Shown piece after piece: positions 1-38,795 of a stretch of 38,795 nucleotides of DNA. This DNA is from a virus, in IMG/VR virus record IMGVR_UViG_3300030117_005382, positions 1 through 38,795 of that record; one strand, 5' to 3'. How positions within the stretch are numbered: position 1 is the first letter of the stretch; the number at the start of each line of letters is the position of its first letter. The translations under genes and the position numbers were made by a program. The notes under the pieces were generated by a model. It searched no databases and was not told where the DNA came from. It saw nothing but the letters and a program-made list of their open reading frames with translations.

Positions 1-339
1 AGAGCCTAAATCAATACTATCATCATCAGATGCGTCTGCGCTAAATGCATTCATATCTGTTGCTGTCGCAGGGTCTACAAGCATTAATGTACCTACGTAC
101 AATTCATCTGTAGCTGCGGTATTGATTATTCCAGCTGTAGTGAAAGTTGTCTTAATAATGAATTTAAAATTTAAGCCTGGCGCACATGAAGGAAGAGTTA
201 CTGTTAATCCTCCAGCTACGTCAAGCAAAATCACAGAACCACTATCCTCAGCGGTTAAAGTGTGACTTGCTGTTAAGACTTTAACTTTATTGTCAATATT
301 ACTTACAAGACTATTATCATTTAATACATCACTTCTCAT
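1..339 (-). CDS. Virion-associated small protein, C-terminus cut by window edge
   Basis: This is an open frame of 113 codons that starts with ATG at 339 and runs off the left edge. A strong AAGGAGG site lies just upstream. The protein starts MRSDVLNDNSLVSN and contains the hydrophobic stretch SVILLDVAGGLTVTLPS, which reads like a small beta-rich structural domain. It is the next gene after the major capsid gene on the same strand, with a gap of about 10 bases. Genes in this place often encode head decoration or completion proteins. I infer a structural role from position only; no catalytic motif is visible. Confidence 0.75.
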   Translation of the reverse strand, partial: MRSDVLNDNSLVSNIDNKVKVLTASHTLTAEDSGSVILLDVAGGLTVTLPSCAPGLNFKFIIKTTFTTAGIINTAATDELYVGTLMLVDPATATDMNAFSADASDDDSIDLGS

Positions 340-350
340 TGCATACCTCC

Positions 351-1730
351 TTATAGGTCAGTAAACGAATACAACGCATGAGTTTCAGGGATTGTAATTT
401 CAAGACCTGCTTCTGTAAGAATCATGTCTTTTCTTAAATCCTCATCTGCTTGTTGTACGTTTGTGATAATATGAGTATCACGATTAAGACCATTTCCGAC
501 CAAAGGTCTGTAAGCAACGTGGTCTAAGTCAACCAAGCACATATAACCACTTGCAATACCTCTAAACATTGGTTCTTGCACCACAGATAAATCTCCATGG
601 ATTGTGTTTATTTGTGTGATTTTATGACCAAATGCACCATCTCTATAATCTACGTTATATTGCATAGAACTTTGATAAGTTGGTTCATTGTTTTGATTAC
701 CAAAAGAAGCGTTTGCAAATCCACCAATTTTACTTAAATAAGTAAGAACAGGTCTACTTGCCAAAGCAAGTTTAGATTTGTTTCCACCTCTAGCTGGGTC
801 AAAAACAACTTCAAAGTCACTTAACAATGTATCATAAGTCATTGCAGATGACGCTTGTGAAAACATATAAGAATTACCAGAAGAATAAGCGGCACTTCCA
901 GACGCAACAGCTGTTGAGTTTGCAAGTATATGACCTACTATACCTTCTGAATATTGTAAAGAATTATCTCTTGCTCTCATTGAGAAAAGCATAGCTCTTT
1001 CAATATCTACTTTATGTTCTCTTAGTTTTAAATTCCAGATTCTATCCCATTCATTTGCGTATCCTCTGTAATTTGTAGCAATTGCTGTGTTTGTCATTTC
1101 TGCTGCTGTTTTAAATATTTGACAATATCCAAAGTCATCGTCTAATTGACTAGACCAAACATCAGGAGAACCTGAACCCTCAGCAAAAGATGTACCAATA
1201 ACTTGACACTCGTCATTATCTTCGATATGGTCATAGTCAGTTTCATTAGCTGAATTTGATTTAGATATACATCTAGCTTGTAAAGTAGTATCTGCAGAAT
1301 TTTGAGTAATACCCTCAATTCTAAAGATTACTTGTGAAGCTGCTGTTTTATCTGTTTCAACTGCAAAAACCATACCTTTAACAAGCCAATCTATTTTAGC
1401 TGGAGAACTTGCTCCATCATCAACATTAATAGAGTATGTTGAACCTACAGCAACATCATTATGAGTTGTTGTATCAACATAAAAATTACGACTTGTCCAA
1501 TCGATTTTTGAACGATTTTCTAAAAACCTAAATACAGGGTCATTAGTTGGTACTTTTGCTACCTTATTAAGATATACAAAAAATGGAGATTCTTCTGGTG
1601 CTAATTCAGCGACTCTGTCGCCAAAGTTATGTATTCGTCTTAAGTCAGCCGAAGCACCAACTGCTGATGGTACACTGTTTCCAGTTTGGTCGACATTATA
1701 CGAATATAATGTTCCAGATTGATTTGCCAT
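351..1730 (-). CDS. Major capsid protein (SU10/DUF5309-like)
   Basis: This 459-residue protein is the likely main shell subunit of the head. The pattern PEESPFFVYLNK near residue 50, the segment ERAMLFSMRARD in the middle, and GGNKSKLALASRPVLTYLSK toward the C-terminus recall the SU10-type (DUF5309) capsid family of podoviruses, whose members have a similar length. It lies directly downstream of the scaffold-like gene, which is the classic portal, scaffold, capsid order. The start is ATG at 1730, with AAAAAGGAGATGTCATA before it. The family call rests on remembered pattern and the head-protein role on context; the second is the safer of the two. Confidence 0.8.
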   Translation of the reverse strand: MANQSGTLYSYNVDQTGNSVPSAVGASADLRRIHNFGDRVAELAPEESPFFVYLNKVAKVPTNDPVFRFLENRSKIDWTSRNFYVDTTTHNDVAVGSTYSINVDDGASSPAKIDWLVKGMVFAVETDKTAASQVIFRIEGITQNSADTTLQARCISKSNSANETDYDHIEDNDECQVIGTSFAEGSGSPDVWSSQLDDDFGYCQIFKTAAEMTNTAIATNYRGYANEWDRIWNLKLREHKVDIERAMLFSMRARDNSLQYSEGIVGHILANSTAVASGSAAYSSGNSYMFSQASSAMTYDTLLSDFEVVFDPARGGNKSKLALASRPVLTYLSKIGGFANASFGNQNNEPTYQSSMQYNVDYRDGAFGHKITQINTIHGDLSVVQEPMFRGIASGYMCLVDLDHVAYRPLVGNGLNRDTHIITNVQQADEDLRKDMILTEAGLEITIPETHALYSFTDL

Positions 1731-1763
1731 TATGACATCTCCTTTTTATTGTTATATTCTAGT

Positions 1764-2495
1764 TTACGGTATTTTATTCCCAACCCTAGAAGCTTTCATA
1801 ACACCTTCCCATCTACTTTGTGTCTCATCTTTCCTTACAGGTTGTTGTCCATTAAGGATTCCAGCTTGTTGAGGCGAATTTTGATTTTGACGAATAGCAT
1901 CTAAAGGGTTATTTTTAGTTTCTTTAGATTGGTTTTGAGTTACAGCTTGCCACATATTAATAGCACCATCAATACCATATTCAGCTGGATTTTTACTAGC
2001 AAATTCCATAAATGAAGAAATTTGTTCTTGATTTAATCCTTTGTTAGCAAGTTCGTTTTGAAGTTTAGTCATACCAACTTCTTTTTGAACTCCAGCCATT
2101 TGTGATTTAACAGCGTTATCTACGGCATCCTGCATCTCTTGTTGTCGATATTTATACGACTTAGACGAGGGGTCATTATAGGCTTCCCACGAATCAAACT
2201 CATCTTTTTCTAAAGTAATTCTCTCATTAGTAGTTGGTTGACCACCTTGCATCATTCCAGAAATAGTTTGAACTATATCAGGTCGTGATTCCAACATTTG
2301 TCCAATTTGCTCATATTGCTTTAGCTTTTGATTTTCAGCATAGAGTTTATCCTTTTCAGATTGGTGATACTTAGATTGTTCTTCCCAATTTGTTTCAGAA
2401 TTCTCATTACCTTGTTCATTTACGTCTTGCCCTACATTATCATTGATTTGACCTTGAGTTGAGTCAAGATTTTCATTTTCAAATGTGTTATCCAT
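1764..2495 (-). CDS. Head scaffolding protein
   Basis: This 243-residue, highly polar protein is rich in Q, N and E. It has a charged N-terminal stretch, a likely coiled coil near residues 40-70 (SEKDKLYAENQKLKQ) and a basic C-terminal part (QPVRKDETQSRWEG). That is the usual look of phage scaffolds, which fill the prohead and bind the capsid protein by a basic C-terminal helix. It sits between portal and capsid genes, 11 bases after the portal stop, with AAAGGAG before its ATG. No protease motif is seen, so cleavage by a prohead protease encoded here is not suggested. Confidence 0.75.
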   Translation of the reverse strand: MDNTFENENLDSTQGQINDNVGQDVNEQGNENSETNWEEQSKYHQSEKDKLYAENQKLKQYEQIGQMLESRPDIVQTISGMMQGGQPTTNERITLEKDEFDSWEAYNDPSSKSYKYRQQEMQDAVDNAVKSQMAGVQKEVGMTKLQNELANKGLNQEQISSFMEFASKNPAEYGIDGAINMWQAVTQNQSKETKNNPLDAIRQNQNSPQQAGILNGQQPVRKDETQSRWEGVMKASRVGNKIP

Positions 2496-2506
2496 TTTAT
2501 TCTCCT

Positions 2507-4525
2507 TTATTTTGCAATGTCTTGAGATTTCATTTGAGCTTGACTACGAACTCGTAGTTTCTCACCCTCAAGCTTAACTGCGTTTTCTAATCTGTTTACA
2601 GCCATTTTAGTTGCTGCTTTGGAATCAGATTCTTGTTCATGAAGTCTACTTTTAAACTTTTCAACTTCAGTTCTTTTTCTTGAAGATACAGACTCTCTGT
2701 GTGCTGTTTGTAAATCTCCTTCAAGATTTTTAATTCTTTCTTGTGCTCCTTGTAATTGTTGTTGTAATTGAGCAATAATATCAGTTCTTTGTAAAACACC
2801 TTCTTTATCAAATATTTCAGTCTTTTTAAGAGCTTCAACTTTATCAATAAGACCAGCTTGATATGCTTCCATGTACATTTGCCACTCACCCCATTTATTA
2901 GAAGGCATAGTAGAATTGCCTATAACTCTTATATCAAATTGACCAACAACTAATTCATTTTCAATTGACATTATTTCTTTTGACTTGTCATCATATAATC
3001 TTTTATTAACAGTATATTCAGTTAAATCATTATTAGGTTGAACAATTCTAAATGTTTTTTGAAAGTTATAATGAGATTTAGCTAAATTATAAATAACTTT
3101 TCCTAACCTTTTTAAACTACCTTCAATATCCCTTAGTTTAGATTTACTTCTTCTTTGACCAAAGTCTTCAAGCATCATAGTAGCAGAAGATGTTTTCGGA
3201 GCAACATCAGTATTTCCTTGCATCATTTCAAATATACCCATATTAAGGTCGATATACTTTTCAATAAGTTGGGGTAATTGCATAACTGAACTCGCCAAAG
3301 GTTGAGGTGAAGGAAAGTGCGGTTCACCAAAAGATGGGTCATATTCAATAGTTGCATTAGGATTTGCCCAATCTCTTTCAAGCTCTTCAACATCTTCTAT
3401 ACTACCTTGGGGGATTAAAAGTTTCAAACCAGATGCAGCTTGTGCATGTGAGGTTATTAATGACATTGTTTTATTTAGAAATCTTTGAAAATCTTTATTT
3501 TTTCTAACATCACTCATAGGATATGGTGTGTTAGTCCATATGTTTGGTATTGGTACAATAGGGAATATATCAGTTTCTAATATTTTTTCATATAAAACTA
3601 TTTGACCTAAAGTACATGTTAATTTAATTCTTTTTTGAGTAATTTCAACTATATCAATTAATCCAGACTCAATTGCTTTGGCTGTAGCCTTATCTTCAAT
3701 TAACATTTCCATATTTTTCATATCAAGTATTTTTTCTTCTTGAGTTTGAACATTAAATATTCTATAATACGGAACATTAACTTTTGAAAAATGTTCTATT
3801 AATTGATATTTTTCAGAACCTTCACTATAATCTAAATCTTTAACAACATCAGGTGTAAAAGAACCAACAGTTCTTGAATTTGTATTTGATGGATATGTTT
3901 CATCGTTATCAAGACCTTCAATAGAATCAATAACCATTCTTCCTTCATCATCTTCTTCTGCTAACTCAGGATATAATCCAAGTAATTGCATCTTTGTTAA
4001 TACAGTTGATAACATCATTCCAGAAGAATCATCAAAATATTTATTTCTTGAGTTAGGGTCAACTACAACTCTAAATGGGTCTATGTATGTAAATTTAACT
4101 TCACCCCTTCCGTAATCATCCTCTTTATCTATGTAAGCATAGAAATATCCAAGACCTGTAACGGCATAATCATGAACCACTTGCTTAAAAGTTTCATCAC
4201 CATCAGATATATCCCAAATATACTCTAAGATTGTTTTCCACACATTTGCCATTTTAACATCAGAGTCTTCTCTTCCAACGGCAGAAAATTTAGGAGGTTT
4301 GGATGTTATAATTGCTTTAAATTGTTCTATAGCTGAATATAATCTATCTAAAGGTAAACTTGATTGGTTTCTTTCATTTAAAGCATCTACTTCATCAGGG
4401 GTAAAATGATTACCTAAATAAAAATCAATATCTTCTCTTGCTTGTGTATCCCACTCACTACGAGCATTATACCAGCGTCTCCAAAGTTCTTTAATATATT
4501 GTGCATCTTTATTGGTTTCTATCAT
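2507..4525 (-). CDS. Portal protein (P22-like, podovirus type)
   Basis: This 672-residue protein should form the 12-subunit ring at the packaging vertex that holds the terminase and the tail. The N-terminal part (YFLG/DFYLGNHFTPDEV region, then LPLDRLYSAIEQFKAI and YIDPFRVVVDP) fits the P22-type portal family, whose members are close to 700 residues. The last ~90 residues (about 585-672) are rich in Q, E, K and R and form a predicted long coiled coil, like the barrel of P22 gp1. It follows the terminase large subunit with a 33-base gap. The start at 4525 is ATG with no clear SD in the A+T-rich gap. Confidence 0.88.
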   Translation of the reverse strand: MIETNKDAQYIKELWRRWYNARSEWDTQAREDIDFYLGNHFTPDEVDALNERNQSSLPLDRLYSAIEQFKAIITSKPPKFSAVGREDSDVKMANVWKTILEYIWDISDGDETFKQVVHDYAVTGLGYFYAYIDKEDDYGRGEVKFTYIDPFRVVVDPNSRNKYFDDSSGMMLSTVLTKMQLLGLYPELAEEDDEGRMVIDSIEGLDNDETYPSNTNSRTVGSFTPDVVKDLDYSEGSEKYQLIEHFSKVNVPYYRIFNVQTQEEKILDMKNMEMLIEDKATAKAIESGLIDIVEITQKRIKLTCTLGQIVLYEKILETDIFPIVPIPNIWTNTPYPMSDVRKNKDFQRFLNKTMSLITSHAQAASGLKLLIPQGSIEDVEELERDWANPNATIEYDPSFGEPHFPSPQPLASSVMQLPQLIEKYIDLNMGIFEMMQGNTDVAPKTSSATMMLEDFGQRRSKSKLRDIEGSLKRLGKVIYNLAKSHYNFQKTFRIVQPNNDLTEYTVNKRLYDDKSKEIMSIENELVVGQFDIRVIGNSTMPSNKWGEWQMYMEAYQAGLIDKVEALKKTEIFDKEGVLQRTDIIAQLQQQLQGAQERIKNLEGDLQTAHRESVSSRKRTEVEKFKSRLHEQESDSKAATKMAVNRLENAVKLEGEKLRVRSQAQMKSQDIAK

Positions 4526-4558
4526 AACTAGTAATATATAATATTTTTATTATATGAA

Positions 4559-6124
4559 TCAATACCTTGCTCCAGACATCCAATTGTATTTCTTTTTTGG
4601 ATTTTCCCAAGATTCTCCATTTTTAATTTTTTTAATTTTTCCAGCTTTTGAATTTCCTTTAGCATGTTGAGTTGATAACCAAAAAGCATCAATAGTATCA
4701 TCATGCGTTCCTTTTGGGAAATCAAGCAATTCTCCAATAAATTCATGCATATTTTTCTTTAAATGAACAGCACCAGCTTTAAACATAGGTTGTAATCCCT
4801 CAAATAATCTATCTTTTTTCTTTTGATTGCCATATCCTTTAATTCCTTGCTCTATACCTGGTAGAAATTTTCCTTCTCTTTTACTTCTTTTATGAATATA
4901 ATCTCTTAACATTTCTTGATATGATATTGTTTCAATATTTATTCTTTTAATCGGACTATATCGTTCTGCGATTTTAAATATCTCATCTGCACAATCCATG
5001 GGTAACACCCTCTGCCTCCAATATTCGATAACATAATAATCGTAATTAGAAGTAACCCCAATAACCATAATAACACTATAATCATTTCTCGTACTAAGTG
5101 TCGAGGCTGGGTCAACCCCAATATAAATATTAACATATTCAGTTCTTCCATCATCTAAAGTTAAATACCATGAGTTTGCTTCATTACTAAATTTTAAATT
5201 ACCTTTATATAAATTATCGGTTATATCTTCTTCGCTAAATATTTGGTCTTCAGGAGATTTAGCTTGATTCATGTATTCTTGGTAAAATTTTGAAGGAGTA
5301 CCAGAATCTATGTAAAATTGTTTTCTTTCTTCTAATTTTTTAAGAGGCCATCTTGAAGGCCATAAAGGATTACCATCATCAAGTATAGCTTTATATGTAA
5401 TTAAATCCCAAGAATATTCTTCACCATTGTTTTCAGCTTCTTTATAATTTTTAACTAAACCATTTAAAAAAGAATCATAATGAACAATTGTTCCATTACA
5501 CCAAAGAAATCCTCCTTTATCAAAATCAATAGCTGGATAAACAGCTGCCGTTACCCAGTTTTTAATTTGTAATCTAGCTTCAGGAGTTTTTGTATTAAGC
5601 TCTGATTCAAAGTCATCAAGTATAATTCCAGTATACCTTGTAGATAATTGCTTTTTACCACGAAGTCTTTGAGCAGCTCCTTTAGCAATCATTCTACAAT
5701 TATTTTTTAATACAATTTCGGTTTTAGTCCATTTATCACCTTGAAGGTCACCAAAATAGTAATGAATTGCAGGATTCTCATATATGTGATTTGAAATCCA
5801 ATTAAGGTTATCAATTGCTTGGTCTTGAGCCTCGCCAACCCAAGCGATAAATTCTGGGCTTTCTTTTTTCGCAAATAAAAACCGATGAAGAACAGCCGTT
5901 GCTGCTAAGGTTGACTTTGCGTGGTCACGAGGCAACACAAGAGCCAATTGTTGAATATCTCTATTTAAAAGCTTTTTTCCTACTGTGTTGTGAAAATCTG
6001 GCGTTGCCGATGCTAAATAATCTTGAGGAGAAAATAACTTACCAAATACGATAAGGTCTTTAAATGCCATCTCAAGAACTTTTTCATTTTGAGATACATT
6101 TCCGTTAAGATTTAAATTAGCCAT
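4559..6124 (-). CDS. terL: Terminase large subunit (ATPase-nuclease)
   Basis: This is the DNA packaging motor. The ATPase half has a Walker A-like LPRDHAKST at residues 64-72 and a Walker B with catalytic acid ILDDFE at 168-173. The nuclease half has acidic residues in YIGVDPAS (D338), INIETIS (E398) and DDTIDAFW (D475, D476, D479), as in RNase H-fold terminase nucleases. At 521 residues it has normal length. Its ATG shares one base with the stop of the small gene upstream (TAATG), which suggests translational coupling. Both motifs are intact, so it should be active. Confidence 0.95.
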   Translation of the reverse strand: MANLNLNGNVSQNEKVLEMAFKDLIVFGKLFSPQDYLASATPDFHNTVGKKLLNRDIQQLALVLPRDHAKSTLAATAVLHRFLFAKKESPEFIAWVGEAQDQAIDNLNWISNHIYENPAIHYYFGDLQGDKWTKTEIVLKNNCRMIAKGAAQRLRGKKQLSTRYTGIILDDFESELNTKTPEARLQIKNWVTAAVYPAIDFDKGGFLWCNGTIVHYDSFLNGLVKNYKEAENNGEEYSWDLITYKAILDDGNPLWPSRWPLKKLEERKQFYIDSGTPSKFYQEYMNQAKSPEDQIFSEEDITDNLYKGNLKFSNEANSWYLTLDDGRTEYVNIYIGVDPASTLSTRNDYSVIMVIGVTSNYDYYVIEYWRQRVLPMDCADEIFKIAERYSPIKRINIETISYQEMLRDYIHKRSKREGKFLPGIEQGIKGYGNQKKKDRLFEGLQPMFKAGAVHLKKNMHEFIGELLDFPKGTHDDTIDAFWLSTQHAKGNSKAGKIKKIKNGESWENPKKKYNWMSGARY

Positions 6125-6231
6125 TAATAAATAATTTTTTTACGATTCATAGCATTAGTAGATTTTAAACCTTTTTTATTTTTTTTAGGTCTACCTACTT
6201 TTGAACCATATGTACCTTCTCCGTATGGCAT
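6124..6231 (-). CDS. Small basic protein upstream of terL
   Basis: A 35-residue protein beginning MPYGEGTYGSKVGRPKKNKK, rich in glycine and lysine. A textbook AAGGAGG lies 6 bases before the ATG, and the stop overlaps the terL start as TAATG. Short MPYG-x-GTYGS-x-GRPKK proteins occur next to head and packaging genes in other phages, as far as I recall. The role is unknown; the basic tail could bind DNA. Confidence 0.75.
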   Translation of the reverse strand: MPYGEGTYGSKVGRPKKNKKGLKSTNAMNRKKIIY

Positions 6232-6242
6232 ACAATACCTCC

Positions 6243-6599
6243 TTACTTATTCCTTATTTGCGCAAGTAAACTTGCTACATAATCTTGTGACAATGGAGAA
6301 TCTTTATATTTCATGGCATCATTTCTTATAGCTGTCTCAAGGTCAACAGCAGGATTTCTATGCCATCTATCAACCATTCCTTGTATTAAACTAACAGAAC
6401 TATCAGCAGGGTCTAAGTATCTATAAATAGCTCCTGTATTTCTACCATAATCAACATCAATTAATTTAGCAAGAATTGCATTTCCATCCGCTCTTGCTAT
6501 AAGTTTATCAATATCTTGGTGAGCGCCTTTATACTCAGAAGATGATACTCCTGCCATTAAATCTTGCGCCCATTGTAACCACCCTCTATTATCCTCCAT
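6243..6599 (-). CDS. Hypothetical protein, 118 residues
   Basis: This protein begins MEDNRGWLQWAQDLMAGV and looks all-helical, with an acidic central part. AAGGAG stands 7 bases before the ATG at 6599. It lies between the endolysin gene and the small gene that leads into terL, so it belongs to the packaging and lysis block. I recognise no domain. There is no membrane segment, so it is not an obvious holin. Confidence 0.75.
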   Translation of the reverse strand: MEDNRGWLQWAQDLMAGVSSSEYKGAHQDIDKLIARADGNAILAKLIDVDYGRNTGAIYRYLDPADSSVSLIQGMVDRWHRNPAVDLETAIRNDAMKYKDSPLSQDYVASLLAQIRNK

Positions 6600-6657
6600 A
6601 ATAACTCCTTGTTTCTACCCAATAATCATTAGGAATTTCTATATAACCATAAATCAT
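6589..6657 (-). CDS. Possible 22-residue peptide coupled to endolysin stop
   Basis: An ATG at 6657 overlaps the endolysin stop as ATGA and opens a 22-codon frame (MIYGYIEIPNDYWVETRSYY, then two glycines). It ends inside the first codons of the next gene and carries that gene's SD. Six tyrosine or tryptophan residues and the ATGA coupling are consistent with a real peptide. Reinitiation without a product is equally possible. Confidence 0.35.
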   Translation of the reverse strand: MIYGYIEIPNDYWVETRSYYGG

Positions 6658-7052
6658 TTATTCTCCCTTATTTCAAAATGTGGAAAGTCATCAAATTGAT
6701 TATCATCAACTTCAAAGTTCATATTCCAGTCTCCTCCCCAGCGAAGAGTATAACCCATCCTACGAGCCACCCCAAGGACGAACCCAGCAAAAAGGTGGAA
6801 ACGCTCTCTATCTTTCCAGTCAATAGGGTAAGGCACAACATCAACAGCGAGAGAAGGGAAAGCATTATGCCTACCTTTTGGGTAAGCAACTTTAGTTTTT
6901 CCTTCTTTGAGAAGTTTATTTTGCCTTTCTTCACTTCTATGTCCTTCCAAAACTGAACAATCTACATATTTTATAACTTCATTAAAAATTTCTTGTAATC
7001 TTTTATCGCAAGTTTTTAGTCTTTGTTTTGACCTTGAACCAAATTTAGCCAT
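6654..7052 (-). CDS. Endolysin, M15-type zinc peptidase (L-Ala-D-Glu endopeptidase-like)
   Basis: This 132-residue lysis enzyme should cut peptide stems of the host peptidoglycan. The zinc ligands of the M15 / T5-endolysin / VanY fold are visible: H62 in KGRHN, D71 in SLAVDVVP and H125 in DFPHFEI, with the conserved LEGHRSEERQ near residues 35-44 and LRWGGDW at 103-109. It has no signal peptide, so a holin or another export route is needed, and none is obvious beside it. It lies 2 bases after the zinc-ribbon gene in the packaging block, an unusual but known place for lysis genes. Confidence 0.9.
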   Translation of the reverse strand: MAKFGSRSKQRLKTCDKRLQEIFNEVIKYVDCSVLEGHRSEERQNKLLKEGKTKVAYPKGRHNAFPSLAVDVVPYPIDWKDRERFHLFAGFVLGVARRMGYTLRWGGDWNMNFEVDDNQFDDFPHFEIRENK

Positions 7053-7054
7053 GT

Positions 7055-7300
7055 TTATGCCTCTCCTGCATTAAAATCTTCGCCATAAATATACATAATA
7101 TTATCTTTAATATCAAATTCAGAACTACACTCAGGGCATTGCCAACCAATTACGTTGTGGTTAGGGCTGTTTACATCAAATAATCCAATTCTTTTGGAAT
7201 AATATTCATTATGATATAAATCTTTACCACATATAGGGCAAGGGTCTTTACTCTTCGTCTTTTTCTTTATGTGCGATAAGCTTTGTTTCACTTTTTCCAC
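7055..7300 (-). CDS. Zinc-ribbon protein, 81 residues
   Basis: Two CxxC knuckles, CPICG (C21, C24) and CPECS (C55, C58), give a classical zinc ribbon after a basic N-terminus. The start is a GTG at 7300 with GGAGG six bases upstream; both lie inside the end of the terminase small subunit gene, giving a 53-base overlap. Small zinc ribbons of this kind often bind nucleic acid. Its place between terS and the endolysin suggests a packaging or late-regulation role, but that is inference. Confidence 0.75.
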   Translation of the reverse strand: MEKVKQSLSHIKKKTKSKDPCPICGKDLYHNEYYSKRIGLFDVNSPNHNVIGWQCPECSSEFDIKDNIMYIYGEDFNAGEA

Positions 7301-8015
7301 TTAGAGCCTCCATCTGTTCAGGTGTAAAACCTTGAAATACTGTTAATTGCTCTTGTTTTTTCTCTGTTTCAAATAATCCAGCCATTTTAGATAATGCATC
7401 AAGAGAGCGAAGTTTATCTGAGTCTCTGTCAGACAAGTCTGCAATCATTTTATACTTTTGAATAATATATTCAGCGGTAACACCTTCATTTGCTAATTTC
7501 TTATCTATTTCTTCTTTAACCATTGTTCTTACTTCCTTTTTTTTTAATAAAACATTCGTTTTTTTCTTGATATAGCCTTCATCTTTTGCCTTTGGATACG
7601 CTTTTTTATACGCTGAAACCGTATCTTCACCTGCTGCAACGTATCTAGCGAAAAGAAATTCACGATTATTTAGCTTTCTATTCTTTGCTCGTTCATATAA
7701 GGCGTTATAGTTACCTGAGAATGTAAATATGTTTTGTGCAACTCCATTTTCTCCAAGAATTTGATGCGTCTTTTGTTGTACAATATAAGAACCACAAACA
7801 GTTAAAACAACATTTCTTGGTTTTTTGTAATCAGGATGTTTTATTCCACTACGTTTAATGATTTGAAGAACATACATATCATCGGTATACACCCAATCTC
7901 CTGTGTTTCCATCTCTCCAATTGCCGACAATTTTCTTTCCAGGGTTAAAAGCACGAAACTCTATATCATCATCGTATAAATAATTCTCAACACCTTTTAT
8001 GACTTTAATATCCAT
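7248..8015 (-). CDS. terS: Terminase small subunit with extra N-terminal domain
   Basis: This protein recognises phage DNA for packaging. Residues about 114-175 (NNREFLFARYVAAGEDTVSAYKKAYP and on) match the helix-turn-helix start of the Terminase_2 type. The following helices (GVTAEYIIQKYKMIADLSD, KLRSLDALSKMAGLF) are also typical of that family. The first ~112 residues form a separate, beta-rich domain that most small subunits of this type lack, making it 255 residues long. It is the first gene of the leftward late block. No SD is seen before its ATG; the leader is pure A+T. Confidence 0.82.
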   Translation of the reverse strand: MDIKVIKGVENYLYDDDIEFRAFNPGKKIVGNWRDGNTGDWVYTDDMYVLQIIKRSGIKHPDYKKPRNVVLTVCGSYIVQQKTHQILGENGVAQNIFTFSGNYNALYERAKNRKLNNREFLFARYVAAGEDTVSAYKKAYPKAKDEGYIKKKTNVLLKKKEVRTMVKEEIDKKLANEGVTAEYIIQKYKMIADLSDRDSDKLRSLDALSKMAGLFETEKKQEQLTVFQGFTPEQMEALSGKSETKLIAHKEKDEE

Positions 8016-8328
8016 AAACTAATATAAAAAATATTTCTCAAAAATAAAAATACTTGCATAATTCATTTATTTGATTATATTTAATCTCTATATAGAATAT
8101 ATTATAGAGAATATCTATATAGATTATCCCTATTAGAAAAGAAAAATTAATAATAAAAAGAAAAGTTGTTACAAAGTTTCAAAAATTGGTTTAGAATGAG
8201 TGTGAGTATTGTTATATACATCGACCACCCCCCGAAAATCTCGTTAGGGGGTTGAATTAGGTTGAAATTTTGGATTCAAACACAAATTATAATTAATCAT
8301 TTAAATTTGATTTATTTAGAGAAAAGGA
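8016..8328. promoter_or_regulatory. Gene-free control region upstream of terS (late promoter or packaging site candidate)
   Basis: I see no gene here. The terS-near part (to about 8170) is nearly all A+T. It holds an inverted repeat TCTCTATA/TATAGAGA (8085-8092 and 8103-8110) and a perfect 12-base palindrome ATCTATATAGAT (8113-8124), both suited to a dimeric regulator or a late promoter. Further away, ACCCCC (8227-8232) can pair with GGGGGT (8247-8252) across a 14-base loop, a GC island in A+T-rich sequence. A late promoter reading left must lie here or farther right. A packaging site next to terS is also plausible. Confidence 0.4.
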
Positions 8329-8362
8329 ACACAAACAAAAACGCCCTCTAACTAAGAGGGCG
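8329..8362 (-). terminator. Intrinsic terminator of the leftward small-gene cassette
   Basis: An 8-base-pair stem CGCCCTCT/AGAGGGCG (8342-8349 and 8355-8362) with a 5-base loop is followed, in the leftward direction, by TTTTTGTTTGTG. There is no T run on the other side, so it works for leftward RNA only. It lies 24 bases past the stop of the 57-residue gene and separates this cassette from terS. Confidence 0.8.
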
Positions 8363-8386
8363 CTATTGCTACACAATCGGCAACTA

Positions 8387-8560
8387 TCAACAAGCATCTA
8401 AAAATTTATCCTTATCAAATAAATTGTTATCATCTTTAAATATAGTGGACAACCTATTAATAAATGATACTTTGTTAATAATTGGTAAAAACATACAATC
8501 ATCTTTGCAAGTACTATCTTTTATTGCTTTCGCTATCTTTATATAATCCTTCTTAGTCAT
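8387..8560 (-). CDS. Small hypothetical protein, 57 residues
   Basis: Starts MTKKDYIKIAKAIKDS and ends with FDKDKFLDAC. This pattern (KDY-x-IAK at the front, a phenylalanine-rich end with KFL-x-AC) is common in short helical phage proteins of unknown function, as far as I recall. The SD is AAAGGGGGTT, seven bases from the ATG. It is the last gene before the terminator. Confidence 0.75.
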   Translation of the reverse strand: MTKKDYIKIAKAIKDSTCKDDCMFLPIINKVSFINRLSTIFKDDNNLFDKDKFLDAC

Positions 8561-8572
8561 TTTTAACCCCCT

Positions 8573-9310
8573 TTAGTTACCTAAGTTAATATTATTATCA
8601 TCATCACAAATATCATCAAACATATAATTAAAGCCCTTAAATTTATCATTAATATCATCAACTATATCATCAATATTTATGTTAATACCATCGTTATCAT
8701 ATGCGCTTAATATTTTAGCGATTTTTTTAAGTGTGTTTGCTTCGCCTATATCAACTAAGTATTTGTATTCATCGTGTTTTGTTTCAAGAAATGGTGTATT
8801 ATTACTTTTTATTATATCAATACGAGCATTTAATTCATTTTTTAATTTTAATAAATTGTTATTACTTGCCGAATTATCGCGATAGTCAATACTTAAATTA
8901 TTATGAAATGTTTTCAAGCTCTCGTAGTCCTCGCGCATTGATTTTATTGTTAGTTCTATCGCTTCAATATTAGTCCAAATATGTTTATTTGTTTGCCTTG
9001 TTGAATTTTTAAACTTGCAATAATCAACATAACCATTAACAACATCGCCTAACTTCCAAAGGTGTTTAAACCCTCTTAAATTAGATAATATAAAATTATT
9101 GCGTATTAATCTAACATAAGCATATTTTAACTTCTTTTTAATACTTTTTGTTGGATAACCCACATTATATATATACTCGCCTATTTTATCAATTGTATTA
9201 CATAATACACTATAACATTTATTTAATATTGTTTTTAACATTGCAATTAACCCCCTATTATTATTTATTATTGATAAGCCTACATTATACCTTTTATTAA
9301 TATCATTCAT
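8573..9310 (-). CDS. Hypothetical protein with acidic C-terminus, 245 residues
   Basis: I recognise no family. The protein is rich in N, K, I and D and mostly helical. Residues about 185-245 are dominated by D, N and I (for example NINIDDIVDDINDKF), giving an acidic tail. Two in-frame starts each have a ribosome site: ATG at 9310 after AAAGGAG, and ATG at 9241 after AGGGGGTTAATTGCA, which would give 222 residues. Base composition is even more A+T rich than the neighbours. It sits in an isolated cassette with its own terminator, so an accessory or host-takeover role is likely. Confidence 0.7.
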   Translation of the reverse strand: MNDINKRYNVGLSIINNNRGLIAMLKTILNKCYSVLCNTIDKIGEYIYNVGYPTKSIKKKLKYAYVRLIRNNFILSNLRGFKHLWKLGDVVNGYVDYCKFKNSTRQTNKHIWTNIEAIELTIKSMREDYESLKTFHNNLSIDYRDNSASNNNLLKLKNELNARIDIIKSNNTPFLETKHDEYKYLVDIGEANTLKKIAKILSAYDNDGININIDDIVDDINDKFKGFNYMFDDICDDDNNINLGN

Positions 9311-9311
9311 T

Positions 9312-9461
9312 TTAAATACTCCTTTTATTTTTTGGATATTTTAACAAATCATTAAAAATATTTAAAGTCGCTTTATCATATTTAAAAGCTTCTTTATATA
9401 TATAATAATATTTATCGGCAAATTCTTTTTTACTTAATGAGCCTTTTAGTAGTGGATTCAT
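9312..9461 (-). CDS. Small hypothetical protein, 49 residues
   Basis: Starts MNPLLKGSLSKKEFADKYYY and ends KYPKNKRSI. It is basic and helical, with an aromatic cluster in the middle. AGGGAGGG precedes the ATG. Its last codons carry the SD of the following gene, whose ATG begins one base after its stop, so the two are probably co-translated. Confidence 0.7.
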   Translation of the reverse strand: MNPLLKGSLSKKEFADKYYYIYKEAFKYDKATLNIFNDLLKYPKNKRSI

Positions 9462-9462
9462 T

Positions 9463-9645
9463 TTAAGCCCTCCCTTTTAAAGTAATATATATTTTATATA
9501 CATTGTCTTTTGATTCTATTTTATAATCTAAATTATTGCCTAATCGATTTAATATACTATCAATTATAACTTTATCAACTAAGCCTTTATTAGATTTTTT
9601 TATTGTTATTGTTTGGTTACTATTTGTTAATATTGCTTTATGCAT
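9463..9645 (-). CDS. Small hypothetical protein, 60 residues
   Basis: First gene of the leftward cassette. It starts MHKAILTNSNQTITIKKSN and looks like a small alpha-beta fold (alternating hydrophobic strands, a central helix, then YKIYITLKG). The SD is GGGGGTTAATT directly before the ATG, in the same style as the other genes of the cassette. Function unknown. Confidence 0.7.
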   Translation of the reverse strand: MHKAILTNSNQTITIKKSNKGLVDKVIIDSILNRLGNNLDYKIESKDNVYKIYITLKGRA

Positions 9646-9824
9646 AATTAACCCCCATTTTTTTATTTTGTGTTGTCTTGTCCTATATATTAATAATATT
9701 ATCTAACATATACAAATAATAATTATATTTTTTATATTGTTTAATATATTTTTATTATTATATTTATATGCGCCTTGGCGCAATGTTTTTTGAAAATAAA
9801 AAGTAAAATGAAAGGTATTTTGTT
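9646..9824. promoter_or_regulatory. Divergent control region with GC-rich palindrome
   Basis: This gap separates leftward and rightward genes, so it should hold promoters for both. It is almost pure A+T, with several TATAAT-like boxes, so I do not choose one. The only GC-rich patch is TGCGCC-TT-GGCGCA at 9769-9782, a palindrome with 6-base arms about 40 bases before the first rightward ATG. It could be an operator or a small 5' hairpin. A few T residues follow it, so a weak terminator is also possible. Confidence 0.5.
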
Positions 9825-10247
9825 ATGAAAAATAAAACACAAAACACTACTGAAAACAAAGTAACAAACAAAGTTGATTTACATAATTTACTTGGTGTTG
9901 AAAAAGTTGCAAATACACAAGTTGATAAAAAGTTAAGTGAGAAAGCTCAAATAATGAAAAATGTAAATGATACAATGCACAAACTACTTTGTACGGAATA
10001 TTCAAATTACTACAAACATATTGAAACACAAATTGTACAAACGGATAAAGACGGCAATCATTCAATAAAAGATGTAAAAGGTTATTATTTGTTATTTCCT
10101 AAAAAAGTAGAGTTGAAAACAAAAGAAGGCACAAAAGCAAAATACGATGGTTTTCAAATTTGTAAACCAACATTGTATGTAAAAGGTGGTAGTAGTTACG
10201 AATGTTTAGATTTTACTGAAATTGGTAAAACAACATTTAATAACTAA
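9825..10247 (+). CDS. First rightward gene, hypothetical 140-residue protein
   Basis: The protein has a polar, flexible N-terminus (about residues 1-40), a helix (AQIMKNVNDTMHKLL) and a beta-rich C-terminal half (GYYLLFPKKVELKTKEG, then YDGFQICKPTLYVKGG). No known family comes to mind. It stands alone between the divergent control region and a strong terminator. This suggests a separately controlled and perhaps abundant very-early product, such as a takeover or DNA-binding protein. AAAGG lies 9-10 bases before the ATG. Confidence 0.75.
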   Translation: MKNKTQNTTENKVTNKVDLHNLLGVEKVANTQVDKKLSEKAQIMKNVNDTMHKLLCTEYSNYYKHIETQIVQTDKDGNHSIKDVKGYYLLFPKKVELKTKEGTKAKYDGFQICKPTLYVKGGSSYECLDFTEIGKTTFNN

Positions 10248-10274
10248 TAAACAATAACACAACACAAAAACATT

Positions 10275-10316
10275 AAACCCTTGTCAATTAATTTTGATGA
10301 GGGTTTTTTGTTATGT
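10275..10316 (+). terminator. Strong rightward intrinsic terminator
   Basis: AAACCCT pairs with AGGGTTT, and the stem continues inward as TGTCAA/TTGATG with two G-U pairs. The stem is about 12 base pairs with a TTAATT loop and a run of six T at the end. It starts 27 bases after the first rightward gene, so later genes need read-through, anti-termination or their own promoter. Confidence 0.85.
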
Positions 10317-10338
10317 GTCAATTTGAGGAACTGAAAAT

Positions 10339-10590
10339 ATGAAATTGAATATTAATGAAAATAAGTATAATGTAAAGAAAAAGAAAATATTTACTGATTC
10401 ATATCAATTAACAATAACACCAAAGAAAAGAACTTGCTTTGTGTGTAAAAAAGGATTTGATTCAGTTGGTAATGAAACATTGTCCTGGTATGATGATGAA
10501 GGTTTTTATAGAATTAAATATTTCTGTAATAAACATTACAGATTAGCAAGAAGATTATTAGTTGAATCAAAAAGGAAAGCGCTTGATTAA
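10339..10590 (+). CDS. Small zinc-binding protein, 83 residues
   Basis: It has a basic N-terminus, then CFVC (C33, C36) and CNKH (C63, H66), a likely single zinc site of CxxC...CxxH form. Helix YRLARRLLVESKRKAL closes the protein. It starts with ATG at 10339 after GAGGAACTGAAAAT. It is the first gene after the terminator and is followed by the cloverleaf-like spacer. A nucleic-acid-binding role is reasonable but unproven. Confidence 0.75.
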   Translation: MKLNINENKYNVKKKKIFTDSYQLTITPKKRTCFVCKKGFDSVGNETLSWYDDEGFYRIKYFCNKHYRLARRLLVESKRKALD

Positions 10591-10593
10591 TTA

Positions 10594-10687
10594 ATATCAG
10601 TGTAGGTGATAAATACTATTATCAGAGTTTGAGAACAGACACTAACATTGTTAGTTATAACCTCATTATAGTTACCTACACTGATAT
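10594..10687 (+). ncRNA. Cloverleaf-like structured spacer (element 1)
   Basis: A perfect 14-base-pair closing stem (ATATCAGTGTAGGT at 10594-10607 with 10674-10687) encloses three hairpins: GATAA/TTATC with loop ATACTA (10608-10623), ACTAAC/GTTAGT with a 3-base loop (10641-10655), and TATAA/TTATA with loop CCTCA (10656-10670). A 17-base strand (10624-10640) stays open. The arms abut each other, as in a four-way junction. It lacks a T-arm consensus and CCA end, so it is not an ordinary tRNA. A strong AAAAGGAGG follows within 10 bases, so it may control the next gene, be a processing site, or be a stable RNA. Confidence 0.5.
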
Positions 10688-10710
10688 AAAAGAAAAGGAG
10701 GCTGTAAAAA

Positions 10711-11109
10711 ATGGACAGAGTAAGTAGCAATATAATTATTAATGATTTTAATAAAGAAAAGGAAAAGCAAATGAAAAAAACTGCTTCAAAGAAAACACAA
10801 TATGATAGAATATCTGATTTGGTTAATTCTTACATTGATGATAGTATAACAGATGATGAATTGATAGAAAAGCTGTTAAAACTTGTCGGTAAAGAAATTA
10901 TAAAAATATCAGAAATGGAATACACTGTGTATGAAACGAGTAATTACAAACTGTATTTATGTTGTAGAGAAATTCATTCAACAGGTGGTTGGGTTGATGT
11001 GACTGATTTAACAGAGCTGAGAGTATGGGAATACAATCTACTTGTAGAAAAGTTAAACATTCATTATCCTGATTATCCAATTGAAAGACTTGAAAGTAGG
11101 TTTGTGTAA
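10711..11109 (+). CDS. Hypothetical protein, 132 residues
   Basis: Starts MDRVSSNIIINDFNKEKEKQ, then a lysine-rich linker, a helical part (ISDLVNSYIDDSITDDELIEKLL) and a beta-rich end with W and Y. The SD is AAAAGGAGG with a slightly long spacer; the preceding spacer holds the cloverleaf element. A second ATG 21 codons in (MKKTASKKTQ, after AAAGGAAAAGCAA) could also be used. Its stop overlaps the next ATG as TAATG. Function unknown. Confidence 0.7.
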   Translation: MDRVSSNIIINDFNKEKEKQMKKTASKKTQYDRISDLVNSYIDDSITDDELIEKLLKLVGKEIIKISEMEYTVYETSNYKLYLCCREIHSTGGWVDVTDLTELRVWEYNLLVEKLNIHYPDYPIERLESRFV

Positions 11110-11243
11110 TGAAACCAAGAATAATCGTTTGGGTAGGTGGCTCTGTTGTGTATGACGGCACGGATATTGTAAAAGCAACAGAAATAGAAAAGAAATATAA
11201 ACAACAAAACTACGATGATGTAGTAAAGGAGGTTATTGCATAA
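11109..11243 (+). CDS. Small hypothetical protein, 44 residues
   Basis: Starts MKPRIIVWVGGSVVYDGTDI and ends with NYDDVVKEVIA. A strand with VWVGG, a helix and a final YDDV-hydrophobic strand make a compact beta-alpha-beta unit. Similar short proteins are frequent in phage early regions, as far as I recall. It overlaps both neighbours by one base (TAATG at each end), so translation is coupled. Confidence 0.75.
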   Translation: MKPRIIVWVGGSVVYDGTDIVKATEIEKKYKQQNYDDVVKEVIA

Positions 11244-11437
11244 TGAAATTACCAGAACACATAACAGAAGAAAAAGTATCAAAACTGTACAATACTACTG
11301 GTATTGATTATAAAAAAGCATTTGATAATGTCAGGCTTTTAGCTGATTTGGAATGGAATGGTGAAATAACAATAGTAGAGTTCAGAGATAATATAAATGA
11401 AATAATAACAGTAATAAGTGCAAAGGAAAGCAAATGA
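11243..11437 (+). CDS. Small hypothetical protein, 64 residues
   Basis: Starts MKLPEHITEEKVSKLYNTTG. It is a helical, acidic protein with the segment FDNVRLLADLEWNGEITIVEF. AAAGGAGG is placed 8 bases before the ATG, inside the previous gene. Its end overlaps the next start by four bases (ATGA). No function can be given. Confidence 0.75.
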   Translation: MKLPEHITEEKVSKLYNTTGIDYKKAFDNVRLLADLEWNGEITIVEFRDNINEIITVISAKESK

Positions 11438-11721
11438 AAACAATTGATTTACACAATTTGATAAGATGGACAACTGATACTGATGGGTATCAATTTGCAA
11501 AAGAGATATATAACAGAGAAGAGCCTGATGAATACACAAGAGGTAAGTTCTCAGATATGCAAAAACACTTGATAAGGTGGGTTGCAAGTCTTGACTATAA
11601 AAACAGAGAAAGATTAGCAAAAGCTATAAACAACCAAGCAGAAAGGTGGGAAAATATAGAGGAAGATGAGCCTACTGAGCAAGAGATGTTAAAAGCAGAA
11701 AGTAGAATACTATTTATGTAA
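11434..11721 (+). CDS. Hypothetical protein, 95 residues
   Basis: Starts MKTIDLHNLIRWTTDTDGYQ. It is a helical protein with charged repeats (HLIRWVASLDYKNRERLAKA) and an acidic end (NIEEDEPTEQEML). AAAGGAAAGCAA precedes the ATG, which overlaps the previous stop as ATGA. It ends a tightly coupled run of four genes, after which comes the second structured spacer. Confidence 0.75.
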   Translation: MKTIDLHNLIRWTTDTDGYQFAKEIYNREEPDEYTRGKFSDMQKHLIRWVASLDYKNRERLAKAINNQAERWENIEEDEPTEQEMLKAESRILFM

Positions 11722-11726
11722 CAATA

Positions 11727-11815
11727 ATTACTGTAGCACAAGGCAGTGAGGTCTTAGGGAACTATGTGTTTACTTGTGGTGGCGATTGCCTCTACTCAGT
11801 CCACAAGGCAGTAAT
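11727..11815 (+). ncRNA. Structured spacer with competing repeats (element 2)
   Basis: The spacer is closed by ATTACTG (11727-11733) with CAGTAAT (11809-11815). Inside, the 11-base sequence CACAAGGCAGT occurs twice, exactly (11737-11747 and 11802-11812). CTTGTGG (11773-11779) can pair fully with CCACAAG (11801-11807) or over six bases with the first copy (11737-11742). ACTG of the closing stem can likewise use CAGT of either copy. GTGAGG (11746-11751) can also pair with CCTCTAC (11789-11795) with one bulge. Two exclusive folds are therefore possible, as in switches or attenuators. AAAGGAG follows 7 bases after the stem. Confidence 0.45.
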
Positions 11816-11833
11816 AAAACAAAGGAGAGAAAA

Positions 11834-12100
11834 ATGAAAACAAATGACATAAAAAAAGGAACAGAGGTTAAAACAATACAACTTGGAACGCCTGTGACAG
11901 GCATTATGATGGATAATATGCGTGGAAACACAAGGCTTATTAAAACACACGGCTCTGAGGTTGGAATGTTTGATGAAGTTGGTAGTGTATATGCAACAGA
12001 TATTATATCTGCCAAAGATAGTAATGGTAATTGGGTTGAGGTGGAACATACAGACAAACAGTTGAATGCAAAGAATATGAGAGGTATTTTTGGATTTTAA
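11834..12100 (+). CDS. Conserved phage-type small protein, 88 residues
   Basis: Starts MKTNDIKKGTEVKTIQLGTP, with the later segment NTRLIKTHGSEVGMFDEVGSVYATDI. The KTNDIKKGT start and the GSVYA-x-DI segment recall a small beta-barrel-like protein found in many phages, of unknown role. I chose the ATG at 11834 because AAAGGAGAGAAAA precedes it. A longer frame from 11774 would run through the structured spacer and has no ribosome site. Structured spacers flank it on both sides. Confidence 0.8.
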   Translation: MKTNDIKKGTEVKTIQLGTPVTGIMMDNMRGNTRLIKTHGSEVGMFDEVGSVYATDIISAKDSNGNWVEVEHTDKQLNAKNMRGIFGF

Positions 12101-12115
12101 TAGATAAATAATAAC

Positions 12116-12268
12116 TGAGTGAGAGCCAACAACTGGTCCTCCCTTCCAGGTACAGAGGTGTAAAAACCAGAAGTCGCTGAAGGGGTAAATAAGTCCTTAC
12201 ACAGAACTCGTCTAATTAAGTTTGGAACTCGTCTGATTAGGCAAAGGAATATGTGAGGCTCTCATTCA
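12116..12268 (+). ncRNA. Long structured spacer (element 3)
   Basis: A 12-base-pair closing stem with one G-U pair joins TGAGTGAGAGCC (12116-12127) to GGCTCTCATTCA (12257-12268), 129 bases apart. Inside are CTGGT/ACCAG (12133-12137 and 12166-12170) stacked on CCTC/GAGG (12138-12141 and 12155-12158). An overlapping alternative is GTGTAA/TTACAC (12158-12163 and 12197-12202). CCCTTC (12141-12146) can pair with GAAGGG (12179-12184), which gives a pseudoknot-like or alternative fold. A tandem repeat fills the 3' part. No reading frame of note covers it. AAAAGGAG follows shortly. Confidence 0.5.
12204..12239 (+). repeat. Tandem repeat of 21-base period inside element 3
   Basis: GAACTCGTCTAATTA (12204-12218) is repeated as GAACTCGTCTGATTA (12225-12239) with one change, spaced by six bases. 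The copies could bind a protein pairwise or be the result of a slip duplication within the structured spacer. Confidence 0.75.
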
Positions 12269-12287
12269 AACAGAAAAGGAGAATAAA

Positions 12288-12587
12288 ATGTCAGAACAAA
12301 ATAGAAATGATGAGTTAGTAGCAAATATAACTGATAATATAAGAAAAATTACTAACACAAATCATTTAAGAACAATACAGAGGGAAATAAAAGAACAGAA
12401 AGATTACATTGGTAGAAAAATAGGTAATCAGTTACAGAGGGGCGATAATGTAAGAGTAAGTGGAAGTAATGGTATTGAGTATGGAACAATAGTTAAAGTA
12501 AACAGAACAAGAGCAGTCGTTAATATTGATGATATGCATTGGAATGTTCCATTTTCAATGATAACAAAGGAGGTCAACAATGGGTGA
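12288..12587 (+). CDS. Small protein with SH3/KOW-like C-terminal part, 99 residues
   Basis: The first ~50 residues are helical and polar (NHLRTIQREIKEQKDYIGRK). The last ~50 (RGDNVRVSGSNGIEYGTIVK, then RAVVNIDD) read like a small beta-barrel of KOW or SH3 type, seen in many short phage proteins. AAAAGGAGAATAAA precedes the ATG. It overlaps the next gene by eight bases. A nucleic-acid role is possible but not shown. Confidence 0.75.
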   Translation: MSEQNRNDELVANITDNIRKITNTNHLRTIQREIKEQKDYIGRKIGNQLQRGDNVRVSGSNGIEYGTIVKVNRTRAVVNIDDMHWNVPFSMITKEVNNG

Positions 12588-12993
12588 AATATACAGAGAA
12601 GAGAAAACAGACACAACAGTAATTAATTATAGTGTTCCAATATCAGATGAATTGATTGAGGATATATTATGCTCTGCATTTGAAGGTGGCTCAAATTATT
12701 GGGCAAATAATGTCAGTTTTCACAACAAAGAAGACGGAAAAAAAGTAAGTGGTTGGAAACACGAATATCTTACAAAGACAAAACTGAAAGACGCTAAACT
12801 GATTATGCATACAATAGAGGGTGGACAGGTTGCATTTTCAAAGAAATCAATCATTGATGGTTTACAGTTAATGGATGACCCAGAAAATGGCTGCACAAAA
12901 GCATTAAAAAGATTACTGTTTGGTGATTGGGATGCGTGGGATGCAGATATAGCATTGCAGATGGCTTGTTTTAAGGAGGTTGTATATGGATAG
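12580..12993 (+). CDS. Conserved hypothetical phage protein, 137 residues
   Basis: Starts MGEIYREEKTDTTVINYSVP. The run LIEDILCSAFEGGSNYWANN is a pattern I recall from early-region proteins of many phages with no assigned function. The protein is alpha-beta with an acidic, tryptophan-containing C-terminal part (FGDWDAWDADIALQMACF). GGAGGTCAACA precedes the ATG. Its end overlaps the next start. Confidence 0.75.
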   Translation: MGEIYREEKTDTTVINYSVPISDELIEDILCSAFEGGSNYWANNVSFHNKEDGKKVSGWKHEYLTKTKLKDAKLIMHTIEGGQVAFSKKSIIDGLQLMDDPENGCTKALKRLLFGDWDAWDADIALQMACFKEVVYG

Positions 12994-13240
12994 ATTAAAA
13001 TTAAAAAGGGCTTTAATGAATGAAACAGGTTGTGGAATACAACACGATGGGTGGACTTGTGGCAGTTGTTTTTACCCACTTGCTGATGAGTTAAATCTAA
13101 AAGAAGATTCTCATATGTATTGGCAGGCAGTATTACACAAAAGAGGTGATTATGATGATTTTAATGAATGGGATTATAATACAGATATATTTCCAGAATT
13201 ATTAAATGAACTATATAATAAAATAGGAGAAACAAAATGA
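12986..13240 (+). CDS. Cysteine-containing small protein, 84 residues
   Basis: Starts MDRLKLKRALMNETGCGIQH, then GWTCGSCFYPLADEL. C16, C25 and C28 with H20 may bind a metal. I prefer the ATG at 12986, six bases after AAGGAGG, over an upstream TTG that touches the SD. It overlaps both neighbours by a few bases. The acidic second half gives no family hint. Confidence 0.7.
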   Translation: MDRLKLKRALMNETGCGIQHDGWTCGSCFYPLADELNLKEDSHMYWQAVLHKRGDYDDFNEWDYNTDIFPELLNELYNKIGETK

Positions 13241-13497
13241 GTAAGGAATATATATTCCATTGCAGAGGTTGTAATCAAGCTGATTATGAATATCCAGCAA
13301 ATTTTGGTGATTATGAATATGGAGAGCCTGTTTACAATGTTCCAAAAACATCACAACACGATTGGGCAAGAGTAGACGCATATGGAATTTACACAGGATT
13401 ATACTGTGATAAATGTTACAAAGATAACTACCCTTACAGAAGGGACAGATACCACGATGAATCATATTGTGGAGAAAGGATGGAACCAGATGAGTAA
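13237..13497 (+). CDS. Zinc-finger-like small protein, 86 residues
   Basis: CRGC (C9, C12) and CDKC (C57, C60) form a probable zinc site. The middle is rich in Y, D and G and the end is charged. The ATG overlaps the previous stop as ATGA and has AGGAGAAACAAA before it. It is one of at least four small proteins with paired CxxC or CxxH knuckles in this block. Confidence 0.75.
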   Translation: MSKEYIFHCRGCNQADYEYPANFGDYEYGEPVYNVPKTSQHDWARVDAYGIYTGLYCDKCYKDNYPYRRDRYHDESYCGERMEPDE

Positions 13498-13801
13498 GAA
13501 AACATACGAACTGAAAGACATAATCATAGATGCCTGTGATTCGCTTGACCAAGATTGGAAAGAAATAGAAAAAGGGCATTATGATTTAGATGATATGATA
13601 CACGAAATAGCAGATAGTGGTGTTCCAATATATTATTGGGATATTGCTCAATATGCAGCACACAATACTTGGTTGATGCAGGAGATACCTGAAACCAATC
13701 CAAATGGTAATGCACACGACCAAATACAGGCGAATATATATGAAGCAATCTGCGAAGGATTACACGAACATATAGCAGAAAAGGAGAGTGAAGATGAATA
13801 A
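13490..13801 (+). CDS. Conserved hypothetical phage protein, 103 residues
   Basis: Starts MSKKTYELKDIIIDACDSLD. The core DDMIHEIADSGVPIYYWDIA and the later ANIYEAICEGLHEHI match a helical protein that I recall as widespread in phages, with no known role. I chose ATG at 13490 because the longer frame from 13382 overlaps the previous gene fully and has no ribosome site. The protein is acidic, which fits a DNA mimic or a protein-binding role; this is only a guess. Confidence 0.75.
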   Translation: MSKKTYELKDIIIDACDSLDQDWKEIEKGHYDLDDMIHEIADSGVPIYYWDIAQYAAHNTWLMQEIPETNPNGNAHDQIQANIYEAICEGLHEHIAEKESEDE

Positions 13802-13997
13802 AGAATACAAAGAATATTACACAAGAAGAAAACAGGAGAAAGGAACTCTTGAGGGATTCAATATAGATAATTGGGAAGAAGTACCTGATGAAGATTTATG
13901 GGAAGATGGAGAGTTAGATTCAGAGCAAGTTAAAGAAAAACTTTATCAGGAGGTAGTAAGACAAGGTGTTTGGAAACTGATAAGAGAGATAAAATAA
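13794..13997 (+). CDS. Small acidic hypothetical protein, 67 residues
   Basis: Starts MNKEYKEYYTRRKQEKGTLE, with an acidic centre (NWEEVPDEDLWEDGELDSEQ) and a helical end. AAGGAGAGTGAAG precedes ATG 13794, which I prefer to the GTG two codons earlier. It overlaps the previous gene by eight bases. No family recognised. Confidence 0.7.
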   Translation: MNKEYKEYYTRRKQEKGTLEGFNIDNWEEVPDEDLWEDGELDSEQVKEKLYQEVVRQGVWKLIREIK

Positions 13998-14013
13998 CAA
14001 AAAGGAGAGAAAG

Positions 14014-14409
14014 ATGAGAAACAAAATAACAGAAGGACTTGACAATCTTATATTAACAATACAAAAATACAAAGATGAGATTGAACAAGTAGAAAAAGAC
14101 AATAATAAACTGAATGAGGATTTACAAGCCTTAGAGAAAGAAAGAGATGAGGGTTATAAATCATTCAATACTGATACTCATATACTTATTGAAAGAGATG
14201 TATTGCAAAGTATCAGAGATGACCTTCAAGAAGCAAAAACCTCTGCGAATTATGCTATTGATGAGGCAGGTAGCGCTCAGAGTTGTGCAGAAGAAGCAAG
14301 AGGTTCGGCAGAAGTTGCAGAAGACCATTGTCGTTATGCAATGGATAGAATAGATAAAACAATAGAGCAAGCTCATTCAAACAAAAACAAAGGAGATAAC
14401 AATGACTAA
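14014..14409 (+). CDS. Coiled-coil protein, 131 residues
   Basis: A long helix with heptads spans about residues 10-50 (IQKYKDEIEQVEKDNNKLNE). A second helical part is rich in A, E and S (SAQSCAEEARGSAEVAED). It should form dimers or trimers. AAAGGAGAGAAAG precedes the ATG. The gene overlaps the next by eight bases. Function unknown. Confidence 0.75.
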   Translation: MRNKITEGLDNLILTIQKYKDEIEQVEKDNNKLNEDLQALEKERDEGYKSFNTDTHILIERDVLQSIRDDLQEAKTSANYAIDEAGSAQSCAEEARGSAEVAEDHCRYAMDRIDKTIEQAHSNKNKGDNND

Positions 14410-14572
14410 AATAAATCTAAAAACAGCAACATTAGGACAACTTGAAGATGAATGTGATAGAGTGTATGGAACACCATATGGACACAATATGATTGGTATA
14501 ATATGCTCAGTGGTTAAAGATAGATTCGGACAAGAAGAAGCAGATAGATTGTTTGAAGAATGGCAATATTAA
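14402..14572 (+). CDS. Conserved small phage protein, 56 residues
   Basis: It contains LGQLEDECDRVYGTPYGHNM, then IGIICSVVKDRFGQEEADRL. The VYGTPYGHNMIGIIC text is one I recall from small proteins of many marine phages, role unknown. AAAGGAGATAACA precedes the ATG at 14402, inside the end of the coiled-coil gene. Confidence 0.8.
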   Translation: MTKINLKTATLGQLEDECDRVYGTPYGHNMIGIICSVVKDRFGQEEADRLFEEWQY

Positions 14573-14590
14573 ACAGAAAGGAGTAATAAA

Positions 14591-15166
14591 ATGGGAATGG
14601 ATGTACACGGATTAAATCCGAAACAAAATAAAAACATAGATGATTTTCCAGTAATGAAGAGATTCGATAGTATGGATTTTGCAGAAAAATGGAAAACACT
14701 CGATAAAGATGAGGCTCTAAGAGATGAGTACTGGAGAGAAAAAGATAAATGGGAGGAAGATAATCCAGGAGTTTATTTCAGAAATAATTGTTGGTGGTGG
14801 CGACCATTGTGGAACTACTGCTATGCAGTTGCAGACGATATAATAGAGCCTAATATGAGAAGAAGGGAATATGAATATGATGAAAATGATGAGCCTGATT
14901 TTGAAAAATCACAATGGGTTAAATCAAACTTTGACAGTGGACATTGTAACGATGGCTCAGGGTTAGATGATAAACACGCAAAGCTACTTGGTAATAGATT
15001 AATGGAGACGATTGCTGATGGAACTGCAATAAAATACCAAGCAGATTACCTTCAACATATGGAAGATTCTGATGATGAGTTTGCTAAGAGCTATCCATTT
15101 GATGTAGACAATGTTGAGAGATTTGCATTGTTCTGTATTGAAAGTGGAGGGTTTGAAATATGTTAA
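14591..15166 (+). CDS. Conserved hypothetical phage protein, 191 residues
   Basis: Starts MGMDVHGLNPK and contains GVYFRNNCWWWRPLWNYCYA, then SGHCNDGSGLDDKHAKLLGN. The MGMDV-x-G start, the RNN-x-WWWRPLW core and the G-H-x-N-DG-x-GLDD segment are typical of a protein family found in many phages and some bacteria, with no proven function. The conserved N, D, H and W residues could be an active site. AAAGGAGTAATAAA precedes the ATG. Its end overlaps the next gene by seven bases. Confidence 0.8.
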   Translation: MGMDVHGLNPKQNKNIDDFPVMKRFDSMDFAEKWKTLDKDEALRDEYWREKDKWEEDNPGVYFRNNCWWWRPLWNYCYAVADDIIEPNMRRREYEYDENDEPDFEKSQWVKSNFDSGHCNDGSGLDDKHAKLLGNRLMETIADGTAIKYQADYLQHMEDSDDEFAKSYPFDVDNVERFALFCIESGGFEIC

Positions 15167-15420
15167 CAATAACAAAGAAAATGCTTTCTGATTTGAAGAA
15201 ACTAAAAGAAGACGACCTTATTGTATGTGAAGACTGTGGCTCAGATGCAATATCTGAAAAAATGTGGGTTGATAGTAATAGCTACATATCCATTAATGGA
15301 GAATCATACTACAAGTATCAGGGAGAAGTTGATGATGGTCAGTTTTGGTGTGAGATGTGCTATGATATGGCTCATCCTGTTCATATATCAGAATACAAAG
15401 ATAAAGGAGATGAAAAATGA
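15160..15420 (+). CDS. Zinc-ribbon-like small protein, 86 residues
   Basis: CEDC (C23, C26) and CEMC (C64, C67) frame a zinc-ribbon fold with the conserved-looking EKMWVDSNSY between them. GGAGGGTTTGAAAT precedes the ATG. It is coupled to the AbrB-like gene by ATGA. The role is unknown; proteins of this type recur in phage early regions. Confidence 0.75.
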   Translation: MLTITKKMLSDLKKLKEDDLIVCEDCGSDAISEKMWVDSNSYISINGESYYKYQGEVDDGQFWCEMCYDMAHPVHISEYKDKGDEK

Positions 15421-15587
15421 TAAAAATAAGTGTAACAAAAATAGATGATAAAGGTAGAATAAATTTACCTGCTCACTTTTTAAAAGCTAATAATATTCAG
15501 AAAGGTTGCGAGGTTATTATTGAAGCTATTATTAACAATAGTGATGCAGTTAAGCTTAAATTTAAGGGGGTTGCAGATGCCAAATAG
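15417..15587 (+). CDS. AbrB/SpoVT-like DNA-binding protein, 56 residues
   Basis: The text VTKIDDKGRINLPAHFLKAN, then IQKGCEVIIEAI, is the swapped-hairpin AbrB pattern (K-x-D-x-x-GRI-x-LP, then helix, then G-x-x-V-x-I). Such domains dimerise and bind DNA as regulators or antitoxins. The protein is about the length of one domain. AAAGGAGATGAAAA precedes the ATG, which overlaps the previous stop. I see no toxin beside it, so a phage regulator is more likely. Confidence 0.7.
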   Translation: MIKISVTKIDDKGRINLPAHFLKANNIQKGCEVIIEAIINNSDAVKLKFKGVADAK

Positions 15588-15705
15588 AAAAGCAAAAGAA
15601 CGCAAAATGGAACGCAAACGCAAGAATCTTGCAATCAAGAAATGGAAACGAGAACAGAGAAAACTGAGAAAGGAAAAAAATGAGAACAACACAAAAACAA
15701 GCTAA
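15577..15705 (+). CDS. Highly basic small protein, 42 residues
   Basis: Starts MPNRKAKERKMERKRKNLAI and is more than a third K and R, in one likely long helix. AAGGGGGTTGCAG precedes ATG 15577, inside the end of the AbrB-like gene in another frame. It could bind RNA or DNA, or neutralise charge. Similar short KR-rich proteins occur in other phages. Confidence 0.65.
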   Translation: MPNRKAKERKMERKRKNLAIKKWKREQRKLRKEKNENNTKTS

Positions 15706-15844
15706 TAGGTTGGAGCAATTAGATAAAAGTCAATTAGAAAAGATATTATTTAAACTGCTAAAACAACAAAGACACAGAAATATTACTGCAAAATTAATTG
15801 ATGAAGAGTATAATTTTGCTTTAGGTGAAGCAACATTAAAATAA
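15680..15844 (+). CDS. Small hypothetical protein, 54 residues
   Basis: Starts MRTTQKQANRLEQLDKSQLE and continues as two helices (KILFKLLKQQRHRNITAKLI). AAAGGA stands 7 bases before the ATG. It overlaps the basic small gene by 26 bases in another frame. No function recognised. Confidence 0.65.
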   Translation: MRTTQKQANRLEQLDKSQLEKILFKLLKQQRHRNITAKLIDEEYNFALGEATLK

Positions 15845-15854
15845 AGGAGAAAAA

Positions 15855-16028
15855 ATGAAAGATATAAAAATGCCTGTATATTATTGTGAAATGGGGATGA
15901 TTGATTGGGATGAAATGGCTAACGAACTTGAAAATCGCATAAGTGAAACTTTAAATAAAGAAGTATCAATAACAATACAAGATGAAGGTTTTATTGAGCT
16001 AAAAACAGAGGAGGTAGTAGATGAGTAG
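15855..16028 (+). CDS. Small acidic hypothetical protein, 57 residues
   Basis: Starts MKDIKMPVYYCEMGMIDWDE and looks like beta-alpha-beta with strong acidity. AAAGGAGAAAAA precedes the ATG at 15855. Its last codons contain the GAGGAGGT ribosome site of the next gene and it overlaps that gene by eight bases. Confidence 0.7.
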   Translation: MKDIKMPVYYCEMGMIDWDEMANELENRISETLNKEVSITIQDEGFIELKTEEVVDE

Positions 16029-16212
16029 AATATTTGGATACACACAGGACTTCTTGGATGAAATAGGATACAGTCTTGGTTATGATGAGAAAAATCTTCC
16101 AGAGTTTAAGGATATTGAAATGGTTTGGAGATTCAGTATACCTGTTTGGGAATACAACGGATTAACAGAAGCCGAGTTCTATAAATCTAATTGGAGAAAG
16201 GAAGGTTACTAA
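16021..16212 (+). CDS. Small hypothetical protein, 63 residues
   Basis: Starts MSRIFGYTQDFLDEIGYSLG. It is rich in aromatic and acidic residues, with the end TEAEFYKSNWRKEGY. GGAGGTAGTAG precedes the ATG. Its stop overlaps the next ATG as TAATG. No family recognised. Confidence 0.7.
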   Translation: MSRIFGYTQDFLDEIGYSLGYDEKNLPEFKDIEMVWRFSIPVWEYNGLTEAEFYKSNWRKEGY

Positions 16213-16280
16213 TGATTGGATGGATTGGAGCAGTTGTTTTTCTGCTTTTAATATTAGAGGTTTTTACTGACAATGAATAA
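16212..16280 (+). CDS. Single-pass membrane peptide, 22 residues
   Basis: The product (MIGWIGAVVFLLLILEVFTD plus two residues) is one hydrophobic segment with a short acidic end. The ATG overlaps the previous stop as TAATG, and the stop overlaps the next frame. Tiny membrane peptides in phages serve as holin-like, pinholin or inhibitor proteins, but its early position argues against lysis as the sole role. Confidence 0.5.
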   Translation: MIGWIGAVVFLLLILEVFTDNE

Positions 16281-16293
16281 AAAAGGGGGTTTA

Positions 16294-16473
16294 ATGGATA
16301 TTGTAAAAGAACTATTAAAAAATATGGATGATGAATCAAAGAATAGTGTATTTTTGCGCGAAATTGCACTATTAATGGAAGAAATAGATAATCTTAATGG
16401 TAAGCTAAGGGTAAAAGAAAAACTATTGAAAAACTATGAAAAACAGATAAAAGAAAAAAATGAAAAAAAGTAA
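16294..16473 (+). CDS. Small coiled-coil protein, 59 residues
   Basis: Starts MDIVKELLKNMDDESKNSVF. Residues about 22-59 form a leucine-heptad helix (ALLMEEIDNLNGKLRVKEKL). I prefer ATG 16294 because AAAAGGGGGTTTA precedes it. An ATG at 16273 in the same frame gives seven more residues. Function unknown. Confidence 0.6.
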   Translation: MDIVKELLKNMDDESKNSVFLREIALLMEEIDNLNGKLRVKEKLLKNYEKQIKEKNEKK

Positions 16474-16549
16474 AAAATAACTAACTACCTATGTATATTT
16501 ATATATATATTATATGTATATACCGAGGAATAATAAAGGGGAAATACTA
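16474..16549 (+). promoter_or_regulatory. A+T spacer with TATGTATAT repeats, possible internal promoter
   Basis: The spacer is nearly pure A+T. TATGTATAT occurs twice (16490-16498 and 16513-16521), 23 bases apart, and the palindrome GTATATAC overlaps the second copy. It stands just before the recombination gene set, so an internal promoter or operator is plausible. No single -10/-35 pair can be chosen with confidence. Confidence 0.3.
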
Positions 16550-16699
16550 ATGAGTGATAAGACTACATATATCATAAAAGATATAGAAAAAAGTACTTGG
16601 ATGAAGTTCAGAGCGAAGTGCTTAACAAATGGTTACAGTTCTGCAGCTGTTGTGTTGCGAGACTTAATCAAAAAATACTCAAAAGGTGTAATTGAGTGA
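16550..16699 (+). CDS. Ribbon-helix-helix-like small DNA-binding protein, 49 residues
   Basis: A short strand (TTYIIKDI), then two helices (STWMKFRAKCLTNG and SAAVVLRDLIKKYSKG), is the ribbon-helix-helix pattern of Arc, MetJ and CopG-type repressors. AAAGGGGAAATACTA precedes ATG 16550; the longer frame from 16514 lacks a ribosome site. It is the first gene of the recombination set and overlaps the nuclease gene as GTGA, so it may repress this unit or the early block. Confidence 0.65.
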   Translation: MSDKTTYIIKDIEKSTWMKFRAKCLTNGYSSAAVVLRDLIKKYSKGVIE

Positions 16700-17493
16700 A
16701 AAGAGTTAAAAGTCCAGTAGATATTGAGGGAATATATGAAGAATATCTTGATGAATTACAAGAGAAAAACAGACTTGAAAGATATGATGGTAATGAGCAT
16801 TGGTATCATGCATCAGGAGCAGGTTCTTGTTCAAGGAAATTATACTTTGAATCAGTTGAAATGATACAGCCAACCAATTTATTAGATAAAAAAACAAAAA
16901 GACTGCTAAATCTTGGAAATTTAGTGCATGAAGATATACAAAATTCTCTTACGCGCACACGTAATAGAGAAATATATAATAGAGATAATAATATAGATTC
17001 TCTAATAGAAAAAGAAATTAATAATAAAGAAAAAGAAACTGAGTTTTTAGTTGAAGGTGAAATTAAAATCGAAGAATTAAATGTTAGAGGTTTCTATGAT
17101 ATTGTTGCTATACAAGAATTTGATAGTCGCAAAGTATATCTGTTCGATATTAAAACGTGTGGTGGTTGGTCTTGGAAAATGAAGTTTGGAAGAAATAAGC
17201 AAGTAAATACGAGTATACACTATGAGTTGCAGTTAGGCACTTATGGGTATGCTATACAGAAAGAATTCGGTCAATTAGATGGTATGTTTCTTTATTATTA
17301 CAATAAAGATGATTCTCAGATGAGAGCTGTTAAAGTTCCATCTACCTATGTTTCAAGAGCATATCTTTTTTGGCGGAATATAAACGATGAACATAAACAA
17401 GGATTACCTGATTTTAGAGTTGGAGTTTCACCTGTCCAAAAATGGCAGTGTAACTATTGTCAATTCAAAGAACATTGTAATCCTCCAAAATAG
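16696..17493 (+). CDS. Cas4/RecB-like PD-(D/E)XK nuclease with Fe-S cysteines
   Basis: This is likely the 5'-end resecting exonuclease of the phage recombination system. The nuclease core shows H79 (GNLVHED), D135 (GFYDIVA), D151-x-K153 (LFDIKTC) and Q179...Y183 (YELQLGTYGYA), matching RecB-type motifs in order. One cysteine before the core (C45, GAGSCSRKLY) and three at the end (C252, C255, C261) fit the 4Fe-4S staple of Cas4 and AddB. The start is GTG at 16696, overlapping the previous stop. The length of 265 residues is typical. There is no CRISPR array or other cas gene, so the role is phage recombination or replication and not adaptation. Confidence 0.85.
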   Translation: MKRVKSPVDIEGIYEEYLDELQEKNRLERYDGNEHWYHASGAGSCSRKLYFESVEMIQPTNLLDKKTKRLLNLGNLVHEDIQNSLTRTRNREIYNRDNNIDSLIEKEINNKEKETEFLVEGEIKIEELNVRGFYDIVAIQEFDSRKVYLFDIKTCGGWSWKMKFGRNKQVNTSIHYELQLGTYGYAIQKEFGQLDGMFLYYYNKDDSQMRAVKVPSTYVSRAYLFWRNINDEHKQGLPDFRVGVSPVQKWQCNYCQFKEHCNPPK

Positions 17494-17503
17494 GAGAGTG
17501 AAA

Positions 17504-18070
17504 ATGAGTAAAACAACACAAAATACATTCATGAAACTCTATAAGACTGATGTAAGTAAGTATATTGAGAAAAAAGGTCAATTTAATTACTTGTCTTGGT
17601 CATATGCGGTAGCAGAGCTGAAAAAAGCTTGTCCAACTGCAAGATGGGGAGTAACGAAAGCGGAGGATGGTTCGCCATTCTTTAAAACAGAGTGTGGTTA
17701 CTTTGTTGATGTATGGGTTGAAGTTGATGGTGTATCACTATCACAAATTCATCCTGTGCTTGATAATCGAAATCAATCGATTGAAAACCCAAATTCATTT
17801 CAAATCAATACGAGTTTGCAAAGAGCATTAGCAAAAGCAATAGCTCTGCATGGATTAGGATTATATATCTTTGCAGGTGAAGATTTGCCAGAACCTGATG
17901 CCTTATCTTCAAAAGAAGAGCAGTCTTTATATGATTTAGCAAAACCTCTTGGTAAGAAGTTTGTTGATGATTTAAAGGTTAAGGTAGCGAGTATGGATTT
18001 AAATGCACATAACTATGAAGCTGTTATAGAAAAAGTACAAAACATGATAAACGAGAAAGGAGATAAATAA
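17504..18070 (+). CDS. Single-strand annealing protein, Sak3/DUF1071-like
   Basis: This 188-residue protein should bind single-stranded DNA and anneal complementary strands. The text NYLSWSYAVAELKKACP near residues 28-44 and SLQRALAKAIALHGLGLYI at 104-122, followed by AGEDLPE, are the marks of the DUF1071 family, which phage recombinase surveys place with Sak3-type annealers. I chose ATG 17504 (after GGAGAGTGAAA); the frame open from 17387 lies inside the nuclease gene. It lies between the nuclease and an SSB-like gene, the standard arrangement. The family call is from memory. Confidence 0.75.
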   Translation: MSKTTQNTFMKLYKTDVSKYIEKKGQFNYLSWSYAVAELKKACPTARWGVTKAEDGSPFFKTECGYFVDVWVEVDGVSLSQIHPVLDNRNQSIENPNSFQINTSLQRALAKAIALHGLGLYIFAGEDLPEPDALSSKEEQSLYDLAKPLGKKFVDDLKVKVASMDLNAHNYEAVIEKVQNMINEKGDK

Positions 18071-18696
18071 TGGCAGACGTAAATGATATGTTTAACGAGG
18101 TAACAAAAGAACAGAGCTTTTATGCTAAGGGTAAAAAGAAAAGTTTTACACCATATGGTAAGGGCGAGTATTATTGTCATATTGTTGATGTAGATTCTAA
18201 GATTCTTGATGTTAGAGGTGGTCAATATAAAGCAAGGCTTTACACATATACTGTAGAGATTGCAGAAGACAATAGCATTCTTGACTTTGAATATGAAGGC
18301 ATAGATGGTAAACCTGTTAAAACAAAAGGAAGCGTATATGTTGGTGGTAAATTCAAGGGTAAGCTTTGGAGGTTCTTAGAGCCAGGAAAAGATGATAGCT
18401 TTGAATCACATTCATCTGGAAATACAGGATATTTAAAGTTCTGTGAAACAATAGGTGTTGAATGTCCGACAGAAACAAGAACAATAAATGGGGAAGATGT
18501 TGAAGTTCAACTTCTCCCTAACTTAACTCCTGATATGATGTTAGGAAAACCTGTTATTGCATTTGTTGATAAAGGTAGACCTTTCATTAATAAAAAAGGT
18601 GTTGAAACATTCTTTTGGGATTGTAAATTCTGCAAGAAATGGACAGATGGAAAAGACAAAGATATAAAATCAAAAGGTGGTGATTTACCATTTTAA
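18070..18696 (+). CDS. Single-stranded DNA-binding protein-like
   Basis: This 208-residue, beta-rich protein starts MADVNDMFNEVTKEQSFY. It ends KGGDLPF, which resembles the acidic-hydrophobic tip (DDIPF) by which SSBs recruit partners. The start overlaps the annealer stop as TAATG. The core (YYCHIVDVDSKILDVRGGQY, then VYVGGKFKGKLWRFL) could be an OB fold. Phage proteins of this type follow annealing proteins. I did not find a named-family motif, so the role rests on position, the C-terminal tip and fold appearance. Confidence 0.65.
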   Translation: MADVNDMFNEVTKEQSFYAKGKKKSFTPYGKGEYYCHIVDVDSKILDVRGGQYKARLYTYTVEIAEDNSILDFEYEGIDGKPVKTKGSVYVGGKFKGKLWRFLEPGKDDSFESHSSGNTGYLKFCETIGVECPTETRTINGEDVEVQLLPNLTPDMMLGKPVIAFVDKGRPFINKKGVETFFWDCKFCKKWTDGKDKDIKSKGGDLPF

Positions 18697-18711
18697 TTAT
18701 GTCGGAGAGTA

Positions 18712-18803
18712 TGGGTGCAGAGGTTATTAGTAATGTCAAATAGTTTAGAAATGCCTCTGTACCTATGCGAAAAATTGCGAGATGTGCAATGGAGCAAAAC
18801 ATC
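18712..18803 (+). ncRNA. Structured spacer after the SSB-like gene (element 4)
   Basis: TGGGTGCAGAGG (18712-18723) pairs with CCTCTGTACCTA (18754-18765) over 12 base pairs with two G-U pairs, enclosing a 30-base loop. Downstream, GATG/CATC (18781-18784 and 18800-18803) with TGC/GCA inside makes a second hairpin. The spacer of about 148 bases has no gene, is less A+T rich than its surroundings, and is followed by AAAGGAG before the next gene. The G-U pairs in an otherwise matched stem fit an RNA structure better than a DNA palindrome. Confidence 0.45.
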
Positions 18804-18844
18804 GGCGGCAGGTAGGATAAAATTTAAATATAAAGGAGATATAA

Positions 18845-19129
18845 ATGGGTAGAGCAATTGACCATGAAAATTCAATAAATGAGCTTATGGGAAGAGTTCA
18901 AAAACTTGAAAATACTGTAAGGGGAATGGTATCTAAAATAGATGAAATTTCTGAGAAATCAACAAAAACTAAACATGTGGATTTAGTTGAAGAAGTTGGA
19001 ACAGAAATAGAAGATAATGAAAAGGAGAAAGATGGCAAGGAAAAAACCAACAATGAAGGAGATGACAGAAGTAGTGTCAAATCTAATAAAAGACGTTCAA
19101 AGTCTAAGAAATCATCAGATAAATCTTGA
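18845..19129 (+). CDS. Coiled-coil protein with charged tail, 94 residues
   Basis: Starts MGRAIDHENSINELMGRVQK. Residues about 8-40 are a heptad helix. The rest is highly charged and low in complexity, ending in repeated K and S (NKRRSKSKKSSDKS). AAAGGAGATATAA precedes the ATG. Proteins with the MGRAID start and a KS-rich end occur in other phages, in my memory, without known role. It overlaps the next gene by about 100 bases. Confidence 0.7.
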   Translation: MGRAIDHENSINELMGRVQKLENTVRGMVSKIDEISEKSTKTKHVDLVEEVGTEIEDNEKEKDGKEKTNNEGDDRSSVKSNKRRSKSKKSSDKS

Positions 19130-19250
19130 ATTTATAATAGATAGCTATCATGAATACAAAAAAGACAAAGAAAAGTTCAGAAAGTTTATCGATAAAAAAG
19201 TTGAAAAGCTTTCTAAAGACAGAGCTAGCAGCAGTATATCTAACAAGTGA
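19032..19250 (+). CDS. Small helical protein, 72 residues
   Basis: Starts MARKKPTMKEMTEVVSNLIK and continues as two helices with YHEYKKDKEKFRKFI. AAGGAGAAAG precedes ATG 19032, which I prefer to an ATG five codons earlier. It overlaps the coiled-coil gene upstream and a third frame downstream, so this stretch is read in two frames along much of its length. A conserved phage small protein of unknown role. Confidence 0.7.
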   Translation: MARKKPTMKEMTEVVSNLIKDVQSLRNHQINLEFIIDSYHEYKKDKEKFRKFIDKKVEKLSKDRASSSISNK

Positions 19251-19617
19251 TGATGTTAAATTTCTTGATGAATATGAGGCTATTATACATGAAAGCTCTA
19301 TACATCAAAAAAAAACAATAAACAGGAGGTGGATAACAATGAAAACAAAAATAGCAGAACTTGTATGTGAAATACTAAAGAAAAAACAATGGGGTATCTT
19401 CTTTAAAAATGAGCCAATACAAGCTTTGCCTGTTCAAAACAATACAACACTCTATAAAGTAAATGAAGTAAGAGAAGATGAGCTGTTGGATGCAGTTGAA
19501 CAAGAAATGGAAAGGATGGATGAATGGCAAACTCATCAGGCCGAAGAAAAGCAAAATCCGATACACAGAGAATCATCGAATGGTATGAATCAGACCTTAA
19601 AGAATACAGAGGAATGA
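19150..19617 (+). CDS. Hypothetical protein, up to 155 residues, start uncertain
   Basis: The frame is open from ATG 19150, but no ribosome site precedes that codon. The segment VYLTSDDVKFLDEYEAIIHE reads like real protein, so translation probably begins before it. The ATG at 19339 has a strong AGGAGGTGGATAACA and would give the last 92 residues (MKTKIAELVCEILKKKQWGI and on). Either there is one protein with a weak start or two nested products. The C-terminal part is acidic and helical. It overlaps genes on both sides in other frames. Confidence 0.55.
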   Translation: MNTKKTKKSSESLSIKKLKSFLKTELAAVYLTSDDVKFLDEYEAIIHESSIHQKKTINRRWITMKTKIAELVCEILKKKQWGIFFKNEPIQALPVQNNTTLYKVNEVREDELLDAVEQEMERMDEWQTHQAEEKQNPIHRESSNGMNQTLKNTEE

Positions 19618-19754
19618 TTGGGCAATATACCATTTATAATACTCTTGTGACTGAGGATTTAATAAGAAGAACTGAGAAAAGAGTAGAAGAACTTAAGGAA
19701 AAAGAAAAGAGGTGGAATGATACTATTAGGGAACTGTTACGAGAAGATAGATGA
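19524..19754 (+). CDS. Small helical protein, 76 residues
   Basis: Starts MANSSGRRKAKSDTQRIIEW and forms two long charged helices (LIRRTEKRVEELKEKEKRWN). AAAGGATGGATGA precedes ATG 19524. It overlaps the previous gene by 94 bases and the methyltransferase by 38 bases. It looks like a small nucleic-acid or partner-binding protein, but no family is known to me. Confidence 0.65.
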   Translation: MANSSGRRKAKSDTQRIIEWYESDLKEYRGMIGQYTIYNTLVTEDLIRRTEKRVEELKEKEKRWNDTIRELLREDR

Positions 19755-20523
19755 AGTATTCCCAAAAAGTATCCAAACAGTAGTTACAAGTCCTCCATAT
19801 TGGGGGCTTAGGAATTATGATAACGATGAGCAGTTAGGTCAAGAATCATCGCCTGAGATATTTGTCTCAAATTTAATTAGATTATTTGATAAAATTAAAA
19901 ATGTCTTAAGGGATGATGGTACTGTTTGGGTAAATATTGGAGATACATTTTTTGGAGCAAAAGGTGGTCATCACGATAAAAATAGCATAACAAATTCTGA
20001 TACTGGAATTCAGTATAGGCAAAAAAGAAAAGCTCCTCCGAAACATAAATATTTAAAAGATGGCGATTTAGCAGGAGTTCCTTGGATGTTTGCAACTGAA
20101 ATGCAAAAACAAGGTTGGTACTTAAAGCAAGATATAATATGGCACAAGCCAAATCCTATGCCAGAGGCCGTTAATAATAGGTGTGCAAAAGCACACGAAT
20201 ATATATTTTTATTTACAAAGAAAAAGCAATATTACTTTAATGCTGATGCTATTAGAGTAAAAGATGTAAGAAGAACAAGTGTTTGGTCTATGAATACTGC
20301 ATCTTGTAAAGAAGCACACTTTGCAGTGTTCCCACAAGAATTACCAGCATTATGTATTAAAGCTGGAAGTAAGGAAGGCGATACTGTGCTTGACCCTTTT
20401 ATGGGGAGTGGTACAACAGCATATGTAGCGCAGGAGTTAGGAAGAGAATGGGTTGGCATAGAGCTTAACCCTAAATACGTTGAAATAATAAAGCGAAAAA
20501 CAGCGCAAAACACGTTGTTTTAA
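19717..20523 (+). CDS. DNA methyltransferase, N4-cytosine/N6-adenine beta class
   Basis: This enzyme transfers a methyl group from S-adenosylmethionine to an amino group in DNA. The catalytic motif IV is TSPPYWG (residues 24-30) and the cofactor motif I is DPFMGSGTT (226-234). The order IV before I marks the beta class. TSPPY is more common in N4-cytosine enzymes, but the base cannot be fixed from sequence. Length is 268 residues, normal. No restriction nuclease is nearby, so it is an orphan, likely shielding phage DNA or marking it for regulation. AAGAGGTGGA precedes the ATG. Confidence 0.9.
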   Translation: MILLGNCYEKIDEVFPKSIQTVVTSPPYWGLRNYDNDEQLGQESSPEIFVSNLIRLFDKIKNVLRDDGTVWVNIGDTFFGAKGGHHDKNSITNSDTGIQYRQKRKAPPKHKYLKDGDLAGVPWMFATEMQKQGWYLKQDIIWHKPNPMPEAVNNRCAKAHEYIFLFTKKKQYYFNADAIRVKDVRRTSVWSMNTASCKEAHFAVFPQELPALCIKAGSKEGDTVLDPFMGSGTTAYVAQELGREWVGIELNPKYVEIIKRKTAQNTLF

Positions 20524-20537
20524 GAAGGAGAAATAAT

Positions 20538-21872
20538 ATGGAGTTAACTCTACCATATGACAGTGAAACCGAGAATGCAGTTCTTGGTGGAGTCATAACA
20601 AATCCTTCAGAGTATGATTATGTTAGTAAATATATAATTGATGATGATGTTTTTTATCAAAGAAAAGCACAACTTCTTTGGAAAAAAATAACAGAAATGA
20701 GAAGGTCAAACCAACATATAGATATGCTAACAGTTTGTTCTGCTTTGAATGATAAAGAAGTAAAGAAAGGCTTAACCGCCTACTACATAACAGGATGTAC
20801 ATCAAGCGCTCCTGCAAAGGGAGGTTGTGAGTTTTATGCAAATCGAATATATGAAAAATACCTTTTGAGAAAAGTTATTGTTCAATCTGAGAATATTAAG
20901 GAAAAAGCAAAAAACAACGAAAGAGATGTGTATGATTCAATCAATGAGGCTCACTCTTTGTATGGAGAACTTTTAAATATAAGACCAAGTAAAGTTCAAG
21001 ATATAGAAGATGTAATATCAGAAACCCTTATAAGTATTGAAAATAAAACAAGTAAACTAATAACAACTGGATATAATAACTTAGATAAATATTCAGGTGG
21101 ATTAACAAGAGGCGAGATAACAATTATAGGTGGTAGGCCAGGTCATGGAAAAACAACTGTGATGATTAATATGTTATCAAAAGCTTTAGAGGATGGTAAA
21201 AAGGCAATGTTTTTTAGTAGAGAGTTGCCAAACTCTGAATTAATGAAGAAAATAATATGCCTTGAATCAGAGCAATTATCATATTCAATGGTAAGAAAGA
21301 ATGTATTTACAGACCAAAGTTTAAGCATTGTTAATAGCACAATAGAAAGAATAAGAAAGAAATATTCAAAGGATAAGTTTTTGATGTTTGATAATTTAAA
21401 AGATTTCGCAGCATCATCAGCAGAAGTAAAGAGGTTTAAGCCTGATATAATATTTGATGATTACATACAACTCGTATCTTGTGATGGTCATAAAGCTGAT
21501 AGAAGGCTTCAGATTGAAAAACTTGTTAATGATTATAAGTGGTTAGCTAAAGAGGCTAATTGTGTTGTCGTTCTTGCATCTCAATTAAATAGATTTATTG
21601 AAAGAAATAATACAAGAGGAAAAGCATTAGAGCCACAATTATCTGATTTAGCAGAAAGTGGTGCTATTGAACAAGTTGCTGAAAATGTATTCTTTTCTTA
21701 TTATGATTATAAAGTGCAAGGTGAAGCAGGTAAAGGAAAAAACATAATTACTTTAATTGCATCCAAAGTTAGATATGGAGATTCTGGTCGCTCTGATTTA
21801 GGATACGATGGAGATAAATGTAAACTATACAATTCAATAGAGGAGATGTTAAATGAAGAAATTCCGTTTTAA
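20538..21872 (+). CDS. dnaB-like: Replicative DNA helicase, DnaB-like
   Basis: This is a hexameric helicase that unwinds DNA at the fork. The N-terminal part (residues 6-110) matches the DnaB N domain (SETENAVLGGVI, then NRIYEKYLLRK). The RecA-like core has Walker A GGRPGHGKTT (198-207), Walker B IIFDDYIQL (D307, D308), a QLNR motif and LSDLAESGAIEQ. The end NEEIPF is an acidic-hydrophobic tip. At 444 residues it has full length. No primase or polymerase is encoded nearby, so it probably draws in host primase and replisome. AAGGAGAAATAAT precedes the ATG. Confidence 0.92.
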   Translation: MELTLPYDSETENAVLGGVITNPSEYDYVSKYIIDDDVFYQRKAQLLWKKITEMRRSNQHIDMLTVCSALNDKEVKKGLTAYYITGCTSSAPAKGGCEFYANRIYEKYLLRKVIVQSENIKEKAKNNERDVYDSINEAHSLYGELLNIRPSKVQDIEDVISETLISIENKTSKLITTGYNNLDKYSGGLTRGEITIIGGRPGHGKTTVMINMLSKALEDGKKAMFFSRELPNSELMKKIICLESEQLSYSMVRKNVFTDQSLSIVNSTIERIRKKYSKDKFLMFDNLKDFAASSAEVKRFKPDIIFDDYIQLVSCDGHKADRRLQIEKLVNDYKWLAKEANCVVVLASQLNRFIERNNTRGKALEPQLSDLAESGAIEQVAENVFFSYYDYKVQGEAGKGKNIITLIASKVRYGDSGRSDLGYDGDKCKLYNSIEEMLNEEIPF

Positions 21873-22329
21873 ATATATAGGAATAGACCCTGGAGCTGGA
21901 GGTGGAATTGCATGCATTGATGAGAGAGGAAATATAACAGCTCATAAATGCGCACAATCAAGTGAAGATATGGCAATTTTATTTCAAGTTTTAATGGGAA
22001 ATACTGCTCCAGATAATATAAGATTATTAATGGAAAGAGTGTGGGCAAGACCAACAAATGCCGTTAGAGCAGCATTTTCTTATGGAACTAATTATGGTCA
22101 ATGGCTTGGAATAGCAGCATCAAATGAAGTTAAAATGAATACAGTTATTCCAGCTGATTGGATTAGATGGATTGGTTGCCCAAAAGCTTTAAAAAGTGTT
22201 ATAAGAAAAAGATGGTTAAAAGAAAAAGCTCAGGAATTATATCCTGATATTAAAAGAGTAACACTTAAAACATCAGATGCAATACTAATAACTAAATATG
22301 CAAAGGAGGAATACTTTAGTGAAAAATAA
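21853..22329 (+). CDS. RuvC-like Holliday junction resolvase
   Basis: A likely endonuclease that cuts four-way junctions before packaging. The RNase H-fold acids are D12 (IGIDPG), E61 (LLMERV) and D142 (LKTSDAIL), in the spacing of RuvC-type resolvases. It has 158 residues, like the family. The gene overlaps the helicase end by 20 bases with GAGGAGATGTTAA before its ATG. With the nuclease, annealer and SSB-like protein it completes a recombination set. Confidence 0.85.
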   Translation: MKKFRFKYIGIDPGAGGGIACIDERGNITAHKCAQSSEDMAILFQVLMGNTAPDNIRLLMERVWARPTNAVRAAFSYGTNYGQWLGIAASNEVKMNTVIPADWIRWIGCPKALKSVIRKRWLKEKAQELYPDIKRVTLKTSDAILITKYAKEEYFSEK

Positions 22330-22501
22330 ATATATAACATCAAAAAGATGTAATTTTGTAAGACTATCAAAAGACCCTTTAAAACCATTAAAAAAACCAA
22401 AAAAACCAAAGTCTACATACAATAAGGATAAGCAGACTATGAAGGCATGGAGAGATGGTTGGTTTAAAGGTGAATTTGAACTGAAAGATGAATCAAGATA
22501 A
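22319..22501 (+). CDS. Small basic protein, 60 residues
   Basis: It begins with GTG at 22319 after AAAGGAGGAATACTTTA and overlaps the resolvase end. The centre is lysine-proline rich (LKPLKKPKKPKSTY) and the end is DGWFKGEFELKDES. An ATG seven codons upstream is in frame but holds the SD within its own codons. Function unknown; nucleic-acid binding is possible. Confidence 0.65.
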   Translation: MKNKYITSKRCNFVRLSKDPLKPLKKPKKPKSTYNKDKQTMKAWRDGWFKGEFELKDESR

Positions 22502-22577
22502 TAAACTAACACTATTAATTATATTATGGATAATGGACAAGCTTATAATTTTATTAATGTTTCTTCTCTTTGATTAA
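22488..22577 (+). CDS. Possible membrane peptide, 29 residues
   Basis: The frame starts with MNQDNK, followed by a run of about 20 hydrophobic residues (LTLLIILWIMDKLIILLMFL) broken once by DK. It begins inside the end of the previous gene. The ribosome site is weak. If made, it would span the membrane once and could be a holin or holin partner near the end of the rightward block. Confidence 0.4.
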   Translation: MNQDNKLTLLIILWIMDKLIILLMFLLFD

Positions 22578-22578
22578 G

Positions 22579-23025
22579 ATGATGGACATATATAAACTTG
22601 CAGGTGATGATGCTATGATATGGAAAGGGGGTGCTTGGATGCCACTAACAGAAGGATACTGCAAAGGATTTGACCTAGACTTAGAGTTTGGTAAAATGGG
22701 GGAAGAATTCGTAGAAAAAGTACTTGAAGGTAACAGTAAAATAGAAGTAAAAACAGAAAGAGACATTTGGAAAACAACAGGAAATATAGCCATTGAAGTA
22801 AGGTGTAGCGGGAAGCCATCGGGACTATCTACAACTGAATCAAATGTTTGGATACACTTATTAGCTTATAATAACGAAATTAAGGGTGGTTTTATATTTA
22901 AGGTAGGCGAACTTAAGGATAAGATAAAAAAGCTCCAAAAAGATGGTAATTTAAAGATGGTAATGGGTGGTGATAATAATGCAAGTCAAATGGTATTACT
23001 ACCGATTAAGGAATTGTTTGATTAG
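22579..23025 (+). CDS. PD-(D/E)XK-like nuclease, 148 residues
   Basis: The text GKMGEEFVEKVL (residues 38-49), then IEVKTERD with E56-x-K58, then GNIAIEVRCSGKPSGLS fits a small PD-(D/E)XK endonuclease of phages. A conserved Lys and a Ser-Gly-Leu-Ser pocket follow in the usual order. The start is uncertain: ATG 22579 has no ribosome site, while ATG 22639 (128 residues) follows AAAGGGGGTGCTTGG and keeps all motifs. The stop overlaps the end of the opposing giant gene. It may degrade host DNA or act in recombination. Confidence 0.65.
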   Translation: MMDIYKLAGDDAMIWKGGAWMPLTEGYCKGFDLDLEFGKMGEEFVEKVLEGNSKIEVKTERDIWKTTGNIAIEVRCSGKPSGLSTTESNVWIHLLAYNNEIKGGFIFKVGELKDKIKKLQKDGNLKMVMGGDNNASQMVLLPIKELFD

Positions 23026-26000
23026 TAATTTGGGTATAGTGAGTATTTTTCTTTATACTTCAGTTGTCTCTGTATATAACTTAGTTTTGACATTTTCTTA
23101 TTATATTCTTTTTCAAGCCAAATAGCCATATTGTAATTTTCTTTTGATAATGATTTTAAAAATCTATTTCTTGCATTCTTTTTATCAGATACTCCAATTG
23201 GATTCATTAAAGAGGTAACTCTGTTTAAACTTGATTTTGCATCTTTAACTCTTTGAAGTAATGATGTTTCTCCTTGATGTTCTTTTTCATGAACAAGGTA
23301 ATTAAAAGCATTATAATATGCTGATGCAATTTCTTCATCAGTTTTTCCAAGCAATATAGCTTTCTTTAAGTTCCAATAATAAATTTGTTTTTTTGTTGCT
23401 TCTCCAGTAGAAGTTCCTTTTGATAAATTGTTTTCATCTCTCCAAGTTCTTTCAAGAGTTTTGAGTTTTTTATATTTAGAAACATAAGGATGATTAACTT
23501 TTGTAAATACTCTGTCTCCTTGACCTGCCAATACTATTGCTTTTGTAGTAAAATCTTTAACTGCTTCATTCCAAGATTTAGTGCCTTTCATTGCTCTTCT
23601 TGCATTATCCCAAGCAAGTTTCCCATTTCTAACAACAACTGGTTCCATTATTGGTGCTGATAAACCTCTATCATAAGGACTTATTAATTCTCCAAACATA
23701 CCAAGAGCTTCACCTCTCCATATATATGAAACAGCTTTGTCAATAAAATCGCTTTCTTCTTTTGGAGGTTGTTGGTCAAATAGAGTTTCATACATTGTAT
23801 ATAGTGCAGCACCAGCTATTCCATGACCTATTGTTGCTTTAATTAAAGGAGCAAAGTTTCCACTTTTATACATAGGCTTAACAACATTCTTGTAAGTATC
23901 AATAGTTACTGATGTTGCAATTCTTTGAAATAGTGTAAGTGGCTTTCCATATTTATTGCTCATCCAAAGAGGAAGGTCAGCTGTCCCTGTTGCTCCAGCT
24001 CCACGTTTATGAGCTTGAAATCCTACCCAATTTAAAATGTCTGCATATTTCTTAGTTCCATATACATCTTTTGTATTAACGGCAAAATCAATATCTTTTT
24101 CAGTTAATCTATAAACCTCTTTTAAGTATCTATTAATTTCATTTTTTCTTCCATTTGGGTGGAAAGATATTTTGTTACCACGAGCTTTTGCAAGCATCTG
24201 ACTAAAATGCATTTTACCTGCCTCTGCTAACATTATTCTATTAAAATTTTCAGATTTTTCCATAAGGTTAACATTTTTAAATATCCATCTTATTTGTTTT
24301 CCAACCCTTGCTTCTTCAAACACTTGCTTTGAGCCATATCCAGTAGTTCCTTGTTTTATTGACTCTGAATATTTAACAGGGTCATTAACTATAGACATTG
24401 TTTTTGCTAATGCTCTTACAGTATTTCTTGTTCCATAAAGATATACACTTCTTGGAACTTGTATTAAAAAGTTTTTTATACCAGATGTTGGAGATGATAA
24501 TCCCATCACAGCGTTTACATTCGTTACTTTTCCAGCTAATCTTATGTAAGGGTCATTAAGTCTATCCGCAGATGTTTGGTCTAATCCAAGCTGTCTTTCA
24601 AGAGCCTTGATTGCATATCCACCAACATTTTTATCTTGTTTCATCATTTCAATTATATCTCTTTTCTTTCCACTTTCAAGAGAGAATTTACCACCTAAAT
24701 TTGTCCACTCTGGAAATAATCTTACAGTTGCAAGAAACCTTGCCATGCCCAAAGCATAATGATTCATTGTAGCATCAACACTTGATTCATATGATTTAAC
24801 TAATTTCTTAGAACCATTCTTTGTAATTTCAATATACTCTGGTAATAATGCTCCTCTTTTTTTAAGAAAGAACGGATTAACTTTTACTGGCCCATACTGG
24901 TACATATCAAAGATTTGATTTGCTATATAATCTTCTATTGAATCATGACTTTTTGATTTTTCTTTTATCTTTTTAAGGTCTTCTTTAGATAAGTTTTTTC
25001 TTATTTCATTTGCTAATTTTTGAATAGAGCTATGTTTAGAATCAATATTACGAAGAACTTCACCTCTAACTCTTCTTGTGAAATAGTTATTTACATATGT
25101 TGCATTTAAATCTTTCATTATCTGATGCATTTCCATTGCATTTGTATTTTTAGCTATTTCTGCTGATAAAGAATTCCAAGCTCCTTTAGACATTTTTTCC
25201 CATATATCTCTTGCTTCTTTAAATCCACCTTCAGAAACTTTTACATCAAATTTATTAGCAATATCTTTAACGACTTCAAGTTCTTTAGCATACTTTTTAT
25301 CTTTTTTACTTAACTCGGTTAATTGTTTTATAGCATTTTTTGCCATCTCTTTATCCATAAGATGCATATATTTGTTTCGTGTTTTTCTATCAACAATCTT
25401 AGAAATACTATTAATGTAGTTTGTAAATTCTCCATAATAAACAGTTCTTACATAATCATGAATATCAAGGTCTCTGTGTAATCTTTTACCCCATTTTCCA
25501 CCCCATTTTAAAAGAACATCCCCAACAGTCATAAATGGTCTTGCCCAAGAATTCATTCCTGGTGATTCACCTTTATAGGAATTTTGAAATTCGCTTGCAG
25601 CTGTGTTCATTACATTAGCTTTTTTTCCTTGCATTATATATGCTCTATAAGCATTGACTTGCGATTTTGATGCATTTTTGAATGATGTGTTATATACTTT
25701 GTTGAAAAAGTTTTCTCTTACTTCTGGCTGTACATTATATTGCATTTCAATATCAACTATTTTTGATTCATTTTTTGATTGTTTTGGAGATTTACCTTCC
25801 CCTCTACCGAAAATGACAGCTGCTAATTTTGTATTTAATGCTTCATATTGACTTATAGTGAGTGTATTTGCATTATTTTTATTGATATTAGGAAAACCAT
25901 CAATACCAGTTTCATCTTTTATAATATCTAATATATTTTTTTCAGAAACACCCTTCTTTTTTAATTCTCTTATTGTTGCATATGTAGCATCGTGAGCTTT

Positions 26001-29000
26001 CTTTAATGCAGGTTTTGCTTTTTTTCCTACTTGATATTTATATGCAATTGATTGAGCTGTAGGCATATAATTGCTTGGTATTTTACCTTTATATACTTTC
26101 TCTCCAAGTAAAGATACAATCTCACTTTTAACTCTATCTACATCATTTCTATTTGATATTCCTAATTTTTGTCTAAAGTAATTAACAACATTTGTTACCC
26201 AAGATTTCATTTTTCCTGTTGTTGTTTTATCTAAAACTCTTTTTGAAGTATATTTACCAAGAGCATCAACAAGATTTTCTTCTCCTCCAAATAACTTTAT
26301 TCCTTTTCTTACTAATGCTTTACTTGCTTTGTCTCCTGATGATTTTAATGCATCAACAACATAGTGAGATACCTCATGAGGAATAGTATCAACTCTTGCT
26401 TTTCCTTGAGCTATTTCAATTAAGTGTCCAGATATTCTTCCAAGAACATAATCTCCTTCAACTTTACCTAAACTTTTTCTAAACTCAATTGATAATTCTT
26501 TGTAAGTGTTGTTTGCCCATTTAACAATATCAGTTGTTTCTTGAGCTTTTATTATTTTTTCAGCATTCTTAAGTGCTTTTTGAAGATTACCACCAGCTTC
26601 TTTTATAGTTTTGCTTAATAAAGATTCAGTTGGAACTATTTCATTTATTCTTGGAGCTGTTTGAATCATATATCCAAACATAGCTTCTAATGTTTCCTTG
26701 GATACCTTTTCATATTTTGTTGGTTTTCCTTTTTTATTAAATTCAACAGGTATTTTAACAACATTGCCTTTACTTGCTATTTTATCTAATCCTGTTTTTA
26801 TTTCTTGTGGAGTATACCCAGCTTTATTTTTATCTTTTTTAAATTTAACAAATTTTCCATCTTTTGTATATCCACCATTTTTAATGTCAGAAAGATATTC
26901 TTTAACCCATCCTTTTGCATCAGCATCAAGATTATATTTTTTTGCTCCATACACAGCTCTAAGGTCAGATTCTGTTGGTGGTTTATCTTTAAGAACAAGT
27001 TTAAGCACCTGTGATGCTTCACTTCCTATTCCATATTTTTCTATAGCCCATTGCATAAAAGAATATCTAAATGCTCTTTGTTCACCAAATCCTTTTTTTG
27101 GTATTTCTTTTACCCCAAAAGCCCATTGTACAATAGGTCTTAATCTTTCTGATGTTATTGCATGATTTAAAACATCTCTAAACATAAATTGATTATGACC
27201 AACTTCTCCATCTGTGTTTTTATGTAATTTATTTAGTTTTCTGCTTACTTCTGGGGTTATGTATTTTTTAACTTTTACTTGAGTTTTAGGAACAATGAAT
27301 TCGATAAAATCTTTTCCAATTTTCCATACTTTTTCTATTCCTTTTTGAAATGAAGTTCTAAATCCTCTCCTTGGACTTGGTTGAGCTGTTCCAACGATAG
27401 ATGGGACTAAAGCCTCTAATTGAGCTGGTTTATCATATGTAATAGCACCTCTTTTAGTAATTCCCAATTTATTATCTACAACTCTTATTAATTGCATTAA
27501 AAAAGATTTATGGCTTTTTTTACCAACGCCACTTTGAAAATAATTTACAATTTCTTTGTCTGTTAATTCATAAAGACTTTTGTTATGTTTATCTGCGAGC
27601 CATTTTGCAAATTTTACTTGGTCTTTAAACCTTTTTTTAACTTGAATATCTTGAATTGGTTTGCTATCTTTTCCTTTTAATTCTTTGTTTAATTTTTCTG
27701 CAAGCCATGCAAATATAGGTTTATTAAGTTCGTATTTCCTTCCCTTTTCTCCTGTAAAAGGATTTTCAGATTGAGCAGCTTGACCTTCTTTTAATAGCAT
27801 AAGTTCTCTTGCCATTGCGTCTTTTTCTGTTGATATTTCATCTTTTCCAAATTCAGATAATTTCTGTTCTAATTCTCTTATCCTATCTTTAGATGATATT
27901 CTTGTATCTGTTTCTCCTTTTTTATCCGATATTCTATAATTTAGTTTATCTTCTACCGATATAGATGCATCATCAAGATTTCTTCTATCTCCCTTAACAT
28001 CACTAATAATTTTATCCTTTGGTCTTGATTTTTCATATACATCTATATTTTCTTTTAATATGCTATGATTGATTGCATCTTTATCTATATTTGTAATTTT
28101 CCCTTTTTCAATCGTTATAGCAGATTCATTACCTTCTATCAATTGTTTAATTTGAATTTTGTTTTTAGCTTTTGATAATTGAGAAACAGCATCTATAAGT
28201 TTATTTTCATAAAACTTCTTTGTTGATGATGGCATTGGTTTTGGCTTTTGACCTCTTTTGAAATTCCTTAATGGTTCAAAAATATCTTGCTCAAATACAT
28301 CTAAAAGTTTTGTAAGTTCGTCAATTTTACCTTTCTTTAAATCAACATCATTTTTATGACGTTTAATTTTATTTTCTAAACCACTTTTAACTTCATGCAA
28401 CAATCTTATATAATCAATATATTTATCAGCTGATATTTTACCAATATCAAGTTTTCCTTTTTCAAGTAATTCAATATCTTTTAAAAGTCCATCTTGCCTC
28501 TTAACTAAATCTTTGTACATCTCGATAGTAAATTCAACTTCTTTAATATTACCATCTTTATCTTTGATTTCAATTGTTTTACCTTTTAATGCTTCAGCAA
28601 GGTATTTATCTCCAACTTTTTCCATTGCTTTAATATTTTTAAGAGAACTTGATTCACTTGCTCCTTCTCTCATATTGTTAAGAACTTCTTTTCCAGCTCC
28701 TTGCATTTTTTCATATGTAGTGCCTTCCTGGACTCTATATTCTTCTGCGAATTCATTAACTGTTTTAAAAGATTTTTCTAATACTTTTTTCTTAGCTTTA
28801 AGGATTCCCATCATACCTGCATTAACTGCAAAATTTCTAATTAAATCTTTGGATGTGAAAGTATCATCAGTTATTACTCTAACTGCATCAGGAGCTGAGA
28901 ATGCTGTAGATTCTGCGACAACTTGTCCAACCGCTCCTGTTGAAGCTTTTGCAACTTTTTCACCTGTAGTAAGAGTTCTTTCTAATGATTTTGCATATAA

Positions 29001-29834
29001 TGATGAATTAGCAATATTAAGAGAAGCTCCAACCATTCCAGCTAAACCACCCATAAGACCACCATGAGCCACTCCATGCCCAATTCCACTCCAAATATCT
29101 TCACCATTAACAGAAGCTTGAAGACCACCTCTTGCTCCTTCAAATGTTGCAAGTGTTGCTCCTTGTAAAAACCCACCACTTAATATAGGATTTGCCATTT
29201 GACCAACTGTAGATTTACCAGCAACTCTAGCCATAAAACCACCTTTAACTAACGTATTGTTGACTTTATCGACTGTCATACCACTTACTGCATTCTTAAC
29301 TGTGCTTTCAGCTAATTCTTTTGAAAATCCTTTTTCCATTAACTTTTTAACAGCTGTGTTTTGAACTGATTTAGTTGATGATATTCCTGCTAATCCTGCT
29401 TTACCTGCCCATCCACCTACCCACATTGATGCTAAATCAAGAGGCATCATAAATCCAAGCACAGCAGAACCAATATCTTCAAGGACTCCTGGTTCCCATT
29501 TATCATCAATAGCAAATCTTTGATTGCCATTTACCAATTGATAAGATAAGCCTGTAATAGACTCATTATAGGCTCTTTTTACCCAATTGTAATCCATGTC
29601 ATCAATTCCATAATCTGTCCAATCGTATAGGGAATTAACAAAACTTGGGTTATGAGTTTTTTCGTAGAATTTTTTTGATTGCTCTGCTTGGGTTGCAATA
29701 TTGTCAAGTGCTTGCCAACTTGGAAGTGATTTGTCAGAGCCTTTTAATATATTATATAGTGTAACATCACTATAGCGTTGATAATATGGTTGTTCTTGTC
29801 TTTTTTTAGCTAAGTAATCTTGAATTGTAGCCAT
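23022..29834 (-). CDS. Giant internal virion protein with HEVSH zinc-protease motif
   Basis: This 2270-residue protein is the largest in the window and is probably packed in the head and ejected into the host. Residues about 121-150 and 253-275 are hydrophobic and glycine-rich and could cross membranes, as could a segment near 2000. Residues 1153-1157 read HEVSH in TIPHEVSHYVVDALKSSG, a zincin HExxH motif in a helix. The rest is long charged helical regions. It immediately follows other ejection-type genes (start touches the previous stop). No RNA-polymerase motif is seen. The role is inferred from size, place and composition. Confidence 0.8.
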   Translation of the reverse strand: MATIQDYLAKKRQEQPYYQRYSDVTLYNILKGSDKSLPSWQALDNIATQAEQSKKFYEKTHNPSFVNSLYDWTDYGIDDMDYNWVKRAYNESITGLSYQLVNGNQRFAIDDKWEPGVLEDIGSAVLGFMMPLDLASMWVGGWAGKAGLAGISSTKSVQNTAVKKLMEKGFSKELAESTVKNAVSGMTVDKVNNTLVKGGFMARVAGKSTVGQMANPILSGGFLQGATLATFEGARGGLQASVNGEDIWSGIGHGVAHGGLMGGLAGMVGASLNIANSSLYAKSLERTLTTGEKVAKASTGAVGQVVAESTAFSAPDAVRVITDDTFTSKDLIRNFAVNAGMMGILKAKKKVLEKSFKTVNEFAEEYRVQEGTTYEKMQGAGKEVLNNMREGASESSSLKNIKAMEKVGDKYLAEALKGKTIEIKDKDGNIKEVEFTIEMYKDLVKRQDGLLKDIELLEKGKLDIGKISADKYIDYIRLLHEVKSGLENKIKRHKNDVDLKKGKIDELTKLLDVFEQDIFEPLRNFKRGQKPKPMPSSTKKFYENKLIDAVSQLSKAKNKIQIKQLIEGNESAITIEKGKITNIDKDAINHSILKENIDVYEKSRPKDKIISDVKGDRRNLDDASISVEDKLNYRISDKKGETDTRISSKDRIRELEQKLSEFGKDEISTEKDAMARELMLLKEGQAAQSENPFTGEKGRKYELNKPIFAWLAEKLNKELKGKDSKPIQDIQVKKRFKDQVKFAKWLADKHNKSLYELTDKEIVNYFQSGVGKKSHKSFLMQLIRVVDNKLGITKRGAITYDKPAQLEALVPSIVGTAQPSPRRGFRTSFQKGIEKVWKIGKDFIEFIVPKTQVKVKKYITPEVSRKLNKLHKNTDGEVGHNQFMFRDVLNHAITSERLRPIVQWAFGVKEIPKKGFGEQRAFRYSFMQWAIEKYGIGSEASQVLKLVLKDKPPTESDLRAVYGAKKYNLDADAKGWVKEYLSDIKNGGYTKDGKFVKFKKDKNKAGYTPQEIKTGLDKIASKGNVVKIPVEFNKKGKPTKYEKVSKETLEAMFGYMIQTAPRINEIVPTESLLSKTIKEAGGNLQKALKNAEKIIKAQETTDIVKWANNTYKELSIEFRKSLGKVEGDYVLGRISGHLIEIAQGKARVDTIPHEVSHYVVDALKSSGDKASKALVRKGIKLFGGEENLVDALGKYTSKRVLDKTTTGKMKSWVTNVVNYFRQKLGISNRNDVDRVKSEIVSLLGEKVYKGKIPSNYMPTAQSIAYKYQVGKKAKPALKKAHDATYATIRELKKKGVSEKNILDIIKDETGIDGFPNINKNNANTLTISQYEALNTKLAAVIFGRGEGKSPKQSKNESKIVDIEMQYNVQPEVRENFFNKVYNTSFKNASKSQVNAYRAYIMQGKKANVMNTAASEFQNSYKGESPGMNSWARPFMTVGDVLLKWGGKWGKRLHRDLDIHDYVRTVYYGEFTNYINSISKIVDRKTRNKYMHLMDKEMAKNAIKQLTELSKKDKKYAKELEVVKDIANKFDVKVSEGGFKEARDIWEKMSKGAWNSLSAEIAKNTNAMEMHQIMKDLNATYVNNYFTRRVRGEVLRNIDSKHSSIQKLANEIRKNLSKEDLKKIKEKSKSHDSIEDYIANQIFDMYQYGPVKVNPFFLKKRGALLPEYIEITKNGSKKLVKSYESSVDATMNHYALGMARFLATVRLFPEWTNLGGKFSLESGKKRDIIEMMKQDKNVGGYAIKALERQLGLDQTSADRLNDPYIRLAGKVTNVNAVMGLSSPTSGIKNFLIQVPRSVYLYGTRNTVRALAKTMSIVNDPVKYSESIKQGTTGYGSKQVFEEARVGKQIRWIFKNVNLMEKSENFNRIMLAEAGKMHFSQMLAKARGNKISFHPNGRKNEINRYLKEVYRLTEKDIDFAVNTKDVYGTKKYADILNWVGFQAHKRGAGATGTADLPLWMSNKYGKPLTLFQRIATSVTIDTYKNVVKPMYKSGNFAPLIKATIGHGIAGAALYTMYETLFDQQPPKEESDFIDKAVSYIWRGEALGMFGELISPYDRGLSAPIMEPVVVRNGKLAWDNARRAMKGTKSWNEAVKDFTTKAIVLAGQGDRVFTKVNHPYVSKYKKLKTLERTWRDENNLSKGTSTGEATKKQIYYWNLKKAILLGKTDEEIASAYYNAFNYLVHEKEHQGETSLLQRVKDAKSSLNRVTSLMNPIGVSDKKNARNRFLKSLSKENYNMAIWLEKEYNKKMSKLSYIQRQLKYKEKYSLYPNY

Positions 29835-31310
29835 TTATTTTGATATTAATTTTGTATATTTTGAAGGATTATTTTTGATGTCCTTAGATAATTCTCCAAT
29901 ATCTTTAATGCCAGATAATTCCATTGCCTTCTTAATAAACTCATCTCTTCTTAATTTTGTTTTAATTTTATCTCTTTCCTTAAGTAGAGAAATTCTTTTA
30001 TTACGCTGAGAATACATCTTCTTAGCCTCCTCTTGGCTTTTAGGTGATTTAATCTCAGGATTTTCTTTAAGCCAAAGTTCAATTTCATTTAATCTTTCAA
30101 TATCCTCATTAACAGGTTCTACTTTTTTTACTTTTGGCATTAAATCTTTTTCGGTTGCTTCAGTTGTTCCATATATATCATCATCATCACCAAGAGATAT
30201 TGTTGGAGTTTCTACAACATTCTGATTTATTGTACCATCTAATATAGTCTTATTTTTATTTCCAATATTTATGCCTGTAATTGTACCAACAGGAGGTTCA
30301 ACATTAGCTACACTAGGTATATCCCAATCAATAGTGGCAAAATCTTGTATATTATTGCCTGTTATTTTATTATATTGAAAATTATCTTTATTAAGAGACT
30401 TAGACAATGCTTCTATTTGTTCTTCATTATTTAAAGCTAAAGATTGTATTGTAGGGGAAAATAAATCATTCCAAGTTACATCTGTTTTTGTTCCTCCTGA
30501 TTCGTAAGAATAAATAATTTGATTTTTAATATTTTCCCATGTATTTGCTTGATTCTCTTTTATTTCAACTGCTTGTTTTCTAAGATTTGGAAGTTCTGCA
30601 AGTGTATTTATGTTTTCAATTTTTTTCAAACCTCTGTCTAAAAATGTACTTGCCACACCTTGCTTGTATTTAGTTTCTTTAGTAACATAGTCATCAATAA
30701 AGCTCATATCACCTTCTAATACAGCATTAGAAAACACATTATATTCTTCAGGTGAAAAATAATTATCATCTGTTGCGGCTTTTATACCAAATCTAAATAT
30801 ATCATCAAGAGAAGATAGTTGTGTAAGCTCAGGAGCGTATTCAGGTCTTGTTAATCTTGAACCAAATTTTCTAAATATAGAGTTTTTTGATTTAACAAAC
30901 TCAACAATATTTGATTCCATTTTTTTTGCAATACTAGATTTTAATGATTCATCAACTTCATTGTAAGAATTTAAAAGATTCATCATATTTTGTGTTTGAC
31001 CATCTATTTGCGAATACAAAACATTAAATTTACTATTGTCTTCTTTTTGGAATTTGGATTTTTCTAATAAATGCTCATATGTTTCAATCATAGTCGGTGA
31101 CATATTATTAAAATTTTGATTGTAATAGTTTTCCATCCTTGAAACAATTGTATCAATTCTTGAATTATCGAAAGTCATATCTATATCTTTTTCAAAATCA
31201 GAAAATACAGCTGATTGAAGCCTAGTATCTTGTGCTTGAGTTTGTTGATTTTGAGCGTTTAATAATTGTAATATACTACTAATTGCGCCTATACCAGCAT
31301 CATTCGCCAT
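29835..31310 (-). CDS. Internal virion / ejection-type protein, 491 residues
   Basis: It has a short N-terminal helix with Q-rich stretch (LLNAQNQQTQAQDTRLQS), a long helical body and an acidic, low-complexity part (about residues 335-405), ending in lysine-rich helices. There are no enzyme motifs. It is directly joined to the giant protein gene (stop and start touch), like neighbouring internal protein genes of podoviruses. AAGGAATTATT precedes the ATG. The call is from context and composition. Confidence 0.65.
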   Translation of the reverse strand: MANDAGIGAISSILQLLNAQNQQTQAQDTRLQSAVFSDFEKDIDMTFDNSRIDTIVSRMENYYNQNFNNMSPTMIETYEHLLEKSKFQKEDNSKFNVLYSQIDGQTQNMMNLLNSYNEVDESLKSSIAKKMESNIVEFVKSKNSIFRKFGSRLTRPEYAPELTQLSSLDDIFRFGIKAATDDNYFSPEEYNVFSNAVLEGDMSFIDDYVTKETKYKQGVASTFLDRGLKKIENINTLAELPNLRKQAVEIKENQANTWENIKNQIIYSYESGGTKTDVTWNDLFSPTIQSLALNNEEQIEALSKSLNKDNFQYNKITGNNIQDFATIDWDIPSVANVEPPVGTITGINIGNKNKTILDGTINQNVVETPTISLGDDDDIYGTTEATEKDLMPKVKKVEPVNEDIERLNEIELWLKENPEIKSPKSQEEAKKMYSQRNKRISLLKERDKIKTKLRRDEFIKKAMELSGIKDIGELSKDIKNNPSKYTKLISK

Positions 31311-31329
31311 AATAATTCCTTATTTAAAT

Positions 31330-31908
31330 TTATCCTTCGTAATCAATCCAAGATGACATTAAATCTCTATCTGCCATTACTTGGTCAATTAAACTTGACA
31401 TATAATCTTGTCTTTTTGTTCCCTCAGATACTAATATATCTGAAGCTTTTTTACCATAAATATCTCTTGCTTGTGTTCTTTGTTTATCAGCAAAACCAGA
31501 AGATTCAAATCCACCTGTTCTAACTTTAGATAAGTTATTTAATAATTCTACTTGTAAAGAACTCATCCCTTTTGCTATTTGTGGTCTCATTGCATTATAT
31601 TTAGCTCCTAGTAATTGTTTTCCTGTGACAGGATTTAACATCTGAAACATATCTGCCCAAGAATCTATTCCGCTTGGAGGAAGCATTCCGCCAGGATTAG
31701 TTCCAAATTCTGGGTCTCCAGGAGAATATCCATCGCTTTCTGAAGAACCTCCTAGTAAATTAAACATATTGGCAGCATAAGCTGCTTGTGTATCTTCATT
31801 ATTTTCCCAAAAATTAGGATAAGTACCTCCATAGCTATCTAACTCATTATATAAATCTCCACTTCCGCTTGATTGCCCTAATTGAGCTAATAATTCTTGA
31901 TATGTCAT
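31330..31908 (-). CDS. Virion-associated protein, 192 residues
   Basis: The first half is rich in G, S, N, P and D and probably unfolded. The second half is a helix bundle (LLNNLSKVRTGGFESSGFAD, then DILVSEGTKRQDYMSSL). The start overlaps the previous stop as TAATG. It lies among ejection-type genes, so it is likely a minor virion or internal protein. No family is recognised. Confidence 0.65.
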   Translation of the reverse strand: MTYQELLAQLGQSSGSGDLYNELDSYGGTYPNFWENNEDTQAAYAANMFNLLGGSSESDGYSPGDPEFGTNPGGMLPPSGIDSWADMFQMLNPVTGKQLLGAKYNAMRPQIAKGMSSLQVELLNNLSKVRTGGFESSGFADKQRTQARDIYGKKASDILVSEGTKRQDYMSSLIDQVMADRDLMSSWIDYEG

Positions 31909-32894
31909 TATTTATTTCCTTTCTTCATTAATTGCATTAGCATTGCAAGATTGTCGCTTATAGGATTCATACCAAACGATGGCATAGCGCCGCTTACATA
32001 AGATGATAAAAATGGAGTCCAATTTGCTCCAGCTTTACTCATTCCTTGTTTCCAATTATCTTGTTTAAATGGGGACATTGCTTTTTGCCATGTATCTGCT
32101 GCTGTTGGCGCATTAGGGTCAGTAAATCCTATTTTTTGAAAAAATGGTGTTTTGGATGCCACACTTACATTAGTACTTGGAGTAGAAATATTATTTATTG
32201 GAATTTCACTTTTTGATAAGTTTGATATAAAGTCAGGTGATTGCACACTCCTTTGCGTAGATAAATCAAAAGAACTTAAACTATCTTGACCAGTATTAAT
32301 TATTGATTCAGTAGCATCTAAATCTGGTGAAAATCCCACTCCACCACCTCCTCCTCCATAGGATTCTTTTAATTCTTGAGAAATTTCAGTAGGAGCTTCG
32401 GCTGCTTTTTCTCCTTTTCCTCCAGAACTAGACATTATTGCAGTAAGTGCCGCTGATTCAATCGCAGCTCTAACAGGGTCGTAAGATTCTATTTCAGATT
32501 CAAGTCCTGATTCAACATCTCTTAATGTTTTATCCATAAATGTTCCGCTCATTAAATCTTGAATTTTTGCTTTTTTATCTTCTAACATATTAAGTGTATC
32601 CTTAGAGGTAGCACCAGCAATAAGACCAGAAATTAAACTCTTCCCAAGTTTTCCTAATCCAGGTATAAACATAGAACCTAAGCCTAAAAGACCGCCTATA
32701 AGACCTTTTTTCTTTTTCTTTTTATTTATATCATTAAGTATTTTTTCAATATCTTCATTGATAGCTTTAATATGCTTACCTTTAAATCTTTTATCTAGCT
32801 GTATGCCTTCTTTGATTTTATTTAAAATTTCCTTCATACCTCCATATTGCTGTATTTGTGGCTGAGAATCTTGGTATGGATTAAAAACTGACAT
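31908..32894 (-). CDS. Ejection-type protein with glycine-rich hydrophobic hairpin, 328 residues
   Basis: After a charged helical start and a K-run (residues 58-63) comes a glycine-rich hydrophobic segment (about 64-96, GLIGGLLGLGSMFIPGLGKL and on). This resembles the membrane-inserting parts of podovirus ejection proteins. A G6 run (near 181) and S/N/T-rich linkers follow. AAAGGAGAACTAA precedes the ATG. It could form part of the channel for DNA entry. That is inference from composition and place. Confidence 0.65.
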   Translation of the reverse strand: MSVFNPYQDSQPQIQQYGGMKEILNKIKEGIQLDKRFKGKHIKAINEDIEKILNDINKKKKKKGLIGGLLGLGSMFIPGLGKLGKSLISGLIAGATSKDTLNMLEDKKAKIQDLMSGTFMDKTLRDVESGLESEIESYDPVRAAIESAALTAIMSSSGGKGEKAAEAPTEISQELKESYGGGGGGVGFSPDLDATESIINTGQDSLSSFDLSTQRSVQSPDFISNLSKSEIPINNISTPSTNVSVASKTPFFQKIGFTDPNAPTAADTWQKAMSPFKQDNWKQGMSKAGANWTPFLSSYVSGAMPSFGMNPISDNLAMLMQLMKKGNK

Positions 32895-33185
32895 TTAGTT
32901 CTCCTTTTTTGCTAAAATTTTACTTTTTAATATATTACATTTTTCCTTCATATACAAATTGTCCATTTCACCTTGTATTTTACTTAAAATATCATTTTTT
33001 GCATTTTCACAACAACTAACATATTTACTATCATCTGGATAACCATCAAATCCCCATCCTTTATTGCATGTAATAGGGTTGTCTTTAGAAAGTTTTTGTA
33101 GCTCATCATAGTTGTCTGTATAACCTATTCTTGATATATTTTTCTTTTTATACTTCTTAATAATATTTAATACTTTGTCAAACAT
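32895..33185 (-). CDS. Small cysteine-containing protein, 96 residues
   Basis: A lysine-rich N-terminal helix is followed by TCNKGWGFDGYPDDSKYVSC (C40 and C58, then C59) and a helical end with C83. The Cys pair and the KGWGFDGYPDD loop suggest a small metal- or disulfide-stabilised domain. The start overlaps the previous stop as TAATG. It lies between a tail protein and an ejection-type protein. Function unknown. Confidence 0.65.
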   Translation of the reverse strand: MFDKVLNIIKKYKKKNISRIGYTDNYDELQKLSKDNPITCNKGWGFDGYPDDSKYVSCCENAKNDILSKIQGEMDNLYMKEKCNILKSKILAKKEN

Positions 33186-35230
33186 TAGAAATTAGTCCCA
33201 AAAAATACTGAGTTATTAACAGGTGCAGAAGGAGCTGATGCTGTGTATTCTATATAAGGTTTAGAAGAATCACTACTAGTATTATATGGATATGCAGTAA
33301 AAGTTCTTCTTGCAACACCTGCCCCAGTTGCTCTCACATTATAAGTATTATCAAAGCTATTTAAATAATATTGTTCGTAATCTATTAAAGCTATTTTAAA
33401 TGTACTATTATTTTGTATATCTGTTTTTGCAGTTGAATTTAAAGCTGTTGTTACTGCAGCTAAACTTGTGTTAGAAAAATTTACATTAGATGAGTATTCA
33501 GTTACATCATCTGCATCCCAATTACTTGTAAAACCATCAAAATCATTCCAAGTATTAGCACTTGATGAGCCATCCCAAGTTGATTTAAGTATAATCATTT
33601 CTATATCAGTTGGAGCTACTGCACCTGACATTGAACCAGCTAAACCTGAAAAAGCTCCTGTCATTTTAAAATCAGCATCTGATACAGTCCCTGATATTCC
33701 TGATGTGTCAAAAATATGATGTGTTTGCCAATAGTTATAATAATGTTTGTACGAAGCTCCACTTTGACTTGATGTTATTGTAAGTTTTGCTTCATCACCA
33801 AAAACTTGATTTGTTATGGTAGAACTATCAACTCTTGTGCCTGATGTAGCATTTCTTTTAGAACTAAAATTTCCTGAAAGTTTTTTAATTTGAGCATATA
33901 AACTAAGAGTTGACGCATAATGCTCGTGGTCTATAACTCCTGAAGCAGATTGGTCTAATGCTAAATCAGCATCTAAATATTGAGCTGTATTTACATTTAA
34001 AGAACTTTCAGGTTTTAAGTATTTAGTATATCTATAACTACCATCTTCATTATCAGTTAATGTGTGAGTAGTATAATAATTTAAACGATTATACTCACTA
34101 TCAAAAGCAATAGGATTGCAAATATAATAAGATTTTTCTGAAATTTTAAAATCAAATTCATTATTAATAGGTTCGTAGTAATTATTATTTACTTCAATAG
34201 ATAAATCTTTATTAAATATGTTTTCCATATTAGTACAAAATTCTGATAAACTAATATTTAAAAACGAGGTGTCTTCGAAACTCTTTCTTTTAAACAATGT
34301 TTTAATTTCATCAGGTATATCATTAGTATTAATAAATGCAGAAAATACATTATCCGTTGAATAGTATCCGATAACTTTTTTATTATCTTTAGTAAGATAT
34401 TGACCAATACCACCATCATTAAAAACCTCCAATCCATACATATTACATAAATTATTTATTATAATCTCTTCATAGTTTTCTATATTATAAGATTGTATAG
34501 TAAATATTATAGAATCTTTATAATAAACAGCACTACCATCAGTATACATATCTTCATTTATTATATAATTACTTAAATCAGAATCTCCAAATTCTTCTTC
34601 TAAACTATATTGTCCTGTTGTAATATAATTATCAGTAATTTTACCAATATGGCAATCAAAATAAGGAATATCTTTATTTAAACGATTATATTCATTACTC
34701 ATACTAAAAGTTGTATTTCCATTAATTTCGCCTATATTAGTTAAATTAAAGCCATAATCAGCTATTTTAGTAGTAGATGTATATTTATTGTTTTGAAGTT
34801 CAATGCCTTTTGTATGTATGTCAAATTCAATTTTACAATTTCTAAAAGGTTTATTTAATTTTATTAATTGATTTATTCTTGAATTTTCTAATATAATTTC
34901 TAAATCAGTTTCTACATTAAAATCTTGTGATTCTCCATCTAACTCTACATTAATTAAACTAAATTCTAATTGTTGCGTACCTAAATGCTGAGTTCCATCA
35001 GGTCTTACTCCTACTATTTTATTGGAATTATTACCTTTTCTTTTACCAACACTTGCTATTCCTTTATCCATTAAAGATATATCACCTATTGTAGATATAG
35101 CATCATTAAAAGTCAAATCAATATTATCAAATGTTCCATCAGGTTTTTTATACCACAATGGAGAATTAATAGGATACAATTTATAAGTTGTATCGTCTAC
35201 TTGACAATGTGTTCTACTTAATGCTTTCAT
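33185..35230 (-). CDS. Tail structural protein, 681 residues
   Basis: It starts MKALSRTHCQVDDTTYKLYP, then SPLWYKKPDGTFDNIDLTFN. The N-terminal ~210 residues look like a conserved beta-rich attachment domain. The rest is rich in N, S, T and Y, with strand-forming repeats and an Ala/Ser-rich end, as in phage adhesins. The position next to the tail fibre gene supports a tail role, perhaps a second receptor-binding or baseplate-like protein. There is no recognisable depolymerase motif. Confidence 0.7.
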   Translation of the reverse strand: MKALSRTHCQVDDTTYKLYPINSPLWYKKPDGTFDNIDLTFNDAISTIGDISLMDKGIASVGKRKGNNSNKIVGVRPDGTQHLGTQQLEFSLINVELDGESQDFNVETDLEIILENSRINQLIKLNKPFRNCKIEFDIHTKGIELQNNKYTSTTKIADYGFNLTNIGEINGNTTFSMSNEYNRLNKDIPYFDCHIGKITDNYITTGQYSLEEEFGDSDLSNYIINEDMYTDGSAVYYKDSIIFTIQSYNIENYEEIIINNLCNMYGLEVFNDGGIGQYLTKDNKKVIGYYSTDNVFSAFINTNDIPDEIKTLFKRKSFEDTSFLNISLSEFCTNMENIFNKDLSIEVNNNYYEPINNEFDFKISEKSYYICNPIAFDSEYNRLNYYTTHTLTDNEDGSYRYTKYLKPESSLNVNTAQYLDADLALDQSASGVIDHEHYASTLSLYAQIKKLSGNFSSKRNATSGTRVDSSTITNQVFGDEAKLTITSSQSGASYKHYYNYWQTHHIFDTSGISGTVSDADFKMTGAFSGLAGSMSGAVAPTDIEMIILKSTWDGSSSANTWNDFDGFTSNWDADDVTEYSSNVNFSNTSLAAVTTALNSTAKTDIQNNSTFKIALIDYEQYYLNSFDNTYNVRATGAGVARRTFTAYPYNTSSDSSKPYIEYTASAPSAPVNNSVFFGTNF

Positions 35231-35318
35231 TTTTAAAGTATTTCTTATATTTCTTTAAATCTTGTTGCCAAAACTTTAAAGACTTCTTTAGTATTTTATT
35301 ATATTGTTTATTATTCAT
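35214..35318 (-). CDS. Small basic protein between tail genes, 34 residues
   Basis: Starts MNNKQYNKILKKSLKFWQQD and is lysine-rich and helical throughout. Its ATG overlaps the fibre gene stop as TAATG, and its end overlaps the next start by 17 bases. No separate ribosome site is seen, so translation relies on coupling. It could be a fibre chaperone or only a coupling peptide. Confidence 0.55.
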   Translation of the reverse strand: MNNKQYNKILKKSLKFWQQDLKKYKKYFKNESIK

Positions 35319-38296
35319 TATGCAAAATCTAAACTTGCTACTCCAAAATAATTTGTTCCATCAAAATAAAAAGATAAAATATCTATATCTCCATTCCCAG
35401 TAGATAAAGTAGGAGCAGTTCCATTAGTAGGCCATTTAATATCACTATCCCAAGTGCCTATTACATCTGAACCATCTCCTTGTATAACTTTTAAGATAAG
35501 ATTACAAGGTCCAGGAGGATTAGTAAAATTGCAAGTAATTCCAGTGCCAGTTATAGTAACTTTTTGTTTTTGATTGTGAGTCCAATCTATTACACCAGTT
35601 GCTCCATCTCCTATTGTATTTGCTGTTTCTGCATCAAAATACACAACTGTTTTAGCAAGTATATGATTATTTGCAGTTAAAGTTCTAGTTGCAAAGTCTT
35701 GACTTGAACTGCCTGCTAATGCCGCAGCGCCTATGTCAGACAATAATTCAGATGCATTAACTCCTTGCAAACCATCAGCACTAAACCTTGCATAATCATC
35801 TTCTGCTACATCCGCTGCATCTATTTTAACTGCATTAGTATTGCTAATACCAAATGTTAACGAAGCTTGACCCCCTATATCACTTAATACCTCTGACGCA
35901 CTTCTACCTTCAAATGTAGTTCCATTTACTCTAATAAAGTCATCATCTACAATTCCAGCTCCACATTTAGTAACATTAGTATTGCCAATACCAAATGTCA
36001 ATAAACTTTGAATAGAAAATGCTGTTTTAAATTGAGAAGAATTATATCCTTGCAATCCAGTAGTTGTCCACATAGCTACATCGCTATTAACAGGAGCATT
36101 AGTTCCTCCATCAACAACTACAGAGTTAGTATCTGCTATACCAAATGTTAATTGTGATTGTTTAGCATTCCAAGTAGATGCTGATGATATATAACTATCT
36201 CCTATAGCTGTACCTTGCCAAGTACCACTGCTAATAGTTCCAACTTGTGTAATGCCTAGCGCATTAATATCTGATTGAGTTTGGTCTGCAGTAGCATTAT
36301 CTTCAATTCCATTTAATTTAGTATGGTCTGCATTAGTAAAATCATTAGTAGTTAATCCTCCATCCCCTACAGAATAAGTTGTATTAGTAGGAACAACCCA
36401 AGTACCATCTTTTCTAAGAAATTCACTACCATGAGTTCCACTTCCTGCTGCAACTAATCCAGCTGCATAAGAATTACCAGATGCCATAACACTGTAAGTT
36501 GTATTTGTATAATTAGAAGCGTCTATAGTCCCTGCACTGGCACTTGTCCAATCTATATGCTCATTAGAAACAAAACCTGCTAAACTATCATGATTAACAG
36601 CTGTAGCTCCTGTAGCATCATAATTTAAACTACCATCTGCATTTGTTGTAATTCTACTATTTAACCAAGCATCGCTATTAGATGCTCCTGTTCCTCCATT
36701 TGCAATCGCTAAGTCTGTACCACTCCAATCTGCATTATTAATAGCAAGTGTACCACCTAATGTAAGATTGCCTGATGATGTTACAGTACCTGTTAATGTT
36801 AATCCATTAATTGTACCTGTACCACCTACTGATGTTACTGTTCCTGTAGTAGTTGAATAACTATAACCCTCAATTTTATCTTCAATTGCTGCTGCAGTAA
36901 GTAAAGATGTATCGTTATCATTAAAAGTAGTTCCTGAATCTTGGATTGTTGTTATTCCTATAGTACCACTTGTATATTCATCAAAAGTCCAGGTGCCAGT
37001 AGTTGTAAATCCTGCTGCGGTTATAGTCCCTGAAGTTGTATCGTCTGCATTATCTCTTAAATAATTATTAGGTATAATTTGGTCACCTGTATTAGTTCCA
37101 CTTAAATTACTTATATCTGTTAAATCTTGAGCTGATAAAGAACCACTACCAGTTATATAACTTCCAGAGGCTTGCGCTCCTATATCACTTAATACTTGTG
37201 CTGGAGTTCTTTTTTTAACTTCTCCACTTACTTCAACTAAATAATTATCTCCTGCTGTGTCAGTATCTATATCCCCTATAGTAAGAGTTCCAGCTACACT
37301 AAAATTCCCACTTGAATCTAATTCTAAATCACTTGAATCTCCTATAGTAGAGCCTGAGTTAATTTTAAACTTATCTGAGTCAGAATCATCTAAACCTAAT
37401 GCAAACTTAGATGTTCCTCCAATTTGAAATACAAGCTTAGGGTCTCCAGAGGATTTATCAATATCAAGTCTTCCTCCATCAACAGTTGCGTCTCCTGTAA
37501 CAAATAAGTCTTTAAGAAGAGTCATATCTCCATCATTTGAAATTTTAACCAAATTAGTTCCATTTGATGGAGTTAGATTTGGAGATGAACTTCCAGATGT
37601 AAAGTTTATATTATAACTATTTGGATTTGTATTATCTATTCCAGATACATAATATCTATTATTACTTGGGTCATCTGCTCTATATCCGTAAGATACATAT
37701 GAATCTGCGCTAGCATTTGATACTGTTAAATCTAAACTTGAACAACCTGTCCCAACATTTAATACTCTTACTCTTGGGTCATCAGCATCAGATGAGTTAA
37801 AAATAATATCAAATTTACCGCTTCCATTTAATACGGAAGTTATACTTCCATTTGAACCATCTGTTATATTTAAATATGAAGAAGTAGAATTTCCAGTTGT
37901 TAATAATAAATCTTGATTTCCTAAAGATGATACTATGCCTGTATTTTTACCATTTCCAATTTTTAAAATTGGTTGACTATTGGTTTTAGATGTAGCTGTT
38001 TTTCCTGTGTATATACTTGTGCTAATAGATTCAGATACTAATGTTAAAGCCAAGCCTCCCAATCCATAAAGTTTACTTGTTTTTATTTTTTTAGATTTAT
38101 TAACACCACTATCCTTAATTGAAGTTAGTTTAGTTGAAAACCAATTTCCATCTATTTTACCTAATAAAAATTCACCTTTACCGCTTATTCGCGCTAATTG
38201 TAAATCACCATCATTTCCTTGTTGTTTAGAAGGGAATACTTTTTTTAAAGGATTTTTTAATAATCGTTTATTAAGTAGGCTTTTTGTTGATAACAT
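35318..38296 (-). CDS. Tail fibre protein with tandem repeats, 992 residues
   Basis: The N-terminal ~90 residues differ in composition (basic, LLNKRLLKNPLKKVFPSKQQ) and probably anchor to the tail. The long body is G, S, T, N and D-rich with typical fibre text (WSGTDLAIANGGTGASNSDA; LRKDGTWVVPTNTTYSV). Residues about 714-857 hold three tandem repeats of about 47 residues, each starting LTFGI-x-NTN or LTFGIADTN; two of the three end in SDIG. The end is a small beta domain (FYFDGTNYFGVASLDF) that may bind the receptor. No endosialidase or peptidase domain is visible. Confidence 0.85.
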   Translation of the reverse strand: MLSTKSLLNKRLLKNPLKKVFPSKQQGNDGDLQLARISGKGEFLLGKIDGNWFSTKLTSIKDSGVNKSKKIKTSKLYGLGGLALTLVSESISTSIYTGKTATSKTNSQPILKIGNGKNTGIVSSLGNQDLLLTTGNSTSSYLNITDGSNGSITSVLNGSGKFDIIFNSSDADDPRVRVLNVGTGCSSLDLTVSNASADSYVSYGYRADDPSNNRYYVSGIDNTNPNSYNINFTSGSSSPNLTPSNGTNLVKISNDGDMTLLKDLFVTGDATVDGGRLDIDKSSGDPKLVFQIGGTSKFALGLDDSDSDKFKINSGSTIGDSSDLELDSSGNFSVAGTLTIGDIDTDTAGDNYLVEVSGEVKKRTPAQVLSDIGAQASGSYITGSGSLSAQDLTDISNLSGTNTGDQIIPNNYLRDNADDTTSGTITAAGFTTTGTWTFDEYTSGTIGITTIQDSGTTFNDNDTSLLTAAAIEDKIEGYSYSTTTGTVTSVGGTGTINGLTLTGTVTSSGNLTLGGTLAINNADWSGTDLAIANGGTGASNSDAWLNSRITTNADGSLNYDATGATAVNHDSLAGFVSNEHIDWTSASAGTIDASNYTNTTYSVMASGNSYAAGLVAAGSGTHGSEFLRKDGTWVVPTNTTYSVGDGGLTTNDFTNADHTKLNGIEDNATADQTQSDINALGITQVGTISSGTWQGTAIGDSYISSASTWNAKQSQLTFGIADTNSVVVDGGTNAPVNSDVAMWTTTGLQGYNSSQFKTAFSIQSLLTFGIGNTNVTKCGAGIVDDDFIRVNGTTFEGRSASEVLSDIGGQASLTFGISNTNAVKIDAADVAEDDYARFSADGLQGVNASELLSDIGAAALAGSSSQDFATRTLTANNHILAKTVVYFDAETANTIGDGATGVIDWTHNQKQKVTITGTGITCNFTNPPGPCNLILKVIQGDGSDVIGTWDSDIKWPTNGTAPTLSTGNGDIDILSFYFDGTNYFGVASLDFA

Positions 38297-38795
38297 TATA
38301 TAACTCGTTTAGTTCTATATAATACTGTTATATCATTAATAAGAAATCCCCTTGGAACTGGTTTATTACTATCTGTATTTGTTGCAAATTTAAATGCAAT
38401 AGAATTAATATTATTAATAGAGCCTTGAGGTTTTAATGATGCCTCTACCCAATCACCACCAGCTGAAACTTCAACAGTTTCTCCTACAGTATGAGTTACT
38501 GCCTCAGTATTATTATATCCTCTTTCAATTTTAACTGCAGAGCTAGTAATCTCTGTAACAAGTATATATTCTTCACCTATTTTTAATATATTACCAGCCT
38601 TTATAATAGAAGAATCTGCAAATGAAGCTGGAGATATAGCAGTTATAGCACTGGCAAAACCATAAGCCAATGTTGTTTCTGTGTTTGGTGAAGAAAATCC
38701 ATTAGAATCATAATTTTTACTTTTAGTTGTGCTAAACTCCACCCAATTATTAGTACCATTTATAGAATAATAAGCTTTAACATTTGGAGCAGAAT
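38296..38795 (-). CDS. Tail-associated protein, N-terminus cut by window edge
   Basis: The frame is open to the right edge: before the GTG at 38742 it continues as SAPNVKAYYSINGTNNW, so that GTG is an internal codon (V in NNWVEFS) and not a start. The visible part is a beta-rich domain (ILKIGEEYILVTEITSSAVK; GGDWVEASLKPQGS) ending in VLYRTKRVI. It touches the fibre gene start (stop and start share a base). It is probably a fibre-linked or adaptor protein. Confidence 0.7.
   Translation of the reverse strand, partial: SAPNVKAYYSINGTNNWVEFSTTKSKNYDSNGFSSPNTETTLAYGFASAITAISPASFADSSIIKAGNILKIGEEYILVTEITSSAVKIERGYNNTEAVTHTVGETVEVSAGGDWVEASLKPQGSINNINSIAFKFATNTDSNKPVPRGFLINDITVLYRTKRVI

Follow-up and report, generated by a model that had tools for sequence, protein, structure and literature searches.

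Pseudoknotted RNA folds between phage genes as likely portable and nested intercistronic cassettes

Comparison of an uncultured phage genome with related IMG/VR contigs indicates that a short structured RNA lying between two of its genes, here designated class A, is one of several fold-forming elements which occupy such spacers. The preferred reading, to which a probability of roughly 0.55 is given, is that class A represents one module among a group of RNA cassettes, portable and oriented in sense between cistrons, which would act in cis and be exchanged by short-homology recombination. At the level of sequence comparison, the conserved fold, the sense position, the presence or absence at a given site, the exchange of modules and their nesting could all be demonstrated.

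The window, that is, the whole stretch of 38,795 nucleotides that was analysed, is the record of a 38.8-kb uncultured virus encoding an SU10-like major capsid protein, a P22-like portal, a large terminase and a DnaB helicase. Its relatives among isolated phages are distant, with about 27% identity in the terminase. The class A element and its surroundings comprise the following features:

10275-10306, + strand: intrinsic terminator, separate from the class A element, 3' of the gene at 9825-10247
10339-10590, + strand: upstream gene, a small CxxC-type protein of 83 aa; its stop lies 3 nt before the class A element
10594-10687, + strand: class A element, P1 to P1' (94 nt; fold z -5.54; 78 bits with model R1; about 15 homologous loci)
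10594-10607, + strand: P1 basal stem, 5' arm, half of a perfect 14-bp inverted repeat; 8 of 12 aligned P1 pairs changed on both sides
10608-10623, + strand: conserved hairpin GATAA-ATACTA-TTATC, with little or no change in its stem across 11 sequences
10615-10618, + strand: pseudoknot strand in the hairpin loop, ACUA (GUUA in most other copies), paired in 11 of 11 sequences
10625-10629, + strand: 5' strand of P3, GAGUU; 2 of 5 P3 pairs changed on both sides
10630-10658, + strand: variable cap, replaced or absent in L036, L125, L142, L144, L147 and L057
10659-10664, + strand: 3' strand of P3 (AA, bulged C, CUC), with the same P3 pair counts
10669-10672, + strand: 3' strand of the pseudoknot, UAGU, paired in 11 of 11 sequences
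10674-10687, + strand: P1 basal stem, 3' arm, the other half of the 14-bp repeat, with the same P1 pair counts
10711-11109, + strand: downstream gene, 132 aa, of no known family; its ribosome-binding site, AAAGGAGG, lies outside the class A element

Since the terminator at 10275-10306 is strong and follows the gene at 9825-10247, a new transcription unit probably begins with the gene at 10339 and the class A element. Elsewhere in the window, the spacer at 8210-8365, beside a divergent region, holds two G+C-rich inverted repeats (CCCCCC..GGGGGT and CGCCCTC..GAGGGCG), the second of which may terminate transcription of the leftward genes.

A folding energy of -29.6 kcal/mol was obtained for the 94-nt RNA, compared with -14.5 +/- 2.7 kcal/mol in dinucleotide shuffles, none of which (0/200) was as stable. 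In a window-wide scan the element gave the top real intergenic fold signal on the + strand (z -5.9), and its minus strand also folds well (z -5.3). Thus, the view of the preliminary description that this is a structured RNA, unlikely by chance, was borne out, and so was its perfect 14-bp closing stem. Nevertheless, a 14-bp inverted repeat was present in 7 of 200 shuffled windows, which makes the stem by itself only modestly unlikely, and the case for the element therefore rests on the comparison with relatives. The element lies between the two open reading frames, outside any gene, as had been proposed, and ARAGORN found no tRNA or tmRNA genes in the window. No Rfam family matched above its curated score in the window or at the class A, B and C elements; two sub-threshold matches were unrelated, and two tRNA matches were located elsewhere than the elements. 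Also, no intrinsic terminator was called at 10594-10687.

By means of protein-guided and pattern-guided scans, the class A core was found in about 15 IMG/VR contigs or loci, a count which near-duplicate contigs inflate. The invariant parts are the hairpin GATAA-loop-TTATC (GAUAA/UUAUC in the RNA), followed by AGAG, and CCTCATTATAG/A-Y-TAC; as class A and class C loci were fetched with exact patterns which fixed part of the cores, this conservation is partly due to how the loci were selected, while stems, caps, flanks and the 5' strand of the pseudoknot were left free. In P1 the letters vary and the pairing is kept (AGGT/ACCT, AAGT/ACTT, and also further out). Across 11 sequences, 97.7% of the cells in the proposed pairs were standard and 19 were changed on both sides. 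Controls with slid partners reached 26-62% paired cells, with no more than 5 cells changed on both sides, and a count done earlier on eight sequences agreed with this. The pseudoknot is paired in every sequence, column pair 20-78 being G-C or A-U and column pair 21-77 being U-G, C-G or U-A. Covariation among the homologues thus extends to P1, P3 and the pseudoknot, and the alignment defines the class A core as P1, a short P3 topped by the variable cap, and one hairpin whose loop forms the pseudoknot with a 3' strand.

When one sequence is folded alone, a cloverleaf-like drawing is favoured over the pseudoknot. Such a drawing, with three hairpins around a four-way junction, had been put forward at first, and the comparison replaces it with a pseudoknotted stem. 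In fact, only the first of those hairpins (10608-10623) is conserved, whereas most of the second and third falls in the variable cap, which is replaced or lost in other copies, and what had been taken for a 17-base open strand holds the 3' sides of P3 and of the pseudoknot. With the ARAGORN and Rfam results and the conserved fold being pseudoknotted, the suggestion of a tRNA mimic was also abandoned.

The search beyond these loci gave little. The class A pattern had no match in 84,980 cellular genomes; in isolated phages, classes A and C gave chance matches only, and the 809-nt neighbourhood of the element was likewise unproductive. A relaxed class A scan returned the loci already known, including L057, earlier found by model R1, together with chance matches in coding DNA, and a scan with the stem sequence alone gave chance matches, mostly in coding sequence.

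A second class, C, is commoner than A, with about 90 contigs, near-duplicates included. It is laid out as P1, a loop AAYAACUGG/AAUAUGUGA, a stem UCCU/AGGA, a loop GUAAG/CAA and a variable tip; its pairs are 97.9% paired, and 8 of 9 P1 pairs are changed on both sides. The phage of the window carries one copy:

12119-12266, + strand: class C element (model R2, 52.8 bits, E 1e-10), between the gene end at 12100 and the gene start at 12288
12140-12189, + strand: module K, in the class C internal loop and without counterpart in standard C; also in L009, and in L141 with another interior
12197-12239, + strand: apical insert of class C, near-identical to an insert at a different locus in L082 and replaced in L009

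Recurrent modules D, E, F, G, H, I and M also occupy such spacers, the size of a module being about 60-150 nt. A small module, GCCTCAYGGGCAAGTCCCRTGGAC, was seen within C, F and H frames (L096, L102, L059, L069, L057, L047), and module M (CTCACGTCAGTATGAAATAGGACTACCGAGCA) in three spacers (L075, L154, L162) with three different closing stems. Tandem runs within a single spacer were also observed, in the order E-A-C in L147 (8810-9105, - strand) and D-C-D in L123 (8899-9163, + strand). Class C occurs, moreover, in two cellular records (L179, L180), one a Flavobacteriales MAG contig and the other from a single-cell genome of Prochlorococcus; on the basis of these two, the contigs are tentatively read as marine. 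The Prochlorococcus contig has the same length (46,061) as one viral contig of IMG/VR.

The elements are squeezed in after a stop codon and ahead of the ribosome-binding site of the following gene, mostly starting 0-35 nt past the stop, most often within about 20 nt of it, and ending 15-50 nt ahead of the next start. Of 66 class C elements, 64 had the downstream gene on their own strand and 63 the upstream gene, and 9 of 9 class A elements were co-oriented with the gene downstream. A sense position between cistrons is expected of an RNA embedded in mRNA, unlike a DNA element blind to orientation, and, judged from the sequence only, the position after the stop codon and the sense strand fit an intercistronic stabiliser or processing element. 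Among 36 records, model R2 detected a single copy in 29 and two copies in two; model R1 gave at most one per record. Dispersed elements of the MITE, REP or mitochondrial-hairpin type were ruled out by these mostly single copies, and the insertion in both orientations known for the MITE/REP type was not seen, given the same 64 of 66 class C and 9 of 9 class A elements in sense. A retroelement (group II intron, retron or DGR) was rejected as well, since reverse transcriptase PF00078 was absent from the 35 related records searched, which are possibly fragments. No exact insertion ends, transposition mechanism, transposase or target duplication were found.

The same boundary can hold different modules. 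After homologues of the 10339 gene, class A is present in the window, L036, L125 and L140, class B in L003, L004 and L006, class C in L011, and C plus B in L010, while in L009 an extra gene stands between the 83-aa gene and its class A element. At about 980-1185 of L009, TTGATTAAT is repeated either side of this extra gene. A and B use a common basal stem, ATATCAGTG/CACTGATAT, and either A or C is found on the basal stem TTAAATGA/TCATTTAA (L146/L141). Furthermore, class A occurs both free and nested, lying inside class C in L141, L142 and L143. Presence and absence at orthologous sites, a property of elements of the MITE/REP type, was observed in the spacer that separates the primase-helicase gene from an SSB-like gene, whose product has an acidic tail with PF or PW at its end. 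This spacer is empty (about 25-30 nt) in 10 loci and filled in others, by class C in 7 (three of them diverged copies) and by other folds in 3.

Exchange could be quantified in class C, where 90 elements represented 56 types of insert in 33 flank contexts; 8 contexts had two or more inserts and 9 inserts recurred in two or more contexts, all in metagenome contigs which may be chimeric at shared elements, as L145 appears to be. Two pairs of loci illustrate both directions: the flanks of L048 and L053 are 96/94% identical around unrelated inserts, and L096 and L102 share an identical 107-nt insert between unrelated flanks. Caps are common to different frames (C and F; C and E) and to unrelated loci. 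The window and L009 have nearly identical A and C elements and spacer, whereas the neighbouring genes differ and the C cap has been swapped.

These comparisons also bear on the proposal that the element is a leader control for the gene at 10711, which is unlikely in that form: homologues of the element stand ahead of many unrelated genes, relatives carry different classes at the same locus, and the relative L002 has a 10711-type gene and no element. On the preferred reading, the RNA module would act in cis within a polycistronic mRNA, where its most likely role is that of a compact barrier or insulator; it would shield the upstream message at its 3' end or separate the two cistrons, leaving the next ribosome-binding site uncovered. 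The cassettes would be exchanged by short-homology annealing recombination, their conserved arms acting as portable homology. The phage of the window encodes a PD-(D/E)XK nuclease and, as a candidate driver of this exchange, an annealase:

17387-18070, + strand: Sak-type single-strand annealing protein (SSAP_Sak, 1.4e-43; phrog_659, 1.4e-52)

The conserved loop letters exceed the needs of a passive barrier and hint that the RNA may have a more specific role, involving a protein, a ligand or catalysis, which is a serious rival to the barrier reading. Each module would then be a specific functional RNA, binding a protein or a ligand or cleaving itself as a ribozyme, and class A would be a new small pseudoknotted RNA working in trans or on its own transcript. 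The invariant unpaired letters, the pseudoknot, the single copy per genome and the lack of an Rfam match, ribozymes included, are all in line with such a role, but the replacement of one class by another at the same site and their nesting are odd for a specific switch, and no constant associated gene was seen; on balance, this is considered rather unlikely. Equally, a rather unlikely alternative is that of a selfish mobile RNA fold, that is, parasitic modules of no use to the phage, which would insert into spacers and into existing hairpins at their tips, where a self-contained fold does no harm. Such modules could leave one locus both empty and filled, nest in one another, place common caps in unrelated frames and loci and be indifferent to the downstream gene, which is not fixed; nevertheless, usually one copy of each class is present per genome, the conservation is strong, with compensatory change and strict sense orientation, and no reverse transcriptase in 35 records, transposase or target duplication was identified. 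It is quite unlikely that the conserved boundary blocks serve mainly as short homology for gene shuffling, with the RNA fold secondary. Recombination of this kind would need the primary sequence, yet P1 changes freely with pairing kept and unrelated classes occupy the same locus, even if the near-identity of the A and C blocks in the window and L009 beside differing genes, the Sak annealase and the variable gene content next to the elements are what such linkers would predict. Finally, chance, or an ordinary stem-loop of an A+T-rich spacer, for which the repeats in shuffled windows could be invoked, is already refuted by the covariation and is virtually excluded also by the z of -5.5 and the homologues in unrelated contexts.

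Beyond the portable cis-acting cassette preferred for class A, the chances are judged to be about even that these modules represent a kind of genetic element not known before: autonomous RNA folds, of about ten families in uncultured phages, which move between phage genomes as cassettes, enter both the spacers between genes, in sense, and the stem tips of other modules, and assemble composite RNAs through such nesting. Literature searches, which did not extend to one published large catalogue of structured phage RNAs, revealed no description of nested phage RNA cassettes. If true, phages would hold a combinatorial stock of RNA modules whose evolution proceeds through nesting and exchange, which would illustrate in nature how portable folds can be assembled into complex RNAs, and the plasticity of phage gene boundaries would be explained in part. 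Moreover, RNA classes A, C and others, which are new and backed by covariation, are open to direct probing, and the empty, filled and swapped versions of one locus make mobility and the effect on mRNA directly testable.

Several known systems invite comparison. REP/BIME sequences and other bacterial extragenic palindromes are transcribed intercistronic stem-loops found by stop codons, which stabilise the upstream mRNA; they are simple, multi-copy hairpins, and REP/BIME are tied to RAYT transposases. The phage modules are likewise intercistronic and next to stop codons, but multiple copies per genome were not seen. Recombination linkers at phage gene boundaries are conserved short blocks where gene content changes, whereas the block described here is an RNA fold kept by compensatory change, and different folds fill the same boundary. 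GOLLD and ROOL are conserved non-coding folds, some of them phage-borne, and stand in Rfam as single long RNAs (PMC12286853), in contrast to modules of about 60-150 nt, without Rfam match, which exchange and nest. The mobile hairpins of mitochondria include double-hairpin elements, the repetitive hairpin-forming elements of sponges and the palindromic GC clusters of yeast, whose units have been proposed to merge and shuffle (PMC2800124, PMC4478555). Like these, the phage modules are short, fold-forming, intergenic and present or absent between relatives; however, the mitochondrial elements are dispersed repeats, while the phage modules are usually single-copy, nearly always in sense and placed between cistrons, with pseudoknotted, covarying cores and an ordered nesting of distinct modules.
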